A DNA stretch of 64,000 bases from Geomonas sp. RF6. Lineage in GTDB: Bacteria; Desulfobacterota; Desulfuromonadia; Geobacterales; Geobacteraceae. The notes below the pieces were generated by a model. That model saw only the letters and a program-made list of their open reading frames with translations. It was not told where the DNA came from and did not search any database. The DNA lies in contig NZ_CP087999.1 in NCBI RefSeq assembly GCF_021044625.1, positions 637,001 to 701,000 of the forward strand, in the 5' to 3' direction. This document shows positions 1-64,000 of the stretch, piece after piece; positions within the stretch are counted from its first letter, which is position 1; each line of letters begins with the position of its first letter. Both the position numbers and the translations under genes were made by a program.

Positions 1-1
1 T

Positions 2-733
2 CTCCCCAAAACGACCGGCGAGCCGATCTACAGTCACCGCATGAGCGTCATTGCCTTCTGGAGCCTCATCTTCATGTACCTGTGGACCGGGGCGCACCAC
101 CTTTTGTGGACGCCGGTTCCGGACTGGGTCCAGACGCTGGCGATGGCCTTTTCGGTCATGCTGATCGCCCCCTCCTGGGCCGCTGTCTTCAACGCCTACT
201 TCTCCATGAACGGGCAGTGGCACCAGATGCGCGACAACTACCTGGTGAAGTTCCTGATCTTCGGAGTAAGTTTCTACGGGCTGCAAACGCTGCAGGGTCC
301 GTCGCAATCGATCCGCACCTTTTCCGCCTTCATCCACTATACAGACTGGGTCCCCGGGCACGTGCACATGGGTGCGCTGGGGTGGGTCTCGCTCGTTCTC
401 TTCGCCGCGATCTACTACACGCTGCCGCGGCTCTACGACAGGGAGATCTACAGCATCCCCCTGGCAAACCTCCACTTCTGGCTCGCGGTGACGGGTCAGC
501 TCATTTTCTCCATCACCCTGTGGATCGGGGGGGTGCAGCAGGCGAGCATGCTCGAAGCGACCAATCCCGACGGCAGCCTCCACTACAGCTTCATGGAAAC
601 ACTGGTCGAGCTCTACCCCTACTGGCACATCCGGGTGCTGGGAGGGATCATCTACCTCCTGGGGCTCCTCGTCTTCATCTACAACATAACGAAGACCATT
701 ACCGGCGCTGCGCCTGCCGTGCAGAAAGCCTAA
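2..733 (+). CDS. ccoN: Cytochrome c oxidase, cbb3-type, subunit I (3' part)
   Basis: The gene enters from the left edge, so only about 243 C-terminal residues are visible; the first ATG in frame (41) is internal. CcoN is the catalytic membrane subunit that reduces O2 at the heme b3-CuB centre. The visible part has several hydrophobic helices, the paired histidines of GAHHLLW expected as CuB ligands, and PGHVHMGALGW, which carries heme-ligand histidines. It is followed after 17 bases by ccoO, with a good ribosome binding site (AAAGGAGGGG). The order N-O-Q-P then G-H-I-S is the usual cbb3 operon order. Confidence 0.95.
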   Translation, partial: LPKTTGEPIYSHRMSVIAFWSLIFMYLWTGAHHLLWTPVPDWVQTLAMAFSVMLIAPSWAAVFNAYFSMNGQWHQMRDNYLVKFLIFGVSFYGLQTLQGPSQSIRTFSAFIHYTDWVPGHVHMGALGWVSLVLFAAIYYTLPRLYDREIYSIPLANLHFWLAVTGQLIFSITLWIGGVQQASMLEATNPDGSLHYSFMETLVELYPYWHIRVLGGIIYLLGLLVFIYNITKTITGAAPAVQKA

Positions 734-750
734 AGGAGGGGGACGGACCG

Positions 751-1611
751 ATGCTCTACAAGAATCCGATAGTATTTCTCCTTGTCGCCGCCGCCACCGT
801 GATGGTCGGAACGGTCGTCACCATGATCGTCCCCTTTCGCTGGATCAACGACCCGAAACTGAGGATCGCGGAGGTGAAGCCATACACGCCGCTCCAGCTG
901 GAGGGGCGTGACATCTACATCCGCGAGGGTTGCAACAACTGCCATACCCAGACGGTGCGGCCGCTCCTCTCCGACACCGAGCGCTACGGCGAGTATTCGA
1001 AGGCGGGGGAGTTCGTGTACGACCAGCCGTTTCTCTGGGGATCCCGGCGCACCGGCCCTGATCTGGCGCGGATCGGCGGGAAGTACCCGGACGCCTGGCA
1101 CTACACGCACATGGCGACCCCCCAGGCGATGGTGCCCCGGTCGAACATGCCCGGGTACGCATTCATGAAGAGGCCGCTCGACACGAGCCTCACGGAGAAG
1201 AAGATGCGGGCGCTGCACTTCCCGTACAGCAGCACCGATCTCGAATCGCTGAAGGGGAAAACGGAGATGGACGCCATGGTCGCCTACCTGCAAAAGCTCG
1301 GCAACGACATCCCCTGGCGCAAGGCTGCCCAGACCATGGTAACAGGGGAGTTGCACAACCCCTACCTCGACAAGGTGACGGTGCTCCCCGAAGGAAAGGA
1401 GCTGTACGCCAAAAACTGCGCGCAGTGCCACGGAGCAGAACTGAAAGGGGGAGTCGGCCCGAGCCTTGTAGACATGGACCAGCCGGACAGCCGCGTCTTC
1501 CAGACCATCTTCGCAGGGACGCAAAGTGGGATGCCCCCCTTTGGAGAGACACTCGGGAAGGACCGCATCTGGAAGATCGTCACCTTTATAAAGTCCACCC
1601 ACAGGCACTGA
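751..1611 (+). CDS. ccoO: cbb3 oxidase subunit CcoO with an extra C-terminal cytochrome c domain
   Basis: This 286-residue protein has an N-terminal membrane anchor and a first heme c motif CNNCH near residue 60, in the typical CcoO setting (EGCNNCHTQTVRPL). A second motif, CAQCHGAEL, lies near residue 222 with a following MPPFG that can supply the axial methionine. Ordinary CcoO is about 200 residues with one heme c, so the C-terminal third is an added cytochrome c domain. The start at 751 follows AAAGGAGGGGG. Its role is to pass electrons to CcoN. The added heme should be read together with the short, single-heme CcoP downstream. Confidence 0.93.
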   Translation: MLYKNPIVFLLVAAATVMVGTVVTMIVPFRWINDPKLRIAEVKPYTPLQLEGRDIYIREGCNNCHTQTVRPLLSDTERYGEYSKAGEFVYDQPFLWGSRRTGPDLARIGGKYPDAWHYTHMATPQAMVPRSNMPGYAFMKRPLDTSLTEKKMRALHFPYSSTDLESLKGKTEMDAMVAYLQKLGNDIPWRKAAQTMVTGELHNPYLDKVTVLPEGKELYAKNCAQCHGAELKGGVGPSLVDMDQPDSRVFQTIFAGTQSGMPPFGETLGKDRIWKIVTFIKSTHRH

Positions 1612-1612
1612 T

Positions 1613-1753
1613 ATGATCTGGGCGAGCGTGTACTACCTGGGAACCACCATCCTCCTCTTCGTGATCTTTGCGGCGATCGTGAGAAGGACCTACAAACGAA
1701 GCGAGAAGGAACGGCTCGAAGGGCCGAAGTACCGGATGATGGAAGACGAGTGA
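1613..1753 (+). CDS. ccoQ: cbb3 oxidase small subunit CcoQ
   Basis: A 46-residue protein with one N-terminal transmembrane helix (YYLGTTILLFVIFAAIV) followed by a charged tail ending KYRMMEDE. The ATG starts one base after the ccoO stop, indicating translational coupling. CcoQ/FixQ proteins are short single-span subunits that stabilise the cbb3 complex. The tail resembles that of the CcoS-like protein at 6328 (PKHRMLDDDE), a similarity also worth noting when naming these two small proteins. Confidence 0.85.
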   Translation: MIWASVYYLGTTILLFVIFAAIVRRTYKRSEKERLEGPKYRMMEDE

Positions 1754-1804
1754 CGAAGTGGAGTCCGGACCGGCGACGGCAAAATGGAGAAAGGAGACGG
1801 TTGC

Positions 1805-2269
1805 ATGTCAGATCACCACAGCTTCGACTACGACGGCATCAAGTACCGCATAGAGAGCAGGCCCCCTCTCGTCTTCACGATCCTTTTCTCCGGTCTGGTG
1901 CTCTGGGCGCTCGGCTTCATGGGGTACTTCCTCTTCAGCGACTGGTCCTCCGTCGGGGAGTACGTGCAGGAAAAGAAGGCAAATGACGCGCTAAAGGCCG
2001 CAAGCGCGGCGGCGGCGCCGGTGAAGGTCGCGCCAGGGGACCCGCAGGTCGGCGCAGCCGTATTCGCGGAACGGTGCGCGGCCTGTCACGGGGCGGACGC
2101 GAAGGGAAAGATCGGCCCCGACCTCACCAGAAAGGATTACAAGTACGGCAAGTCGGAGGCAGCCATAACGGAAAGCATCTCCAAGGGACGCCCCGGCGGC
2201 ATGCCCGGTTTTGGTGACCTTGCGCCCGAAAAGATCGCCGGGCTGGCCGCCTATCTGCTCCACCTGTGA
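1805..2269 (+). CDS. ccoP: cbb3 oxidase subunit CcoP, single-heme form
   Basis: A 154-residue protein: N-terminal cytosolic part starting MSDHHSFDYDGI, a transmembrane helix around residues 22-44, an Ala-rich linker, then one cytochrome c domain with CAACH near residue 90 and a GGMPGFG methionine region. Classical CcoP has two such domains and about 300 residues, so this copy has lost one. An upstream ATG at 1784 is in frame, but the GAAAGGAGA site sits between the two and fits the start at 1805. It overlaps ccoG by four bases (GTGA). Confidence 0.92.
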   Translation: MSDHHSFDYDGIKYRIESRPPLVFTILFSGLVLWALGFMGYFLFSDWSSVGEYVQEKKANDALKAASAAAAPVKVAPGDPQVGAAVFAERCAACHGADAKGKIGPDLTRKDYKYGKSEAAITESISKGRPGGMPGFGDLAPEKIAGLAAYLLHL

Positions 2270-3483
2270 CAGGTCGGAAGAAGGGATGCTCCCTGCTGGC
2301 ACCGAAGAGGAGAGGGGTTCAACTTCTGTGCGCCCTCCTTTTCCTCGCGCTCCCGGTGGTGCCGCTCAATGGCGACTCCCTGCTGCGTCTCGACATCGGC
2401 ACGCGCACCCTCCATGTCTTCGGCGCCACCCTTCGCATCGTGGAGTTCAGGCTCCTCCTCGTGGCGGTCCTCCTCCTGCTCTTCGCATTCCTTCTCATGA
2501 CGATGGTGCTCGGCAGGGTCTGGTGCGGCTGGTTCTGCCCCCAGAGCGCGCTCTCGGACCTCTCCGAATGGCTGGAGAAGAAGCTTTCCCGGACGGTGCA
2601 CAGCCGGTGGGTGCGGGGGGCGCTGCGGGAAGGGTGCCATGCCGCCCTCTCCTTTTTCATTGCCGCAGTCCTCCTCTGGTACATCATCCCGGCGGGAGAG
2701 TTCCTGAAAGGGGTATGGTCCGGGACCCTTCCGCGGGTAGCAGGGTATTCCTTCCTCCTCCTCGGCAGCGTCACCTATTTGAACCTCGCCCTCATGCGCC
2801 GCCACTTCTGCAAGATCGTCTGTCCCTACGGCCGTCTGCAGTTCTTTACCATGGACCGAGGGACCCTTACCCTTCTCTTCGAAGACCCGGAGGGCTCGTG
2901 CATCAGGTGCGGGAGCTGCCGGGGCGTCTGCCCCATGGGGATAGACATCAGGGAGGGGACCCAGGTCGCCTGCATAAACTGCGGCAGGTGCCTCGACGCC
3001 TGCCGGGGGGTCATGGGAAAGAAGGGGCGCCAGGGGCTGATCAGCTACCGTTTCGGGAACGGGAGAGAAGCGGGGAGCGTCTGGGGGCGCAGGTCCCTTC
3101 TGGCCGCGGCGGTAACAGCCCTCTCCCTGACCCTTGTGGCGGGGATCATCACGCGGCCGGAAGGAACGCTGAAGGTGCAACACGCACCGGGGGCGGCGGT
3201 GAAAAAGCTTCCGGGGAGCGTGGTGAACTTCTATATCGCCTACCTGGAGAACCGGGGGACGCAGCAGGAGCGATACAGACTGGCCCTGACGCCGGTGCCC
3301 GGAATCCGTTGCGAACTCCTCGGCCCGGTGCAGGACCTCGTCGTCGGCGCGAACGACAACAGGAGGGTCGATTTCGCGGTGCAGGTCTCCCCGACTCCAC
3401 CTGAGGGGAAAGAACTCGAATTGCACCTCATGCGCGGGGGAGCTGACATCGCCAGGTCGCGACTTCCGCTCCTCACGGAATAG
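2266..3483 (+). CDS. ccoG: cbb3 oxidase assembly ferredoxin/cupric reductase CcoG (FixG)
   Basis: A 405-residue membrane protein starting at GTG that overlaps the ccoP stop. It has N-terminal membrane helices, the family signature GRVWCGWFCPQ near residue 85, and two [4Fe-4S] motifs (CIRCGSCRGVCP near 211 and CINCGRCLDAC near 230), then an Ig-like C-terminal domain. Members of this family reduce Cu(II) for delivery to the CuB site of CcoN. Its place right after the structural genes and before ccoH/ccoI fits that role. Confidence 0.93.
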   Translation: MTGRKKGCSLLAPKRRGVQLLCALLFLALPVVPLNGDSLLRLDIGTRTLHVFGATLRIVEFRLLLVAVLLLLFAFLLMTMVLGRVWCGWFCPQSALSDLSEWLEKKLSRTVHSRWVRGALREGCHAALSFFIAAVLLWYIIPAGEFLKGVWSGTLPRVAGYSFLLLGSVTYLNLALMRRHFCKIVCPYGRLQFFTMDRGTLTLLFEDPEGSCIRCGSCRGVCPMGIDIREGTQVACINCGRCLDACRGVMGKKGRQGLISYRFGNGREAGSVWGRRSLLAAAVTALSLTLVAGIITRPEGTLKVQHAPGAAVKKLPGSVVNFYIAYLENRGTQQERYRLALTPVPGIRCELLGPVQDLVVGANDNRRVDFAVQVSPTPPEGKELELHLMRGGADIARSRLPLLTE

Positions 3484-3498
3484 CTGTAAGGAGAAGAA

Positions 3499-3924
3499 AT
3501 GAAAGAGTCCACGATCCCGCCGTTCTGGCGTTTCACCATGGGGCTTATGATGGGGAGCCTCCTTGTCGTCAGCGCCGGCAGCTTCATTGTGGCGGTACGG
3601 CATCCGGCAAAGGTGGTCGACCCGCACTACTACAGCCACGGGCTGGAGTACGGCAGGGAGGGCGGCGAGGCCCGCTGGCTCCTCGACGCAGTCGTGACGC
3701 CGGATGCTCTGGAGATCCGGGTGACGGATGAAGCCGACGCGCCGGTGACCGGCGGGGTGGTGGCGTGCCAGGTTGCGGATGCAGGGGCCGTGACCTTCAC
3801 CGAAAAAAGCCCCGGAGTGTACTCCGCTCCCAAGGCGCTCCTTCCGACAGGGGAAGTGCGCGCAGTCGTGCGCTTTACCAAGGGGAAGGAGCACAGCACC
3901 AGAAGGATGGTGCTAATCCCGTGA
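3499..3924 (+). CDS. ccoH: FixH/CcoH family assembly protein
   Basis: A 141-residue protein with one N-terminal transmembrane helix (residues about 12-32) and a periplasmic beta-rich domain containing the DPHYYSHGLEYG segment typical of FixH, in which a yxxGl.Y pattern is conserved. A ribosome binding site AAGGAGAAG precedes the ATG. FixH/CcoH is a single-span protein that associates with the cbb3 complex during assembly. The gene overlaps ccoI by four bases (GTGA), so the two are translationally coupled. Confidence 0.9.
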   Translation: MKESTIPPFWRFTMGLMMGSLLVVSAGSFIVAVRHPAKVVDPHYYSHGLEYGREGGEARWLLDAVVTPDALEIRVTDEADAPVTGGVVACQVADAGAVTFTEKSPGVYSAPKALLPTGEVRAVVRFTKGKEHSTRRMVLIP

Positions 3925-6335
3925 CGGAGACCTGTTTCCATTGCGGTGCCGGGATACCGGCAGGGTTGAAGCTGGAGGAGCGGGTAGCTGAAAGGGTACT
4001 CTCCTTCTGCTGCCGGGGGTGCCACGGCGCCTACCTTCTCATCAGCGGCGCCGGGCTTGACTCCTTCTACGCCCGTCGCGACCGTGCCGACGCAGGGCCC
4101 GTATCTCCCCCCGCCCCGGCAGATTACGACGAGAGCGCCTTTGCCTCGTCGCTGCGTCCGAGGGAGGGGCTCCTCTCGCTGGAGGCGAGGCTCGACGGGG
4201 TGCGCTGCGCCGGCTGTGTCTGGCTGCTGGAAAAGATGATCGGCCGCCTTCCGGGAGTGGCGCAGGTGCGCGTAAATTATGCGACGGCGCGCGCCTCGGT
4301 CCTCTTCGATCCCGCCGAGGTGACCGTGCGCGAGATCGTCACGCGGGCGGCCGAACTCGGCTACCCCCCCCGCCCCTGCCTCGACTCGGAAAGAAGCGAG
4401 AGCACACGGCGCGAGCGCACCGAACTCCTCTTCAGGTTCGGCACCGCCTTCTTTCTCACCATGCAGCTCATGGCCTATTCTTTCGCCCTCTATGCCGGAT
4501 ATTTTCAGGGAATGACCCCGGACATGAAGCGCTGGATGCAGATCTTCTCCCTTATCGTCACCACCCCCGTGATCTTTTACTGCGGCTCCCCCTTCCTCGC
4601 CGGGGCGTGGCGAAGCGTCCGCAACAGGGCGCCGGACATGGAGCTCCTGGTCGCCGTCGGCGCCCTCTCCTCCTACGGTTACAGCATATACGCGACTCTC
4701 GCCGGGGAGGAGGTGTACTTCGAGACCGCGGCGATGATCATCACCCTCATTCTCGCCGGAAGGCTTCTGGAAAACGCAGCGCGTAGCCGGGCGGCGGGGG
4801 GGATAGAGCGCCTCCTGCGCCTCGCCCCGGACCGGGTGAAAAGGTTGCGAGACGACCGGCTGGAAACCGTTCCCGTAGCGGAGCTGCACCCGGGCGACCT
4901 GATCCTCGTCTCCCCCGGAGAGCGATTCGCAGTCGACGGAACTGTCGAGGAAGGAGCCACCGAGGTCGACCAGTCCCCGACGACCGGGGAGCCGCTCCCG
5001 GTCCTGAAGAAGCGCGGCGACACCGTCTGGGGCGGCAGCAGTAACCTGACGGCGGCGGTACGGGTGCGCTGCGAAAAGAGTGCGGAGGACAGCTTTCTGG
5101 CCCGTGCTGCCCGTCTCGTGGAAGAGGCCCAGAGCCGGAAGGCGCCGATCCAGGGGAGTGCCGACAGGGTGGCTGCCCACTTTGTGCCGCTCGTTCTTAT
5201 CCTCGGCGGCGCCACCTTCTGCTGGCACTACGCCGCCGGCGGCAGTACCTTCCCCGAGTCCCTCATGGCCGCCCTTGCCGTCCTCGTTATCGCCTGTCCC
5301 TGTGCCGTGGGGCTTGCCACCCCGACAGCGATCGCGGCAGGGACAGCCGCGGGAGCCGCCTTCGGCATCATCATCAAGGGGGGAGATGTGCTGGAGCGCC
5401 TGAGCGCCGTCACCGCGGTTGCCTTTGACAAGACCGGCACGGTTACCTCCGGCAAAGCGACTGTCGAGGGTGTGGCCCCTGTCGCGGCAGTCGCTCCGGA
5501 GAGGGTGGTTACCCTTGCCGCAGCCGTCGAGGAGGGGTCGTTGCACCCCATAGGGCGCGCCATCTGCGACCATGCGCGGCGGCAGGGACTGATGCACCCC
5601 GTGGGGGAGCAGCTATTCACGGTGCCGGGAGGTGGGGTGCTGGGGAGGGTCGGTCCGGAGAAGGTGCTGGTGGGGAGCCTCCCCTTTCTCATCAGCAACG
5701 GAGTGGAGGGATCTCCGGAGAAGAGTGCCGCCGCCCCCGGGATAACGACAGTGCACGTCGCCTTCAATCAGCGCTATGCCGGAGCGATCAGCGTCAGCGA
5801 CCCGGTACGTCGCGAGGCGCAGGCGCTCGTTTCGTACTTCAAGGGTCACGGCATCCGGACGCTGCTTCTGAGCGGGGACAGTTGTCAGACGGCTGCGGGG
5901 GTGGCGAGACAGGTGGGGATAGAGGAGGTGCTGGGGGAGTTTTCCCCGGCGGCCAAGGCGCGCCACCTGGAGGAACTTCACGCGGCGGGGGAGACGGTCC
6001 TCATGGTGGGGGACGGCATAAACGACGCTCCCGCCCTTGGTGCCGCAGCGGTCGGGTGCGCCGTGGCCGGAGGGACAGACATAGCGATCGAGACTTCCGA
6101 CCTCGTGCTGGCGCGCCCGGACCTTGAACGGCTGGCGAGGGCGCACCGCCTGGCGCGGCGGACGATGAGCGTAGTGCGTCAGAATCTTCTGTGGGCCTTC
6201 GTGTACAACATGGTGGGGATACCGCTTGCCATGAGCGGGCGTCTGACCCCCGTCTATGCCGCGGCAGCAATGGCTCTGAGCTCGCTTTGCGTGGTCGGAA
6301 ATTCTCTGAGGCTATTGGGGGGAAGGAATGGATGA
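3921..6335 (+). CDS. ccoI: Copper-translocating P-type ATPase CcoI (FixI)
   Basis: An 804-residue P1B-type ATPase that exports copper for cbb3 assembly. The GTG at 3921 overlaps the ccoH stop; the reading frame is open further upstream but that part lies inside ccoH. An N-terminal cysteine-rich segment (CFHCG and FCCRGCHGAY) precedes an HMA domain (GVRCAGCVWLLEK). Further on are the actuator TGEPLP loop, the membrane metal site CPC near residue 457, the phosphorylation site DKTGT near 502, and GDGINDAP near 696. The dual cysteine motifs at the N-terminus are typical of FixI rather than of detoxifying CopA. Confidence 0.95.
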   Translation: MTETCFHCGAGIPAGLKLEERVAERVLSFCCRGCHGAYLLISGAGLDSFYARRDRADAGPVSPPAPADYDESAFASSLRPREGLLSLEARLDGVRCAGCVWLLEKMIGRLPGVAQVRVNYATARASVLFDPAEVTVREIVTRAAELGYPPRPCLDSERSESTRRERTELLFRFGTAFFLTMQLMAYSFALYAGYFQGMTPDMKRWMQIFSLIVTTPVIFYCGSPFLAGAWRSVRNRAPDMELLVAVGALSSYGYSIYATLAGEEVYFETAAMIITLILAGRLLENAARSRAAGGIERLLRLAPDRVKRLRDDRLETVPVAELHPGDLILVSPGERFAVDGTVEEGATEVDQSPTTGEPLPVLKKRGDTVWGGSSNLTAAVRVRCEKSAEDSFLARAARLVEEAQSRKAPIQGSADRVAAHFVPLVLILGGATFCWHYAAGGSTFPESLMAALAVLVIACPCAVGLATPTAIAAGTAAGAAFGIIIKGGDVLERLSAVTAVAFDKTGTVTSGKATVEGVAPVAAVAPERVVTLAAAVEEGSLHPIGRAICDHARRQGLMHPVGEQLFTVPGGGVLGRVGPEKVLVGSLPFLISNGVEGSPEKSAAAPGITTVHVAFNQRYAGAISVSDPVRREAQALVSYFKGHGIRTLLLSGDSCQTAAGVARQVGIEEVLGEFSPAAKARHLEELHAAGETVLMVGDGINDAPALGAAAVGCAVAGGTDIAIETSDLVLARPDLERLARAHRLARRTMSVVRQNLLWAFVYNMVGIPLAMSGRLTPVYAAAAMALSSLCVVGNSLRLLGGRNG

Positions 6336-6471
6336 ATCGCTCTTGCTATTGATGCTCCTTTCGCTTCTCCTTGGCTCGGCCTGCTGGCTCGTCTTTCTGT
6401 GGGCGGTGAAAAAAGGGGAGTTCGACGACATCGAGCGGCCGAAGCATCGGATGCTCGACGATGATGAGTAA
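6328..6471 (+). CDS. ccoS: cbb3 oxidase maturation protein CcoS-like
   Basis: A 47-residue protein with one transmembrane helix (LLLLMLLSLLLGSACWLVFL) and a polar tail (DIERPKHRMLDDDE). It overlaps the 3' end of ccoI by eight bases and begins after GGAAGG. CcoS proteins are short single-span proteins needed for cofactor insertion into cbb3 oxidase and are usually encoded directly after ccoI, as here. The tail D-P-K-H-R-M is like that of CcoS; the short length prevents firmer assignment. Confidence 0.85.
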   Translation: MDESLLLLMLLSLLLGSACWLVFLWAVKKGEFDDIERPKHRMLDDDE

Positions 6472-6497
6472 GCGGCTGCACTACCCGGCCGTTACCT

Positions 6498-6573
6498 GTA
6501 GGCCGGGATAAGCCGTAGGCGTTCCCGGCATATCTCCGGCACCTGCCGGAAACGCTGCGCTTATTCGGCCCAC
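6498..6573. repeat. REP-like palindromic repeat, copy A
   Basis: Begins GTAGGCCGGGATAAGCC and ends in the diverged inverse GCTTATTCGGCCCAC, with internal GCGTTCCCGGCA and GCCGGAAACGC. The arms can pair into an imperfect hairpin. Three related copies are at 47186, 47312 and 58445. It lies in the gap between ccoS and the next gene. Confidence 0.8.
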
Positions 6574-6627
6574 ATTCCACCCCGCGTTCCCGGCAAAAAA
6601 CCGAGCACCGCGAGAAAGGATCCTTCA

Positions 6628-7308
6628 ATGACCGTCATCTGGCTTTCACTTCTTGCAGGGCTCGCCGGCAGTTTCCACTGTATCGGGATGTGCGGCGGCA
6701 TCGTTGCCGCGCTCTCCCTCAGAGGGGAAGACTCGTCCCTCCGGCACACCCTTCACCGCCAGATCTGCTACCACTCGGGGCGAGTCACCACCTACACCGT
6801 ACTTGGCGCCGCTGCCGGATGGATCGGAGGCTCCCTCAACGCCTCCGTCCTCAACTCCGCCTCCTCCTGGCTCTTCATCGCCGCCAACCTCTGCGTCATC
6901 GCCGCAGGCCTCGGCACCGCGCTGAAACTGGACCGCCTGAACCTCTCCGCACTCGAAGGTGCCGGAGGGCGCCTCCTGGCCCGTCCCCTGCGGCGAGTCA
7001 TGACGAGCACCTCCCCTCTGGCGGCTTTTCCCCTGGGGGCGATCCTCGGTTTTCTCCCCTGCGGCCTCGTCTACGCACCACTTCCCGCCGCAGCGGCGGC
7101 GGGGACTCCGCTCATGGGAGCCGCGATCATGGGTGCCCTCGGGCTCGGCACCACCCCCGCTCTTCTTCTTTGCGGCGGCGCGTCTTTTGCCGCCTCCGGC
7201 GCCGTGCGCGGGGCGATGGCGCGCTGCGCGGGGGTCGCGGTGGCACTTATGGGCAGCGCCGCACTCTGGCGCGTCCTCAGCAGAGCCTGCCCGCACTGCG
7301 GATTGTAA
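6628..7308 (+). CDS. TauE/SafE-like (DsbD-type fold) membrane protein
   Basis: A 226-residue polytopic membrane protein with about six helices. It carries the signature FHCIGMCGG near residue 17 and FLPCGLVYAPL near residue 138, both typical of the short sulfite-exporter TauE/SafE-like proteins that sit beside cbb3 assembly genes in many bacteria. Cysteines in these motifs suggest metal or thiol chemistry; related proteins have been linked to copper handling for oxidase assembly. The start ATG follows GAGAAAGGATCC. It is separated from ccoS by the REP-like repeat, so it may be in the same transcript. Confidence 0.8.
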   Translation: MTVIWLSLLAGLAGSFHCIGMCGGIVAALSLRGEDSSLRHTLHRQICYHSGRVTTYTVLGAAAGWIGGSLNASVLNSASSWLFIAANLCVIAAGLGTALKLDRLNLSALEGAGGRLLARPLRRVMTSTSPLAAFPLGAILGFLPCGLVYAPLPAAAAAGTPLMGAAIMGALGLGTTPALLLCGGASFAASGAVRGAMARCAGVAVALMGSAALWRVLSRACPHCGL

Positions 7309-7365
7309 GGGGGAGAGTGGACCAGGAACAAGTACGTTGTTGCCACGAAGCAGTGCACGAGCCCT

Positions 7366-7591
7366 CCCGTCCCCCCCTTTGCGAAGTTTCATCCGCAAAT
7401 TCAGGGGAAACTCGACCAGACCGTCCCCTCCCCCTTGGCGGGGGAGGGACAGGGTGGGGGGGAAGGTGCCACCAGCCCACCATATGGCAGCTTCACCCAC
7501 CCCCTGCCCCCCTCCCGTCAAGGGAGGGGGGATCTTCAAGACGCTGGCTCCCAGGAATTCCCGGATGATCCTTCGCGAAGGGGGGGCGTTT
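7366..7591. repeat. Nested imperfect palindrome (MITE-like), complete copy
   Basis: This gene-free stretch is a repeat folded on itself. The outer left arm (CCCCCCCTTTGCGAAG then CATCCG and AATTC) is the inverse of the outer right arm (GAATTCCCGGATGATCC then TTCGCGAAGGGGGGG). An inner pair of C-rich/G-rich arms at 7427-7465 and 7497-7532 is also inverted. Related outer arms occur at 42213-42330 and 55661-55918. No open reading frame here looks real. Confidence 0.7.
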
Positions 7592-7630
7592 TCAAGGAGG
7601 GGTTGGGTACAAAGGGAGAGGGAGTGCTCC

Positions 7631-8305
7631 TTACAGACCTGCTACAACCACGCCGTCTTTCAGGTAGATCGTGCGGTCCGAGTAGCGGCAGTTATCAGGA
7701 TTGTGCGTCACCATGACCACGGTCTGCCCCGAGTCGTTCAGCTCCCGGAAAAGCGCCATCATCTCGTCGCTGGTCTTCGAGTCGAGGTTCCCGGTCGGCT
7801 CATCAGCAAAGAGGATGTGCGGCGAGTTAACCACGGAGCGCGCTATCGCAACCCTCTCCTGCTCGCCGCCTGAGAGCTGGCTCGGCAGCCTGTCCGTCTT
7901 CTTCCCGAGACCTACCCGCTCCAGCGCCGCTTTGGCGGCAGCCTTCTTCTCCGCAGGCTTCATCTCCGCGATCACCAAGGGGAGCATGACGTTCTCCAGC
8001 GCAGTGAGGTACGGGATGAGGTGAAAGGACTGGAAGACGAAGCCAAGCTTCGTGGCGCGGAAATCGGCCAGCTTCTCCCCCGGGAGGTCGTACAGCTTCA
8101 CTCCGGCGATCTCCACCTTTCCGCTGGAGGGGTGGTTCATCCCCCCCAGCACCGACAGCAGCGTGCTCTTCCCGGAGCCGGACTGCCCCATGATGGTGAC
8201 GAACTCTCCGCTCTCTATGGCGACGTTGATGCCGTTTAGCGCCTGCACCGTGTCCGCCCCGCTCAGGTACTCTTTTTTCACATCGTGCACTTCTATCAAA
8301 GCCAT
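7631..8305 (-). CDS. ABC transporter ATP-binding protein (LolD/MacB type)
   Basis: A 224-residue ATPase with Walker A GQSGSGKST near residue 39, Q-loop, signature LSGGEQERVAIARS, Walker B ILFADEPTGNLD and the switch histidine in VMVTH. The start MALIEVHDV follows a GGGAG site. It belongs to the family that drives FtsX-type permeases rather than classical importers. It is encoded just downstream of such a permease and the DUF2318 protein, so the three form a unit. The exported or moved substrate cannot be read from sequence; iron or a cell-envelope substrate is most likely. Confidence 0.92.
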   Translation of the reverse strand: MALIEVHDVKKEYLSGADTVQALNGINVAIESGEFVTIMGQSGSGKSTLLSVLGGMNHPSSGKVEIAGVKLYDLPGEKLADFRATKLGFVFQSFHLIPYLTALENVMLPLVIAEMKPAEKKAAAKAALERVGLGKKTDRLPSQLSGGEQERVAIARSVVNSPHILFADEPTGNLDSKTSDEMMALFRELNDSGQTVVMVTHNPDNCRYSDRTIYLKDGVVVAGL

Positions 8306-8322
8306 TGAAATAACTCCCGTAT

Positions 8323-9483
8323 CTAGAGCGCCCGCAGCGCTTCGGTGGGGTCCATGTTGGAGGCGTGCAGTGCGGGGTAAAGGCTCGCGAGCATCCCGAG
8401 GAGGAGACTGAGACCGACCGCGCCATAGGCCACCGTCGTATCCCATACCAGGAGCGCCCCCTTGCTCTCCGCCATGAAGGGGAGGGCAAGCTTCGCACCG
8501 GCCATTCCCGCTCCGTACCCCAGCACCCCCGCCAGCAGGCTTATCAGCGCCGCTTCCAGAAGGATGATGCGCATGATGTGGCTCTTCCTGAAGCCGATCG
8601 CCCGGAAGACGCCGATCTCCACCGTGCGCTCATTGACGCTTCCCATCATGGTGACGAAAACGATCAGCGAGCCGATGAGGACAACCACACCGGCCATGGC
8701 GTAGGAGAAGCGCTTGAACTGGTCGAGCGCACGCAGCCTCCCCTCGACGACCTGCTGGATGGCGCTGACCTTCACCTCCGGCAGCTTCTCGGCGATCTGA
8801 TTCACCATGTCGGAAATCGGGCACCCCGAGCAGAGCGCGGCGACCTCCACGAGGGTGATCTTCCCCTTCTTGCCGAGAAGCTCCTGCGCCTTCCCGAGCT
8901 GGGCAAAGACGAGGGCGTCGTCCTGTGAGCCGGTCTGGTCAAGGACCCCGGCGACCTTGAAGCTCTGACCTTTTATCTCCAGGGTGTCACCGGGCATGAC
9001 GTTGAAGACCTTCGCGGCGTCGCTCCCCAGAAGAAGATCGTGCGCCCCCTTCGGCGACTCCCCGAAGACCTTCCACCACTGCTTCAGGCGCAGTTCCTTC
9101 TCGAAAAGGACCCCCACCAGCATGGCGTCGTGGGTCCCCACCCGCACGCTCCCGAGGACCTTAGGAGCGATGGCGGAGATGTTCTTGCTGTTCTTGATGG
9201 TGGCGATCTGCGCCAGGTCCTCCTCCCGGATCTCCTTCTGGTCGAAGGTGACCGCGCCGAGGCTGATGCCGCCGTAACTCATGGAGAGCCCGCTGCTTTG
9301 CGGAGTGAGCAGGATGTTTGCCCCGAACTCCTCCATCTTCCGTTCGATGTCGCCGGACATGGAGCGTGTCAGGGTAACGAGGGTCACGATGGTGGCTATC
9401 CCCACCATAAGGCCGATAGTGAGGAACGCCATCTTCCCCTTGCGCCGCTTCAGGTTGTTTACCGATATGTTGTGCAGTTTCAT
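8323..9483 (-). CDS. FtsX-family ABC transporter permease
   Basis: A 386-residue MacB/FtsX-like permease: one N-terminal helix (residues about 17-40, after MKLHNISVNNLKRRKGK), a large periplasmic domain (about 45-260) and three C-terminal helices. The periplasmic domain contains CSGCPIS, a cysteine pair not needed in ordinary FtsX proteins and possibly a metal or redox site. The start at 9483 follows GAGGACGGG. Its partner ATPase follows after 17 bases. The combination with DUF2318 resembles part of the Campylobacter p19 iron-uptake locus (known from that family). Confidence 0.9.
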   Translation of the reverse strand: MKLHNISVNNLKRRKGKMAFLTIGLMVGIATIVTLVTLTRSMSGDIERKMEEFGANILLTPQSSGLSMSYGGISLGAVTFDQKEIREEDLAQIATIKNSKNISAIAPKVLGSVRVGTHDAMLVGVLFEKELRLKQWWKVFGESPKGAHDLLLGSDAAKVFNVMPGDTLEIKGQSFKVAGVLDQTGSQDDALVFAQLGKAQELLGKKGKITLVEVAALCSGCPISDMVNQIAEKLPEVKVSAIQQVVEGRLRALDQFKRFSYAMAGVVVLIGSLIVFVTMMGSVNERTVEIGVFRAIGFRKSHIMRIILLEAALISLLAGVLGYGAGMAGAKLALPFMAESKGALLVWDTTVAYGAVGLSLLLGMLASLYPALHASNMDPTEALRAL

Positions 9484-9503
9484 GCGGTTTTTTCCCGTCC
9501 TCT

Positions 9504-9971
9504 CTAGAAGAAGCGCTCTCCGGTTCTCAAGTCGGTCACCTTCACCGTCACGTTTTTCGCGTCCACCCTGGCAGGGAGGGGGGAGGGGTTGCACCCCCCC
9601 CCGGACTCGGCGCCGATGCGGGTGATTTCGAACTTCTTGTTGCAGTTCTTGCAGGTCATGGCGGTGCCGTCCTGTACGTACCCTTTCTTCTCATGGAAGC
9701 AGACGTCGCAGGCGTCAAAGGCGGTGTGCAGCACCCCGTCCGTCCCCTTCACGATGAAGAACTTGAGGTCCTTCCCTTTCTCCGACCAGGAGTAGAAGTG
9801 CGCCTTCCCGTCGGAGACCTTCGCAACGGGGATGATGACCTCACCCCTTACCGGCTGCACCTTCTCATGCTTCCCGAGGCCGGGGAGGGTGAAGGCGAAA
9901 GCGGTGGCGCAGACAAGGAGGAGTCCCACGGTGAGACCTCCCCATTTCAGGTTATTCGACGTCCTTTTCAT
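9504..9971 (-). CDS. DUF2318 domain protein (probable membrane-anchored metalloprotein)
   Basis: A 155-residue protein with a signal anchor (residues about 10-28) and a DUF2318 domain. Conserved cysteines appear as CDVCFHEKKGY and CKNCNKKFE, followed by GGGCNPSPLP; the first two CxxC pairs are those of the family, thought to bind a metal or Fe-S centre. It is the first gene of a three-gene operon with an FtsX permease and an ABC ATPase. A sigma-54-like promoter lies upstream. In Campylobacter and relatives DUF2318 proteins belong to the Ftr/p19 iron system; here no FTR1 or P19 gene is adjacent. Confidence 0.88.
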   Translation of the reverse strand: MKRTSNNLKWGGLTVGLLLVCATAFAFTLPGLGKHEKVQPVRGEVIIPVAKVSDGKAHFYSWSEKGKDLKFFIVKGTDGVLHTAFDACDVCFHEKKGYVQDGTAMTCKNCNKKFEITRIGAESGGGCNPSPLPARVDAKNVTVKVTDLRTGERFF

Positions 9972-10038
9972 GTTACCTCCGTAAGTTCTCGTGCCGAGTC
10001 GGCACTAGCGTGTGCCTTTGAAAAAACTCCCTTGGCAA

Positions 10039-10054
10039 TACAAGTTGCGTGCCA
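10039..10054 (-). promoter_or_regulatory. Candidate sigma-54 (-24/-12) promoter for the DUF2318 operon
   Basis: Read on the minus strand, TGGCACG is followed by four bases and TTGTA. This matches the -24 element fully and the -12 element (TTGCA) except for one base, with correct spacing. It ends 68 bases before the DUF2318 start codon. The C-to-T change in the -12 GC pair is a weakness. Confidence 0.45.
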
Positions 10055-10208
10055 TGGGGTGGGTATGGCGTGGAGCCGCACCAGAGGGGGCGTGACGGAA
10101 CAGGGAAAGGTTGTGCAGCTGGAGAGTGAGGAATATTCCGCAGGTCGTGTGGAATTTTGTACAGCGATTGCAGCGGCGGGGAGAGCGCCGCAGCAGTCCG
10201 GTCGTGGT

Positions 10209-11171
10209 CTATGCCACCTCGTCCCTGTAGCGCTGGCGCACCGCCTCGAACTCCTTCTCGCCGACGTTCAGAAACGCCTCCACCGCTGCCGGATCGAAGT
10301 GGCTGCCGCTTTTCTCCCGGATCAGCCGGGAGGCTTCCCGGTGGGTGACGGCGCTGTGGTAGGGGCGGTCGGAGGTGACGGCATCGTAGACGTCAGCCAC
10401 CATGAAGAGGCGCGCCCCGAGCGGGATGGCGTCGCCGCGCAGGCCACGGGGATAGCCGCTCCCGTCCCAGCACTCGTGGTGCGCGTACACGAGCTCCGCC
10501 GCCTCCCTGAGGAAGGTGATCCTCTTCACGATACCGTACCCGACCTCCGGGTGCCGGCGCATTACCGCCCACTCCTCGCCGGAGAGCCCCTCCCTCTTCA
10601 GTAGAACATGATCGGGGACGGCGATCTTCCCCACGTCGTGCAGGAGGGCGCCGAAGCCGATGTCGCGCACCTCCTTTTCCGGAAGATCAAAGGTGCCGGT
10701 GAGAAGCTGGGTGTACTCACGCACCCGCTGCGAGTGCATCCGCGTGCTGTGCTCCCGGAGATCGAGAGCGGAAACGAGGGAGAGAAGGGTCTCTTCGTTG
10801 GCGTTGGCGACCTCCCCGAGAAGGAGGCGCTGACGCTCCAGGAGCCACGCGGGAACGAGCCCCACCACCCAGAAACTCGCCAGCTCCCCTATCAGGGTCG
10901 CCTGCTCCATGAGGCTCCCCGGCCAGTTGAGGGCGCTGTGGACGCAAAAGATGGCGCTTACGAGGAAGGCAAAGGATATTGCCCCGCGCACCCCGAACCA
11001 CGCCGCGGCAATGAGCGGCGGGAGGTAAAAGAGCTTGCGCAGCACGATATGCATCTCGTGGTAGTAGAGGGGCTCCGTGGGGAGCATGAAGTGCATGAGG
11101 GCGGTGACGCCGGTGAGGAGAAGCAGAAGCGCCATCCTCTTCCGTTCCCCCTTCTCTGTCAAAAGAGTCAT
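10209..11171 (-). CDS. HD-GYP cyclic-di-GMP phosphodiesterase with membrane N-terminus
   Basis: A 320-residue protein: about four hydrophobic helices in residues 12-115, then an HD-GYP domain (about 125-315). The catalytic signatures HDVGKIAVPD, the metal ligand region RRHPEVGYGI and HHECWDGSGYP are intact, so c-di-GMP hydrolysis is expected. Its ATG overlaps the stop of the upstream histidine kinase gene (ATGA), making it the last gene of the five-gene signalling operon. The membrane part has no recognised ligand motif. Confidence 0.93.
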   Translation of the reverse strand: MTLLTEKGERKRMALLLLLTGVTALMHFMLPTEPLYYHEMHIVLRKLFYLPPLIAAAWFGVRGAISFAFLVSAIFCVHSALNWPGSLMEQATLIGELASFWVVGLVPAWLLERQRLLLGEVANANEETLLSLVSALDLREHSTRMHSQRVREYTQLLTGTFDLPEKEVRDIGFGALLHDVGKIAVPDHVLLKREGLSGEEWAVMRRHPEVGYGIVKRITFLREAAELVYAHHECWDGSGYPRGLRGDAIPLGARLFMVADVYDAVTSDRPYHSAVTHREASRLIREKSGSHFDPAAVEAFLNVGEKEFEAVRQRYRDEVA

Positions 11172-13447
11172 GGTCCCTCCGCATCGATGGTCGCCGATCC
11201 GGCGACCTTCACCTGTATCGTGAATTCGGCCCCCTCCCCCACGTTGCGGGCGGTTACCTTCCCCTTCAGGTTCTTCTCGATGATGTTCTTCGCCATGTAC
11301 AGCCCTATACCGGTCCCCTTGTCCGGCCCCTTCGTGGTGAAGTACGGATCGAAAATCTTCTCGAGGATCTCCTCCGGAATGCCGCCGGCGTTGTCGGAGA
11401 CGCGGACGACGGCGCTGCTCTCCTCGGTCTCCACCGCTACCGTCACCCTCTTCTCCCGCCCCGCGTTCCTCTCCAGGAGGGCGTCCCTCGCATTGAAGAG
11501 GAGGTTGAAAAGGACCTGCGAGAACTCGTTCTGGTATCCGGTAATGACGGGGTCACCCCGGAGATCGACCTGCAGCTCGATCTCCAGCGCGGCGAAGCTC
11601 TCCCGCACCAGCGACAGCGTCCTCTCCAGCACCTCCCGGACGTGGAAGGGGATCTTCTCCTTGTCCGGCCGCACGAGGTTTCTGAAGTCGTCGATGGTGC
11701 GCGACATGTAGGTGATCACCTCCATCGCCTTTGCCACCGTCTCGTCCAGGTACTCGGAGGTGAAGGTTCCGATGTCGTACATGACCGGAAGCTCCTGCAC
11801 CATCAGCCCGAGGACGTTCAGAGGCTGGCGCCACTGGTGGGCGATGTTGCTGAGCATCTCCCCGAGGGCTGCCTGGCGGCTCTGCAGGATCAGCATCCTT
11901 TCCTGCTCCCTCAGCCTTTCCAGCGCCTCGATGCGCCCCTCGGTCTCCACCGCGACCGCCCGGTACGCCTCCTGCAATTCCTGGTTTTGCAGGCTCAGCT
12001 CCTTCTGGCTGCGCAGCAGCTCCTCGGTCCGCTGCGCCACCCGCATCTCCAGTTCCTCCTTCCCCTTCTTGAGATCCGCCATGAGCTCCGTGTTGCGGAT
12101 GCTGATCCCGATGACGGAGGCGATCCCCATGATGAGGCTTATGTCGCTCTCCATGAGCGGCTTCTTCCTCTTCACGTTGTCGACCGCCAGTACCCCTACC
12201 GACTCCTCTTCGATGATGATCGGAGCGCAGATGAAGGAGGAAGCACCAAGCCCCCTCTGCAATGCGAAACTGCGGCGGGAGATACCCTCGTCCCCGTTCT
12301 CCAGGCTGTTCACCAGGAAGGGGCGCTGCTCGCGGAAGGTTCTGGCGAGGATGGTGAGGGCGCGTGGCCGGTCCACGCGGAACGGGAGGCGGCTGATCCG
12401 GTGCAGCTGTGCCGCGCTGTAGCCGAAACTCCCCTGCACCTGCAGTCTCTCCCGGCCCCGGTCCGAGAGGAGGATCATGCCGCGGTCGTAATCGAGGCGC
12501 CGCGCCATCGCCTCGATGACCCCCGAGAGGACCTCGCGGGTGCTGCTGTAGCTCCCGAGGCCGCGCCCGATCTCGTTCAGGAGGAGCGCGTTGTTGTAGT
12601 TCAGGTCGATCTGGGTCAGGAGCTCGTCGATCGACTCCCTGGTACTGTTCACACTCGCTCTGAGGGCCTTCTTCTCGCTCCGTTCCGTGAAGATGGCGAT
12701 GATGAGGGCAAGGCAGAACGATGCGAGGAGCACCTCGCGCAAAAGCACCCAGGTCCCGAAGAGGACGGTGATCAGGTTTGCGAGAAGAAGGACGATGAAG
12801 GCATAGTCCCTGAATTTGCGCAGGTAGCCGAAAAAGGTCTTCTCCCAGGTCACCACATAGCGGCAGACCGGGTCGCCGCGGAACATGCACTCCGGATGCT
12901 GGACCTGGGGGAGGTGGATATCCTGGGGGAGCCGCAGGACATCGGGGATCTTTCTGTTGAAGATGAGAACGATCGCCTCGAAGAAGCCGATGCGGTTCTC
13001 GCACTGGAACGGGCGCTCCAGCCCCGGCGCGACGGGGGTGACCACGACCTCCACCTTGTTGGAAGAGATCTTTCGCGACTCGTAGCGGGAGGACCTGGTG
13101 ATGTTCGCGCTGGCGCTGTTGATCATCTTGAAGGTGCTCGCCGCGTCGATGAGCCCCAGTATGTAGTGCCTCATCGCCCCGAGCGCCACGGGGGATGCGG
13201 CGAAGCGCCCCGCCTCCCTGGCGATGTGCGGGTTGCCGGTCAGCTGCACCAGCTTCTCGTGGAAGCGGTCTACCTGGTTCTGGGTGAACCAGTGCGACTG
13301 GTCCGCGACCTCGTACTCCTTGATGCCGGCGTAGCTTAAGAGCTCCTTCAGGTCGACGTAGCTGTACTTGCGCTTGATTACCTGCAGGTAGGAGTTCATG
13401 ATCCTGCTGTTGTAAAGGGGGGTGTTTCTGAGGCTCGGCCGTTCCAT
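11168..13447 (-). CDS. Membrane histidine kinase with V4R-like and GAF domains
   Basis: A 759-residue kinase. The first ~215 residues resemble the V4R/heme-NO-binding-associated type of sensor, ending with the pattern HPECMFRGDPVCRYVV. Two hydrophobic helices follow (about 220-275), then a GAF domain (about 320-460), a coiled coil, and a kinase core with H-box NIAHQWRQPLN, N-box NLLFNARDAL and G-boxes DNAGGIP and GTGIGLYMAKN. An in-frame GTG-type extension to 13534 exists, but GGAGGGCTC directly precedes the ATG at 13447. It overlaps the HD-GYP gene by four bases. The ligand is unknown. Confidence 0.9.
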   Translation of the reverse strand: MERPSLRNTPLYNSRIMNSYLQVIKRKYSYVDLKELLSYAGIKEYEVADQSHWFTQNQVDRFHEKLVQLTGNPHIAREAGRFAASPVALGAMRHYILGLIDAASTFKMINSASANITRSSRYESRKISSNKVEVVVTPVAPGLERPFQCENRIGFFEAIVLIFNRKIPDVLRLPQDIHLPQVQHPECMFRGDPVCRYVVTWEKTFFGYLRKFRDYAFIVLLLANLITVLFGTWVLLREVLLASFCLALIIAIFTERSEKKALRASVNSTRESIDELLTQIDLNYNNALLLNEIGRGLGSYSSTREVLSGVIEAMARRLDYDRGMILLSDRGRERLQVQGSFGYSAAQLHRISRLPFRVDRPRALTILARTFREQRPFLVNSLENGDEGISRRSFALQRGLGASSFICAPIIIEEESVGVLAVDNVKRKKPLMESDISLIMGIASVIGISIRNTELMADLKKGKEELEMRVAQRTEELLRSQKELSLQNQELQEAYRAVAVETEGRIEALERLREQERMLILQSRQAALGEMLSNIAHQWRQPLNVLGLMVQELPVMYDIGTFTSEYLDETVAKAMEVITYMSRTIDDFRNLVRPDKEKIPFHVREVLERTLSLVRESFAALEIELQVDLRGDPVITGYQNEFSQVLFNLLFNARDALLERNAGREKRVTVAVETEESSAVVRVSDNAGGIPEEILEKIFDPYFTTKGPDKGTGIGLYMAKNIIEKNLKGKVTARNVGEGAEFTIQVKVAGSATIDAEGP

Positions 13448-13548
13448 GAGCCCTCCGATCCAGCATCGCCCCGCCTGCACCGGGCGTCGTACCTTTTGCC
13501 TTCCGGCTCCAACCCCTCCTTTATACCAACGCACCGCCCCGGGTAGTT

Positions 13549-13953
13549 TCAGGCTATGCCGTGCTCCCGAAGCGTCTTTTCCAGATCCTCCCTCGTCAGA
13601 GGCTTGTTGAGATAGGCGAGCACGTTCAAATCGCTGCAGAGCTTCAGGTCGCTGTCCTCTATGGAGGAGGTGATGACGATCACCGGCACGTTCTTCAACC
13701 TCTCCTGCGAGCGCATCATCTTCAGAAGAGCTATGCCGTCGATCTTCGGCATCTTCAGGTCCAGGAGGACGAACTTCGGCAGGGCACTGCTGTCCCGCCC
13801 CTCGAAACGCCCGGTGCCGAGGAGATAGTCGAACGCCTCGGCTCCGTCGCGGGCGACGACGACGTTTTGGTAGTTCGACTTCCCGAGGAGGCGCAGCGTC
13901 AGGATCTCATCGAACCGGTTGTCCTCCACGAGGAGCACCGCGGCATCACTCAT
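13549..13953 (-). CDS. Single-domain response regulator (Rcp1-like receiver)
   Basis: A 134-residue stand-alone receiver. The acidic pair is in LLVEDNRFDE, the phospho-acceptor aspartate in LLDLKMPKIDG, the switch Thr/Ser in VIVITSS, and the lysine in YLNKPLT. The long insertion before the phospho-acceptor and the ending are typical of Rcp1/phytochrome-type receivers. It has no output domain and likely acts as phosphate shuttle or by binding a partner. The start at 13953 follows GAGGGAG; an upstream extension overlaps the neighbouring gene and was not chosen. Confidence 0.93.
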   Translation of the reverse strand: MSDAAVLLVEDNRFDEILTLRLLGKSNYQNVVVARDGAEAFDYLLGTGRFEGRDSSALPKFVLLDLKMPKIDGIALLKMMRSQERLKNVPVIVITSSIEDSDLKLCSDLNVLAYLNKPLTREDLEKTLREHGIA

Positions 13954-13972
13954 GACTCCCTCCCGCTCCCCT

Positions 13973-15568
13973 TCACCCGACCGAGTCCTTTCTCCCGGAA
14001 GCGGCATCGGCGCTCCCGCCCCCCGGGAGCTTTCCGGCACCGAGGGTGAAGAAGAAGGTGGCACCCGCGCCGGGGTTCCCCTCCGCCCAGAGCTTCCCGC
14101 CGTGGGAGTGGATGATCCGCTGCACCGTCGCAAGCCCGATCCCCTCCCCCGGGAACTCACCCTCCGTGTGCAGGCGATGAAACGGCTTGAAGAGCTGCCC
14201 GGCGTACTTCATGTCGAACCCGGCACCGTTGTCCCGCACGTAGAAAACCTGCTCCCCTTCGAGGTGAGCGACGCCGAACTCGATCGTCGCCCCTTCCGTG
14301 TGCGCGGTGAACTTGCAGGCATTGCCCAGCAGGTTTACCAGTGCCTGTCGCAGGAGGGTCGGGTCCCCCAGGGCGCGCACCCCTTCGGCGACAGTGAACG
14401 TCACGCTGCGCTCCCCCAATTCCCTTTGCAGCTCCTCCACCACCGAAAGGACGAGGGCACTCAAGTCCACCTCCCCGATCTCCGGCTTCGTCTTCGTGAC
14501 CCTGCTCAGCCTGAGAAGCGCATCGACGATCCTCTTTACATCCTGCGTCATGCGCGCGATGCTCGAGACGTAGAAGGCGCCGTCCGGGTCGAGCTTTTCG
14601 GCATAATCCTCTTCAAGGGCGGTGCAAAGCCCCTCCAGCCGGTTCAGAGGCGCCCGCAGATCGTGAGAGACCGCGTAGGAGAACCCCTCCAGCTCCTGTA
14701 TGGAGGCCTCCAGGTGCGCGGTGCGCTCCGCCACCTTCTGCTCCAGTTCCCGGTTCAGGGTGCGGATCTCCTCCTCGAGCCTCTTTCTCTCCGTGATCTC
14801 CTTTACGAGAACGAGGAGGCACTGCTCCGTGTCGATCTCCACAAGCTCCGCCGAGAGGAGCCCCACCAGCGGCTCTCCCGAAGGGGTCGTAATGGTGATC
14901 TCCCGATCGCGCACCGGCCCCTGCTCCACAAGCTGGCGCACCACCGCCCCCCGCTCCTCCGGGGCGCCCCAGAGGCACCCCTCCAGGGTCGTCCCCCCCA
15001 CCACCTCTTCGTGACGCAAGGCGCACACCTCCAGAAATGCCTGGTTCACGTCTATGCAGCGCCCCTCCCAGAGGGTGGTCAAGGCCATCAGCGCCGGGGC
15101 GGCATGGAAGACCTTGGCGAACTTCTGTTCAGACTTTCGAAGCGCCTCATCCTTCTTGAGCACCTGCCGCTTCAGGGAGACGATATCGATCCCCTCGTTT
15201 ATGACGGCAAAGAGCCTGTCGTACTTCACCGGCTTCATGATGTAGTGGCTGATCCCGATCTCCAGCGCCCGCAGGAGGTAATCGGCATCGTTGTAGGCGG
15301 TCATCGCTATGACTATCGTCTCCGGGTTCAGCTTCTTTATCTCCGCCGCCATGGCGATCCCGTCCATAAGGGGCATCCGTATGTCGGTGATCACCAGCTC
15401 CGGGCGCTCCTGCCGGAAGAGCTCCAGCCCGGCCTCCCCGTGCTCTGCCGTCAGAAGACGCACGTCGGGGTATGTGGAGCCGATAAGGCGCCCCACCATC
15501 TCCCGTGCTTCGGTCTCGTCCTCCACGTACAGGAGGGCAATGTCGCGTTTTTCGTGCGTCGGCTCCAT
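13973..15568 (-). CDS. Receiver-PAS-histidine kinase
   Basis: A 531-residue soluble protein. The N-terminal receiver (about 8-125) has the DE acidic pair, phospho-acceptor VITDIRMPLMDG and KPVKYD. A PAS domain follows (about 150-265), a short coiled coil, and a phytochrome-type kinase core with H-box FSYAVSHDLRAPLN, N-box NLLGNACKF, and G-boxes DNGAGFDM and GEGIGLATVQR. The C-terminal tail is Gly/Ala-rich. The arrangement suggests it receives a phosphate and adjusts its own kinase output; the next gene is the free-standing receiver at 13549, a likely target. Confidence 0.92.
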   Translation of the reverse strand: MEPTHEKRDIALLYVEDETEAREMVGRLIGSTYPDVRLLTAEHGEAGLELFRQERPELVITDIRMPLMDGIAMAAEIKKLNPETIVIAMTAYNDADYLLRALEIGISHYIMKPVKYDRLFAVINEGIDIVSLKRQVLKKDEALRKSEQKFAKVFHAAPALMALTTLWEGRCIDVNQAFLEVCALRHEEVVGGTTLEGCLWGAPEERGAVVRQLVEQGPVRDREITITTPSGEPLVGLLSAELVEIDTEQCLLVLVKEITERKRLEEEIRTLNRELEQKVAERTAHLEASIQELEGFSYAVSHDLRAPLNRLEGLCTALEEDYAEKLDPDGAFYVSSIARMTQDVKRIVDALLRLSRVTKTKPEIGEVDLSALVLSVVEELQRELGERSVTFTVAEGVRALGDPTLLRQALVNLLGNACKFTAHTEGATIEFGVAHLEGEQVFYVRDNGAGFDMKYAGQLFKPFHRLHTEGEFPGEGIGLATVQRIIHSHGGKLWAEGNPGAGATFFFTLGAGKLPGGGSADAASGRKDSVG

Positions 15569-15646
15569 CTCGTCCCCTTAAACCGCACTACCCTTATCTA
15601 TCAGTATGCCAGCCCTCTTCCCTACTTTCCTTCCATACTCGCACTT

Positions 15647-17311
15647 TTACCCCGTAGCGGGAAACTCTATCGTGAAGCGGGCTCCAGTGCCGACGTTGCA
15701 GACGGAGAGTTTTCCCTCCATATTTCTTTCCACCATCATCCTCGACATGAAAAGGCCGACGCCGGTCCCCTTCTCCGGTCCTTTCGTGGTGAAGTTGCGC
15801 TCGAAGATCCGCTCGATGATCTCGTCGCGGATGCCGCCGGCATTGTCCGTGACGGTGAGCACCCCCTTCCCCTCTTCGCTGCCGACGGTGATCACCACCT
15901 TCGGATCCCTGACCTTCCGTTCCTCGAGAGTGTCCTTTGCGTTGATCAGGAGGTTCAGAAGAACCTGGCAGCACTCGTTCGGGTAGCTCGTGACGACGGG
16001 GTCGTCCGTCACCTGCACCTCGATGGTGATCCTTTGCGTGCTGAAGCTCTCCTCCAGGAGGGAGCGGGTCTTCTCCACCACATGGGATAGCCTGAAGGGG
16101 ACCCTTTCCTTGTCCGGCCGGAAGAAGTTGCGGAAGTCGTCGATCGTCTGGGCCATATGCTCGATGACCCGCATCGACTTGCGCACGGTGGCGTCGATGG
16201 TATCGGGATCGCCCCCCCCTGTCCTGCAGGTGAGCCCGATGTCCTGCGTGAGGAGCCCGAGGGTGTTCAGCGGCTGGCGCCACTGGTGCGCGATGTTGCC
16301 GATCATCTCCCCCATTACCGCGAGGCGGCTTTGCTGCAGGAGCAGCTCCTCCTTCTCCCGCAGCTCGCTCTGCGTCTCCAGGAGCTCCGCCATCCGCGTC
16401 TCCAGGGAGCGGGAGAGACTCTCCCGTTGCGCGATCTCCCCCTGCAGGGTCTCGATCGTCTGCGTAAGCTCCAGCGTGCGCTCCGCGACCCGCTTCTCCA
16501 GAAGGTCCATTGACTGCCTCAGTTCCTCCTGCAGAGCTCTCGCGCTGGTGATATCCTCCACCACCGCTATGAAGTGCGCCGGCTCCCCGGAGCCGTCTCT
16601 TACCAGGGAGACGTTCAGGTGCACCCAGAGGAGGGTGCCGTCGCGGTGGTAGCAGCGCTTTTCGGTGGAGAAGCTCTCGATCGTCCCGGCAAGGAGGGTG
16701 TCGAGCAGGGGGCGGTGCGCCGCAACGTCTTCCGGGTGGCTCACCTCCTGAATGCGCAGCGTCGCCAGTTCCTCGCAGCTGTATCCCAGGATGTCGCAGA
16801 GCTTCTGGTTCGCATGCAGCCAGCGCCCGTCGAGCGCCACCTCCGCGATCCCGAGGGCGGCGAGGGAAAAGATCGCCCTGAACCGCTCCTCGCTGTGCCG
16901 CAGGGCCCGCTCCTTTTCCTTCTTTTCCGTGATGTCTCGGGCGATCGCCGCGATCCCGACGACCGCACCGCCGCAGTCGGTTAGCGGGGAGGCGCTGAGG
17001 CATACGGTGATGCGCCGGCCGTCCTTGGTGACGACTTCCGTCGGGGCGGGATGAAAGGGGGTGCCGGAGCTCGGTCCCTCGAGAAGGATGGGGACCTCGT
17101 GGTGGCGCTCGGGAGGTGCGAGACGTATCAGGTGGGAGCCGGAGATCTCGCGGCTGCTGTAGCCGAAGATACTCTCTGCCCCCCTGTTCCAGCTGACGAT
17201 TATCCCCTCTACCGTCATCCCGAAGATGGCATCGGGGAAAGGCTCCATGAGGCACGAGAAGTCGGCGAGGATCTTGGAGGGGCCGTCGCTGTCGACTGTT
17301 GCGGCAGACAT
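15647..17311 (-). CDS. PAS-PAS histidine kinase
   Basis: A 554-residue soluble kinase with two PAS domains (about 20-145 and 150-265), a coiled coil, and an H-box NIAHQWRQPLN nearly identical to that of the kinase at 11168. N-box NLLINAKDTL and G-boxes DNAGGIR and GTGVGLFMSR are intact. The start at 17311 follows AAAGGAGAAACC; a longer frame to 17332 has no better site. It is the first gene of the signalling operon, with 78 bases before the next gene. No transmembrane segment was seen, so sensing is cytoplasmic, perhaps redox or gas through PAS. Confidence 0.92.
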   Translation of the reverse strand: MSAATVDSDGPSKILADFSCLMEPFPDAIFGMTVEGIIVSWNRGAESIFGYSSREISGSHLIRLAPPERHHEVPILLEGPSSGTPFHPAPTEVVTKDGRRITVCLSASPLTDCGGAVVGIAAIARDITEKKEKERALRHSEERFRAIFSLAALGIAEVALDGRWLHANQKLCDILGYSCEELATLRIQEVSHPEDVAAHRPLLDTLLAGTIESFSTEKRCYHRDGTLLWVHLNVSLVRDGSGEPAHFIAVVEDITSARALQEELRQSMDLLEKRVAERTLELTQTIETLQGEIAQRESLSRSLETRMAELLETQSELREKEELLLQQSRLAVMGEMIGNIAHQWRQPLNTLGLLTQDIGLTCRTGGGDPDTIDATVRKSMRVIEHMAQTIDDFRNFFRPDKERVPFRLSHVVEKTRSLLEESFSTQRITIEVQVTDDPVVTSYPNECCQVLLNLLINAKDTLEERKVRDPKVVITVGSEEGKGVLTVTDNAGGIRDEIIERIFERNFTTKGPEKGTGVGLFMSRMMVERNMEGKLSVCNVGTGARFTIEFPATG

Positions 17312-17530
17312 GGTTTCTCCTTTGCCGGACACTCGCCGTTCATGCCGTGGCGCCCGGAAAGCAAGAGGCGGTTTCTCTGCGGGAAAGGGGAAAATGGCGT
17401 AAATATGCCGGGTTAAAAACGATCCAATAGTATCACCATACCGTTTTGAAGCAAGATTGGGAGCCGCTGCCGCGCCCGGGGAGGAGGGGGTGCTGATGCG
17501 GGAGTGCCGGCGCGGCTGTGGCGCAGGCGC

Positions 17531-17564
17531 AAAAAAACCCGGTGCCCTCAGGAGGAGACCGGGT
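17531..17564 (-). terminator. Intrinsic terminator after modE
   Basis: On the minus strand ACCCGGT and ACCGGGT form a stem around a purine/pyrimidine-rich loop, followed by seven T. It lies 28 bases beyond the modE stop. Confidence 0.8.
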
Positions 17565-17591
17565 GCGGCGGCAGGAAACGGTGGAGCCGGG

Positions 17592-18401
17592 TCAGCTGAC
17601 CCCGAGGATGACGCTGGAGGCCTTGAAGATGGCGCAGGCGTGGTCGCCGACCTTTAGCTGCAGGCTCTCACCGCTGTCGTTGGTGATGATTGCGCTGAGG
17701 ACGTTCCCCCCCCCTACCTCGAGGTCGATCTCCGTGTTCACCGCTCCGGTGATGATGTTGGTAACGGTGCCGCACATGAGGTTGCGGGCGCTGAGCTTCG
17801 CCTCGTGCAGCCCCTCCCCGATGATGACCGAACTCGACTTGATTATGGCGTAGGCGTCCACCCCCTCCTTCAGCCCCAGGTTGTCGACGGCGCCGTTGGT
17901 GATGACTGCTATGAGGGGAGTCCCTCCCTTCAGGGTGAGGCAGACTTCGCTGTTCACCGCCCCCCTGGTGACCTTCGTGATAGTCCCGGAGAAGACGTTG
18001 CGGGCGCTTACCTTCATGGAGATCCTCCTCAGGAACTTGTAGAGGGTGTCGGTATCGCCGAGCCGCGCCTCCAGATTTTCCAGGAACCTGCGGTGCTCCT
18101 CCTGTACCACGCGGAACTTCCGGACGACCTCCTTCCCCTCCGCGGTAAGGGTCGTTCCGCCCCCCCCTTTCCCGCCGGTAAGGCGCTCCACCAGCGGCTT
18201 CTCCGCCATGTTGTTGATCATGTTCACGAGATCCCACGCCGTCTTGTAGCTGATGCCGACCGCCTTGGCAGCCTTCGTGATCGATCCGAGCTCATCGATC
18301 CTTTCGAGCAGGCTGATCCTGTCGCCACCGAGATACTTCCGATCCTCCCGGTGAAACCAGAGATCGCCCTCGAGCTCGAGGGGGAGATTCCTTTTTTTCA
18401 T
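17592..18401 (-). CDS. modE: ModE-family molybdate-responsive regulator
   Basis: A 269-residue regulator. The N-terminal winged helix (residues about 20-110; ITKAAKAVGISYKTAWDLVN) is followed by two molybdate-binding Mop/TOBE repeats, each opening with a SARN signature (KVSARNVFSGTITKV near 134 and KLSARNLMCGTVTNI near 203). This is the full E. coli ModE architecture, so DNA binding should respond to molybdate or tungstate. No mod transport genes are adjacent. It has its own terminator and is likely monocistronic. Confidence 0.93.
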   Translation of the reverse strand: MKKRNLPLELEGDLWFHREDRKYLGGDRISLLERIDELGSITKAAKAVGISYKTAWDLVNMINNMAEKPLVERLTGGKGGGGTTLTAEGKEVVRKFRVVQEEHRRFLENLEARLGDTDTLYKFLRRISMKVSARNVFSGTITKVTRGAVNSEVCLTLKGGTPLIAVITNGAVDNLGLKEGVDAYAIIKSSSVIIGEGLHEAKLSARNLMCGTVTNIITGAVNTEIDLEVGGGNVLSAIITNDSGESLQLKVGDHACAIFKASSVILGVS

Positions 18402-18625
18402 GCAGATGACCTCTTGCCGTAACCCGCGAGGGGTGAGTGGGAACAGGGGTTCTTATTAACGCAATGCCAGGGAAAAAGCAACCGATTAGCGCCCTGCGGC
18501 GGGGGGGGGGGACGGGAGGTGCTTTTCTGACGCGGCCGCCGGCAGGAAGGGGAGCTGCTCCGGAGGATTGTGCAGGGGGGGGGAGGATGTGGTGCAGCGC
18601 GGAGGGGGGGAGCCCCTCCGGCGGG

Positions 18626-18901
18626 TCACTGACGCGGGGCGATGCTCTGTTCCGGCGGGGTGGTCGGGGCCGCCCCCGGAGGCTGCACCGACTGCTCAGA
18701 CTGGAAGGAGACCCGGCCGCGCTCGTCCGTCAGGTCCGGTGCCTTTTCCTTCACCTGCCAGTCTTTCCCTACCTGTACCGCCGGCAGCACGAGGACCGGC
18801 TTCTCCTTCGCCGTCTCCGGCGTTCTGGCACTGCGCGAGGCGGTACAGCCGGTGGCGGCGTGCAGTGCGAGCAAAAGGAACGAGCAGAGTATGACTTTCA
18901 T
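18626..18901 (-). CDS. Small lipoprotein of unknown function
   Basis: A 91-residue protein with a signal peptide ending in the lipobox-like AATGC (cysteine at about residue 19), so it should be lipid-anchored. The mature part is polar, Pro- and Gln-rich at the end (PPGAAPTTPPEQ) and has no recognised domain. The start at 18901 follows AGAGGAGC. A longer frame to 19024 would bury the signal peptide and was rejected. The 224-base gap to modE holds only G-rich low-complexity sequence, including a run of eleven or more G near 18500. Confidence 0.7.
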   Translation of the reverse strand: MKVILCSFLLLALHAATGCTASRSARTPETAKEKPVLVLPAVQVGKDWQVKEKAPDLTDERGRVSFQSEQSVQPPGAAPTTPPEQSIAPRQ

Positions 18902-19114
18902 GCGATGCTCCTCTCTGGGGCAACCGGGAAGGGAGGCACCCTCCACCTCCGGCTCCACTGACACTAGCATATCAAGAGCAGAGCCCTTTTGACAGTTATA
19001 ACAGCAGGTAAGTCGTACTGTCACTGTACTGAATGTAGAGTCGCGTGCGGCTCACGCGAGGGAGACAGAGTCTTCCATAGCCCTGAAATTACAGCAGTTA
19101 CGCGGAGGCCTCCC

Positions 19115-19142
19115 TTGACAGGGGCTCACCCCCTTATACACT
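19115..19142 (+). promoter_or_regulatory. Candidate sigma-70 promoter for the BON-domain gene
   Basis: A perfect TTGACA (19115-19120) is followed by a TATACACT stretch; TACACT gives a 16-base spacer, TATACA only 14. It lies about 85 bases before the BON gene start. The rest of the 326-base gap from 18902 shows no other feature. Confidence 0.5.
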
Positions 19143-19227
19143 AATATTGCGAGGTTGACTGTTAAAGACCGTGAAACAGTATTGGAAACAAGGACCGTGC
19201 CTGCGCACGGAAAAAGGAGAAGGTCCC

Positions 19228-19533
19228 ATGAGAAGACTGTTCAGAATGCTGGCATGCCTCGGACTGGTGACAGCATTCCTGGGGTGCTCGGCCCCGGAGA
19301 AACGCCAGACTGCAGGTGAGTACATCGATGATTCCGTCATTACCAGCAAGGTGAAGGCGGCGATAGTCAATGAAGAGGCACTCAAGGGTATGCAGGTCAA
19401 TGTGAAGACCCATGACGGCACCGTGCAGCTGAGCGGGTTCGTCGACAACCAGCAGCAGGCAAGGCAGGCGGCAAGCGTGGCCGGGAAGGTCGAGGGCGTG
19501 AAGAACGTGCAAAACGACCTTATCGTAAAATAG
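19228..19533 (+). CDS. BON-domain lipoprotein
   Basis: A 101-residue protein with a signal peptide ending in FLGC (lipidation at about residue 17) and one BON domain (about 32-101: DSVITSKVKAAI ... VQLSGFVDNQQQ ... VKNVQNDL). BON proteins, such as OsmY and DolP, bind membranes or phospholipid surfaces in the envelope. The start at 19228 follows AAAAAGGAGAAGG; an upstream ATG-type extension to 19171 lacks a site. The gene has its own promoter and terminator, so it is probably a stress-type monocistron. Confidence 0.9.
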   Translation: MRRLFRMLACLGLVTAFLGCSAPEKRQTAGEYIDDSVITSKVKAAIVNEEALKGMQVNVKTHDGTVQLSGFVDNQQQARQAASVAGKVEGVKNVQNDLIVK

Positions 19534-19564
19534 CTGACACTGTTGGAGAGTGCATTTCCATGCA

Positions 19565-19590
19565 AACCCGCTCCGGCGGGTTTTTTTTTG
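19565..19590 (+). terminator. Intrinsic terminator after the BON gene
   Basis: AACCCGC and GCGGGTT pair around TCCG, followed by nine T. It lies 32 bases after the stop codon. Confidence 0.9.
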
Positions 19591-19619
19591 CTGTGCAGTC
19601 CTTCCTGGAGGTGAACCGC

Positions 19620-20888
19620 ATGCGCATCCCGACGCTCCTGCTGGCGGCCTTGCTCCTTTCCCCCCTCCCCTGCCGGGGGGAGGAGACCTACGGCTACCCG
19701 ATCGCCGGTGCCTACGAGGCAACCCTTCTCGGGACACCTACGGAACTGAGGTCACAGCTCCCCCCGAAGGTGCGCACCCGAACCCTTCTTTTGCAACTGA
19801 ACAGCGAAGAGAAGCCGCCGGTCTTCTTCTACGACAACGGCTTGCGCTGCACCTTCGCCTATCAGAAGAAGAAGGCCCCCCTCGTCTTCGTAATCGGACC
19901 TACCGGCGCCAGTGACCAGTCCTCGACGGCGATGTCGCTGCTGAAGGCCCTCTATCACGCAGGGTGCCACGTCATCACCATCCCCTCCACGACACATCCG
20001 AACTTCATCATCTCGGGCTCCCAAAGCCATGTCCCGGGAGACCTCGCCACGGACGCGAGCGACCTTTACCGTGTCATGGAGAGTGCCTGGAAGGAGGTGG
20101 AGGGGGACGTGGAGGCGAGCGCCTTCTACCTCATCGGAACGAGCCTCGGAGGGGTGCAGGCCCCGTTCGTGGCGCGACTGGACGAGGAGCGGAGAATCTT
20201 CAACTTCCGGAAGGTGCTGATGATCAACCCCCCGGTCAGCCTCTACAACGCCGTCGTCAGAATCGATTCCCTTCTCAATGGGGTCCCGGAAGGGCCCGGA
20301 CGGGAAGGAGCCTTCTTCAACCGGATGCTGGACAAGTTCACCGATTTCTACAGCTACGGCAATTTTGTGGCGATCAACGACGACTTCCTCTATGCGGTGT
20401 ACCAGGAGCGCCTCTTCTCCCGCGAGGAAGCAGGGGGTCTCATCGCCATCTCCTTCCGCATCAACTCCGCAGGGATGATCTTCACCTCAGACGTCATGAC
20501 AAACAGCGGCTATGTCGTGCCGAAGAACCGGGTCCTCTCCAGTAACGACGCCCTCTCCGACTACTTTCTGGTGTGCACCCACCTGAGTTTTCTCCAGTAC
20601 TTCAACGAATACCTCTACCCCCACCTGCGAAAGACGAGGCCGGAGCTCAGCAAGGAGGAGTTCATCGCCTCTCTCAGCCTGAAAACTCTGGACCGGTACC
20701 TCAGGGGGAACCGGAAGTTCGGGATCATGACGAACGCCAACGACTTCCTCCTCGCCCCCGACGAGTTGCTCTACCTGCAGGAGCTCTTCGGCGAGCGGGC
20801 GATCGTCTACCCCCGGGGGGGACACCTGGGAAATGTGCAGTACCGGGAGAACATGGCACGGGTGGTTGATTTCTTCACGAAGGACTGA
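19620..20888 (+). CDS. Secreted alpha/beta-hydrolase-like protein
   Basis: A 422-residue protein with an N-terminal signal peptide (cleavage after about residue 20, LPCRG). The core has an alpha/beta hydrolase look: LVFVIGPTGAS as a first strand region and the nucleophile elbow GTSLGG near residue 180; a late HLGN could supply the histidine. The start at 19620 follows CTGGAGG; the frame extends to 19560 across the terminator and is not used. It precedes mlaA by 60 bases, suggesting a role in envelope lipid turnover, but the substrate is not known. Confidence 0.75.
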   Translation: MRIPTLLLAALLLSPLPCRGEETYGYPIAGAYEATLLGTPTELRSQLPPKVRTRTLLLQLNSEEKPPVFFYDNGLRCTFAYQKKKAPLVFVIGPTGASDQSSTAMSLLKALYHAGCHVITIPSTTHPNFIISGSQSHVPGDLATDASDLYRVMESAWKEVEGDVEASAFYLIGTSLGGVQAPFVARLDEERRIFNFRKVLMINPPVSLYNAVVRIDSLLNGVPEGPGREGAFFNRMLDKFTDFYSYGNFVAINDDFLYAVYQERLFSREEAGGLIAISFRINSAGMIFTSDVMTNSGYVVPKNRVLSSNDALSDYFLVCTHLSFLQYFNEYLYPHLRKTRPELSKEEFIASLSLKTLDRYLRGNRKFGIMTNANDFLLAPDELLYLQELFGERAIVYPRGGHLGNVQYRENMARVVDFFTKD

Positions 20889-20948
20889 AGGTGCGGCCGC
20901 CCTCCCCGAGGCGCCCCCCCTTCGCAAATTTGAAAGGAGGAGAGCTCC

Positions 20949-21761
20949 ATGTACCGACCGCCCCTGGCAAAGCGCGTCCCCCTCGTGCTCCTCATCTCGC
21001 TCTTCCTTGCCGGGTGCGCGTCGCAGACGACCCACCTCCCCCCGGAGGAGCCCCCCCGGCACACCATCAGCGAGTTCCAGGACGAGAGGCTCGCCTACGT
21101 ACCCGATCCGTGGGAGCACTTCAACCGCTCCATGTACCGGTTCAACTACTATTTCGACCGCTTCCTCTTCATACCGGTGGTGAAGGGGTACGAGACGGTG
21201 ACCCCCGTCTTTTTCCAGAACCGCGTCTCCAGCTTCTTCGGTAACCTGAAAGAGGTGCGCAACCTCACCAACAGCATCCTCCAGCTGAAGGGGAAGGAAT
21301 CGCTTACCACCCTCGGCCGCTTCGTCACCAACAGCACGATCGGTATCGGGGGGCTCTTCGACCCCGCCACCAGCTTCGGGCTGCTGCGGCGCGACGAGGA
21401 CTTCGGCCTCACCCTCGGGCACTGGGGGGTGGATTCCGGGCCGTACCTCGTCATGCCGATCCTCGGTCCTTCCACTGCCCGCGACACCGGCGGCTTCGCG
21501 GCGGACAGCGCCATGCGCTTCGGCCTGTACAGCTACCTCGACCCCTTCGGAAGCACCGGGAGCCCCACCGCCATCGCAGCCGGAGTGACGACGCTGGAGG
21601 CGGTAGACCAGCGCCACCAGGTCCCCTTCCGCTACTACCGCAGCGGCTACCCCTTCGAGTACTACATGGTACGCTTCTTCTACCATCAGAAGCGGGAGCT
21701 GGACATCAGGAAGGCGCCGGCCTCGGGGAAGGGACCAGCCCTCGTCCCCGGCCTCTTCTAG
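20949..21761 (+). CDS. mlaA: Outer-membrane lipoprotein MlaA (VacJ)
   Basis: A 270-residue lipoprotein with lipobox LAGC at residue 22 or so. The MlaA domain shows DPWEHFNRSMYRFNYYFDRF, FFGNLKEVRNLTNSILQ and a TSFGLLRRDEDFGLTLGHWGV region, all family hallmarks. MlaA removes phospholipids from the outer leaflet of the outer membrane and passes them to the Mla shuttle. The mlaBCDEF genes are not in this window. It is followed after 15 bases by the ligase-ACP-acyltransferase gene, so it is probably co-transcribed with it. Confidence 0.95.
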   Translation: MYRPPLAKRVPLVLLISLFLAGCASQTTHLPPEEPPRHTISEFQDERLAYVPDPWEHFNRSMYRFNYYFDRFLFIPVVKGYETVTPVFFQNRVSSFFGNLKEVRNLTNSILQLKGKESLTTLGRFVTNSTIGIGGLFDPATSFGLLRRDEDFGLTLGHWGVDSGPYLVMPILGPSTARDTGGFAADSAMRFGLYSYLDPFGSTGSPTAIAAGVTTLEAVDQRHQVPFRYYRSGYPFEYYMVRFFYHQKRELDIRKAPASGKGPALVPGLF

Positions 21762-21776
21762 CAACCGGGAGTAGCC

Positions 21777-24275
21777 ATGGAAACGTTGCTCCACCTTTTC
21801 GAAACCTTCCGCGACCGGGGGGAGAAGATCGTCTTCGTGAACCGCACCGGGGTGCGTCGCCAGCTCTTCACCTACCGGGAGTTGCACGAGCGCTCCCTGC
21901 AGATGGCAGCCCTCCTCCAGGAGCGGGGGGTGGGGGTGGGGGACCGGGTCCTCCTCTGGGGGCCGAACTCCCCCTGGTGGGGTATCGCCTTCTGGGGGAT
22001 CATGGCGCGCGGAGCGATCGCCGTCCCGGTCGACTTCATGTCCGACAGGGAACGGGCGGAGACGATCAGCACCCTCACCGAGGCGAAGGTACTCCTGCAA
22101 AGCCGCATGAAACCTGAACGGATCGTGGCGCCGGGGACCGTTTTTCTGGAGGACCTCCAGTACCTCCTCCCCGAACTTTCCCCCGTCCCGGCGCCTGAGC
22201 CGCGCACCCCGGAGGACACCGCGCAGCTCATCTACACCTCCGGCACCACCGGAAACCCGAAGGGGGTCATCCTCACCCACGCAAACCTCGTGGCCAATCT
22301 CCTCCAGGTGCAGGAGCACATCCCCATCATTTCCGCCGACTACCACTTCCTCTCCCTCCTTCCCCTGTCGCACATGTTCGAACAGATGGGGGGATTCCTG
22401 ACACCGCTGCACCGCGGCGCCTCCATCGTCTACCTGCGCACGCTGAAGCCCTCCGCCATACTGGAGGCGCTCGCGCAGGAGGACATCTACGCGGTGGTCG
22501 CGGTGCCGAGGCTCCTCCAGCTCCTGAAGCACTCCATCGAGGAGGAGATCGCCCAGAAGAAGCTCACGGCGCTCTTCTCCCGCCTGATGGCCCTCTCCCC
22601 GCGCCTGTCGCGGAAAGGGAGGCGCCTCCTCTTCTACCCCGTGCACAAGAAGTTCGGGGCTAACTTCGTCCTCTTCGTCTCCGGAGGGGCTCCACTCCCC
22701 CCCGACACCTTCCTCTTCTGGCAGGCGCTCGGCTTTACCGTCATGGAGGGGTACGGTCTCACGGAGTGCTCCCCGGTACTTGCCGCCAACAGCATGGAGC
22801 GGCAGGTCCCGGGGGCGGTGGGACGCGCTCTCCCCGGGGTGACGCTGAAGGTCGTCGACGGGGAGGTCCTCGCCGCAGGGGCGAACGTCTTTCCCGGCTA
22901 CTACAAAAACGAGAAGGCGACGAAGGAGGCGTTCAGCGAGGACGGCTTCTTCAGAACCGGCGACCTCGGGGAAATCGCGCCGGACGGGTGGCTCACCATC
23001 AAGGGGAGGCAAAAGGAGCTCATCGTCACCGGCTCCGGGATCAACGTCTACCCCGACGACTTGGAAGGGATCCTCGACCGGAGCCGCGGGGTTCGCGAGT
23101 CGACCGTGGTGGGAATCGACAAGGGGGGGGGGGAGGAGGTGCACGCAGTCCTCATCCTCGACGGCAGCGGCAGGAGTGCGGAGGAAATCGTGCGGGAGGC
23201 GAACGCCCGGCTCGACCCTCTGCACCAGATCGCCTCCTTCTCCGTGTGGGACGAGCCGGAGTTTCCGAAGACGACGACGCTGAAGGTGCGGAAGTTCCTC
23301 GTGAAGGAGAAGATTCTAAAGGGTGCCCAGGGGGGAAAAGGGGGGGTCTCGGGGGACCGGCTGATCGCGCTCCTTGCCCGCATCACCGGGACCGACCCCG
23401 GCTCCATCACGGAGGATTCAAGGCTCGTCACCGATCTCGGGCTTTCCTCCATCGACCGGGTCGAGCTCGTGAACTACCTGGAGCAGGAGTTTCGCCTCGA
23501 CATAGAGGACTCCCAGATCGGGGCGGAGACCCGGGTGAAGGACGTGCGGGAGCTCATCGCGAAGCGGGAGAAGGTGCACCCGGGGGGGCACTTCAGGTTC
23601 TGGACGAACTCCTCCTTCATCAGGGGGTTACGTGCCGTATCGGACGCGATCCTCCTCTGGCCGGTGGTGCGCAGCTTTGTGACGTTGAAGGTCGAGGGGG
23701 GGGAGCACCTCCGGGGGATCAGCGGCCCCGTCTTTTTCGTGGCGAATCACCTGAGCTACCTGGACCAGCCCTCGGTCATGTGCGCGCTGCCGCGCCCGAT
23801 CCGCTACCGCTGCGCCACCGCCGCCTACGAGGAGTTCTTCTTCGCGAAGTACCGAAACCTCGCCGAAAAGATCTGGAAGCTCACCGCCTACCAGCTCGCC
23901 ACTCTCCTTCTGAACGTCTTCCCCCTCCCCCAGAGCCGCGGCTTCAGCGGGTCGCTGAAGTTCATGGGGCGACTCGCCGACGCCGGCATCCACATCCTCA
24001 TCTTCCCGGAGGGGCAGCACTCGAAGGACGGGACGCTCGGGCGCTTCCAGATGGGGCTCGGGATCATGGTGAAAGAGGTGGGGATACCGGTCGTCCCGGT
24101 GGCGATAGAGGGGACGAGAGAGCTTCTCCCGCCGGGGTCGGGGTGGCCGCGACGGGGGACGGTGACGGTGCGCTTCGCCCCTCCGTTGCGCTTCACCTTC
24201 GAGGAGCCCGGTGAGATCGTGGACAGGACGCGCGACGCGGTGGTCCAGCTGCAAAGGGGGGAGGCTAGCGGGTGA
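21777..24275 (+). CDS. Acyl-AMP ligase - ACP - PlsC acyltransferase fusion (Aas-like)
   Basis: An 832-residue three-domain protein. Residues 1-520 form an AMP-dependent acyl ligase (YTSGTTGNPKG near 156, EGYGLTECSP near 325, RTGDLGE, and the lysine region PKTTTLKV). An acyl carrier domain follows with the phosphopantetheine serine in DLGLSSIDRVE near 557. The C-terminal PlsC domain has NHLSYLD near 656 and FPEGQHS near 742, the H-x4-D and FPEG motifs. The protein could activate a fatty acid, hold it on its own ACP and transfer it to a lysolipid without CoA. It overlaps the convergent next gene by 11 bases. Confidence 0.9.
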   Translation: METLLHLFETFRDRGEKIVFVNRTGVRRQLFTYRELHERSLQMAALLQERGVGVGDRVLLWGPNSPWWGIAFWGIMARGAIAVPVDFMSDRERAETISTLTEAKVLLQSRMKPERIVAPGTVFLEDLQYLLPELSPVPAPEPRTPEDTAQLIYTSGTTGNPKGVILTHANLVANLLQVQEHIPIISADYHFLSLLPLSHMFEQMGGFLTPLHRGASIVYLRTLKPSAILEALAQEDIYAVVAVPRLLQLLKHSIEEEIAQKKLTALFSRLMALSPRLSRKGRRLLFYPVHKKFGANFVLFVSGGAPLPPDTFLFWQALGFTVMEGYGLTECSPVLAANSMERQVPGAVGRALPGVTLKVVDGEVLAAGANVFPGYYKNEKATKEAFSEDGFFRTGDLGEIAPDGWLTIKGRQKELIVTGSGINVYPDDLEGILDRSRGVRESTVVGIDKGGGEEVHAVLILDGSGRSAEEIVREANARLDPLHQIASFSVWDEPEFPKTTTLKVRKFLVKEKILKGAQGGKGGVSGDRLIALLARITGTDPGSITEDSRLVTDLGLSSIDRVELVNYLEQEFRLDIEDSQIGAETRVKDVRELIAKREKVHPGGHFRFWTNSSFIRGLRAVSDAILLWPVVRSFVTLKVEGGEHLRGISGPVFFVANHLSYLDQPSVMCALPRPIRYRCATAAYEEFFFAKYRNLAEKIWKLTAYQLATLLLNVFPLPQSRGFSGSLKFMGRLADAGIHILIFPEGQHSKDGTLGRFQMGLGIMVKEVGIPVVPVAIEGTRELLPPGSGWPRRGTVTVRFAPPLRFTFEEPGEIVDRTRDAVVQLQRGEASG

Positions 24276-25392
24276 TGGCGCCGCGCTCGGAAAGGACGTC
24301 CTCCCAGAAGACCTGCCGGGCGCACTTCAGGAGCAGGTAGGCTTTCCCGTCGTCCGAGGCACCGGTCCTTCCGGGGAGGCGGTCGAGCCACCTCTTCGGC
24401 AGCCCCTCCCTCCCGTGCAGGGCCCCCGCCAGCGCTCCGACTATGGCGGCGATCGTGTCGTTGTCCTTCGTGTCGTTCACCGCCCTCACGATCGCCTCCT
24501 CCGGGTCGTCGCCGTGCCTCATCATGATGTACAGTACGCTCGGCATCGTCTCCATGAGAAAAGCCCCGGAAAACCACCCGTCGCACGCCTCCCCCGTCGT
24601 GAGCTGCAGATGCAGCGCCTCGGTCACCCTCTCCACCGTGTAGCGCCAGCAGGGACCGACGTAGTCGGGAAACATCCCGCCGCGCGGCGAGTAGCGGCTC
24701 TCCCCCTCCAGGTCGGCGGCGACCTCCGCGTAGCGCTGCGGCCACCAGTGCGGGGGGGGAGGCCTCACCATCCCGAGGAGGTCCCAAAGGATCGCCACGA
24801 ACGCCATGCACGCGGCATTGGAGGCTGAGTCGTTGTGGGTTATCATGGCGGAGAGGGCGGTATCGATCCACAGATCGGTGCACCCCCCGTGCAGGTGGGG
24901 GAGGAGCATCGGGGGGATCTGCAGGAGGGCGCCGTTTCCGGCGGAGACCGGGCCCGACTCGTACCACGGTTTTCCCGCCTTCAGGTTCCAGATGAACGCC
25001 TTCGCGGTGGAGCCGATCCCGAAGATCTCCCCCCGGCAAAAGCGCGCCGCGAGGTGGCTCGGGATGAAGACGCGGTCCTCCAGCAGGGTCTCGATCGTCC
25101 AGAAGGAAATCTGGGTGTCGTCGGAGGGGAGCCCGAGGCGCCGCCCGTGCGCGTACCGGTTCGGGAGGAAGTCGCGGATCTCCCCGAAGCGCTCGCGCCG
25201 CTCCGAGCGCAGGAGCCCCTCGTTGGTGTTGCCGAGTGCGTCTCCGATTGCCAGGCCGAGCATCATCCCCTCGATGCGGGAGAATTCGAAAAAGGTCGGC
25301 AGGGGGCGCGGCGACGTGCGAAAAATTTTTCCCTTGTGGAGGTTTATGCGGCGCGAGCGGAAAAGTTCCTCGAGGATCTCGCCGTTGTGCAT
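24265..25392 (-). CDS. ADP-ribosylglycohydrolase family protein
   Basis: A 375-residue protein of the DraG/ARH family, which removes ADP-ribose from modified molecules with Mg2+. Family marks are GMMLGLAIGDALGNTNEG near residue 43, the SDDTQIS metal motif near 90, and the C-terminal DNDTIAAIVGALAGALHG metal-binding block. The start at 25392 follows CCAGGAG. A frame open to 25875 runs into the divergent neighbour and is not used. No ADP-ribosyltransferase gene is nearby, so the target is not known. Confidence 0.9.
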   Translation of the reverse strand: MHNGEILEELFRSRRINLHKGKIFRTSPRPLPTFFEFSRIEGMMLGLAIGDALGNTNEGLLRSERRERFGEIRDFLPNRYAHGRRLGLPSDDTQISFWTIETLLEDRVFIPSHLAARFCRGEIFGIGSTAKAFIWNLKAGKPWYESGPVSAGNGALLQIPPMLLPHLHGGCTDLWIDTALSAMITHNDSASNAACMAFVAILWDLLGMVRPPPPHWWPQRYAEVAADLEGESRYSPRGGMFPDYVGPCWRYTVERVTEALHLQLTTGEACDGWFSGAFLMETMPSVLYIMMRHGDDPEEAIVRAVNDTKDNDTIAAIVGALAGALHGREGLPKRWLDRLPGRTGASDDGKAYLLLKCARQVFWEDVLSERGAITR

Positions 25393-25578
25393 GATGCGGT
25401 TCTCCTGGAGAGGGGAAAGGAGCCGGATTGGTGTAACCGGGAAAAGAGCCCGCTCCAGAAATAGTATCCAAGGGAGCGGCCGCTGGCAATGCGCCGCCCC
25501 CGCAGGGGCGGGGTTGCAGCACCGGCAAGTATATGCTAAGGAGAAAGCGGTAATTTCAAATACTGCAGGCGGGGGACG

Positions 25579-27285
25579 ATGTTGACAGGGACCGTGGTGG
25601 AGTTGCTGGAAAAGAGCGTCGAAAGAAACCCGGAGAAGGCGGCGCTGCGGCAGAAGGTAGGGGGTGGGTGGCAGGAGATCACCTACCGCACCCTCGGACA
25701 GATCTCCGACGGGGTCGCGGCGGGTCTCATGGCGGACGGCTTCGGAGCGGCGGATCACGCGGCGCTTCTTGCCCCCTCCTCCCCACGCTGGCTCTACGCC
25801 TACTTCGGCATCCTGAAGGCGGGGGGGATCGTCGTTCCGGTGGACAAGGAGCTGAAGAGCGGCGAGCTGAAGCATGTGCTCGCGGACTCGGAGTCCCGCG
25901 TCCTCTTCACCGACAGCACATACCTGCGCACCGTGCTGCAGATCGCCGACGAGCTCCCGCGCCTGCAGCAGGTCGTCCTTCTGGACGAGGGGAGAACCCC
26001 TTCCGACGAGGCGGCTCCGGCGCGCTGGCGGGGGAGAAGCGGGAAGCTCCTGGAGAGGCTGAAGAGCCTGGAGGCGCTCCTCGTGCAGAAGCCTTCACCC
26101 CTCCCCCCCCGGGCCCCCTCCGACACCGCGGTCATCATTTACACCTCCGGCACGACCGGGCGCGCGAAGGGGGCGATGCTCAGCCACGGGAACATCGTCT
26201 CCAACATCGACGGGGCGATCAGGCACCTCGGGCTGGACCAGACGATCCACACCCTCTCCCTCCTGCCGATCAGCCACGTCTTCGAGCAGGTCTGCGGCGT
26301 CCTCCTCCCCCTTTCCCTCGGCGGCACCGTCTCCTTCTGCGAGTCGGTGAAGAAGTTCGCGGAGAACCTCGCGGAGGTGAGGCCGACCTTCTTCCTCGGG
26401 GTCCCGGCGCTGTACCGGAAGATGCTCGACCGGATCGTGAAGCAGATCGGTTCGAACCCCGTCTCCCGGGCGCTCTTCTCCTTCCCCCTCACCCGCCCCC
26501 TCGTGAAAAGCCGGCTGCGCAAGAGGCTCGGAGGCGCCACCACCTTCATAAGCGGGGGGGCCGCGCTCGACACCGCCGTCAGCGAAGGGTTCGAGCGCCT
26601 CGGGCTCGTCATCTTCCAGGGATACGGCATCACCGAGACCTCGCCGGTCATCGCCGCGGAGTGCGCCACCGGGAGAAAGACGGGAACGGTCGGGCGCCCG
26701 CTCGGGGAGGTGGAGATCCGCATCGACGAGCCGAACGAGGAGATGGTAGGGGAGATCCTCGTGCGCGGCCCGAACGTCATGCAGGGGTACTACAAGGACC
26801 CCGCCGCCACGGAGCAGGCGCTGAAGGACGGCTGGTATCGGACCGGCGACCTGGGAAGGGTCGACGCGCAGGGGTATCTGACGATCTGCGGCAGGGTGAA
26901 GAACGTCATCGTCACCCCGAACGGGAAAAACGTCTACCCGGAGGAGGTGGAGATCGAGATCCTGAAGAGCCCGCTCGTGGCGGAGGTCGTGGTGTACGGC
27001 CACAGAAGCGACCCCCACACGGAGGAGATCCACGCCATGATCTTTCCGGACGAGGAGGGGGTCGGGGAGTACTGCGAGAGGGAGAAGCGGGCCCCCCTCT
27101 CCGCGGAGGAGCTGGAGACGCTCCTGCAGGGGGAGGTGACCGCAGCGTGCCAGGGGCTGGCGAGCTACAAGAGGGTAAAGAAGATTATGGTGCGCAAAGA
27201 CGAGTTTCCGAAGACGACGACGAGAAAGATCAAGAGGTACGAGTTGCACCTTCCCCCTTCTCGTGGAGGATCTTCAGAAAGTTGA
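25579..27285 (+). CDS. Long-chain acyl-CoA/acyl-ACP ligase (AMP-binding)
   Basis: A 568-residue adenylate-forming enzyme. It has the P-loop-like YTSGTTGRAKGAM near residue 188, FQGYGITETSPV near 350, RTGDLG near 417, the hinge GRVKNVIVTPNGKNVYP, and the catalytic lysine region FPKTTTRKIKR at the end. The length and hinge fit long-chain fatty acid ligases. It lies divergently from the ADP-ribosylglycohydrolase gene across 186 bases, and its 3' end overlaps the convergent HD-GYP gene by 56 bases. With the fusion protein at 21777 it makes two fatty-acid activating enzymes in 6 kb. Confidence 0.9.
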   Translation: MLTGTVVELLEKSVERNPEKAALRQKVGGGWQEITYRTLGQISDGVAAGLMADGFGAADHAALLAPSSPRWLYAYFGILKAGGIVVPVDKELKSGELKHVLADSESRVLFTDSTYLRTVLQIADELPRLQQVVLLDEGRTPSDEAAPARWRGRSGKLLERLKSLEALLVQKPSPLPPRAPSDTAVIIYTSGTTGRAKGAMLSHGNIVSNIDGAIRHLGLDQTIHTLSLLPISHVFEQVCGVLLPLSLGGTVSFCESVKKFAENLAEVRPTFFLGVPALYRKMLDRIVKQIGSNPVSRALFSFPLTRPLVKSRLRKRLGGATTFISGGAALDTAVSEGFERLGLVIFQGYGITETSPVIAAECATGRKTGTVGRPLGEVEIRIDEPNEEMVGEILVRGPNVMQGYYKDPAATEQALKDGWYRTGDLGRVDAQGYLTICGRVKNVIVTPNGKNVYPEEVEIEILKSPLVAEVVVYGHRSDPHTEEIHAMIFPDEEGVGEYCEREKRAPLSAEELETLLQGEVTAACQGLASYKRVKKIMVRKDEFPKTTTRKIKRYELHLPPSRGGSSES

Positions 27286-28369
27286 GGGTAAGGGCGGGGT
27301 GCAGCGCCTGCCCCGCGATCTCCAGCATGCGCCCCGCGGTGCGGGCGAAGTCGACGGCGTCCTTGTAGATCCGCCTCGTCCTCATGGCGTCGAAGCAGTC
27401 GGAGATCATGGTCATCTGGCTGCAGAAGTTGATCTGGTACCCCTGCGGCACCTTCGGGTAGCCGCTCACGTCGTACTTCAGGTGGTGCTCGAAGGCGCTG
27501 AGGACCGCCAGGCGCGGCACTCCCGGGGTGTTCAGCAGGTATTCCGCACCCTTCACCGTGTGCTGGCGCATCGCCTCCCACTCCTCCGGATCGAGATTCC
27601 CGGGCTTTTTCAGCACCTCCGGCGGTACGAACATCTTCCCTATGTCGTGCAGCATCGCGGCGACCCCCACGTCGCGCAGGAGCTGCCCCGAGAGGCCGAG
27701 CCCGACCCCTTGGGCGAGGTTCAGGATGCACACGTCTATGGAGTGGGTGAAGGTGTACTCGTCCATCTGGCGCAGCGGCACGAGCGCCAGGAAGGGGTTC
27801 GCCCCCCGCCGCAGTGCAACGAGGAAGCCGTTCACCACCCTCAGGATGTAATTGAGGTCCAGTCTCTGCCTGGAGCGGGCACCCTCGTAGGTCGTGGCGA
27901 GCCCCTTCTTCAGGTTCTCCGGCATCTCGGCAAAGCTGTAGATCCCGGGGGTGTTCTCGTCGTCCCAGCTCTGCGCGACCGGAAGGCCGACGGAGCCGAA
28001 GCGGAGCTTCTCGCCGGAGGAGAGAGCTCCCGCCTTCCCGGCGACCACCATGACGAGGTGCTCGAGCTCCGAGGTTCCGATCCCCCCCCTGATGGTAAGA
28101 TGACCGATCTGGCGACCCTGCAGCCCCTTCACGAAACGGTCCAGAAGCGGGGTCCTCGGCAGCGGCTTCCCGCCGTAGAAGAGCTCGTCCTGCACGACGA
28201 TGAGGGAGAGCTCTCCTGCGTCCGCAATCGCCTGCGCCACAAGCTTCTCCGCCTGGGCGAGGTGCCCCTGCACCCGGCGGTGCTGTGCGGAGTAGAGCGA
28301 GACGCTGCTTGCCGCCTGCACCACCTCCTGCACGAAAAGGTTCAAAGGATCCTTCCGTTCCCGGGTCAT
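27230..28369 (-). CDS. HD-GYP domain protein
   Basis: A 379-residue soluble protein. The N-terminal half (1-190) has no recognised domain; the C-terminal half is HD-GYP with HDIGKMFVPPEVL near 240, RQHTVKGAEYLL, and HHLKYDVSGYP. The GYP triplet and HD pair are present; the usual HHERxDGSGYP is altered to HHLKYDVSGYP, so activity may differ. The ATG overlaps the stop of the upstream HEAT-repeat gene (ATGA), so the two proteins are made together and probably work together in c-di-GMP signalling. Confidence 0.88.
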   Translation of the reverse strand: MTRERKDPLNLFVQEVVQAASSVSLYSAQHRRVQGHLAQAEKLVAQAIADAGELSLIVVQDELFYGGKPLPRTPLLDRFVKGLQGRQIGHLTIRGGIGTSELEHLVMVVAGKAGALSSGEKLRFGSVGLPVAQSWDDENTPGIYSFAEMPENLKKGLATTYEGARSRQRLDLNYILRVVNGFLVALRRGANPFLALVPLRQMDEYTFTHSIDVCILNLAQGVGLGLSGQLLRDVGVAAMLHDIGKMFVPPEVLKKPGNLDPEEWEAMRQHTVKGAEYLLNTPGVPRLAVLSAFEHHLKYDVSGYPKVPQGYQINFCSQMTMISDCFDAMRTRRIYKDAVDFARTAGRMLEIAGQALHPALTLNFLKILHEKGEGATRTS

Positions 28370-30519
28370 GCCGGCCCTCCCCACTCCTGGTCCATGGTGG
28401 CGGTGGAGCTGGAACTGGGGAGCCGCTGCCCCCCGAACTCGTCCGCGAGGAGCCGCGCCGCGGCGGCCGGGTAGCGGGAAAGGGAGCGCACGATCTCCGC
28501 CTTCAGGTCGCGATGCTTTGCCGGGTGCAGGAGGTTTCGGGAGCGCAGGAGCTTCTCCAGGTATGGCAGCACCCGCAGATCCCCTATCGCCGCCAGCGTC
28601 GTCACCACCGCCCGTTTCAGCGTCAGGTTGTAGGCGCCTATCCCGCTGTCGCTTAAAAAGGCGAGGAGCCTCTGCATGATCGGCGGGGTGGGACTCAGTT
28701 CCGCCAGTTGCACGGCGGCGAGGAGTCGCGCCGGATCCTTGCTTTCCAGCTCCTGCACCAGGAGGGACTCCGCGCCGGGGGAGTTGTAGCGGACGAGGCT
28801 CTTTAAGGCCTCCGTGTGCACCTTCGGGTGGGGGTGGTCCACCAGTTTGCGCACGGCGCGCTGCACCTCCAGGTCCGGGAAGGCGCGCAGGAGGATGATC
28901 AGGTTTCTCACCAGAAACCAGCGCCGGTCCGTGAGCCGCTCCAGGGCCGGCTCACGCACGAGCCCCCCGAGATCGGTGAGGCAATCGAAGTAGAAGCGCC
29001 GCAGGGTGCGCCGCTCAGCGAGCGCGAGCCGCTCGATGAGGGGGACCACGAAGGGGCGCCCGACGGCGGCGACGAGCTCGCGCAGCTGCGGGTAGCGCTG
29101 CCGCCCGAAGAGGACGGCGGCATCGAGGACCTCCATGACGAACTGCGCCCCGAAGGGGTCCTCTCCCCCCCCGCTCTCGGCGCTCTCCGAAGCACCCTTG
29201 ATGAGGGGGTAGAGCTTCGGGAGCTCCGCGAACTCGTTTGTGCGGATGAACTTTAAGGCGAGCTCCGCGAGGTGCTGCCGGACTCCGCCGCCGAGCTCCA
29301 CTTTCGGCAGGATCGACACGATCTGGTCGATGACCTGCACCATCTTCGCGTCGAGCGGGTCCTCCTGCAGCGCCACGCACTCCTCCGCCAGTTCCCGGCT
29401 CACCTCCTCCGGGAGGGTCTGCTCCCCTACTATCGCCGCAAGCGCTCCGTGGTACGCCTTCGGGAGGTAGCGCTCGAACTCCGCCTTGCGAAAGAGGGTC
29501 TGGAGATCCCCCCGGTCCTGCGCCGACTGGAGGTCCTGGGCCGGCGCCACCTTCTCGCTGCTTATGTCGGCGAGCCGGTGCATGAGCTGCAGGAAGAGGG
29601 AGGGCGCCTCCCCCCCCTGCGCCAGGAGCGCATCGAGCACCCCGCTTACCGTTTCCGCCCCCACGGTACCGAAGAGATCGTCCTTGAACTCCGCCTCCAC
29701 CCCCCAGGTGCGCAGGAAGGTCTTCACGAAGTCCTGGCGCAGCGCGGGGCTCAGGTTCCTGACGAAGGTGATCATCTTGCGAAAGAGGTCCCTGCCGGCG
29801 GCGGTGAGGATCCCCGCGGGGAAGAGGGGGGAGATGGCGCTGGTGAGCCCCTGCAGGAGGGCCTCCCGGGTCCACTCCTCCAGTCCGTCGGCGACCTGGC
29901 TGATGTTCTGGGCGAGTTCCGCCGGGGTGGCGGCAAGGAGCTGGGTGAAGATGTCTATGGTGGCGGGGAACTTCGGGTCGGAAAGGCGCTCAGCGAGCCG
30001 TTCCCACACCCCGGAGGTGTCGGTGCCGGAGGTGGTGGTGACCACCTCCGAGAGGTGCAGCTCCGAGGTGTCTATCTCGCGCGTCTCGATCCCGGCAATC
30101 CCCGCATCGATCAGAGACTGGGTGATCCCCCCCTCGTCCCAGATCTCCTGGCGCGGGCGGGCGGTGAGAATGGCAAAGCGGTACAGTTCATCCGGCTGCA
30201 GGTCGGGCGCGAAGGTAAGGGTGACGATGCCGATTGCCGAGAGCTGGGCGGCGTAGTTCGCCACCGCCTGCTGCTTGATGACCAGGGGGCTTCCGGCGAC
30301 GGAGAAGCCGGAGCGGCTCACCCCTAGGCGGAAGTTTTCCTCGTGGGAGGTGAGAGGCTCGAGCCGGGCGAGGACCTTTTCCGCCGCGGCGAGGACAAAG
30401 GGGTGTGACGTGGGGTAGGAGCGCGCGACACGGGCGTAGATGCTCAGTTCGCCGACAAAGGCGCGCGCCCTCTCCTTCAGGGTTTCGACATAGAGTGCTG
30501 CGGGATCCGTGTGGCTCAT
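28366..30519 (-). CDS. Large HEAT-repeat-like protein of unknown function
   Basis: A 717-residue soluble, helix-rich protein. The C-terminal third shows repeated helical pairs of the HEAT/PBS-lyase type (VRKLVDHPHPKVHTEALKSL, LLVQELESKDPARLLAAVQL, ALAAIGDLRVLPYLEKLL-like units). The N-terminal part shows no known domain. The start at 30519 follows GGCGGAGAGGGAG; the frame is open to 30573 but without a site. It is coupled to the HD-GYP gene downstream and may be a scaffold or regulator for it. The 207 bases before it hold no gene. Confidence 0.75.
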   Translation of the reverse strand: MSHTDPAALYVETLKERARAFVGELSIYARVARSYPTSHPFVLAAAEKVLARLEPLTSHEENFRLGVSRSGFSVAGSPLVIKQQAVANYAAQLSAIGIVTLTFAPDLQPDELYRFAILTARPRQEIWDEGGITQSLIDAGIAGIETREIDTSELHLSEVVTTTSGTDTSGVWERLAERLSDPKFPATIDIFTQLLAATPAELAQNISQVADGLEEWTREALLQGLTSAISPLFPAGILTAAGRDLFRKMITFVRNLSPALRQDFVKTFLRTWGVEAEFKDDLFGTVGAETVSGVLDALLAQGGEAPSLFLQLMHRLADISSEKVAPAQDLQSAQDRGDLQTLFRKAEFERYLPKAYHGALAAIVGEQTLPEEVSRELAEECVALQEDPLDAKMVQVIDQIVSILPKVELGGGVRQHLAELALKFIRTNEFAELPKLYPLIKGASESAESGGGEDPFGAQFVMEVLDAAVLFGRQRYPQLRELVAAVGRPFVVPLIERLALAERRTLRRFYFDCLTDLGGLVREPALERLTDRRWFLVRNLIILLRAFPDLEVQRAVRKLVDHPHPKVHTEALKSLVRYNSPGAESLLVQELESKDPARLLAAVQLAELSPTPPIMQRLLAFLSDSGIGAYNLTLKRAVVTTLAAIGDLRVLPYLEKLLRSRNLLHPAKHRDLKAEIVRSLSRYPAAAARLLADEFGGQRLPSSSSTATMDQEWGGPA

Positions 30520-30726
30520 CTCCCTCTCCGCCGGTTCCAGTACAGTGTAGAGCAGCGCGGCGCTCCGGTACAAGAGGTTACTTTCCGGAGCGGCGCTCCG
30601 CGGGACCCCGGCGCGGTCCCCGTCGTCTTCTCTTCGACCGCGGAAGGAGATGCTTTAATGAAAAATGGTCACGTCGACAAAAAGTGGAGGGATCACTGCA
30701 CGAGGGGGGAGACCGAGGGGGAGCCT

Positions 30727-33402
30727 TTAGCTGCCGCTCAGGCGCGGGTTCAGGAGGAAGTCGTTGCCGGTCACCTGGTCCCCCCCTTCCGGCATGGTGA
30801 CGGTGAGAGGGGGCCCCGCTACCGCCTTCAGGCGGGCGCCCTCCTCCTCGGGGATCGCCACGCGGTACCTGCCGGGGCGTACCGTTTTGAAGAGATAGTA
30901 GCCGCTCTCCTCGGTGAGGGTGCTGGCGGCGAGCTCCGTGCCGGCCGTCCCCTCCCTCAGGAGCTCTACCCGTACCCCCTTCAGCGGCACCTCGCCGGAG
31001 GGGAGCTTTATGAGGACCATCCCGTCGATCTCGCCGCCGGTCACAATCGTGAAGCGGCAGGCGGCAAGGGAGCCGGCGCGCGGGGTGATGTGACAGCCGT
31101 CCTCCAGCGCGACCATGAAGGGATCCTCGAGCGTCGAGAGGTCGACGGTGATGTCGACCGGAATGTCAGGCTGCAGGTAGGCGATGACCGGGACGCCGGC
31201 GCTTCCGGTGACAGTGACGGGGCGGCCGCCGTTCACCAGGAAGCCGACCTGCGGCAACGGCTTCCCGGGGGAGCCGGGCACCCCGCGCAGCCAGGCCGTC
31301 GCCGCGATCATCCCGTAGCTCGAGAGGGGCTCCGAGGCCACCACCACCTGGCTGTTCACCCGGTCCGGCGCAAGGGAGGTACTGACCGCGACGTTGAATC
31401 CGTAGGCCCCGTTGCTGTCCCCGGTGGCGGAGATGGAGTAGCCGAGAAGCCCGAGCTTCTTGGAGAGACCGACACGCAATGCGGAGACGCCGCCGAGGGT
31501 ATCGTGACTGAAGGCGGAATTGAGTAAGACACCGTCGCCGAGATCGCGGTCCGCGCTCAGGTTGATGACGGAGGGCGAGACGGTCGGCGCGATGGTGAAG
31601 CCGACCTGCCCGCGCACGCTCACCCCCTGCACCAGGGTGCTGATCTGCAGCATTCCCCCTGCGTTCACCTCCCTCTGCAGGTAGGCGACGGCTCCCTCCA
31701 GCGCCGCGTTCCAGCCGTTCCACCCGCCGGACACCCTCCAGGCGGAGCCGAAGTTCGTCCTTCCGGAGCGCCGCTCCTCCAGGTTCAGCTGGACAGAGAG
31801 GGGACAGCGCACCCCGTCCCACACGTCGAGCGAGGTGCTCCCCCTGAGAAGTCCCTGCGCCAGGAGAGGATCGGGATCCTTCTCGAACTGGGGACTGGAG
31901 AAATCATGAAAGAGCCGGACGGAGGACTCGACAGAAAGATCTCCAAGATAGCGCCCGCTCGATTTCACCGTGAAGAGCTGCCCCCGATCTTCGGCGCCAG
32001 AGATGCGCTGCAGCACTTCCAGGGAAAGGAGGGTGTAGCCGAGGGCGCTTCGTGCCCCGAGCCCCAGGTACTCCTCTTCGTTGTCGTGCGAGTCGGTCCG
32101 GCGCACGAGGAGAGCGGAGCCGGTGACGCCGTCCGTGATCCCGAAATCGGAGGTGAAGGTGACGTTTGACTCGTCGCCGGTCCCCGGTTCCCTGTCTGTC
32201 AACCCGGTTTGCCAGGCGGTGGAGAGGGTGTACAGAAAATTCCCTTTCGGCGTGGTGGAGTCGGTGACGAAGGTCTGCTCGGAGAGTCTCGTTTCCCCGA
32301 AGGGGCCGTGCAGGATAACCTTGAAGTCGTTGACGCCGTAGTGTATCCGCAGATTCCTGAAGTGGTACATGCCGTCGGCGGAGGGGGGTTGGTACCCCAC
32401 CGGTACGCCGTTGTGCAGCAGTTCCGCGTCCCACCCCTCAGGAAGGTAGCCGTCGATGTCGTGGGAGAGGAAGTGGGAGGAACCGGAGAGGGGGCGGTTG
32501 GAAAAGGCCATGCCGTACATGGTGGTGGTGCTGCCGCCGATCCCGTCGACGGTGGGGGGCTGCAACGCGCCGATGGCGAAAGTCGTCACCGGCAGCGGCC
32601 CGATGAGGAAGGGGTGGTCGCGCCGCTTTGAGAGGGTCACGTCGAGACGCTGGGCGCTGTCGTTTTCGAAGGCGACATGGGCCACGCCGGAGAGGTAGAA
32701 GAGGTCCCCCGCCATCTGCAGTGCGTTTCTGGCCACCCCTTCTGATCTTCCCCCCTCGCCGAGAAGCTGAAGCTGCGAGGTCAGATCGACCGTCGGCAGG
32801 GAGACGGCTCCCCTTTGCGCCGTGACCTCCTGGTACTGCGCCTTTGCCGGCGCAGGAGGGCGCACCTGTCCCCCCTGCCCCCTCTTTTTGAACCCCTGCA
32901 TCGGTAGCGTTTCCCTCGGATGCACATGGAGAGCCGAGCTTTCCTTCTCGACGACGAGGTCCACCGGCAGCCACCTGGAGAGTGCCCCGCTCTCCGCCAT
33001 GACCTCGCCGCTCGCTGCAAAAGCGGCATCGCCGAGCGCGTAGACGCTGCGCACCGAGACGAGGTACCCCTCCTCCAGGTCGATGACGATGGGACGTGAC
33101 TCCTCGATGATGAAGCCGTAGGCGCGCGTCCCCGTGCACCTGATCGCCAGGGAGAGGGCCTCGGCCAGGGGGCAGAGGGGGAGGTATACCCGCCCCCCCC
33201 GCTCCAGTGCCAAAAGGCCGTCGGCGAGGGGCTCACCGTCGAGGTCGACAGTGAGTATGATCTCGGAATCGTCCGATGCCGGGAGGGGGGGAGGAGGGGC
33301 CGACTGCGAGGTACGGGGAAAAAGGAGGAATAGCAAAAAGAGCAGTGCGGCCAGCTGGATGGCCGGGGGGCGGCGACTGTCGGCACCGTCCACGGGGGGC
33401 AT
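30727..33402 (-). CDS. Fimbrial outer-membrane usher-like protein
   Basis: An 891-residue protein with a signal peptide (residues about 15-35, ending TSQSA). The N-terminal part forms a periplasmic domain; the middle (about 250-720) is a beta-barrel-like stretch with usher features such as LPEGWDAELLHNGVPVGY and FYTLSTAWQTGLT-like strands. The C-terminus has a carboxypeptidase-regulatory-like beta-sandwich (GVRVELLREG ... GRYRVAIPEEEG). It starts 3 bases after the chaperone stop without a clear ribosome binding site, so it is likely translated by coupling. It would secrete and assemble the DUF4402 subunits. Confidence 0.82.
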   Translation of the reverse strand: MPPVDGADSRRPPAIQLAALLFLLFLLFPRTSQSAPPPPLPASDDSEIILTVDLDGEPLADGLLALERGGRVYLPLCPLAEALSLAIRCTGTRAYGFIIEESRPIVIDLEEGYLVSVRSVYALGDAAFAASGEVMAESGALSRWLPVDLVVEKESSALHVHPRETLPMQGFKKRGQGGQVRPPAPAKAQYQEVTAQRGAVSLPTVDLTSQLQLLGEGGRSEGVARNALQMAGDLFYLSGVAHVAFENDSAQRLDVTLSKRRDHPFLIGPLPVTTFAIGALQPPTVDGIGGSTTTMYGMAFSNRPLSGSSHFLSHDIDGYLPEGWDAELLHNGVPVGYQPPSADGMYHFRNLRIHYGVNDFKVILHGPFGETRLSEQTFVTDSTTPKGNFLYTLSTAWQTGLTDREPGTGDESNVTFTSDFGITDGVTGSALLVRRTDSHDNEEEYLGLGARSALGYTLLSLEVLQRISGAEDRGQLFTVKSSGRYLGDLSVESSVRLFHDFSSPQFEKDPDPLLAQGLLRGSTSLDVWDGVRCPLSVQLNLEERRSGRTNFGSAWRVSGGWNGWNAALEGAVAYLQREVNAGGMLQISTLVQGVSVRGQVGFTIAPTVSPSVINLSADRDLGDGVLLNSAFSHDTLGGVSALRVGLSKKLGLLGYSISATGDSNGAYGFNVAVSTSLAPDRVNSQVVVASEPLSSYGMIAATAWLRGVPGSPGKPLPQVGFLVNGGRPVTVTGSAGVPVIAYLQPDIPVDITVDLSTLEDPFMVALEDGCHITPRAGSLAACRFTIVTGGEIDGMVLIKLPSGEVPLKGVRVELLREGTAGTELAASTLTEESGYYLFKTVRPGRYRVAIPEEEGARLKAVAGPPLTVTMPEGGDQVTGNDFLLNPRLSGS

Positions 33403-33405
33403 ACG

Positions 33406-34233
33406 CTACCGAAGGACCGCACTCGCCTCGGCCAGCGGCCTCGACTCGCCCTTCTCGGTGAAGACGACCTGCACTGCGTCTCCGGGCTTTAGCTGATGCG
33501 GCTCGAGGATGTGCATGCTGACCTTGCGGTGGCTGTTTGGGACGTAGACGGCGAAGTTGTCCATGACCGCGATCTTTTCCTTCCCCCGGTAGAGCGCGAC
33601 CTCGCCGTAGATGGAGCGGGTTCCTTTGCGCGCCAGGGTGAAGTTCACCTGCTGCTGGCTCGGCTGTAGTGCGGTGAGGGTGATGGAGGAGGGATCGATG
33701 GACGCCTCCGCCTCGAGCTGGCCGTGGCGCACTATCACCGGGATGGAAATATTCACGTTGGTGGTGATCTTCATGGTGAGCGTCTTCGGATCCTGCTCCT
33801 TTGGCTCGGGGAGCTGGGAGATGCCGGAGGCGACCTTCGCAAAGACGAGATGCGAGCGGTACTCTCCGTCGGCCATCTCCGCCGACGGCTTGAACATGAT
33901 GCGGATCGTCTGTCCGGCGCCGGGGAGAAGGGTCACCTGGCGGGGGGAGTACTTCACCACATCGTCTGCAAATCTCTCATCCGGCTCGGCGTCCGATACG
34001 TCCTTGAACTCCCCCGATTCCGTCATCCGCTTCCGGGCCAGCCCTATCTTGTATGAGGCCTGCGTCTGGCTCGTGTTGATGATGTCCACCTGCGCCGACT
34101 TTACCTTGTCGCTCATGACCACGCGCGTCGGGTAGATCATAAGGTCCGGTGCCGCCGCCGATATCGGTGCGTTGAAGAGGATAAGGAAACCGACGAGCGC
34201 CGGGATCGCCATGACCGCGAAGACCTTCTTCAT
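33406..34233 (-). CDS. Periplasmic pilus chaperone (PapD-like)
   Basis: A 275-residue protein with a signal peptide (about 1-26). The two-domain Ig-like PapD fold is suggested by LMIYPTRVVMSDKVKSAQVDIINTS-type strands, the PRQVTLLPGAGQTIRI segment (the usual P-G-xxQ-xVRI motif), and a C-terminal Ig domain. It is longer than the common 230-residue chaperones. An AGGAGG site precedes the ATG. Such chaperones hold pilin subunits by donor-strand complementation before passing them to the usher encoded next. Confidence 0.88.
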   Translation of the reverse strand: MKKVFAVMAIPALVGFLILFNAPISAAAPDLMIYPTRVVMSDKVKSAQVDIINTSQTQASYKIGLARKRMTESGEFKDVSDAEPDERFADDVVKYSPRQVTLLPGAGQTIRIMFKPSAEMADGEYRSHLVFAKVASGISQLPEPKEQDPKTLTMKITTNVNISIPVIVRHGQLEAEASIDPSSITLTALQPSQQQVNFTLARKGTRSIYGEVALYRGKEKIAVMDNFAVYVPNSHRKVSMHILEPHQLKPGDAVQVVFTEKGESRPLAEASAVLR

Positions 34234-34242
34234 CGTTTCCTC

Positions 34243-34734
34243 CTAGTTTCTTAGCACTGTCACGTCGAAGGTGCCGCTGTAGCTGCCGGCTCCTTGGGTC
34301 GAACCGACCGTGAGAGTGCCGCCGACCAGGAAGGTGACGCTTCCGGAAGCCGGAACGACTCCACTTGTGGCTATCGATGCGGTCAGTTGCGACAGTGTCA
34401 TCTGGGATGCTCCCGACGTGACGGAGAGGCTCGCCGGGAGGACGATTGTGTAACGCGTCCCCGAGTTCGCAGTGATGGTAAACTGAGCCGGGGCATACGA
34501 ATCTCCGGTGAGGAGGATGACGGAACTGGTGGCCGATCTGGCTCCGGAGACGTCGACTCTGACGGTACCGGAGCGTCCTCCTCCACCGACAAATCTCCCG
34601 AAGGTGAGATCCCTGTTCCTGGTGACGGCAAGAGGAGCGCCCCACAGGACTGACGGCGCCAGCACCAGAAGGAGAAGCCCCGCCACGAGGGTCAGCACCG
34701 TCTTTCTGTGCAGTGTGGGATCATGGGCGGGCAT
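34243..34734 (-). CDS. DUF4402 pilin-like subunit, minor
   Basis: A 163-residue secreted protein with a signal peptide (about residues 12-32). The DUF4402 fold is indicated by NRDLTFGRFVGGGG near 39, the repeated short beta-strands, and the terminal strand GTFDVTVLRN. It lies 9 bases upstream of the chaperone gene and downstream of the attenuator hairpin, so it should be made at a lower level than the next pilin. It may be a tip or minor subunit; this is inference from gene order. Confidence 0.82.
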   Translation of the reverse strand: MPAHDPTLHRKTVLTLVAGLLLLVLAPSVLWGAPLAVTRNRDLTFGRFVGGGGRSGTVRVDVSGARSATSSVILLTGDSYAPAQFTITANSGTRYTIVLPASLSVTSGASQMTLSQLTASIATSGVVPASGSVTFLVGGTLTVGSTQGAGSYSGTFDVTVLRN

Positions 34735-34776
34735 CGCGCGCTCCGGTTGGGCTCTGGCAGGGGGCGACTGCGGTCG

Positions 34777-34807
34777 AAAAAGCGGGGGGGCAGATGGCCG
34801 CCCCCCC
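34777..34807 (-). terminator. Terminator/attenuator after the main pilin gene
   Basis: On the minus strand GGGGGG and CCCCCC flank a ten-base loop and are followed by GCTTTTT. It is 9 bases beyond the main pilin stop and before the minor pilin gene, so it could lower expression of the downstream genes relative to the pilin. Confidence 0.6.
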
Positions 34808-34815
34808 TGGAGGTA

Positions 34816-35328
34816 TTAGTTGTAATCGACTGAAACTATGAGACTTGCGGTGTACGCTCCGGAGGCCTGCCCATCCGCAACTGCGAGGGAGCCGCCGATA
34901 TTCAGGGTCTGGGTGCCGCCGGCAGAAAGTGTACCGGTGGTGCCGATGTTGTTTGTCAGAGTGGCCACCATCTTGTTTGCACCGTTCATCAGGTCGAGGG
35001 TAGCCGGTACGCTGATGGAGTAGGTGGCGCTCGGCTCACCGGAGATATCGAATGCCGCTGCCGATGGCGCGGTCCCGCTGGAGGCGAGAGCCACCGCTCC
35101 GGTCTTCGTCCTTGCGCCGGCATTGTCGACCACCACCGTACCTGCTCCGGCAAGGAAGCTGCCGAAGTTCAAGTCACCAGTCTTGAGGATCTGGATCGGT
35201 ACGATCACTTTGCCGTTTGCCGCGGCAGTTGCCGAGGCAGCATGGCTGTCGTTGACGTTCACGATGCAAGCAATTGCTGCACACCCAGCGATGAAAAAGA
35301 GCTTCCTGAATATGTTTTGAGTTTTCAT
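34816..35328 (-). CDS. DUF4402 pilin-like subunit, probable major
   Basis: A 170-residue secreted protein: signal peptide (about 1-30, ending SHAAS), then a DUF4402 domain with KTGDLNFGSFLAGAG near 49, several Ala/Gly/Thr-rich strands, and the C-terminal strand ASLIVSVDYN. Composition (Ala, Gly, Ser, Thr; no mature Cys) fits a fibre subunit. It is the first gene of the pilin-chaperone-usher operon and has a 400-base leader with two structured RNA units; its AGGAGAGAGG site lies in the closing stem of the nearer unit. Confidence 0.85.
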   Translation of the reverse strand: MKTQNIFRKLFFIAGCAAIACIVNVNDSHAASATAAANGKVIVPIQILKTGDLNFGSFLAGAGTVVVDNAGARTKTGAVALASSGTAPSAAAFDISGEPSATYSISVPATLDLMNGANKMVATLTNNIGTTGTLSAGGTQTLNIGGSLAVADGQASGAYTASLIVSVDYN

Positions 35329-35332
35329 TCCT

Positions 35333-35498
35333 CTCTCCTTTGTGTTCAGTCACACGGTTTTCGGCGGGCAGCCTTGCTGCCTTGCCTACGAAGATCACTG
35401 ATCCAGGAGGGAGAGTACTTTTTACTCTCCATGGGGTTCAGTCACACAGTTGTCGGCGGCCACGACGGCCGCCTGGAAGATCACTGTCCAGGGGAGAG
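35333..35498 (-). promoter_or_regulatory. Tandem structured leader of the pilin gene (candidate riboswitch pair)
   Basis: Two related units, read on the minus strand: distal 35498-35425 and proximal 35415-35333. Each is closed by CUCUCC/GGAGAG and has conserved blocks CAGUGAUCUUC and GUGUGACUGAAC around a hairpin whose sequence differs while its pairing is kept (GGCGGCC/GGCCGCC in one; GGCAGC/GCUGCC in the other). The proximal GGAGAG is the Shine-Dalgarno region of the pilin. The GGAGAGUA ending the distal unit and UACUCUCC beginning the proximal unit form a perfect 8-bp hairpin (35410-35430) that excludes both closing stems. No known riboswitch consensus was recognised. Confidence 0.72.
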
Positions 35499-35749
35499 CT
35501 GCGCCAACTCACCGTGTCGGAGGTGCTCTACAGAGGGTCCGGTACTGGCTCGGCTCCTCGCCTCCACTCTTTCGGCTTATGCGGGCGCGGTTCTTTCCGT
35601 ACGGAGCATCTTTCTTCATACGAGCCCCCTTGCGCTTTGCACAGTCGAACTGGTTGTGTTTCTGTTGGTCTGATTTGCGTGATCTGGATTCTGAAACAAA
35701 AAGAAACTGTGGCGGGATCCCGGTGACTAGCCCTTTCTGGACAAGATTA

Positions 35750-35755
35750 AATATA
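35750..35755 (-). promoter_or_regulatory. Possible -10 element for the pilin leader transcript
   Basis: TATATT on the minus strand within an AT-rich stretch. No good -35 was found, which suits an activator-dependent promoter. Transcription from here would give a leader of about 415 bases. The CRP-like site would be centred near -71. Confidence 0.3.
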
Positions 35756-35804
35756 TCCAACGCCATACAAAGGACTAGGGAAAATTCCCTATCCATTGAT
35801 GAAT

Positions 35805-35824
35805 TTTGTGACGTCCGTCACAAA
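35805..35824. promoter_or_regulatory. CRP/FNR-type operator
   Basis: Contains TGTGA-N6-TCACA in a longer palindrome with TTTGTGACG and CGTCACAAA arms, palindromic except at the two central bases. It exactly matches the half-sites of the CRP class and lies upstream of the pilin leader. A second palindrome, AGGGAA/TTCCCT, is at 35777-35790. Confidence 0.6.
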
Positions 35825-35890
35825 CTTTAACGATCTTTTTCGGGTGGAGAGGAGGGGGTCGTTGCGCTGCAGCGAAGGGAGGAGGTGGAG

Positions 35891-36157
35891 CTAGTTGAAA
35901 TCGATGGAGACGGTGAAGGTCCCGTTCGATTCCGTTACCTGCGTCTGTCGGGAAGCTTCCGGGCCTGCTGTACTTTTCTGCGTGGCGGCGCTTCCAGCAG
36001 CCGTCATGCTGGCCGTGTCCAGGAGGGCTGATTCTGTGGGGGAGATGACCTGCGCGGATGCGGTTGCCCGCCCCTGCGCCGCTTCGGCTGCGCGTGGCGC
36101 TGCAGCCATCAGAAGGAGGAGGTAGATGATGCCGAATGTTTTGGTGGACCGTTTCAT
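35891..36157 (-). CDS. Short secreted protein with a pilin-like C-terminal strand
   Basis: An 88-residue protein with a signal peptide (about 1-26, ending AEA). The mature part is low-complexity (Ala, Ser, Thr) and ends in GTFTVSIDFN, matching the last beta-strand of the two DUF4402 pilins nearby, but the central LxFGxF region is absent. It may be a shortened pilin, a donor-strand peptide or a remnant. The start at 36157 has only a weak GAGG site; a longer frame to 36205 is less likely because it would move the signal peptide inward. Confidence 0.5.
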   Translation of the reverse strand: MKRSTKTFGIIYLLLLMAAAPRAAEAAQGRATASAQVISPTESALLDTASMTAAGSAATQKSTAGPEASRQTQVTESNGTFTVSIDFN

Positions 36158-36267
36158 ATCGTGCCTCGGGCTGGACTGCCCGGGTATCAGCACGCATGAG
36201 GCCACACCCGAAACTGCTGCAGATACGGCAACATACCACGAACTAGAGGGGAGTTGCGACGTGTCCT

Positions 36268-36378
36268 CTTTACACTGCCGCAGCTAAGGTCACGAAATCA
36301 CGAAGCCCCCGGTGTAAAGGGTGTAAAGATGTAAAAGTTAAAAGAGGGGATCACCGTGTGCAGAGCCCATCTTTACAC
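36268..36378. promoter_or_regulatory. Cluster of GTGTAAAG boxes
   Basis: GTGTAAAG occurs at 36312-36319 and 36321-36328, a variant TGTAAAAG at 36330-36337, and the inverse CTTTACAC at 36268-36275 and 36371-36378. Three lie about nine bases apart. The cluster is between the DoxX gene end and the start of the short secreted protein gene, so it probably belongs to the promoter of the latter. Confidence 0.5.
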
Positions 36379-36385
36379 CCGTCCA

Positions 36386-36784
36386 TCAGCGATGAGGCCG
36401 TCCTCTCTCGTCGAGGCTGCACGGTCCCGCGCCGAAGTAGGCGATGAGGAGGGCTCCGCCGAGCATGGAGATGTTTTTCAGGAACATGATCCTTTGCATG
36501 GAGGCCGCCATCGGATCCGCCACGGCCCAGAAGTTGTGCATGGCGAAGGTCACCGGCACGAGAAAGAGCACCAGGAGCCACGCCCCTATGCGCGTCTTCC
36601 ATCCGAGCATGACGCTCAGCGCCCCGGCGATCGCGATGATGCCTGAAAGGGGGACAGCGATCGCTGCAAGGGGCACCCCCCGTCCTGCGGCATACCCTAT
36701 GGTCTCGCTGCTGAAATGACCGGGACCGGAAATCAGGAAGATCGCGGCAAAAAGTATCCTCCCGAGCGGGACGATGTATCTCAT
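36386..36784 (-). CDS. DoxX family membrane protein
   Basis: A 132-residue protein with four predicted membrane helices (about 5-22, 44-62, 68-86, 102-120). The family pattern appears as GRILFAAIFLISGPGHF near residue 8 and a MLGWKTRIGAWLL segment. DoxX proteins are small quinone-linked or redox-stress membrane proteins in many bacteria; the precise role here is unknown. It stands alone, with 268 gene-free bases upstream. Confidence 0.88.
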   Translation of the reverse strand: MRYIVPLGRILFAAIFLISGPGHFSSETIGYAAGRGVPLAAIAVPLSGIIAIAGALSVMLGWKTRIGAWLLVLFLVPVTFAMHNFWAVADPMAASMQRIMFLKNISMLGGALLIAYFGAGPCSLDERGRPHR

Positions 36785-37052
36785 GATGCGCCTCCAGGCA
36801 TGTATACTGCGGCGCCGGCGAGGGGCGGCGTCACATCTTCCCCTTGCGCCGGGCGGTACACCTCTTTAATTATTCTGACCTTACAGCGGGGCATGTCAAA
36901 GCTTCCGCATCCCCCCGGGAAAACTGGAACTTCCGGTGCGAAAAGCGTTATTGCCTTGGCTGCGACAAACTGTTAAAACCTAGCTTTGGGTGAGAAAGAG
37001 AGCGCATGCGCATTAACGGTTCCCATGCAATGCCGACAGTGAAGGAGTGAAC

Positions 37053-38312
37053 ATGCAACAGAAAAGAAATGCCCTGAGGAAGAACAAGGCGATAGCGCTC
37101 AGCCTCATGATCGGCGCCGCCGTACTCTTCGTCATTGCACGCTATCACAAGGGGAGTGGCTGGGAGTGGGTCGCGGCCTTTTCCGAGGCCGCCATGGTCG
37201 GCGCACTGGCCGACTGGTTCGCCGTCGTCGCCCTCTTCAGGCACCCGCTGGGGGTCCCGATTCCCCACACGGCGATCATCCCGAACAAGAAGGAGACGAT
37301 CGCCGAGAACCTCGCGATCTTCATCCGTGACAAGTTCCTGGCGACCGAGTCCGTCGTCGCGAAGCTGAGAGAGCTCAATCCCGCGCAGCACCTGGCGACG
37401 TACCTCATGTCCAGGGGGAACGCGCAGTGGCTGGCGCAGGGGATCACCAGCATCATTTCCGATTCCCTCAATTTCCTTGACGACGAGCGCGTGCGCCAGG
37501 TGCTGAGGAGCGCCCTGAACGACCGGGTGGAGAAATTCGACCTCTCCACTTCCGCCGGCGCGCTCATCGACACCCTCAGAAAGGACAACCGGCACCAGGC
37601 GGTGCTCGACGACCTGCTGCAGCGTCTCGGGGGGTGGCTCGCCACGGAGGAGGCACAGGGAAAGATCGCCACCTTCATCGACAACTGGCTAAACACCGAC
37701 TACCCGCTCCTCAGCCGCTTCATCCCGAACCGCGACAACTTCGCCAAGGGAGCCGGAGAGAAGGTCGCCGGGAAAGTGAACGAGTTCATCCAGGCGGTGA
37801 ACGCGGATCCGACCCACGACGTGAGGCAGAAGTTCGACAACGCCGTGGCAGGGTTCAGCACGAAGCTCAAGTCGGACGAAGCGCTCAGGGAGAAGATCGC
37901 GGGGCTGAAGCGGGAGGCGATCAACAACGCGCAGCTCACCGACTACGTTAAGGGACTGATCAACGACCTGAAGGTGTGGCTCGCGGACGACCTCGACCGC
38001 CCCGACTCGAGAATCCAGCAGAAGATGGAGGACCTCGCGGTCGCCATCGGGAACACCCTCTCCAAGAACAGCGACCTGAAGGACTCCATAAACGAGCACC
38101 TGGAAATGATGGTGCGAAACTACGCGGAGACGATGCAGAAGGGGATCACGAAGCACATCGCCGGGACCGTGAAGCAGTGGGACGACAGGGACTTTGTGAA
38201 CGAGATCGAGCTCAGCATCGGCTCCGATCTGCAGTTCATCAGGATGAACGGCACCCTGGTCGGCGGCATGATCGGACTTCTCCTGCACTCGGTCACCCTG
38301 CTCCTGAAGTAA
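37053..38312 (+). CDS. DUF445 membrane protein
   Basis: A 419-residue protein of the DUF445 family. A hydrophobic helix near the N-terminus is followed by the family signature AAMVGALADWFAVVALFRHPLG-type block (residues about 46-67) and PHTAIIPNKKE, then a long helical periplasmic or cytoplasmic part, and a C-terminal membrane helix (GTLVGGMIGLLLHSVTLLLK-like). The start at 37053 follows AAGGAGTGAAC; the GTG at 37047 lies inside that site. Function of the family is unknown; the gene may be co-transcribed with the GNAT-kinase gene 63 bases downstream. Confidence 0.92.
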   Translation: MQQKRNALRKNKAIALSLMIGAAVLFVIARYHKGSGWEWVAAFSEAAMVGALADWFAVVALFRHPLGVPIPHTAIIPNKKETIAENLAIFIRDKFLATESVVAKLRELNPAQHLATYLMSRGNAQWLAQGITSIISDSLNFLDDERVRQVLRSALNDRVEKFDLSTSAGALIDTLRKDNRHQAVLDDLLQRLGGWLATEEAQGKIATFIDNWLNTDYPLLSRFIPNRDNFAKGAGEKVAGKVNEFIQAVNADPTHDVRQKFDNAVAGFSTKLKSDEALREKIAGLKREAINNAQLTDYVKGLINDLKVWLADDLDRPDSRIQQKMEDLAVAIGNTLSKNSDLKDSINEHLEMMVRNYAETMQKGITKHIAGTVKQWDDRDFVNEIELSIGSDLQFIRMNGTLVGGMIGLLLHSVTLLLK

Positions 38313-38375
38313 GCAACAAGGTACGGCGGGAGCGCCATGCGGCGCTCCTGCACGCTGCCTGCCGGAGGTGGAACG

Positions 38376-40349
38376 ATGGAGTGGCACCCCGACGATTTCC
38401 CCTTTATCAAGAAGCTCACGCCGGAGTACGAAAAGACGATCCGGCAGATCCCTTTCCTCAACATCGATTCACTCCTCATCCCCTCCCCCTACATACTCGA
38501 CAAGGCGATCGACGTGGACTACGACCACAGCTACGTGTGGGAGGAGAAAGGGGAGATCCTCGGCTACCTCCTGGTCTACGCCACCCCCGACCAGAAGAAG
38601 TTCCAGATCTACCGCCAGGTCACCAGCCCCTTCGGGAGGGGAAAAGGGATCGGTTCCGCCTTCGTTCTCTATCTCGCCAACACGGTCGATCCCGACTCGC
38701 ACATCTATCTCTACGTCTGGGACAAGCTGATAAGCTCCGTCGACTTCTTCACCAGCAGGGGGTTCCGGATCGAGGACCTCATCGTCTACCGCAAGATGAA
38801 GTTCCACCTCATGTCGGTCACGGCGCAGACGATCAGGGAGCGGGGACTCGCCCCGAGGAAGAAGGATGTGCCGGCGGTCGAGGAACTGAGCAAGGTCCGT
38901 CACGACGCGAAAAAGTCGGTGAAGGTTCTTTTCGACATGGTCTCCATGCTGAGCCTCGACAACTTCAACAAGGTGACCGAGGACATCAACAGGGAGACCA
39001 CCGCCCTCTTCAACACCCTCAACATGTACTCGGACAGGATCAGCACCTCGCGGAAGGTTTCGCTGAAGGAACTGATCACCGAGAGGGTGATCCCCTACCT
39101 CGAGGCGGCGGACAGCAGCTGCGAGATCCGGCTGGTCCTGAAGTCGAAGGCCCCCCCGGTCAGCGGGAGTTATCTCAGCTACAGCCGGGCCCTCATCAAC
39201 ATCGTCTCCAATGCGCTCGACGCCATAAAGGCCGCGGGTCGCCCGGGAGTCATCCGGTTCACCCTCGGGCAGGAGGAAGATCGGGTCGTTCTGTCGGTGG
39301 AGGACAACGGGATCGGGATCCCCGAGGAGAAGCTCAAGAAGGGCCCCGACGAGGTGCCGCTCTTTGTGGGGCACACCACCAAGGGGGAACAGACCGGCGA
39401 GGGGATAGGGACAAAGCAGATCTACGCCGCCTTCGGCCCGCCCCACATCGCCGTGAAAAGCAAGGTGAACGAGTGGACCCGGTGGACGATCTCCCTCCCC
39501 GTCATCACCGACAGGGATACAGCGCTCCTCGCCGACCTCGGCTCCAAGTACTTCAGGTTCATCAAGTCCACCCACAGGATCCCCCTCACCAAAGAAAGCA
39601 GCAGGAGGGACATCTCCATCTTCATCTGGCAGTTGCGGCAGATGGAGATCTTTAGCTACGACCTCGTGTACCACTTCAGCAGGTACAACAACGTGCGGGA
39701 CATCTTCCAGAACGTCATGCTGTACAGGTTTGACGGGAAGTCGTTCGAGGATCTGAAGGCAGAGCTGAAGAAGTACCGCATAGAGCACGACGTGATCCGA
39801 TCGTGGCTTCTCGGGGTTACCAAACGGATCAGCCGCAATGAAAGCTATCTCCAGGAGAATATCTCCTTCCACGAGTACAAGGGGATTCTCTTCGAGAGCT
39901 ACAGCCAGGCGATCGACCGCACCATGATCTTCACCCTCGACCCGTACAGCGGCGAGTTCCTCGTCTCCGACAGGAAGCTCGCGGAGCACCTGGACTTCGT
40001 ACCGTACCTCTCGCGCGACAAGGATGAGCTTTTGCGGGGGGAATTCATGGGGGATGTGAAGCATGACGACAGCCCGATCTATCTCGGCGTGTGGTCGGTG
40101 AAAAACAGGGAGGATCTCCAGCAAAAGCTGAAGCTGATCCAGCGGGGAGCGGAGCAGTTGCTGCAGATGGGGCTCGACAAGGAGAAGCGGCTCGCCTTTT
40201 ACAACACGACCTTCAACACCGGCGAGTGGGAGATCGACACCCTGAAGACTCCGACCCTCGCTCAGATGGCGGCGTTCAAGGACGATGAACTGGATCAGCT
40301 CGTGCGCCCCGCGGACAACGAGATGGGGGGGTTCGTCCTGGCTACCTAG
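38376..40349 (+). CDS. GNAT acetyltransferase - histidine kinase-like fusion
   Basis: A 657-residue soluble protein. Residues about 15-150 look like a GNAT N-acetyltransferase (FGRGKGIGSAFVLYL acetyl-CoA loop near 85, and FFTSRGFRIEDLI near 125). A possible H-box (VRHDAKKSVK near 174) and an ATPase core follow: N-box NIVSNALDAI near 278, DNGIGIPEE near 309, GEGIGTKQIYAAFG near 345. The C-terminal 250 residues match no domain I recognise. The start at 38376 follows GGAGGTGG. The protein could link acyl-CoA status to ATP-dependent signalling; this is inference. Confidence 0.8.
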   Translation: MEWHPDDFPFIKKLTPEYEKTIRQIPFLNIDSLLIPSPYILDKAIDVDYDHSYVWEEKGEILGYLLVYATPDQKKFQIYRQVTSPFGRGKGIGSAFVLYLANTVDPDSHIYLYVWDKLISSVDFFTSRGFRIEDLIVYRKMKFHLMSVTAQTIRERGLAPRKKDVPAVEELSKVRHDAKKSVKVLFDMVSMLSLDNFNKVTEDINRETTALFNTLNMYSDRISTSRKVSLKELITERVIPYLEAADSSCEIRLVLKSKAPPVSGSYLSYSRALINIVSNALDAIKAAGRPGVIRFTLGQEEDRVVLSVEDNGIGIPEEKLKKGPDEVPLFVGHTTKGEQTGEGIGTKQIYAAFGPPHIAVKSKVNEWTRWTISLPVITDRDTALLADLGSKYFRFIKSTHRIPLTKESSRRDISIFIWQLRQMEIFSYDLVYHFSRYNNVRDIFQNVMLYRFDGKSFEDLKAELKKYRIEHDVIRSWLLGVTKRISRNESYLQENISFHEYKGILFESYSQAIDRTMIFTLDPYSGEFLVSDRKLAEHLDFVPYLSRDKDELLRGEFMGDVKHDDSPIYLGVWSVKNREDLQQKLKLIQRGAEQLLQMGLDKEKRLAFYNTTFNTGEWEIDTLKTPTLAQMAAFKDDELDQLVRPADNEMGGFVLAT

Positions 40350-40350
40350 C

Positions 40351-40830
40351 TCACCGTGCGCCCTTGACGGCGGAAAGGAAGGCGCGGAGAAATTCCAGAG
40401 CCAGCGCGTGCAGCCCGGGGTGCTCCGACTCCCGAGGTCCCGCGATGTTGAGGATGCGCACCTTGTTCTGCGCGATCCACCCCGCGGCGGCATCGGGATC
40501 GGGATCGGCATCGAGTTGCAGCACGAGGCACGGCTTGCGATACTCCTGGCAGTAGCGGGCCGTGAGCGCCGTTCCCCCCTTCAGCCAGCCCACATTGAGG
40601 ATCAGCGTCCCGTCCGAATCGACCACATTGCGTCTCGTCCTCCTGCGGTAGTCCGCCGACGGTAGCTCCACCAAGGGGTAGCAGTCGGGGATGGCGCCGT
40701 CTTCCGCGCGGCGCCCCTTCGGGCAGCAGCCACCGACGGGGATTCCCGCCTCCATAGCCGCGTCGAGCCCGCTTCTGTCCACCCCGGTCTGCCCTCCGGA
40801 GATCACCTTTTCAATTCGGTCAGATTGCAT
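40351..40830 (-). CDS. Putative molybdenum carrier protein (YpsA/DprA-like Rossmann fold)
   Basis: A 159-residue protein with the signature IEKVISGGQTGVDRSGLDAA near residue 6 and the GWLKGGTALTARYC segment, typical of the circularly permuted YpsA-like family annotated as putative molybdenum carrier. The fold binds nucleotides or similar ligands; the molybdenum role is based on one characterised member. The start at 40830 follows CTGGAGAG; an extension to 40866 is not supported. It is convergent with the GNAT-kinase gene. Confidence 0.85.
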   Translation of the reverse strand: MQSDRIEKVISGGQTGVDRSGLDAAMEAGIPVGGCCPKGRRAEDGAIPDCYPLVELPSADYRRRTRRNVVDSDGTLILNVGWLKGGTALTARYCQEYRKPCLVLQLDADPDPDAAAGWIAQNKVRILNIAGPRESEHPGLHALALEFLRAFLSAVKGAR

Positions 40831-40905
40831 CGCTCTCCAGAGAACAGCAGCTGCATGCTTGCGCATGTTGCGGAGTTACGGCTCAAGGCAAATCCCCCCT
40901 GTCCC

Positions 40906-42212
40906 CAGCGTTGTCCGGTTAGGTTTTTGCTTTGCGTCGTTTCTGCTTTTTTCGGTTTTTTTTGGCCTCATTTTTTCGCAGTCTAGAGGCTTCAGCTGCC
41001 ATTCCAGCAGCTTCACTAGCGATTTTGTTTCTTAGCTCTCTGACACGATTGATGCTCACCCGCTCGTTATGCTGTTCTTGGCAGTAAATGGCCAGGAGAA
41101 GGTAAGTGATAAGTCCACTAAGGACCTGCACCATCACGCCATACTGGCTTCTGGCGATTAAGTGGTAGACGTTGAGGTATCGTTTCCACCAGCCAAAGAA
41201 GGTCTCTATGTTCCAACGTAGTTTGTAGGCTTCGGCCACCTGTTCAGCGGTAAGGTCATAGCGGTTTGTCGCAACCCAGTATTCCTTTCGGTCAACGCGA
41301 TAGCCAACTACTCGGAGCTCTTTCTGCCCTTCAGTGAGCCCCTTCTTGCCCAGAATAACGATGGCGTCATAAAAGACGATGTCACTGTGCGGAAGAGGAT
41401 TTTGACGGACGACCTTCTTTCTGGCTCTCTGCTGGATGCGGCAGATAAAGAGTTTGCCGTCTTCTTGCCACTGATCGAAGTCGGCGTTGCATTGGTACCC
41501 TCGATCAAGGACAGCAGTTTCGCCAGGCTGGAGGATACGGTCTACATACTGCCGCTCCACCTGGTTAGCGTCAGTCACGACCACACTCGTCGGCACACCA
41601 CGGTTCAGATCAAGGCCTACGTGGGCTTTGGCTTTATTGTGAGTGCTTGAGTACTGCGCCCAATCCATGGACATCAAAGCGTCGATGACAGATCCATCGA
41701 TGCCAACAAGGTTGCCAAGTTCTGCGTGTTGGGCGGGAATGACTTTGCGAGCCTCTTTCGCCAGTGCTCCAAAGATTTCAGTGAGTTGTTCGAGTCCACG
41801 TGTGTTGATAGCCTCAAAAAAGGCGGATTTTTTAACGCCTTTAGGTGGCGCAACACATTCCTTGGCGAAATTGTCCTGTTCCAGGGCCTGGATCAGTTCT
41901 CTTCCAGAAGAGAATTCCTGGAGATGGTAGTAGACAAGGGCCTTTAGCTGATCGTCGAATGACAGTTGCAACGGTCGGTAACCTCTCGATGTAAGTGGAG
42001 AAACAGGGGTGCATGATCTCTTTACTGGGTCGAGAAGTCTATTAAATTCATAAGGATTCTGCGGCTTTTGTCTGCTGAAGGGACGCATGTCGTAACCACT
42101 CCCGAATTACGTAGTTACGAACGCGGCGCGCGCCACCCTTCAACAGATGTCAAGCAAAAAGTACAGCAATATCAAAGATTTCAGAGAGCAAGAACCTAAC
42201 CGGACAACGCTG
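40906..42212 (-). mobile_element. IS4-family insertion sequence, copy 1
   Basis: A 1307-bp element with terminal inverted repeats starting CAGCGTTGTCCGGTTAGG and one transposase gene. It is flanked by a 9-bp direct repeat CCCTGTCCC (40897-40905 and 42213-42221). Copy 2 at 54354 is in the opposite orientation and differs by at least one base (A at 42016 giving Ser in place of Ala). Confidence 0.95.
40919..42088 (-). CDS. IS4-family transposase, copy 1
   Basis: A 389-residue DDE transposase. The first aspartate is in GIDGSVIDA near residue 129, the second in VLDRGYQCN near 195, and the IS4 YREK block is YKLRWNIETFFGWWK near 288-302. The C-terminus is strongly basic (KKNRKKQKRRKAKT). The stop codon lies inside the element's terminal inverted repeat. 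The reading frame is intact, so the element is potentially active. Confidence 0.95.
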   Translation of the reverse strand: MRPFSRQKPQNPYEFNRLLDPVKRSCTPVSPLTSRGYRPLQLSFDDQLKALVYYHLQEFSSGRELIQALEQDNFAKECVAPPKGVKKSAFFEAINTRGLEQLTEIFGALAKEARKVIPAQHAELGNLVGIDGSVIDALMSMDWAQYSSTHNKAKAHVGLDLNRGVPTSVVVTDANQVERQYVDRILQPGETAVLDRGYQCNADFDQWQEDGKLFICRIQQRARKKVVRQNPLPHSDIVFYDAIVILGKKGLTEGQKELRVVGYRVDRKEYWVATNRYDLTAEQVAEAYKLRWNIETFFGWWKRYLNVYHLIARSQYGVMVQVLSGLITYLLLAIYCQEQHNERVSINRVRELRNKIASEAAGMAAEASRLRKNEAKKNRKKQKRRKAKT

Positions 42213-42330
42213 CCCTGTCCCCCCTTCGCAAAGGGGGGGACGCGAGGCCTCGTGCCGCCCTTCATTGCAACATACTACGGCTTCCCCAGAATTCTCGGAT
42301 GAGCCTTCGCAAAGGGGGGGACGGAAGTTC
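42213..42330. repeat. Palindromic repeat interrupted by IS copy 1
   Basis: Begins CCCTGTCCCCCCTTCGCAAA and ends with a right arm CCCCAGAATTCTCGGATGAG followed by CCTTCGCAAAGGGGGGG, the same family as 7366-7591. IS copy 1 sits at its left edge; the part beyond the IS is CAAATCCCC at 40889-40896. Confidence 0.65.
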
Positions 42331-42362
42331 TCTTGCAGCGGTTCTGGCTGCCATCCCCTTTG

Positions 42363-42995
42363 CTACTTGCAAAGCTCCGTGAAAGGGACATCGAGAAGAT
42401 CCCCCGACACCTCAGCATCGTCGAAGTGCCACCACTCCGTCGCGAGGGGGCGAAATCCGGCGTTGCGCATCGCTATGGCGAGGATCTCCCTATTTTTCGC
42501 GGCTGCGGGCCCGACGTCTTTTGCGGAACTCGCCGCCCTAGGGGAGAAGTCGTCAAAGCTGGTGGGCATCTGCACCTCTCCCCCGGAGAGGTCGACGAGG
42601 GTCACATCGACGGCGGTGCCGCGGTTGTGCCGCGATCCCTTCTGCGGGTCGGCAACGTAGCGGCTGTCGGGAACGATGGACCACAAAATCTTCTGCACCG
42701 AAAGAGGGCGGTAGCAATCCCACATCTTCAGGGAAAACCCTTCCGTTTCCAGGTAGCGCTGGGCGAGCGCCAGCTTTGCCGCGGTCCGGCTGTCGAGAAA
42801 GCACCGGCCGCAGTCGTAGATGATCCTGCCGGTGAAGTTATCCGCCGTGGCATAGGGCATCTCCACCTTCACCCCCGGTGCTACCTTGGGCACTTCGACG
42901 AGCCTCTCCCCACCAGCGGCGGCGGCAGATGATCGCCACAAGGAGATCAGAAGCATAAGGGAGCAGATGATGCTGCGCATTCGGTGATTCCCCAT
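42363..42995 (-). CDS. D-Ala-D-Ala dipeptidase-like (VanX family, M15D)
   Basis: A 210-residue secreted or membrane-anchored protein with an N-terminal hydrophobic segment. The M15 zinc motif SRHNRGTAVDVTL near residue 122 and the late EWWHF near 190 supply the expected His, Asp and His ligands and the catalytic Glu. VanX-type enzymes cleave D-Ala-D-Ala or similar cell-wall dipeptides; with no vanHA genes nearby, a peptidoglycan-recycling role is more likely than resistance. An alternative start is the ATG at 42980. It follows the cupin gene by three bases. Confidence 0.88.
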   Translation of the reverse strand: MGNHRMRSIICSLMLLISLWRSSAAAAGGERLVEVPKVAPGVKVEMPYATADNFTGRIIYDCGRCFLDSRTAAKLALAQRYLETEGFSLKMWDCYRPLSVQKILWSIVPDSRYVADPQKGSRHNRGTAVDVTLVDLSGGEVQMPTSFDDFSPRAASSAKDVGPAAAKNREILAIAMRNAGFRPLATEWWHFDDAEVSGDLLDVPFTELCK

Positions 42996-42998
42996 CTG

Positions 42999-43475
42999 CT
43001 AGGAACGGCAGAACTGCCGCACCAGTTGCTCATGGAGCGGATGGGAGGCAACGATTTCGTCGCAGGTGGGGATTTCGAAGTCGGCGAAATCGAATCCGGG
43101 GGCGACGAGGCAGCTGACGAAGGTGAAGTCGCCGAGGGTGCGGGCGGCCTGCAGTGCGTCACACGGCACCACGGCAAGAGGCTGCCCCGGCGCTCCGGCA
43201 TGGTCGAGGAGGTACACCGCCGGGTCTTTTTGCAGCACCACGAGCTCCAGCGGCGCCCCGGCGAGGTGCAGCCACACCTCCTCGCTCTTTACACGATGCC
43301 AGACCGAGAAGTTCCCCGCACTCAGAAGGAAGTAGATGACGGTAAGGGCAGAGCGCTCTCCGGAGTAGCCGGGAATACCCCCGAGGGAGTGGCTGGAGCG
43401 GTGCACCTCGCGGTACCATCCCCCTTCCGGATGCGGCTGCAGTCCGTAGTGCTCGATGAGCCCCTGTGCCGTCAT
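42999..43475 (-). CDS. Cupin superfamily protein, DUF985
   Basis: A 158-residue cupin: HPEGGWYREVHRS near residue 14, GERSALTVIYFLL, FSVWHRVKSEEVWLHLAG with metal-type histidines, and LVAPGFDFADFEI near 130 are the conserved DUF985 segments. The beta-barrel is of the cupin class; the ligand is unknown, though relatives resemble sugar or keto-acid epimerases. The start at 43475 follows AGGGGGG; the in-frame upstream ATG at 43502 lacks a site. The next gene downstream is three bases away. Confidence 0.88.
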   Translation of the reverse strand: MTAQGLIEHYGLQPHPEGGWYREVHRSSHSLGGIPGYSGERSALTVIYFLLSAGNFSVWHRVKSEEVWLHLAGAPLELVVLQKDPAVYLLDHAGAPGQPLAVVPCDALQAARTLGDFTFVSCLVAPGFDFADFEIPTCDEIVASHPLHEQLVRQFCRS

Positions 43476-43600
43476 AAATTCCCCCCTGCTGCAACTGTGC
43501 ATGGCACCCTCCTTTCATACCGACACCGCGCATAGTGCCACAACCTCCGACGCATCTCCAGCAGGAACGGAAAGAGGGGCATCCGTCGAGCGCGAACGGT

Positions 43601-44191
43601 CTATCTCCCGAGAACCAGATCCCGCAGCGCATCGACACTGAGGACCCCGGATGCACCCCTGCTCCTCCCCACCACGAAGGCAGGAACCGCGTTGATGCCG
43701 AGCTGCTCCGCCAGTTCCTCGTCTGCCAGGACCGCGTCCTGATAGACGTGCGCATCGAGCGCATCTCTCAAGGCGTCGGCATCGAGCCCGACCTCTCCCC
43801 CGAGAGATGCAAGGAGAGTGGGGTGACCGATATCTTCGCTGCGCTGAAAAAAGATCCGGAAGAGGCCGTTGTGGTACTCCTCGAAGCGGCCGTGTTCCCG
43901 TGCGAACGCCGCCCCCTCATGGGCAAGGCGGGAGCGGGGCTGCAGGGTCGGCAACTCTATCTGGATCCCCATCTGCCGCGCCATGGGGTAGACCATCTGG
44001 TTCCACACCCGCACCAGGTACTCGCTCCCCGGATCGAGCGTCGGGACCGGCTCCGGCCGCAGCTCGAAGGCGCGCCACACCACCGAAAGTTCGGGCAATT
44101 CCCGTTTCAACTGCACCAGGGCTGGCTCCGCCAGCCAGCAGAACGGTCAGACATAGTCTGAAAAGACTTCCAGGACCAGGTCCTTCTCCAT
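43601..44191 (-). CDS. DsbA/FrnE-like oxidoreductase, selenoprotein (UGA at codon 15)
   Basis: Read through one in-frame UGA (44149-44147) this is a 196-residue FrnE/DsbA-family protein. The N-terminus is MEKDLVLEVFSDYV-U-PFCW, so selenocysteine replaces the first Cys of the family's DYVCPxC motif. Downstream are FELRPEPV, FFQRSEDIGHP and the cis-proline AVPAFVVG, all family features. The start at 44191 follows GAGGAG. A hairpin with a 7-bp stem sits 10 bases after the UGA's first base. The protein should be a cytoplasmic thiol/selenol oxidoreductase. Reading the ORF from 44116 alone would lose the active site. Confidence 0.85.
44121..44139 (-). promoter_or_regulatory. Candidate bacterial SECIS stem-loop
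   Basis: On the minus strand GCUGGCU, a GGCGG loop and AGCCAGC make a perfect 7-bp hairpin. The loop is 17-21 bases after the U of the UGA codon, the distance seen in bacterial selenocysteine insertion elements, and the loop holds adjacent Gs as in those recognised by SelB. Confidence 0.7.
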
Positions 44192-44352
44192 CGTTATCTC
44201 CTCGTGCCCGTTTAGTAGATCATCCTTATACGGTAAAGGGTACTTCAAAAAGGGGCATTGCTGTTGACTTTACTCCCCCTGACGATACCTTTTTTGATGG
44301 AATACATTAACGCTTCCTTAACAAAAAACCGGAAACCAGAGAAGGAGGTACT

Positions 44353-44880
44353 ATGAAAAGGTCGACGTTTATTATGTTGTTTGTCGCAGTGTTTGCAATC
44401 GGTGGCGCCATGTCTGCGTTCGCGGCGGAAAAACTCGGCCGCAAAGACAAGGCCTTTGTCACCAAGGCAGCTAGTGCCGGCATGATGGAGGTACAACTGG
44501 GGCAGATGGCGCAGCAAAACGGCCAGTCCCAGGAAGTGAAGGATTTCGGGTCCCGCATGGTCGCCGACCACACGAAAGCAAACGACGAGCTGAAACAGCT
44601 GGCGCAAACGAAAGGGATCTCCCTTGCCGAGAGCATGGACCGCAAGGACAAGAAGATGGTGGACAAGTTCCAGAAGGTCAAGCCGCAGGAGTTCGACAAG
44701 GAGTACATGAAGGCGATGGTGAAGGACCACCAGAAGGACGTCGCGGACTTCCGCAAGGCATCCAAGGACGTGAAAGACCCTGACATCCAGGCTTTCGCGG
44801 CGAAGACTCTGCCGATCCTGGAACAGCACCTGCAGCAGGCGCAGGAGGTAGCAAAGAAGGTGGGAGCAGGCGGGAAGTAG
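44353..44880 (+). CDS. DUF4142 secreted helical protein
   Basis: A 175-residue protein with a cleavable signal peptide (about 1-24, MSAFAAEK). The mature part is a helical bundle of the DUF4142 family: DKAFVTKAASAGMMEVQLGQ, FGSRMVADHTKANDELKQLA near 70, and a C-terminal helix EQHLQQAQEVAKKV. The fold is ferritin-like, but the function of the family is unknown, with several members linked to stress. GGAGGTACT precedes the ATG. It is monocistronic with a strong terminator. Confidence 0.9.
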   Translation: MKRSTFIMLFVAVFAIGGAMSAFAAEKLGRKDKAFVTKAASAGMMEVQLGQMAQQNGQSQEVKDFGSRMVADHTKANDELKQLAQTKGISLAESMDRKDKKMVDKFQKVKPQEFDKEYMKAMVKDHQKDVADFRKASKDVKDPDIQAFAAKTLPILEQHLQQAQEVAKKVGAGGK

Positions 44881-44916
44881 CTTTCACAGCGTAAATAACC
44901 TCTGCCTTAAAGAAAA

Positions 44917-44948
44917 AACGCCACCGGGCCGGGTGGCGTTTTTTTTTC
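44917..44948. terminator. Bidirectional intrinsic terminator
   Basis: ACGCCACC and GGTGGCGT pair around GGGCCG, with A-run before and eight or more T after. It can stop the DUF4142 transcript on the plus strand and the nadE transcript on the minus strand. Confidence 0.9.
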
Positions 44949-44967
44949 GTCCTTCACTCTCCCTGTA

Positions 44968-47034
44968 TCACGGCTCCTCACTCTCCGGAATGAGATCGAG
45001 CTGCGCGAGCCAAGGCGTCGCTTCGCCGTCGCTCGGGGCGCGCCAGTCGCCTCGGGGGGAGAGGGAGCCGCCGGAGCCGACCTTCGGCCCGTTCGGGAGG
45101 CAGCTCCTCTTGAACTGGCTTATCTTGAAGAACCTCCAGATGAAGACCCCGAGCCACTTCTTTATCACCTCGATCGTGTACTCGTTGCGCTTCTCCTCCG
45201 GGATGTCGGGCCAGTTGTAGCGGGTCCGGTCGTGCCATACGCTCCAGGCGATGAAGGCGACCTTCGGGGGGAGATAGCCGACGCGCAGGATGTAGTAGAG
45301 GTTGAAATCCTGCAGCTCGTACGGCCCGACCTTATCCTCCGTGCGCTGGATCGGCTGATTGTCCCCGGCTGAGCCCGGCACGAGCTCCGGGCTGATCTCC
45401 GTATCGACGATCTCCTCCAGCACGCCGCTTACCTCCGGGCCGAGCAGGTCTGTTTTCGCGGCCCACCGCACCAGGTACTGGATCAGCGTCTTCGGGACGC
45501 TGGCGTTCACGTTGTAATGGGACATGTGGTCCCCGACCCCGTAGGTACACCACCCGAGCGCGAGCTCGCTCAGGTCGCCGGTTCCGACCACCATGCCGCA
45601 GTTCTGGTTCGCGAGCCGGAAGAGGTGGCTGGTGCGCTCCCCTGCCTGCACGTTTTCGAAGGCGATGTCGTACACCGCATGGCCGTCGAAGAAGGGGTGG
45701 CCGATGTCCTTCATCATCTGCTCGCAGCTGGGGCGGATGTCGATTTCTGCAAAGGTGCACCCGACCGAACGCATGAGGCGATGCGCCTGGTCCAGCGTCC
45801 TCTCGCTCGTGGCGTAACCGGGCATGGTGTAGGCGAGGATGTCCTTGCGCGGCAGCCCCATGACGTCCATGGCCCTCGCGCAGACGAGGAGCGCCTGGGT
45901 GGAATCGAGCCCGCCGGAGACACCGATGATCATCTTCGACGCCCCGCAGCTGCGGTACCGTTTTACGAGCCCCTGCACCTGGATCTCGTACACCTCGTGG
46001 CACCGCTCGTTCCTGCGGGCAGGATCGCTCGGCACGAAGGGGAAACGCTCGTAGCAGCGCTCGAGCGGCAGCTTCTCCTCGAGGGGAAGCTCGGCGCTGA
46101 AAGAGATCGTGCGGAAGGTGGCGATCTCCGGGTGGTGGCGGCGCACCGACTGGTTGAAGGTCGTCTGGCGCATCCGCTCCTGGGTCAGCCGATCCAGGTC
46201 GATGTCCCCCGTGATGAGCTGCTGGCCGTAGTCGAAGCGGTTCGACTCGGCGAGGAAAACGCCGTTGTCGCAGATCATGCCGTGGCCGTCCCAGGCGAGA
46301 TCGGTCGTCGATTCCCCGGAGCCTGCAGCGCTGTAGATGTAGGCGGCAAGGCAGCGGCTGGCCTGGCTCGCAACGAGCTGCCTACGGTAGTCGGCCTTGG
46401 CAACGGTGATGTTGGAGGCGGAGAGGTTGATGAGGACCTTCGCTCCGGCCATGGCCGCGAGGGACGAAGGGGGGATGGGGACCCAGATATCCTCGCAGAT
46501 CTCCGTGAAGAAGGTCAGGAGCGGCTGCTCCTCCACCTGGAAGAGGAGGCGCGTGCCGAAGGGGACCCCCTTCTGCCCCAGGAGATCGATGTTCTCCACC
46601 GGCGCGAAGTCCGCGGGGGAGAACTGGCGCAGTTCGTAGAACTCGCGGTAGTTCGGGATGAAGCTCTTAGGGATGACCCCGAGGATCCGCCCGCCGTAGA
46701 CGACGGCACCGCAGTTGAAGAGCATGCTGTGCACCTGCAGCGGCAGCCCCACGATGGTGATGAGCGGTATCTCCTTCGAGGCGTCGAGGACCTCCTGCAG
46801 GGCCTTCAGAGATGCGTCCAGCAGGGCCTGCTGGTGAAAGAGATCGTCGCAGGAGTAGGCGGAAAGCCCGAGCTCGGGAAAGACCGCGACGAGTGCCCGC
46901 CTCTGGTGGGCCTGCCGCATCATGTCAACCGTCTGCCGCGCGTTGAAGGCGGGGTCCGCCACCCGCACCTCGGGGATGGCAACCGCTATGCGGACATAGT
47001 TGTGATTGTAAATGTTGAAAAAGGAGCCTTTCAA
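44968..47034 (-). CDS. nadE: Glutamine-dependent NAD+ synthetase
   Basis: A 688-residue enzyme that amidates nicotinate adenine dinucleotide. The N-terminal nitrilase-like domain (about 15-300) has the Glu in FPELGLSAY near 49, Lys in [13 protein letters not shown] and Cys in [11 protein letters not shown]. The C-terminal synthetase has the ATP P-loop SGGLDSTQ near 371. The start is TTG at 47034, preceded by GGAGGTGGCGG; no ATG near the N-terminus would keep the nitrilase strand. It is transcribed away from the REP-like repeats upstream. Confidence 0.95.
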
Positions 47035-47185
47035 AGTCCCGCCACCTCCGTGTGCAAGCGTTCGACAACATGGGCCAAAAGGGCAATGGGCAGTCTCTCA
47101 CAAACTCCGGCAGGAAACCAAGAGAAAAGATATCACTGGTGAAAATGCGTATACGTAATATGCGGCGACGGTCGATGCAGTCCAT

Positions 47186-47279
47186 GTAGGCCGGGATAAG
47201 CCGCAGGCGTTCCCCGGCATCTCCGTCCGGAGCGGCGCAGCTGTCTGCCGGGCAACGCTACCGCTTATGCCGGCCCTAC
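47186..47279. repeat. REP-like palindromic repeat, copy B
   Basis: Starts GTAGGCCGGGATAAGCCGC and ends GCTTATGCCGGCCCTAC. It is followed by copy C after 32 bases. Both copies are preceded by TGCAGTCCA, so the pair looks like a tandem duplication. Arms are inverted. Confidence 0.85.
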
Positions 47280-47311
47280 AGAGACAACTTCACGAGGTGA
47301 ATGCAGTCCAG

Positions 47312-47401
47312 GTAGGCCGGGATAAGCCGCAGGCGTTCCCGGCATATTCGTCCGGAGCGGCGCAGCTGCCTGCCGGCAACGCTGCGCTTATGCCGGCCTA
47401 C
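47312..47401. repeat. REP-like palindromic repeat, copy C
   Basis: The most perfect copy: GTAGGCCGGGATAAGC at the left and GCTTATGCCGGCCTAC at the right are inverse apart from one inserted G. The internal segments GCGTTCCCGGCA and TGCCGGCAACGC also pair. With copy B it fills the 389-base gap between nadE and ligD. Confidence 0.9.
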
Positions 47402-47423
47402 ATGGAATACAGTAAACCCTTGA

Positions 47424-49865
47424 TTACCGCCGAAAGGTTTGCCGGATTGCGAAGAATCCTTCCCACGGGTCCCGTTCCAGCCGCTCCAGGCGCTCCTTCA
47501 TGTTGAGGACGCTGAAGCTGTCCGGCTTCACCCCCTTCACCAGTTCCTCCCACCCGATCGGCGTGGCGACCGGCGCCCCCGGGCGGGCCCGAACCGAGTA
47601 CGGCTCCGCTCCGTGCGCTCCCCTCCCGTTTCTCATCCAGTCCACGTAGATGCGCCCCTGCCGCTCGCTTTTGGAGAGCTTCGCGGTAAAGCGGTCGCCG
47701 CGCGACTCCTCCATCTCCTCCGAGATCCGCCTGGCAAAGGCGGTGACTTCCTTCCACCCTTTGCTCCGGTCAAGGGGAGCGACGAGATAGTACCCCTTGC
47801 CGCCGGTCGTCTGCAGAAAGGACTCGAGCCCCCGCTCCTGCAGATGGATCTTCAGGAGGAGGGCCGCCTCGGCGAGATCCTCCCAGGGGTACCCCTCCTC
47901 AGGGGGATCGAGGTCGAAGAGGAGGCGGTCCGGGTGCTCCAGGTCGGCGTAGCGCGACTGCCAGGCGTGGAACTCGACGCTCCCCTGGCGCACGAGCGTC
48001 AGCACCCCTTCCGCATCATCCACCGCGAGGTAGCGCTCCGCATGCCCGGCGATATCTATCGGGCGCACCGGAGGGGGAAAGTTGGTAGCGTGCTTTTTGA
48101 ACTGGCACCGGTAGATGTTGGTGGGGCACGCGATGAGCGTAAGAGGCCGGTCCACGATGTGGGGGAGCATCAGGTCGGCGACGAGCGTGTAGTAGCTCAC
48201 CAGGTCTTCCCTGCGCAGCCGTTCGTGGGGGAAGACCGGGAGATCCTTCTTCGCCGACCGGGGGGGCGCCGTCTGCATGGCCGTCTCCCGCGCCCTTTCG
48301 GGGATTTCCAGGCGCACCTCGCGGGAGGGCTTGTCCTCCCGCAGCCCCTTGAAGGAGGCGTTCCTGAGCATCCCCCGCCCGGAGATCCCGCCGTGCGCGA
48401 CCTCCGCCACCAGCTCGGGGCGCACCCAGTGCGGGTTGCGGTACTCCTGGCCGGACGGCGGGTTCACAAAAGGGGGCTCCGGTTGCTCGTAGCGGCTCAG
48501 AACCTCGAGAAGGGTTTCACTCGATGAAATGCTGTATCCGCTCTTGATCTTCCCGGCGAAGACGAGGTGCCCCTCCTGGTCGTAATACCCGGCAAGGAGT
48601 GAACCGAAGGGGCGGCCTGCCCCGGACTCGGTATAGCCGCCGACCACGAACTCCTGGCGCTGGGAGCACTTCACCTTCAGCCAGCGGCGGCTCGGTTCCG
48701 AGACATAGCCGGAATCTGCCTGCTTCGACACGATCCCTTCCAGCGTCCTGCTGCACACCTCGCGATAGAATTCCTCCCCGTGCCCAACCACGTGATCGAC
48801 GTAGCGCACCTGCTCCATCTGAGGGGGAACGAGGTCGGCGAGTATCGCTTTCCGCTCCGAAAGAGGTGCGCCGCGGATATCGTACCCCTCGTAGTTCATG
48901 AGGTCGAAGACGACGTAGGTGATCTCCCCTTCCCTGCCGCTGCGTAGCGCTTCCTGAAGCGCGTGGAAGTCGGAGCGCCCCTGGGAGGTGAAGACGACGA
49001 TCTCCCCGTCGAGCCAGGCCTGCCGCACCGGGAGGCGCGCCACTGCGCGCTGCAGAGTGGGGATCCGGTCGGTGAAGTCGATCCCTCTTCTCGTGAAGAA
49101 GCGCACGCCGGTCCCTTCCTTGTCGATGCGGCACACCATCCGGTAACCGTCGTACTTTATCTCGTGCAGCCACTCGTCTCCCTGGGGGACCTGGTCCACC
49201 AGCGTCGCCGGCTGAGGCGTCGTGCAGGAGGGGAGAGCGCCTCCGAGCGCGTGGCCAAAGACAGGGGGGGTGACCTCCCCGACGGTGCTGCTCCAGAGGC
49301 GGTCGCGGTCCTCGGCGATGTCCTCCATGGTACGGCCGCTCATCACGCTCCTGTCGCGGGCGAGGATGTCGTTCGGGGAGGCGAAGTCGTCCGCATCCTT
49401 CACCAGCCGCCAGCTGCGGGTCTCCCTGTCTTCGCGGGTCAGCGTCCATCGGCCGCGCAGCTTCTGGCCGTGCAGGACAAAGTGGAGCCGCCCTTGGTAA
49501 TACCCCTGTTTCCCCCCCTCCAGCGGCTCCCATTCACCGATATCCCAGACCATGACGGTGCCGCCTCCATACTCACCGGCAGGGATGACTCCTTCAAAGC
49601 GGGCGTATTCAAGGGGATGGTCTTCGGTCTCGCTGGCGAGGCGGTGCTGGGTGGGATCGAGAGAGGGCCCCTTCGGGAGTGCCCAGCTCTTCAGCGCGCC
49701 GTGCAGGCGCAGGCGGAAGTCGTAGTGGAGATGGCTTGCGGCGTGCTTCTGTACCACGAAGATGTTCCCTTCTTCCGCCCCCCCTTCTCCGGAAGGCTCA
49801 GGGGTGCGGTTGAAGTCGCGCTTTCTGCGGTATTCCTCGAGGTTTCCTTTTTCGGCAGCGCTCAT
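47424..49865 (-). CDS. ligD: ATP-dependent DNA ligase D (phosphoesterase-ligase-polymerase)
   Basis: An 813-residue multidomain enzyme of bacterial non-homologous end joining. Residues 1-190 form the 3'-phosphoesterase (FVVQKHAASHLHYDFRLR, with the catalytic histidines). The ligase follows with the adenylated lysine in HEIKYDGYRM near 240 and a WLKVKC motif. The C-terminal primase-polymerase has LLFDLDPPEE and SKSERQGRIYVDW. The order PE-LIG-POL is that of Pseudomonas. No ku gene is in this window. No strong ribosome binding site precedes the ATG. Confidence 0.95.
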   Translation of the reverse strand: MSAAEKGNLEEYRRKRDFNRTPEPSGEGGAEEGNIFVVQKHAASHLHYDFRLRLHGALKSWALPKGPSLDPTQHRLASETEDHPLEYARFEGVIPAGEYGGGTVMVWDIGEWEPLEGGKQGYYQGRLHFVLHGQKLRGRWTLTREDRETRSWRLVKDADDFASPNDILARDRSVMSGRTMEDIAEDRDRLWSSTVGEVTPPVFGHALGGALPSCTTPQPATLVDQVPQGDEWLHEIKYDGYRMVCRIDKEGTGVRFFTRRGIDFTDRIPTLQRAVARLPVRQAWLDGEIVVFTSQGRSDFHALQEALRSGREGEITYVVFDLMNYEGYDIRGAPLSERKAILADLVPPQMEQVRYVDHVVGHGEEFYREVCSRTLEGIVSKQADSGYVSEPSRRWLKVKCSQRQEFVVGGYTESGAGRPFGSLLAGYYDQEGHLVFAGKIKSGYSISSSETLLEVLSRYEQPEPPFVNPPSGQEYRNPHWVRPELVAEVAHGGISGRGMLRNASFKGLREDKPSREVRLEIPERARETAMQTAPPRSAKKDLPVFPHERLRREDLVSYYTLVADLMLPHIVDRPLTLIACPTNIYRCQFKKHATNFPPPVRPIDIAGHAERYLAVDDAEGVLTLVRQGSVEFHAWQSRYADLEHPDRLLFDLDPPEEGYPWEDLAEAALLLKIHLQERGLESFLQTTGGKGYYLVAPLDRSKGWKEVTAFARRISEEMEESRGDRFTAKLSKSERQGRIYVDWMRNGRGAHGAEPYSVRARPGAPVATPIGWEELVKGVKPDSFSVLNMKERLERLERDPWEGFFAIRQTFRR

Positions 49866-49954
49866 TTTGTGGAATTGCCCGGCCTGTTACAACTGAGGCT
49901 TTCGCGGCGATGCGGGTTCCGGCAAGGGGTGCCATATCATCTTGATTATTGCAT

Positions 49955-49986
49955 ACAAAAAGAGGGAAAGGCGCGCCCTTCCCTCT
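49955..49986 (-). terminator. Intrinsic terminator after the radical SAM gene
   Basis: On the minus strand AGAGGGAA and TTCCCTCT form a stem around a G/C loop, followed by TTTTTG. It lies 25 bases after the stop codon of the gene at 50012. Confidence 0.75.
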
Positions 49987-50011
49987 CGTTATCCTACGTG
50001 ATCTAGCGACC

Positions 50012-51556
50012 TCACCCTTCAGCGCCGTCGGCTTCCGCCTCTGCTGCCCATCCATCCCGGTGGAACATGCCGCTATTGCCGATCTTCTCCGCCACCTTCC
50101 GAAAATGGAAGCCATAGATCGCGTAGGTTATGGCAAGGGGGAAGAGACGCGGTTTTCTCAGCAGCGACCAGAAGAAAAGCTTCCAATAGTGGATACGTTC
50201 CTGCCCGATGATCCCGAGGAAGAGCATCGACTTCACCAGCGCCCCCCAATAGCCGGGCTGGAAGCGGAAGCTGGCGAGATAGAGCGGACGGTACTCCCGC
50301 AGAAGCTGCAGCACACGACGGTAGTAGTTGCGCGGCGAGTAGATCGTGTCGAGGATGTCCTGGTACCCGGCGATCAGGGTGTTGGCATCCATCTTCGGGA
50401 TATAGTTCAGCGAGACCGCCATGTTGTTCCCGGTTGCCTTCCCGAGCAGGCGACCCTCCTTGTCGAGGCGCTGGTACAGCCTCGTCCCGCGCAGCACGGT
50501 CAGTATCCCCACCATGGCGGTGGCGATCCCGCTCTCCTGGATGAAGCGGATCTGGCTCTGGAAAATGCCGGGGGAATCGCTGTCGAAGCCGACGATGAAG
50601 CCCGCATGGACCTGCAGCCCCGCCTGCTGGATGCGCCGCACGGACTCCAGGAGATCGCGGTTGCGATTCTGGGACTTCCCGGTTTCGGCGAGACCCTCCT
50701 CCTCCGGCGTCTCTATCCCGACGAAGACCTCCTCGAACCCGGCACGCACCATCAGGGACATGAGCTCGGGGTCATCGGCAAGATCGACCGACGCTTCCGT
50801 GTAGAAGTAGAAGGGATAGCGCTTCTCCTGCATCCACTCGATGATGGCGGGGAGAACTTCCTTCTTGAGCTTCTTCCGGTCCCCTATGAAATTGTCATCC
50901 ACGATGAAGACGGCGCCGCGCCAGCCGCGCATATACAGGCTGTCGAGCTCGGCGATGAGGTGGGGGAGCGGCTTCGTCCGCGGGATCCGACCCAAAAGGG
51001 CTGTTATGTCGCAAAACTCGCAGTCGAAGGGGCAGCCGCGGGAATATTGCAGGTTCATGGCGGCATACTTCCCGATCTCGGCGAGGTCCCAGAGGGGGAC
51101 CGGAGTCTCATCAAGGAGCGCCCGCCGGTCCGGCTGATAGAGATGCTTCGCGTCCCCCCGGGCCAGATCATCCAGGAAAACGGGGAGCGTCACCTCCGCC
51201 TCCCCGAGGACCAGGTGGTCGACATCGGGAAAATCGTCGTGCGACGAGGTGAAAAGGGGGCCACCTGCGACGGTCTTTACTCCCAACCTGCGACAGCGTG
51301 CGATGACCTCCAGCGCCGACTCGCGCTGGATGTCCATGGCGCTGATAAAGACGTAGTCCGCCCAGAGGAGGTCATCGTCGGAGACCGGGCGGATGTTCAT
51401 GTCCACGACCCGTTTTTGCCAGGAAGAGGGGAGCATGGCGGCGACCGTCAAAAGGCCCAGCGGCGGGAAGCTTGCTTTCTTTCCAATGAATTTGAGGGCG
51501 TGCCGGAAGCTCCAAAATGTGTCCGGATAATGCGGATAAACCATTAAAATTTTCAT
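50012..51556 (-). CDS. B12-binding radical SAM protein with DUF4070
   Basis: A 514-residue protein. The N-terminal B12-binding region (1-150; opening MKILMVYPHYPDTFWSF) precedes a radical SAM domain with the cluster motif SRGCPFDCEFCDI near residue 170 and a C-terminal DUF4070 segment (about 400-500). This family includes the hopanoid C-2 methylase HpnP, whose length and opening residues are similar, but the sequence alone does not decide the substrate. A cobalamin- and SAM-dependent methyl transfer to an unactivated carbon is expected. Confidence 0.85.
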   Translation of the reverse strand: MKILMVYPHYPDTFWSFRHALKFIGKKASFPPLGLLTVAAMLPSSWQKRVVDMNIRPVSDDDLLWADYVFISAMDIQRESALEVIARCRRLGVKTVAGGPLFTSSHDDFPDVDHLVLGEAEVTLPVFLDDLARGDAKHLYQPDRRALLDETPVPLWDLAEIGKYAAMNLQYSRGCPFDCEFCDITALLGRIPRTKPLPHLIAELDSLYMRGWRGAVFIVDDNFIGDRKKLKKEVLPAIIEWMQEKRYPFYFYTEASVDLADDPELMSLMVRAGFEEVFVGIETPEEEGLAETGKSQNRNRDLLESVRRIQQAGLQVHAGFIVGFDSDSPGIFQSQIRFIQESGIATAMVGILTVLRGTRLYQRLDKEGRLLGKATGNNMAVSLNYIPKMDANTLIAGYQDILDTIYSPRNYYRRVLQLLREYRPLYLASFRFQPGYWGALVKSMLFLGIIGQERIHYWKLFFWSLLRKPRLFPLAITYAIYGFHFRKVAEKIGNSGMFHRDGWAAEAEADGAEG

Positions 51557-51855
51557 GTATTTTCCCCGCTAACCCGATTATTTGCCTGTTCCAATTTTAG
51601 CCTCCTCAACCGTGATGCAAGGGGGAGGCGTGTAAACTTTCGGTAAAAAAGATTGTCACTCCCCCTGATCTCCCTTTCCACGCGGGGTCGGCGCAACAGC
51701 GGCCCGCAGCACTCCGGCAATGCCCCGCGCTTCTTATTTCCCAGCCAAAGCTCCAGTCTTTGATAATGATATGCGCACCTTACCCGCCTGACTTATACTT
51801 AGGGAAGAGGTGGAGCGGCAAAGCGGCCGCCAAAGAAGACGATCGAGGAAAGACG

Positions 51856-52194
51856 ATGGAAAAGATGAGCGAACAACAGGCGCGCGAGGCCATTCAAAGA
51901 GGGGAAATCGGCAGCGACATCACCGAAGCGGCAGAGAAAGTGGCTGTCATCCTTACGCAGAGCTGGTGTCTACAATGGCACGAGATGCGCAGTTACGCCG
52001 CGGGCTTCCAGGACGCGGCGGTTTTCTATATCGAATATGACAAGACTGAGCTTTTCGAGGACTTCCGGACCTTCAAGGAAGAGACCTTCGGCAACGACCA
52101 GATCCCGTACGTTCGATACTACCGCGGCGGGAAGCTCGTTGCCCAGTCCAACGCTGTTGCGCAGGAAACTTTCCGCGCCAACCTGGAGCGGTAG
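51856..52194 (+). CDS. Thioredoxin-fold protein with single active-site cysteine
   Basis: A 112-residue thioredoxin-like protein. The strand VAVILTQSWCLQWHEM places one cysteine where thioredoxins have CxxC, with Trp in the last position. A cis-Pro region QIPYVRYYRGGKLV near residue 88 supports the fold. The start at 51856 follows CGAGGAAAG; the frame to 51760 has no site. Absence of a second cysteine suggests a role in glutathione- or persulfide-type chemistry or a purely structural one. The 299 bases before it hold no gene. Confidence 0.75.
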   Translation: MEKMSEQQAREAIQRGEIGSDITEAAEKVAVILTQSWCLQWHEMRSYAAGFQDAAVFYIEYDKTELFEDFRTFKEETFGNDQIPYVRYYRGGKLVAQSNAVAQETFRANLER

Positions 52195-52442
52195 CGCGAG
52201 GGGCCTTTTTCTGTGGCGTGGGGGTGCCGAAGAGGCTCCTCACCTTCTTTGACAGGGGAAGCCGTGCCGCCAGGTGCGCAGCGTTGAATTTTTCTCCATC
52301 ACCCCTTGCCTCTCCTTGGCGCCTCTCTATTCTAATTATTAAATCGCTTTTACCGGAAGTGTGATCTGTCAGCTACCGTGTCGAAAGGACACCTCCCCTA
52401 TCTCATCCGCAGCACTGCACTGCGTGTACTCAAGGAGGGGGT

Positions 52443-53471
52443 ATGAAAAGGATCATCGTGTGCTGTGACGGAACGTGGGAATTGCCGTACCGTCGCGAAG
52501 AGGAGTTATCGGCTCCCACCAATGTCGCCAAGATCGCCGAACTGATCGCACCTGGGGATGAACGCGGGGTCGGCCAGTTCTGCCTCTACCAGGATGGGAC
52601 GGCGGACTTGCCGGACGAGACGGAGGAAGCTTCCCTCGGCACCGTGATTACCCACTGCATCCAGACAGGGTACCGCTTCATCGCATCCCGCTTCTCGGAG
52701 GGGGACGAGATCTGGCTCTTCGGCTTCAGCCGCGGGGCCTACATCGCCCGCAGCATCATCGGTATGATCCACAACAGCGGACTTCTCCGTCCCGAGGAGC
52801 TGGACAAGCTTTCCCTGGCATATGAGCTGTACAGAAACCGCTATCCCGAAACCCACCCCGACTCCGGCTACTCGGCAGGTTTCCGCGACACTTTCAGCGT
52901 CCCCGCCGCAGTGAAATTTCTGGGGGTATGGGATACGGTCGGGCACGGCGGTATCCCCCGTTCAATCCTTGCAGGTCACCCCAGCAACAGCTGGTGTTTC
53001 CACTCCCTCAACCTGAGCTCCATCGTGGAGAATGCCTACCATGCCGTGGCTATCGACGAGCGGCGCCCGGACTACGCTCCGTGCCTTTGGGAGAGCGGGC
53101 CGGCCACGAAGGGGGAGCAGGTCCTCTTTCCGGGGGTGCATTCCGATGTGGGTGGGGGATACCACGAGGCGGGGCTATCGGATTGCGCGCTGGCGTGGAT
53201 GGTGTGCAAGGCGCGCGGCTGCGGGCTCGGCTTTGCTCCGGGAAAGCTCTGCCTGGCGCCCGATCCGCACGGCGTGCTGCACGATCTGCGACAACGCGAG
53301 CTGCCGGAGGGGGAGGTGGAAAGACGCACGTTCCGGGGGAGCGCACTGTCGCTATCGGCGCAGGCGAGGAAGGAAAGCCCGGAGTACGAGCCAGAGAACC
53401 TCCCCGAAACACCCCTCACGCAGTGCTGCAAAAACAGGGGGGAATGCGCCAATTTCTTCAAGTGCCATTGA
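52443..53471 (+). CDS. DUF2235 alpha/beta hydrolase
   Basis: A 342-residue protein: N-terminal KRIIVCCDGTWELP, the nucleophile elbow WLFGFSRGAYIARS near residue 92, and FLGVWDTVGHGG and FPGVHSDVGGGYHEAGLSD are the conserved DUF2235 blocks, with Ser, Asp and His of a catalytic triad. The family includes the Tle1 phospholipase effectors of type VI secretion, but no T6SS gene is here, so it may be a housekeeping lipase or hydrolase. The ATG follows AAGGAGGGGGT. The final 30 residues are rich in cysteine (CCKNRGECANFFKC), a possible metal site. Confidence 0.88.
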   Translation: MKRIIVCCDGTWELPYRREEELSAPTNVAKIAELIAPGDERGVGQFCLYQDGTADLPDETEEASLGTVITHCIQTGYRFIASRFSEGDEIWLFGFSRGAYIARSIIGMIHNSGLLRPEELDKLSLAYELYRNRYPETHPDSGYSAGFRDTFSVPAAVKFLGVWDTVGHGGIPRSILAGHPSNSWCFHSLNLSSIVENAYHAVAIDERRPDYAPCLWESGPATKGEQVLFPGVHSDVGGGYHEAGLSDCALAWMVCKARGCGLGFAPGKLCLAPDPHGVLHDLRQRELPEGEVERRTFRGSALSLSAQARKESPEYEPENLPETPLTQCCKNRGECANFFKCH

Positions 53472-53479
53472 GAGCACAG

Positions 53480-53499
53480 AGGGGGGCTCCCCCTTTTTT
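53480..53499 (+). terminator. Short terminator after the DUF2235 gene
   Basis: AGGGGGG and CTCCCCC form a short stem followed by six T. It lies 8 bases after the stop. Confidence 0.5.
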
Positions 53500-53594
53500 C
53501 TTGTCAAATTCCAATAAGACGTATACAATCCGGCGTCCTTAGCGCTTCCCCATGCCGAAAATCTTTCGGCAGCATCCCCGACGACCGAGCACCT

Positions 53595-54263
53595 GTGAAG
53601 ATACAACTGCGAAAATCCACGATGGCTGCTGCGGCCATTGCTCTCCTGGCCTTCATCACCGCCGGCTGCGCCACCACGTACGTCCCGGTGTCATGGAGCT
53701 ACAGGGACAAGGCACGCCGCCTCGCCCAGAGCGACCCCAAACTCGAAATACTCTTCAACCACTGCGACCCGAAGCTCAGCACGCTCCGTTTTGCCGGTGA
53801 GTCTTTCAGCGAAGTTATGATGCCAAGCGAGGTAAAGCACCATCTCGGCGCCTACCGGACCGACACCGGCCTCATTTACCGCAATATGCAGTTCACCCCC
53901 ACAGACCAGGAACTCCGCGACCTTCTGGTGCACGAGGTTTCCCACCACTGCTGGTTCACCACCTTCTCCCAAAAGCAGAAAGCCGCGTGGCAGGAGCACC
54001 TGAACACAAATCCGTCACCGGTGCAGACGATGGTGCGTTCCGTGTACAGAAATCCCGCCGACTACGACACCGAAGACTTCGCCTTCACAATGGAGTACGC
54101 CCGCCCGGTCGATATAGAGAAGCTTCTGAAGCTGGAAGCGATCACGGAGGAAGAAGCGCAGGTCCTTCTCAAGGAGCCGACACGGCCGATGCCGACATGG
54201 CAGGGAAAGATAACGCCGGTCGTGCGAGCGGCGTCTTACGCAGAGGTGGAGCCGGACATTTAG
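53595..54263 (+). CDS. Lipoprotein with HExxH metalloprotease-like motif
   Basis: A 222-residue protein with a signal peptide ending in TAGC (lipidation near residue 25). The only recognised motif is LVHEVSHHCW near residue 113, an HExxH zinc signature, with a glutamate (DFAFTMEYARP) further on. The start is GTG at 53595 with a weak site; an ATG at 53622 would also keep the signal peptide. It could be an anchored zinc peptidase; the family is unfamiliar. IS copy 2 begins 91 bases after its stop, and no transcription terminator was seen. Confidence 0.65.
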   Translation: MKIQLRKSTMAAAAIALLAFITAGCATTYVPVSWSYRDKARRLAQSDPKLEILFNHCDPKLSTLRFAGESFSEVMMPSEVKHHLGAYRTDTGLIYRNMQFTPTDQELRDLLVHEVSHHCWFTTFSQKQKAAWQEHLNTNPSPVQTMVRSVYRNPADYDTEDFAFTMEYARPVDIEKLLKLEAITEEEAQVLLKEPTRPMPTWQGKITPVVRAASYAEVEPDI

Positions 54264-54353
54264 CGGGTTGATCGGCGGGAACCAGGTTCTCCCCCATCCC
54301 AGCAGTTGCGACTTTGCAGGACGGTGCTGACCAAGTCAAATCCCCCCTGTCCC

Positions 54354-55660
54354 CAGCGTTGTCCGGTTAGGTTCTTGCTCTCTGAAATCTTTGATATTGC
54401 TGTACTTTTTGCTTGACATCTGTTGAAGGGTGGCGCGCGCCGCGTTCGTAACTACGTAATTCGGGAGTGGTTACGACATGCGTCCCTTCAGCAGACAAAA
54501 GCCGCAGAATCCTTATGAATTTAATAGACTTCTCGACCCAGTAAAGAGAGCATGCACCCCTGTTTCTCCACTTACATCGAGAGGTTACCGACCGTTGCAA
54601 CTGTCATTCGACGATCAGCTAAAGGCCCTTGTCTACTACCATCTCCAGGAATTCTCTTCTGGAAGAGAACTGATCCAGGCCCTGGAACAGGACAATTTCG
54701 CCAAGGAATGTGTTGCGCCACCTAAAGGCGTTAAAAAATCCGCCTTTTTTGAGGCTATCAACACACGTGGACTCGAACAACTCACTGAAATCTTTGGAGC
54801 ACTGGCGAAAGAGGCTCGCAAAGTCATTCCCGCCCAACACGCAGAACTTGGCAACCTTGTTGGCATCGATGGATCTGTCATCGACGCTTTGATGTCCATG
54901 GATTGGGCGCAGTACTCAAGCACTCACAATAAAGCCAAAGCCCACGTAGGCCTTGATCTGAACCGTGGTGTGCCGACGAGTGTGGTCGTGACTGACGCTA
55001 ACCAGGTGGAGCGGCAGTATGTAGACCGTATCCTCCAGCCTGGCGAAACTGCTGTCCTTGATCGAGGGTACCAATGCAACGCCGACTTCGATCAGTGGCA
55101 AGAAGACGGCAAACTCTTTATCTGCCGCATCCAGCAGAGAGCCAGAAAGAAGGTCGTCCGTCAAAATCCTCTTCCGCACAGTGACATCGTCTTTTATGAC
55201 GCCATCGTTATTCTGGGCAAGAAGGGGCTCACTGAAGGGCAGAAAGAGCTCCGAGTAGTTGGCTATCGCGTTGACCGAAAGGAATACTGGGTTGCGACAA
55301 ACCGCTATGACCTTACCGCTGAACAGGTGGCCGAAGCCTACAAACTACGTTGGAACATAGAGACCTTCTTTGGCTGGTGGAAACGATACCTCAACGTCTA
55401 CCACTTAATCGCCAGAAGCCAGTATGGCGTGATGGTGCAGGTCCTTAGTGGACTTATCACTTACCTTCTCCTGGCCATTTACTGCCAAGAACAGCATAAC
55501 GAGCGGGTGAGCATCAATCGTGTCAGAGAGCTAAGAAACAAAATCGCTAGTGAAGCTGCTGGAATGGCAGCTGAAGCCTCTAGACTGCGAAAAAATGAGG
55601 CCAAAAAAAACCGAAAAAAGCAGAAACGACGCAAAGCAAAAACCTAACCGGACAACGCTG
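54354..55660 (+). mobile_element. IS4-family insertion sequence, copy 2
   Basis: A 1307-bp element, inverse in orientation to copy 1, with the same inverted repeats and the same flanking 9-bp repeat CCCTGTCCC (54345-54353 and 55661-55669). The flanks AAATCCCC on the left and CCCTTCGCAAAGG on the right also match those of copy 1, so both hit the same site in two copies of a repeat. Confidence 0.95.
54478..55647 (+). CDS. IS4-family transposase, copy 2
   Basis: A 389-residue transposase equal to copy 1 except for Ala instead of Ser near residue 25. It has the same DDE residues and the YREK block. The stop codon lies within the right terminal repeat. A promoter for it could be supplied by the 124 bases of element upstream, which contain TTGACA-like and AT-rich segments (TTGATATTGCTG and CTTGACATCTG). 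Confidence 0.95.
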   Translation: MRPFSRQKPQNPYEFNRLLDPVKRACTPVSPLTSRGYRPLQLSFDDQLKALVYYHLQEFSSGRELIQALEQDNFAKECVAPPKGVKKSAFFEAINTRGLEQLTEIFGALAKEARKVIPAQHAELGNLVGIDGSVIDALMSMDWAQYSSTHNKAKAHVGLDLNRGVPTSVVVTDANQVERQYVDRILQPGETAVLDRGYQCNADFDQWQEDGKLFICRIQQRARKKVVRQNPLPHSDIVFYDAIVILGKKGLTEGQKELRVVGYRVDRKEYWVATNRYDLTAEQVAEAYKLRWNIETFFGWWKRYLNVYHLIARSQYGVMVQVLSGLITYLLLAIYCQEQHNERVSINRVRELRNKIASEAAGMAAEASRLRKNEAKKNRKKQKRRKAKT

Positions 55661-55918
55661 CCCTGTCCCCCCTTCGCAAAGGTTCATCCGGGAATTCCGG
55701 GAATTCAGCCCGGTCGCTTCCGTTGACGTGAGGGGACACTAGTGGCGCCGCGCTGGAGCACAGGCTTCCCAGCCTGTACCGCGGCGCCAGCCGCGCGGTC
55801 TGTGGCGGCTGCGCCGCCATCACAGGCAAGATGCCTACGCTCCAGCGTGGGGGCACCCGGATTCTTTGTAGCGCGTTCCCCAGAATTCCCGGATGTACCT
55901 TGAAGGGAGGGGACGCCT
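55661..55918. repeat. Palindromic repeat interrupted by IS copy 2
   Basis: The left arm (CCCCTTCGCAAAGGTTCATC then GGGAATTCC) is inverse to the right arm (CCAGAATTCCCGGATGTACC then TTGAAGGGAGGGG). Between them lies a second palindrome with CTGGAGC and GCTCCAG ends and GGCGCC-rich hairpins (55739-55854). No gene is seen; the small frame 55831-56175 is not convincing. Confidence 0.7.
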
Positions 55919-55932
55919 GCGCTCCTGCTCAC

Positions 55933-55973
55933 AAAAAAGAGCCGCCCGTCACATACTGTGACAGAAGCGGCTC
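55933..55973 (-). terminator. Long hairpin with T-run on the minus strand
   Basis: GAGCCGC and GTCACA pair with TGTGAC and GCGGCTC, separated by a small bulge, and six T follow on the minus strand. No minus-strand gene is upstream, so this could end a small RNA from 55980-56370 or be part of a repeat. Confidence 0.5.
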
Positions 55974-56181
55974 ACGGCCAGGCAACGCTTCTCACATCCC
56001 CAAAAAGACCTGCCCCCCACACTCATATTCTTGTCATATACTACTTTCTGCAGCATCCACAAGGATCTCACCAAAATTTTATCTCATTGCGGCAGTCTCT
56101 GTGTCAAAAGATTGCCACAGCAAAGATCAAGGCATCTTCCTGGTGAGGCACCGCATCGACATTAACCTGATTTAATACATC

Positions 56182-56221
56182 CACAGTGACCTACTTCTGC
56201 CAGTGCGGAAGGGTCACTGTG
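56182..56221. repeat. Perfect 10-bp inverted repeat in the gap before DUF763
   Basis: CACAGTGACC and GGTCACTGTG enclose a loop that itself can pair CTTC with GAAG. Another CACAGTGAC stands at 56235. The surrounding 55980-56375 is AT-richer than the rest and holds no gene I can support. Confidence 0.5.
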
Positions 56222-56375
56222 TTGCATGCATTATCACAGTGACAGTATTACCTCCTGAACGGCAGCGAAAGTACTCGCGCCCTCCTCTATTCCATTTTTC
56301 ACCAATCTTCCCTTTTGATCCGTCCGCCAATGCACCTCGCCATCGACGGCGCCTTTCCTATATCATGATAAGGAG

Positions 56376-57512
56376 ATGAACGGGAACAGACGGACAGGTT
56401 ATGCTGAGCTCCCGCTGCACGGCGGGAAAGCGCCGCGCTGGCTTTTCGAGCGGATGACGCGGCTCTCGCGCGAGATCGTGCGGCACATGGTGGCGGAGTA
56501 CGGCGCGCGGGAGGTGCTAAGGCGCCTCTCCGACCCTTTCTGGTTCCAGGCCCTCGGCTGCGTCCTTGGCTTTGATTGGCACTCCAGCGGCGTAACGACG
56601 ACCACCTGCGGCGCACTGAAAGAGGGGGTCCGGGGGGTGGAGAACGAGCTTGGGCTCTTTGTCGCCGGAGGGAAGGGAAAGGTTTCCCGCAACACCCCGG
56701 CAGAGATCGTCGCGCGCTGCGAGACGCAGGGGGAAAATCCGCTCCCCCTGGTTTATGCCAGCCGGATGTCCGCCAAGGTCGACAGCGCCGCTGTACAGGA
56801 CGGCTTCCAGATCTATCACCACTCCTTTTTCTTCACCAGGGAGGGCGAGTGGGCCGTCGTGCAGCAAGGGATGAATCCCGGGAGTTGCACGGCACGGCGC
56901 TATCACTGGCTAAGCGCCGGGGTGGAGAGTTTCGTGGAGGAACCGCACGCCGCCATCTGCTGCGACGAAAGGGTGACTCCCCTCAACCTCGTCGCCGCCG
57001 AGAGCGCCTTGGTGAGGGAACACGCCGTCGAACTGGCGGTCACGCCGGACCGGGAGACGATGGCGGTGGCGGAGAGGCTGCCGACCCTCGTTATGCCTCA
57101 GCGCCACGACATCGTTCCGGGAGACATCAATCCGAGACAGCTCCACAAGATACTCCTGCAGACCTACGAAAAGCCGCCGGGGAATTTCGAAGAACTCCTG
57201 GGGATGAAGGGGGTCGGCCCAGCCTCGCTGCGGGCGCTTGCACTGGTGGCCGAGGTCATCTTCGGCACCCCGGCCTCCACCCGCGACCCGGCCCGTTTCT
57301 CCTTCGCCCACGGCGGAAAGGACCGCATCCCCTACCCGGTGAACCGGGAGGTCTACGACACCACTATCGAGGTACTCAGCAAAAGCTTGCAGCGAGCCGC
57401 CGTGCCGCGTTCCGAAAAGGTGGAGGCGCTGCGCCGGCTGGCACATTTTACGGAGCCGGAAGATGATCAAATAACGCAGTCGTTGATAGAGAGAAAGGAG
57501 GAGACGGAATAG
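56376..57512 (+). CDS. DUF763 protein with helix-hairpin-helix
   Basis: A 378-residue protein of the DUF763 family. The opening RRTGYAELPLHGGKAPRWLF and the GFDWHSSGVTTTTCGALK and VQQGMNPGSCTARRYHW blocks are family segments. The C-terminal part has a helix-hairpin-helix-like stretch, FEELLGMKGVGPASLRALAL near 270, which in other proteins binds DNA without sequence preference. The ATG directly follows AGGAG, unusually close. With fpg and mutT next, a role in DNA repair is plausible but not established. Confidence 0.88.
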   Translation: MNGNRRTGYAELPLHGGKAPRWLFERMTRLSREIVRHMVAEYGAREVLRRLSDPFWFQALGCVLGFDWHSSGVTTTTCGALKEGVRGVENELGLFVAGGKGKVSRNTPAEIVARCETQGENPLPLVYASRMSAKVDSAAVQDGFQIYHHSFFFTREGEWAVVQQGMNPGSCTARRYHWLSAGVESFVEEPHAAICCDERVTPLNLVAAESALVREHAVELAVTPDRETMAVAERLPTLVMPQRHDIVPGDINPRQLHKILLQTYEKPPGNFEELLGMKGVGPASLRALALVAEVIFGTPASTRDPARFSFAHGGKDRIPYPVNREVYDTTIEVLSKSLQRAAVPRSEKVEALRRLAHFTEPEDDQITQSLIERKEETE

Positions 57513-57582
57513 CAGCTACCGCGAGCGCGACCGGCGCAGTGGCGGAGCAGCACCGAAGCAGCAGCGAAGAATGGAGGAGCTT

Positions 57583-58371
57583 ATGCCCGAGTTACCGGAT
57601 GTAGAGACTTTCAGACGCTATTTCGACAGTACGGCGTTGAAGCAAAAGATAAGCGCTGTGGAGGTCAAGAGGGCGGGAGTGCTGGACGGCATTTTGCCGG
57701 AAGAGCTGCAAAAGGCACTGGTGGGAAGAAGCTTTCTCTCGACCCGGCGCCACGGAAAGGTCCTTTTTGCCCAGACCGACGGCGACCTCTGGCTCACCGT
57801 CCATTTCGGCATGACGGGGTACTTCCGTTATTTCCGCGACCTCTCGGAGGAGCCGCCACACGATAGGTGTCTCATCACCTTCGCAAACGGCGCGCACCTC
57901 GCCTACGACAACAGGCGCATGATCGGCAGGATAGGGCTCACCCCGTCGCCGGAGGAGTATGTCCGGCGCCACGACCTCGGCCCCGACGCGCTCACGGTGG
58001 ACGAGAAGACCTTCAGGAGTCGTCTCGCCACAAGGAGTGGCCGGATCAAGCAGATTCTCATGGACCAGGACCTTGTCGCTGGGATCGGGAACGAGTACGC
58101 CGACGAGATCCTTTTTCAGTCGAAGATACATCCGGAGACAAAGGTGGGGTCACTGACGGACGGGAATTGGCGGGAGCTGTATCGGGCGAGTGCCATGGTG
58201 CTGGACAAGGCCGTGGCCAGCGAGGCGGACACCGAGAAGATGCCGCACTCCTTTCTACTGCCGCACCGGATGAAGAAAGGGGAGTGCCCACGCTGCTCGA
58301 GCCCCTTGCAGCACCTGAAGTCCGGCGGTCGTACCGCCTACTTCTGCCCGACCTGCCAACCGGCACCGTAG
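57583..58371 (+). CDS. Formamidopyrimidine/endonuclease VIII-type DNA glycosylase
   Basis: A 262-residue Fpg/Nei protein. The mature N-terminus PELPDVETF gives the catalytic proline and glutamate; the lysine is in RHGKVLFAQ near 57. The H2TH region includes QILMDQDLVAGIGNEYADEILF near 160, and a C-terminal zinc finger has four cysteines (CPRCSSPL and CPTC). It removes oxidised bases and nicks the strand. The start at 57583 follows GGAGGAG; the ATG at 57571 would mask the proline. MutM versus Nei specificity cannot be settled here. Confidence 0.93.
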   Translation: MPELPDVETFRRYFDSTALKQKISAVEVKRAGVLDGILPEELQKALVGRSFLSTRRHGKVLFAQTDGDLWLTVHFGMTGYFRYFRDLSEEPPHDRCLITFANGAHLAYDNRRMIGRIGLTPSPEEYVRRHDLGPDALTVDEKTFRSRLATRSGRIKQILMDQDLVAGIGNEYADEILFQSKIHPETKVGSLTDGNWRELYRASAMVLDKAVASEADTEKMPHSFLLPHRMKKGECPRCSSPLQHLKSGGRTAYFCPTCQPAP

Positions 58372-58444
58372 CTGCCAGCGCCGGGAGCAAAGGGGACAGG
58401 CACCTGCGGAGCCAGTCCCCCCGCATGCCGGGGAATGTAGGAAA

Positions 58445-58502
58445 TGTAGGCCGGGATAAGCCGCAGGCGTTCCCGGCACGCCGCCGGCGCCACTGCCGCT
58501 TA
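58445..58502. repeat. REP-like palindromic repeat, copy D (truncated)
   Basis: Begins GTAGGCCGGGATAAGCCGC like the others but ends early at GCCGCTTA. The final TTA is the stop codon of the minus-strand mutT gene, so the repeat abuts and supplies the gene end. Confidence 0.8.
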
Positions 58503-58910
58503 AGGGCACCGCGACGGGGCCGCGAGATATGCCTGCAACACCGGGATATCAGCCGCGGCCCAGTCGAGCGTCTCCAGCTCTCCGGCTGAAAGCCAGGCCA
58601 CAGCGGCGTGCTCGTGCAGAACAACCTCTCCCGATTTTATTGCACAGATGAAGGGATAAAGCGTGACGGCAAGGGTGGGGTAGTGGTAGGTGACCGGCTC
58701 CAGCGTGTCCTTCAGGACGACCTCGATCCCCAGTTCCTCAATAAGCTCGCGGCGCAGGCATTCCTCGGTCGTCTCCCCCTCGTCGATCTTGCCGCCGGGA
58801 AACTCCCACTTGAGCGGCAGGCTCATCTCTGTGCTTCGTTGAGCCGCCAGCACGAGTCCGTCCCTTTCGATGATGGCGCAGGTGACGTGGATGTGCCGCA
58901 TGCCGGTCAT
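58500..58910 (-). CDS. mutT: MutT/NUDIX hydrolase (8-oxo-dGTP diphosphatase-like)
   Basis: A 136-residue NUDIX protein. The box GGKIDEGETTEECLRRELIEE (about residues 39-59, then LGI) has all required glutamates and the arginine. MRHIHVTCAIIE before it and HYPTLAVTLYPFICAI after it match MutT. The likely start is the ATG at 58910; an ATG at 58901 or a TTG at 58931 is possible. Sitting next to the Fpg-type glycosylase, it gives two parts of the oxidised-guanine defence. The gene end coincides with a REP-like repeat. Confidence 0.88.
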   Translation of the reverse strand: MTGMRHIHVTCAIIERDGLVLAAQRSTEMSLPLKWEFPGGKIDEGETTEECLRRELIEELGIEVVLKDTLEPVTYHYPTLAVTLYPFICAIKSGEVVLHEHAAVAWLSAGELETLDWAAADIPVLQAYLAAPSRCP

Positions 58911-58937
58911 GCCCCCACCACGGCAGCACAAGAGGTT

Positions 58938-59270
58938 TCAGTGGTCAATGTCAACGACCTCGCTCAGATCCCACACCGTCCCGCGCCAGTTGCTGATAAA
59001 TCCCCGGTCGCCGCAGCGCGGGCAGACCCAGACGATCTTCTCCGTATCGGGATCGACGAACCCGGCAATCTCCTCGCCGCACGACTGCTGCTTCGGACGG
59101 CGGCGGCAGACAACCCGATACTCCGGCGGTATCTCCGCGGTCGGATACGACACCATCAAAACAATCGACGCAATGTACTCCCCAAGCCTCTTTGCGTGGT
59201 ACGGCTCCGAAATGAGCTCCCCGTCTTCATCGATGAAGTGGGTCATATCGGTCAGCCACGTTTGTGACAT
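58938..59270 (-). CDS. Hypothetical small cysteine-containing protein
   Basis: A 110-residue protein with no recognised domain. It contains four cysteines in two groups (VVCRRRPKQQSC and WVCPRCGDRGF) that may bind a zinc ion, as well as a conserved-looking MTHFIDEDGEL near the start. The start at 59270 (ATG) is after a GGGGGC stretch; a frame open to 59309 is possible. It is encoded 27 bases upstream of mutT in the same direction, so co-transcription is likely. Confidence 0.7.
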   Translation of the reverse strand: MSQTWLTDMTHFIDEDGELISEPYHAKRLGEYIASIVLMVSYPTAEIPPEYRVVCRRRPKQQSCGEEIAGFVDPDTEKIVWVCPRCGDRGFISNWRGTVWDLSEVVDIDH

Positions 59271-59492
59271 TTTGCTGCCCCCGGTGACGTTGTCACAGTC
59301 ATAGGCCACCCGTCAGCTCACACGCGGCCATTTATCTCACTGTCTCTAATGCCGGCGAGCCAGCTCCAGTCTCTATCCCTGAAGCGCACAACCGACAACA
59401 CCTTCACGAAATCAAGCATTTCCCATACACCTTCTGTTTTAGCAAGTCAACGGCAAAGAATGCTTCAGGGCGCAGCTTCCCCCACTAAATCA

Positions 59493-59527
59493 AAAGTGCC
59501 ATCAGGTTTGCATCCCGATGGCACTTT
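59493..59527. terminator. Hairpin terminator between two minus-strand genes
   Basis: AAAGTGCCATC and GATGGCACTTT form an 11-bp stem around a 13-base loop; on the minus strand TTTTGATTT follows. It ends the transcript of the small secreted-protein gene at 59573. Confidence 0.8.
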
Positions 59528-59572
59528 ATGACAGACAACTGACTCACTCTATCTATGTGTAACCCGTCGCCG

Positions 59573-59914
59573 TTACCGGTAACCTTCCCAGTCCGGCGGG
59601 TAGCATTTCACCCTTCTTTCCACCAGCCGCCCGTCCTTGTAGATCTCCTCCACGATCCACCTGTCGCCGTCCGCGTAGCGGTAAACCTTGGGCGGCGCAT
59701 GGTAAAAGCCGTTGGGGGCGGACGCCATCTGGGGCCCCACCGTCTGCGGCCTCGGAAGGGCCTCGGGCTGCGGCATCACATAAGGGGTCACGGGAGGGGT
59801 GGGATAGTAGTACAAGGGGAATCCGAAACTGATTCCCTGAAAACCTCTGTCGTGGGCCGCTGCAGGGCTTGACGCGATGAGAAGAAGCCCCAGGGCCAAA
59901 AGCAGCCGTTTCAT
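59573..59914 (-). CDS. Small secreted Pro/Tyr-rich protein
   Basis: A 113-residue protein with a signal peptide (about 1-20, SSPAAAHD). The next stretch is rich in Pro and Tyr (FPLYYYPTPPVTPYVMPQP), followed by a more folded C-terminal part with YADGDRWIVEEIYKDGRLVERRV. The start follows AGAGGAGG. No known domain was recognised; similar short periplasmic proteins are common in Geobacter. It is monocistronic with its own terminator. Confidence 0.75.
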   Translation of the reverse strand: MKRLLLALGLLLIASSPAAAHDRGFQGISFGFPLYYYPTPPVTPYVMPQPEALPRPQTVGPQMASAPNGFYHAPPKVYRYADGDRWIVEEIYKDGRLVERRVKCYPPDWEGYR

Positions 59915-60191
59915 GATGAATACACCTCCTCTGAGGCCATCATAACACGACGGATAGTGGAGGGATGAGGGTGTGTTACGGCGGTAGAAGTTGGTGCGCG
60001 CTTCCCCTCCCCCGGCAGGAAAGTCACCCGACTGCCGGCGTTGACTCTTCTATCTACCCTCATGAGCCCTTAAAGAGCGTTCTGTGTGAATGACAAAGGG
60101 AGCTTTCCTTTTCCTAATTAGCAACCGTCTGAAGACAGAGTGAAATAATTTTTTCTCTCAGCGGACCGGTTTAAAAGAGTCGGAGGCGGAG

Positions 60192-60220
60192 TTGTCAATC
60201 CGGCATCCATGAATTAGAAT
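60192..60220 (+). promoter_or_regulatory. Sigma-70-type promoter for the EF-G-like gene
   Basis: TTGTCA (60192-60197), a 17-base spacer and TAGAAT (60215-60220) are close to consensus. Transcription would begin near 60227, about 34 bases before the proposed AUU start. The remaining gap from 59915 to 60190 shows no gene or clear signal. Confidence 0.7.
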
Positions 60221-60260
60221 CGTCTCTGATTCCGTCTTCTACCCAAAAAGGAGAAGGACC

Positions 60261-62327
60261 ATTAATCTCATCCGCACAGTCCGCAATATCGGGATCATTT
60301 CCCACATCGACGCCGGGAAAACCACCGTCTCGGAACGCATCCTCTATTACAGCGGGGAAACGCACAAGATGGGAGAGGTGCACGACGGCCAGGCCGTGAT
60401 GGACTGGATGCCGCAAGAGCAGGAGCGCGGCATCACCATTACCGCCACAGCGACGAGCTGCAACTGGAACCGCTGCCGCATCAACCTGATCGACACGCCG
60501 GGACACATCGATTTTACGATCGAGGTGGAGCGCAGCGTCCGGGTACTCGACGGGGCGGTGGCCATCTTCAGCGCCGTCGAGGGGGTGCAGCCGCAGAGCG
60601 AATCGGTATGGCGGCAGGCGGACCGCTACCGGGTCCCGAGGATCTGCTTCATCAACAAGATCGACCGCGCCGGCGCAGACTACCAGCAGGCGCTGCGCCA
60701 GATCGCGGAGCGCCTGAAGGCCCGCCCCGTGCTGCTGCAGCTCCCCGTGGGGTCCGAGGGGAATTTTTCCGGCGTGATCGATCTCCTCACCGAGGAGCTC
60801 CTCACCTTCAGTGAGGCCGACCTCGGGCGCACCGTGCACAAGGGTGCGGTACCCGCGGAGATGATGGAAGAGGTGCGGGAAGCACGGCTGAAAATCGTGG
60901 AGGCAGCCGCAGACTTCGACGACGCGATAATGGCGGACTTTTTGGATAACAAGAGTGTGGAGGGTGGCCGGCTGCGTGAGGCGTTGCGCCGCGCCACCCT
61001 CGCCTGCGACATCTTCCCCGTTTTCCTCGGATCGGCCCTGCGCAACAAGGGGATACAGCCGGTGCTCGACGCCGTCGGCTATTACCTGCCGTCCCCGCTC
61101 GACATCCCCGCCTTCGCCGGGCACAATCCCGCCACCGGCGAACGCGAAAGCCTGCCGTGCGACCCGGCCGCACCGCTGAGGGCGCTCGCCTTCAAGGTCA
61201 TGGCCGAGGAGGGGCGCCGACTCACCTATCTACGCATCTACAGCGGCACGTTGCGCCCCGGGGTGCCCCTTCTAAACAGCAGCCGCCAGTCGCCGGAGAG
61301 GATCAGGCACCTCTTCCGCATGCACTCGCACCGCCGAGAGGAGATCCCGGAGGCCGTCGCCGGAGAGATAGTCGCGGCCTCCGGCTGTCAGATTACCCTT
61401 ACCGGCGACACGCTGTGCGACCCGGCGAAGCCGCTTCTTCTCGACGGGCTCTCGGTTCCGGAGCCGGTGGTATCAGTCGCTGTGGAGGCGAAGGGTGCCG
61501 ACCACCGGGAGCACCTCATGCAGGTCCTGGAATACTTCCAGTGGGAGGACCCGACCTTCAGGGTGCACGAGGACCTGGAAACAGGACAGACGATCCTCAC
61601 GGGGATGGGGGAGCTGCACCTCGACGTTATCGTGGACCGCCTGCGGCGCGAGTACGGGGTCCAGGTGCAGACCGGTCGGCCGCGGGTGGTGTACCGGGAG
61701 ACGATCCGGCAAAAGGTGGTGCGGCGCGAGGTCTTCCGCCGCGAAGGGGAAAGGCGCGCGGAGATGGCGGAGGTGGCCCTTTCTCTCACCCCGCTGCCGC
61801 GCGGCAGCGGAGTCCGGATACTCCTTCCTCCGGCGCCCCCGCAGATCTCCTCGGAGCTCGTTGCCGCCGCCAAGGACAGCCTGCAGCAGGGGGTCGCTGC
61901 CGGCTGCCGTACCGGTTACAGCCTCACCGATCTCGAGGTGAAAGTGCAGGAGATCCCTGTCGAGATGGGGGTGCCGAGCGAGCCTGCGCTGAGGGTGGCG
62001 GCCCAGCGCGGCGTCATCCTCGCGGCGCGGGAGGCCGCACCGTTTCTTCTTGAGCCGATCATGTCGCTGGAGCTGGAGGTCCCGACAGAGAGCGTCGGAA
62101 AGGTGCTCGGCTCGCTGCAGCAAAAGCACGGCAAGGTGGAAAAGCTCGATAAGCGGGGGGATACCGACGTCGTGCGCGCCACGGTCCCTCTGGCGCAGAT
62201 GTTCGGCTACATGACCGAATTGCGCAGCATCACCAAAGGAAGGGGAAGCTACACCATGGAGTTCCTCCGCTTCGAGGAAGCCCCAGGACCGGTCCAGGAG
62301 AGCTTCGGCCTCGGCGCCGGAAGATGA
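60261..62327 (+). CDS. Elongation factor G paralogue, AUU start
   Basis: A 688-residue translational GTPase. The G1 motif is [12 protein letters not shown] near residue 11, G2 RGITITA, G3 DTPGHIDF, G4 NKIDRAG; domains II to V follow with [13 protein letters not shown] and [17 protein letters not shown] segments. The first in-frame ATG, 60369, comes after the P-loop and cannot be right. No ATG, GTG or TTG lies between the upstream stop (60210) and the P-loop; ATT at 60261 follows AAAAAGGAGAAGGACC at normal spacing and is downstream of a sigma-70 promoter. Such paralogues may act in ribosome recycling or stress, unlike the main EF-G. Confidence 0.85.
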
Positions 62328-62354
62328 TCCCTCCGCGACAGGAAAAGGTCGCTC

Positions 62355-62828
62355 CTACCGCTGTGCCTCCTTCGGCACCCTCTCCAGCAGGCCGAAATGA
62401 AGAGCCCCCCACAGCCCGATGAGGATCGCCTCTGCCGCGTCGTGCCGCAGTGACGTCGGACGGGGCGCAGCCGACCACTCTATCACCTTTCGCGCCAGCT
62501 CCCCTGCGTGCCTCTTCGCATCCGCGCCGCTTCTTTGCTCCCGCGGCAGGAGGAAAACCTGTCTCCACACTTCCGCTCCTACGCGCCGCACCGCGATCCC
62601 CCGCTGCTCCGCCTCCTTTTCCCACAGCACCGCGAGGTTTCCGCCCCCCTCTATCACCATGGCAGTGAGGTTCGGGATGCCGTTCAGGATGCCGTGTGCG
62701 CCCCGGCGCAGCCGCTCGGTGCTCCCGAAGTTCTGGGAGCGGTACCAGAGGAGTCTCCCGTCCCCCCCGTAAAGGGCGAGGCCGGTTCTCAAACCAAGAT
62801 CGACAGCAAGGAGTGAAGCAATGGGCAT
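62355..62828 (-). CDS. RuvC/RNase H-fold putative nuclease
   Basis: A 157-residue protein. The first strand LLAVDLGLRTGLALY gives the Asp of RuvC-type enzymes; VIEGGGN near residue 60 provides a Glu, and LRHDAAEAILIGLWG near 130 an Asp pair, the order seen in RuvC-like resolvases. The length is near that of RuvC, but the similarity beyond these residues is slight. The start follows TGAGGACC. It is convergent with the EF-G-like gene. A DNA- or RNA-cleaving role is inference. Confidence 0.6.
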   Translation of the reverse strand: MPIASLLAVDLGLRTGLALYGGDGRLLWYRSQNFGSTERLRRGAHGILNGIPNLTAMVIEGGGNLAVLWEKEAEQRGIAVRRVGAEVWRQVFLLPREQRSGADAKRHAGELARKVIEWSAAPRPTSLRHDAAEAILIGLWGALHFGLLERVPKEAQR

Positions 62829-62972
62829 TGCGGGTCCTCAAAAGTGGCACTACGGTGAGACGGTGTGAAGTGAGAATGTACCGAGATAAAGGGGCAAGGC
62901 AAGAAAATTGTTCACGCGCTGCACAGAGTATGGCCTCGGTGATAGCGTAAAAAGGCGTTGCGGGAAGCGGAG

Positions 62973-63001
62973 TTGACATTAGCTGCCCCCAATATAATCT
63001 T
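62973..63001 (+). promoter_or_regulatory. Candidate promoter for the last gene
   Basis: TTGACA at 62973-62978 and TATAAT at 62993-62998 are perfect elements but only 14 bases apart; TAATCT at 62996-63001 gives a 17-base spacing with a poorer -10. It precedes the ATG at 63064 by about 60 bases. Confidence 0.45.
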
Positions 63002-63063
63002 GGCTCTGGTAGAGGATGCGCTAGTTCAGCCAGTGCTTCGGAAAAGGAAGAGGAGAAACTGTC

Positions 63064-64000
63064 ATGACGCAAAAGAAGATCGTGCTAGTACAGCCACCTT
63101 TCTACCGCCTTTTCGACGACGCCCACTCATACAATGAAGCGCAGCTCTCCCTCGGCTATCTCGCCGGCGCCATCGGCGCGAGTACCTCGTGGGAGGTGGG
63201 GATCTACAACGCCGACTTCAACAGGAACACCTTTTTCCAGGGGCACAGCGCTTCCTTCAGCTTCAAGGCGACGGAGGGGTATGCGAACTTCCTCGCCAAC
63301 GTCACGGAGCAGGAACACCCTATCTGGAAGGAGGTGCAGGAGATTCTCGAGGAAATGCAGCCGGACGTCGTCGGGATAACAACGACGACCCAGAACTTCC
63401 GCTCGGCCTGCATGGTGGCACGCATCGCCAAGGCGATCGATCCAGCCATATCGGTCATAGTCGGAGGACCTCACTGCTCGATGATCGGAGTGGACGTCCT
63501 CGACGCCGCGGAGATCGATTTCGGCGTCATCGGCGAAGGGGAAGTGACGATCGTCGATCTCCTCCTCGCGCTGGAAAAGAAGACCGATCTCTCCGAGGTG
63601 AAGGGGATCGTGTACCGGCTGAACGGAAAGAAAACGGCGACCGCGCCGCGGGACCTGATTTTCGACCTCGATTCTCTCCCCTTCCCCCACCTCGCCGCGC
63701 AGGCATCGCTCAGGGACTACCCGCTCTACCCGAAGAGCGCTTTCTACAGCGTCCTCTCCAGCCGGGGGTGCCCTTATCGCTGCACCTTCTGCGGCTCCTC
63801 ACGGGTATGGGGTGGAAAGGTAAGGCTCAGGTCTCCGGAGAACGTGATCCAGGAGTTGGAGAGTCTGCAACAGATGGGGCTGCGCTCCGTGCGCTTTGCC
63901 GACGACACCTTCGGTTGGAACAGGGACTGGACCGAGGTGCTGTGCCACGGCATCACGACGCGCTGCCCCGGGCTCAAGTGGAAGTGCGAGGTGCACGTAA
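63064..64000 (+). CDS. B12-binding radical SAM protein (5' part)
   Basis: The gene runs off the right edge; 312 codons are visible. The B12-binding domain (1-150) has IVLVQPPFYRLFDDAHSYN near the start and VVGITTTTQNF and VGGPHCSM segments. The radical SAM motif SRGCPYRCTFCGSS is near residue 238, followed by FADDTFGWNRDW. The ATG follows AGAGGAG. This B12-SAM class covers methyltransferases and related enzymes with many substrates; the missing C-terminal part prevents a closer call. It differs from the DUF4070-type enzyme at 50012. Confidence 0.88.
   Translation, partial: MTQKKIVLVQPPFYRLFDDAHSYNEAQLSLGYLAGAIGASTSWEVGIYNADFNRNTFFQGHSASFSFKATEGYANFLANVTEQEHPIWKEVQEILEEMQPDVVGITTTTQNFRSACMVARIAKAIDPAISVIVGGPHCSMIGVDVLDAAEIDFGVIGEGEVTIVDLLLALEKKTDLSEVKGIVYRLNGKKTATAPRDLIFDLDSLPFPHLAAQASLRDYPLYPKSAFYSVLSSRGCPYRCTFCGSSRVWGGKVRLRSPENVIQELESLQQMGLRSVRFADDTFGWNRDWTEVLCHGITTRCPGLKWKCEVHV

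Follow-up and report, generated by a model that had tools for sequence, protein, structure and literature searches.

The closest described counterparts of the leader analysed here are open reading frames (ORFs) upstream of an operon whose small products carry an arrest motif of the RAPP type near the C-terminus. Ribosome arrest at RAPP is reported to have been demonstrated by structures (PMC10951233). In CruR, RAPP occupies residues 139-142 of 145, three residues from the C-terminus, is required for expression of the downstream gene, and keeps the operon transcribed by blocking Rho (PMC9426467). RAPP-like motifs are described as avoided in proteomes and as lying near the C-terminus of small proteins encoded upstream of genes of diverse function, and the arrest is described in the same report as resistant to EF-P (PMC12992588). 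RPPP was among the RAPP-like strings sought in two proteomes in another study (PMC10987492). Structured RNAs form a second class of leader: GEMM-type riboswitches of Geobacter are reported to be frequent before c-type cytochrome genes (PMC2700814). The literature searched, in which few subscription papers were covered, had no account of how operons described as DUF4402 are regulated. A search for leader peptides and ribosome stalling in a chaperone-usher context returned no literature beyond a broad review.

The locus described here lies in a window of 64,000 nucleotides from the genome of Geomonas sp. RF6 (NZ_CP087999.1, positions 637,001 to 701,000), and all coordinates below are positions in this window. 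Two genes on the minus strand match the DUF4402 family (PF14352), the first at 35328-34816 (E 8.7e-25) and the second at 34734-34243 (E 5e-28). They are followed on the same strand by a candidate PapD-like chaperone (34233-33406), whose PapD_N score of 21.6 bits is below the cut-off of 23, and by a large protein in the usher position (33402-30727). The latter has no Pfam usher match at E 0.001; that it is a divergent usher is a guess. Gene order and domain matches suggest a pilus-type, chaperone-usher-like DUF4402 operon.

A promoter-like site, TTGGATATATTTAATC (35760-35745, minus strand), is conserved in relatives and is specific to the operon. The sequence TTRGATATATTTAATC occurs once per genome in nine of 48 family genomes, namely that of the window and eight of the nine others with related operon DUF4402 genes, and is absent from the other 39. 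A consensus scan for sigma-70-type sites between 35250 and 36000 picked out none, the conserved promoter-like site included. Because 35760-35745 is the sole conserved promoter-like site, its position suggests that the leader is probably transcribed through both of the folded units described below. The palindrome TGTGA-N6-TCACA (35822-35807, no strand) lies 46 bases upstream of this site; we take it to be CRP/FNR-like, which suggests an activator of the CRP/FNR family. Upstream of the leader, 35891-36205 (minus strand) encodes a small protein that contains a signal-like stretch and is unmatched in Pfam at E 0.001; its GTFTVSIDFN end resembles, by eye, the C-terminus of DUF4402 proteins.

The leader contains an ORF of 36 amino acids (35619-35509, minus strand), overlooked in a sequence-only reading of this DNA that had drawn attention to the leader. 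A G-rich run resembling a Shine-Dalgarno (SD) sequence precedes its start, which lies 138 nt after the start of the GATATATTTAATC motif. The ORF reads MKKDAPYGKNRARISRKSGGEEPSQYRTLCRAPPTR-stop and so has the C-terminal end RAPP-TR-stop, with RAPP at residues 31-34, two residues from the end. Its stop codon is at 35511-35509, and it ends 10 nt 5' of the distal folded unit. Among 20,000 shuffles of the leader, an ORF of at least 25 amino acids appeared at that place in 2573 and was accompanied by an SD in 343. An SD together with PP after residue 20 was found in 75, and an SD together with R[AP]PP in three, the last motif having been picked after RAPP had been seen. The codon score of the ORF, -3.8, is lower than that of all 2000 sampled gene stretches (mean 10.5) and higher than those of its other five frames (-8 to -12). 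The peptide has no hydrophobic stretch, the highest mean hydropathy of any 11 residues being -0.94, so that export sensing, which is usual for such peptides, does not fit. The window's peptide is outside the export-sensing branch of RAPP-type peptides.

A related first DUF4402 gene with a second match next to it was found in nine further genomes of the family, which all belong to genus g7. Eight of them (L006-L009 and L011-L014) have an ORF preceded by a GAGG-type SD; it begins 146-156 nt downstream of the first base of GATATATTTAATC, and from the ORF start to that of the pilin gene is a further 144-172 nt. The remaining locus, L010 (G026), has the DUF4402 pair and was excluded from the peptide and leader comparisons, being without the promoter-like site and the leader ORF. 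The peptides of these eight end in H[HQ]GRGRPPP, and their ORF is itself a candidate for an arrest leader peptide of the polyproline or RAPP-like kind. Variable positions over its last 11 codons number ten at third, three at first and one at second positions; because third positions vary most there, the comparison indicates that the relatives' leader peptide is protein-coding and under selection. The signal is less strong when the full aligned ORF is considered: of 25 codons, 19 vary at the third position, 12 at the first and 10 at the second, and summation over pairs gives 129 synonymous against 211 nonsynonymous codon differences. The degenerate H[HQ]GRGRPPP pattern has one match in each of eight of 277 class genomes and none in the other 269, the window's own included. 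In place and motif the window ORF is a counterpart of this peptide. Common descent is not indicated; 1112 of 3000 shuffles of the window ORF align with the relatives' peptides as well as the ORF itself.

The relatives' leaders were also compared at the level of RNA pairing. Over the SD of the leader ORF they share a hairpin that is 96.5% paired, with changes on both sides in three of 18 pairs; 32 of 500 shuffles attain this count, whereas no slid version out of six does. A helix over their pilin start codon was rejected as a candidate: 97.9% of cells pair, no change occurs on both sides, and all 500 of 500 shuffles do equally well. Predicted folds gave no consistent pairing partner for the ribosome site in the eight relatives.

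In the window, two folded units separate the leader ORF from the first DUF4402 gene, a distal one at 35498-35425 and a proximal one at 35415-35333, both on the minus strand. The order within each unit is CTCTCC (first bases at 35498 and 35415), CAGTGATCTTC (35486 and 35400), an apical hairpin, GTGTGACTGAAC (35447 and 35355) and GGAGAG (35430 and 35338), and the two repeated blocks are spaced 86 and 92 nt apart between units. The proximal GGAGAG is 4 nt 5' of the DUF4402 ATG (35328) and falls within the predicted ribosome binding site of the gene (AAGGAGAG, 35340-35333, minus strand). Local alignment of the two units scores 60, and the best of 2000 shuffles of the proximal unit scores 31; the units are a real tandem repeat. 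Their positions, common closing arms and conserved blocks agree with the sequence-only reading, as does the perfect 8-bp middle hairpin between them (35430-35410, minus strand). Two further parts of that observation, covariation between the units and release of the ribosome site by the middle hairpin, were not confirmed.

Covariation had been read from the apical hairpins, which were said to differ in sequence while keeping their pairing. The distal hairpin has 7 bp and a 5-nt loop; the proximal one has 3+6 bp, interrupted by an internal loop, and is capped by a loop of 3 nt. By our reading of the sequence alignment the two pair in different registers and in different columns, and no column-wise covariation is seen between the copies. 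What differs is stem length and register. The CUCUCC/GGAGAG and CAGU/ACUG pairs are identical in both copies and therefore cannot covary. The apical segments themselves fold to -16.3 (distal) and -14.7 (proximal) kcal/mol, and only nine and 26 of 2000 shuffles, respectively, fold as well.

The closing stems are present in the minimum free energy (MFE) fold when either unit is folded by itself, as had been proposed, but have a pairing probability of at most 0.05 in the proposed register when the units are folded together. Eight more downstream bases are sufficient to move the closing stem of the proximal unit to a shifted register. In the free 180-nt fold (-71.6 kcal/mol) GGAGAG, the ribosome site, is paired with the distal CUCUCC region at the same time as the middle hairpin is formed; the middle hairpin, which had been thought to free this site, does not do so. 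Forcing both closing stems gives -64.2 kcal/mol, and forcing the distal one alone gives -65.8 kcal/mol with the proximal stem then in the shifted register. Keeping GGAGAG unpaired gives -63.1 kcal/mol, at an ensemble-energy cost of 7.7. In a 351-nt context the free fold has -120.6 kcal/mol, as against -114.1 with both closing stems forced (a gap of 6.5), -116.5 with the distal stem forced (4.1) and -116.4 with the ribosome site free (4.2).

Folding was repeated over 63 choices of RNA ends. The bound of 0.05 on the closing stems comes from this set, in which the middle hairpin reaches at least 0.97 in all folds that cover it, the ribosome site is paired at 0.43 to 0.93 on average, and the cost of opening the site ranges from 1.0 to 8.8 kcal/mol. 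A structured leader 5' of the DUF4402 gene is thereby borne out, with the ribosome site paired in most of the folds. The opening cost depends on the edge of the RNA. For an RNA whose 3' end is at 35325, a shift of the 5' edge from 35499 to 35492 lowers it from 7.6 to 1.6 kcal/mol, and when more coding RNA is folded the same edge effect is smaller (from 3.6 to 2.8 and from 5.6 to 3.0 kcal/mol). In the whole leader without a ribosome, the predicted cost is 1.0 to 3.3 kcal/mol, a low value that speaks against a tight lock. All of these folds are in silico and at equilibrium; co-transcriptionally, the distal closing stem could come first.

These results bear on the argument for a built-in switch, which rested on the mutually exclusive pairings of the two units. 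Any duplicated hairpin permits arm-to-arm pairing across its copies, and the arms seen here cross-pair for that reason, so an alternative pairing is by itself no sign of a designed switch. Over and above bare cross-pairing of the arms, the middle hairpin adds a 5-nt loop and two further pairs. As a whole, the case for a switch is weak.

The best explanation, to which we assign a probability of a little over one third, is a lineage-specific structured 5' region that is controlled by the leader ORF and acts after transcription start. In this scheme a leader of about 410 nt would control the DUF4402 chaperone-usher-like operon, and the tandem units, its 3' part, would have arisen by duplication of a hairpin. 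The units would be mainly cross-paired, with the middle hairpin formed and the ribosome site base-paired either with the distal arm or with RNA close by, and this fold would keep pilin translation low. A ribosome would translate the short leader ORF and pause at the C-terminal RAPP. The ORF would then be the sensor, and the tandem units either the downstream structure through which it acts or a stretch for Rho action.

The spacing between ORF and units suggests how such control might work. The footprint of a ribosome usually extends about 15 nt ahead of the P site. A ribosome at the stop codon would thus extend to about 35499, which borders the distal CUCUCC arm (35498), and would favour opening of the ribosome site; one paused at RAPP would reach about 35508, about ten bases short of the distal arm. 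Alternatively, the paused ribosome may protect the RNA downstream of it against Rho, in the way published for CruR (PMC9426467). Translation of the ORF with stalling, the response of the units, the direction of the effect and the signal are what we infer, and under this explanation the leader probably tunes the amount of pilin made.

A simpler account, possible though on balance unlikely, is that a hairpin was duplicated in the leader of one lineage and has no specific role except to lengthen and fold the untranslated region, the apparent switch being ordinary tandem pairing. The distribution of the units fits this account. The core pattern has no match in the 47 other family genomes, and a shorter core pattern has none in 140 other genomes of the order. 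A covariance model of the two units, R2, found the two known copies alone above chance in the 48 family genomes; this run used stricter filters, which lose weak matches. It returned 15 weak matches in 12 other genomes (E 0.11-0.88 per genome), of which the nine inspected were all judged to be chance and rejected as relatives. The model gave no further match in the window below E 0.09 and none at the nine relatives' loci below E 3.4. Viral contigs had no match to the core pattern, and plasmids yielded one match of 36 bases. In a collection of 84,980 species, which may omit near relatives, the pattern had two matches, in Ligilactobacillus and Pseudomonas; these were not inspected and were counted as chance, about 14 being expected by our own arithmetic. 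No third copy, as would be sought for a dispersed repeat of the REP or MITE type, was found in the genome with the pattern or with the model at E up to 1. The DNA upstream of seven DUF4402 loci in four more distant genomes showed no similar leader by eye. Across the collections searched, the units are therefore found in one genome only, in two copies, and because they are known from that one genome, selection on them is unproven.

The same account draws on the eight relatives, which share the promoter-like site and are without the tandem units. The sequence-only reading had named loss of the units from homologous leaders as evidence against itself, and to that extent the relatives tell against it in part. 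Identical arms would also suffice for the cross-pairing. Moreover, the 180-nt stretch with the units is strongly folded for its composition (z -4.2, and -3.8 in a rerun) but is not alone in this within the window, since four of 320 other sampled 180-nt stretches have a z as low or lower in the rerun. Against mere duplication stand the apical hairpins, which differ in sequence yet beat nearly all of their shuffles, the blocks that remained identical while the remainder diverged, and the fact that the ribosome site belongs to the repeat. A more elaborate proposal, which we regard as doubtful, would combine an arrest peptide and a dimer RNA switch in one device, in which ribosome traffic on an arrest-type leader ORF picks between two folds of the duplicated hairpin and thereby sets pilin translation in this lineage.

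The sequence-only reading favoured a tandem ligand-sensing RNA, a translational riboswitch of an undescribed class, and this now appears improbable. Such an RNA would display what is seen here: two similar units, variable hairpins flanked by conserved blocks, units that overlap the ribosome site, and a closing stem in the MFE fold of each unit alone. The absence of covariation, the scarcely populated closing stems of the units folded together and the lack of a homologue in the collections searched argue against it. Rfam likewise gave no match in the window at gathering scores, three unrelated chance matches alone in 35200-35900 at E up to 10, and no match at the nine relatives' loci. No result shows the units to be a riboswitch, and that reading is unsupported.

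Slightly less probable again is a protein-binding leader, in which the units would be operators for an RNA-binding regulator or for an autoregulating product of the operon. Two operator sites would fit both the 86- and 92-nt spacing of the repeated blocks and the way in which the units overlap the ribosome site. However, no candidate protein was identified, and CsrA, the commonest such regulator of leaders, was not found in the genome (no matches, in a search whose control was positive in three of 14). Very improbable is a relay of ribosomes to the pilin gene through two tiny coupled ORFs (35512-35438 and 35432-35346, minus strand), which are open in the same phase, both end in Cys-Asp-stop, and start 4 nt inside and 5 nt after the preceding stop (the first overlapping the stop of the leader ORF by GTGA), but which have no SD before either, show no third-position bias in copy-to-copy changes judged by eye, and are not beyond chance: among 20,000 shuffles 807 gave a chain of this kind, and among 20,000 tandem-copy controls 1892 did.

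In eight genomes the operon is accompanied by a leader peptide whose end is polyproline, and in a ninth an ORF with RAPP near its end occupies about the same place. If control by the leader ORF is borne out, arrest-type leader ORFs would be found to serve surface-fibre genes as well and to include short peptides that lack an export signal, and such short peptides would have to sense something other than secretion. The tandem units would then show a leader gaining, through duplication, an RNA element that it did not have before.

Comparison with described systems places the locus closest to the RAPP-type arrest-peptide leaders ApdA, ApdP and CruR, with which it shares a small upstream ORF and RAPP near the C-terminus. 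Unlike those peptides, that of the window has 36 amino acids, is basic, and has neither a hydrophobic stretch nor CXXC; the operon is of the pilus type, ORF and gene are separated by a structured region of 180 nt, and stalling is a prediction. Tandem riboswitches (PMC9481103) resemble the locus in that a pair of similar folded units follow one another in a 5' leader and overlap expression signals, whereas the units here match no known class, have no homologue in the collections searched and no assigned ligand, and hardly populate their closing stems in joint folds. The GEMM-type riboswitches of Geobacter are likewise 5' elements of genes, in probably related bacteria (PMC2700814), but differ from the present leader in that the window has no Rfam match.
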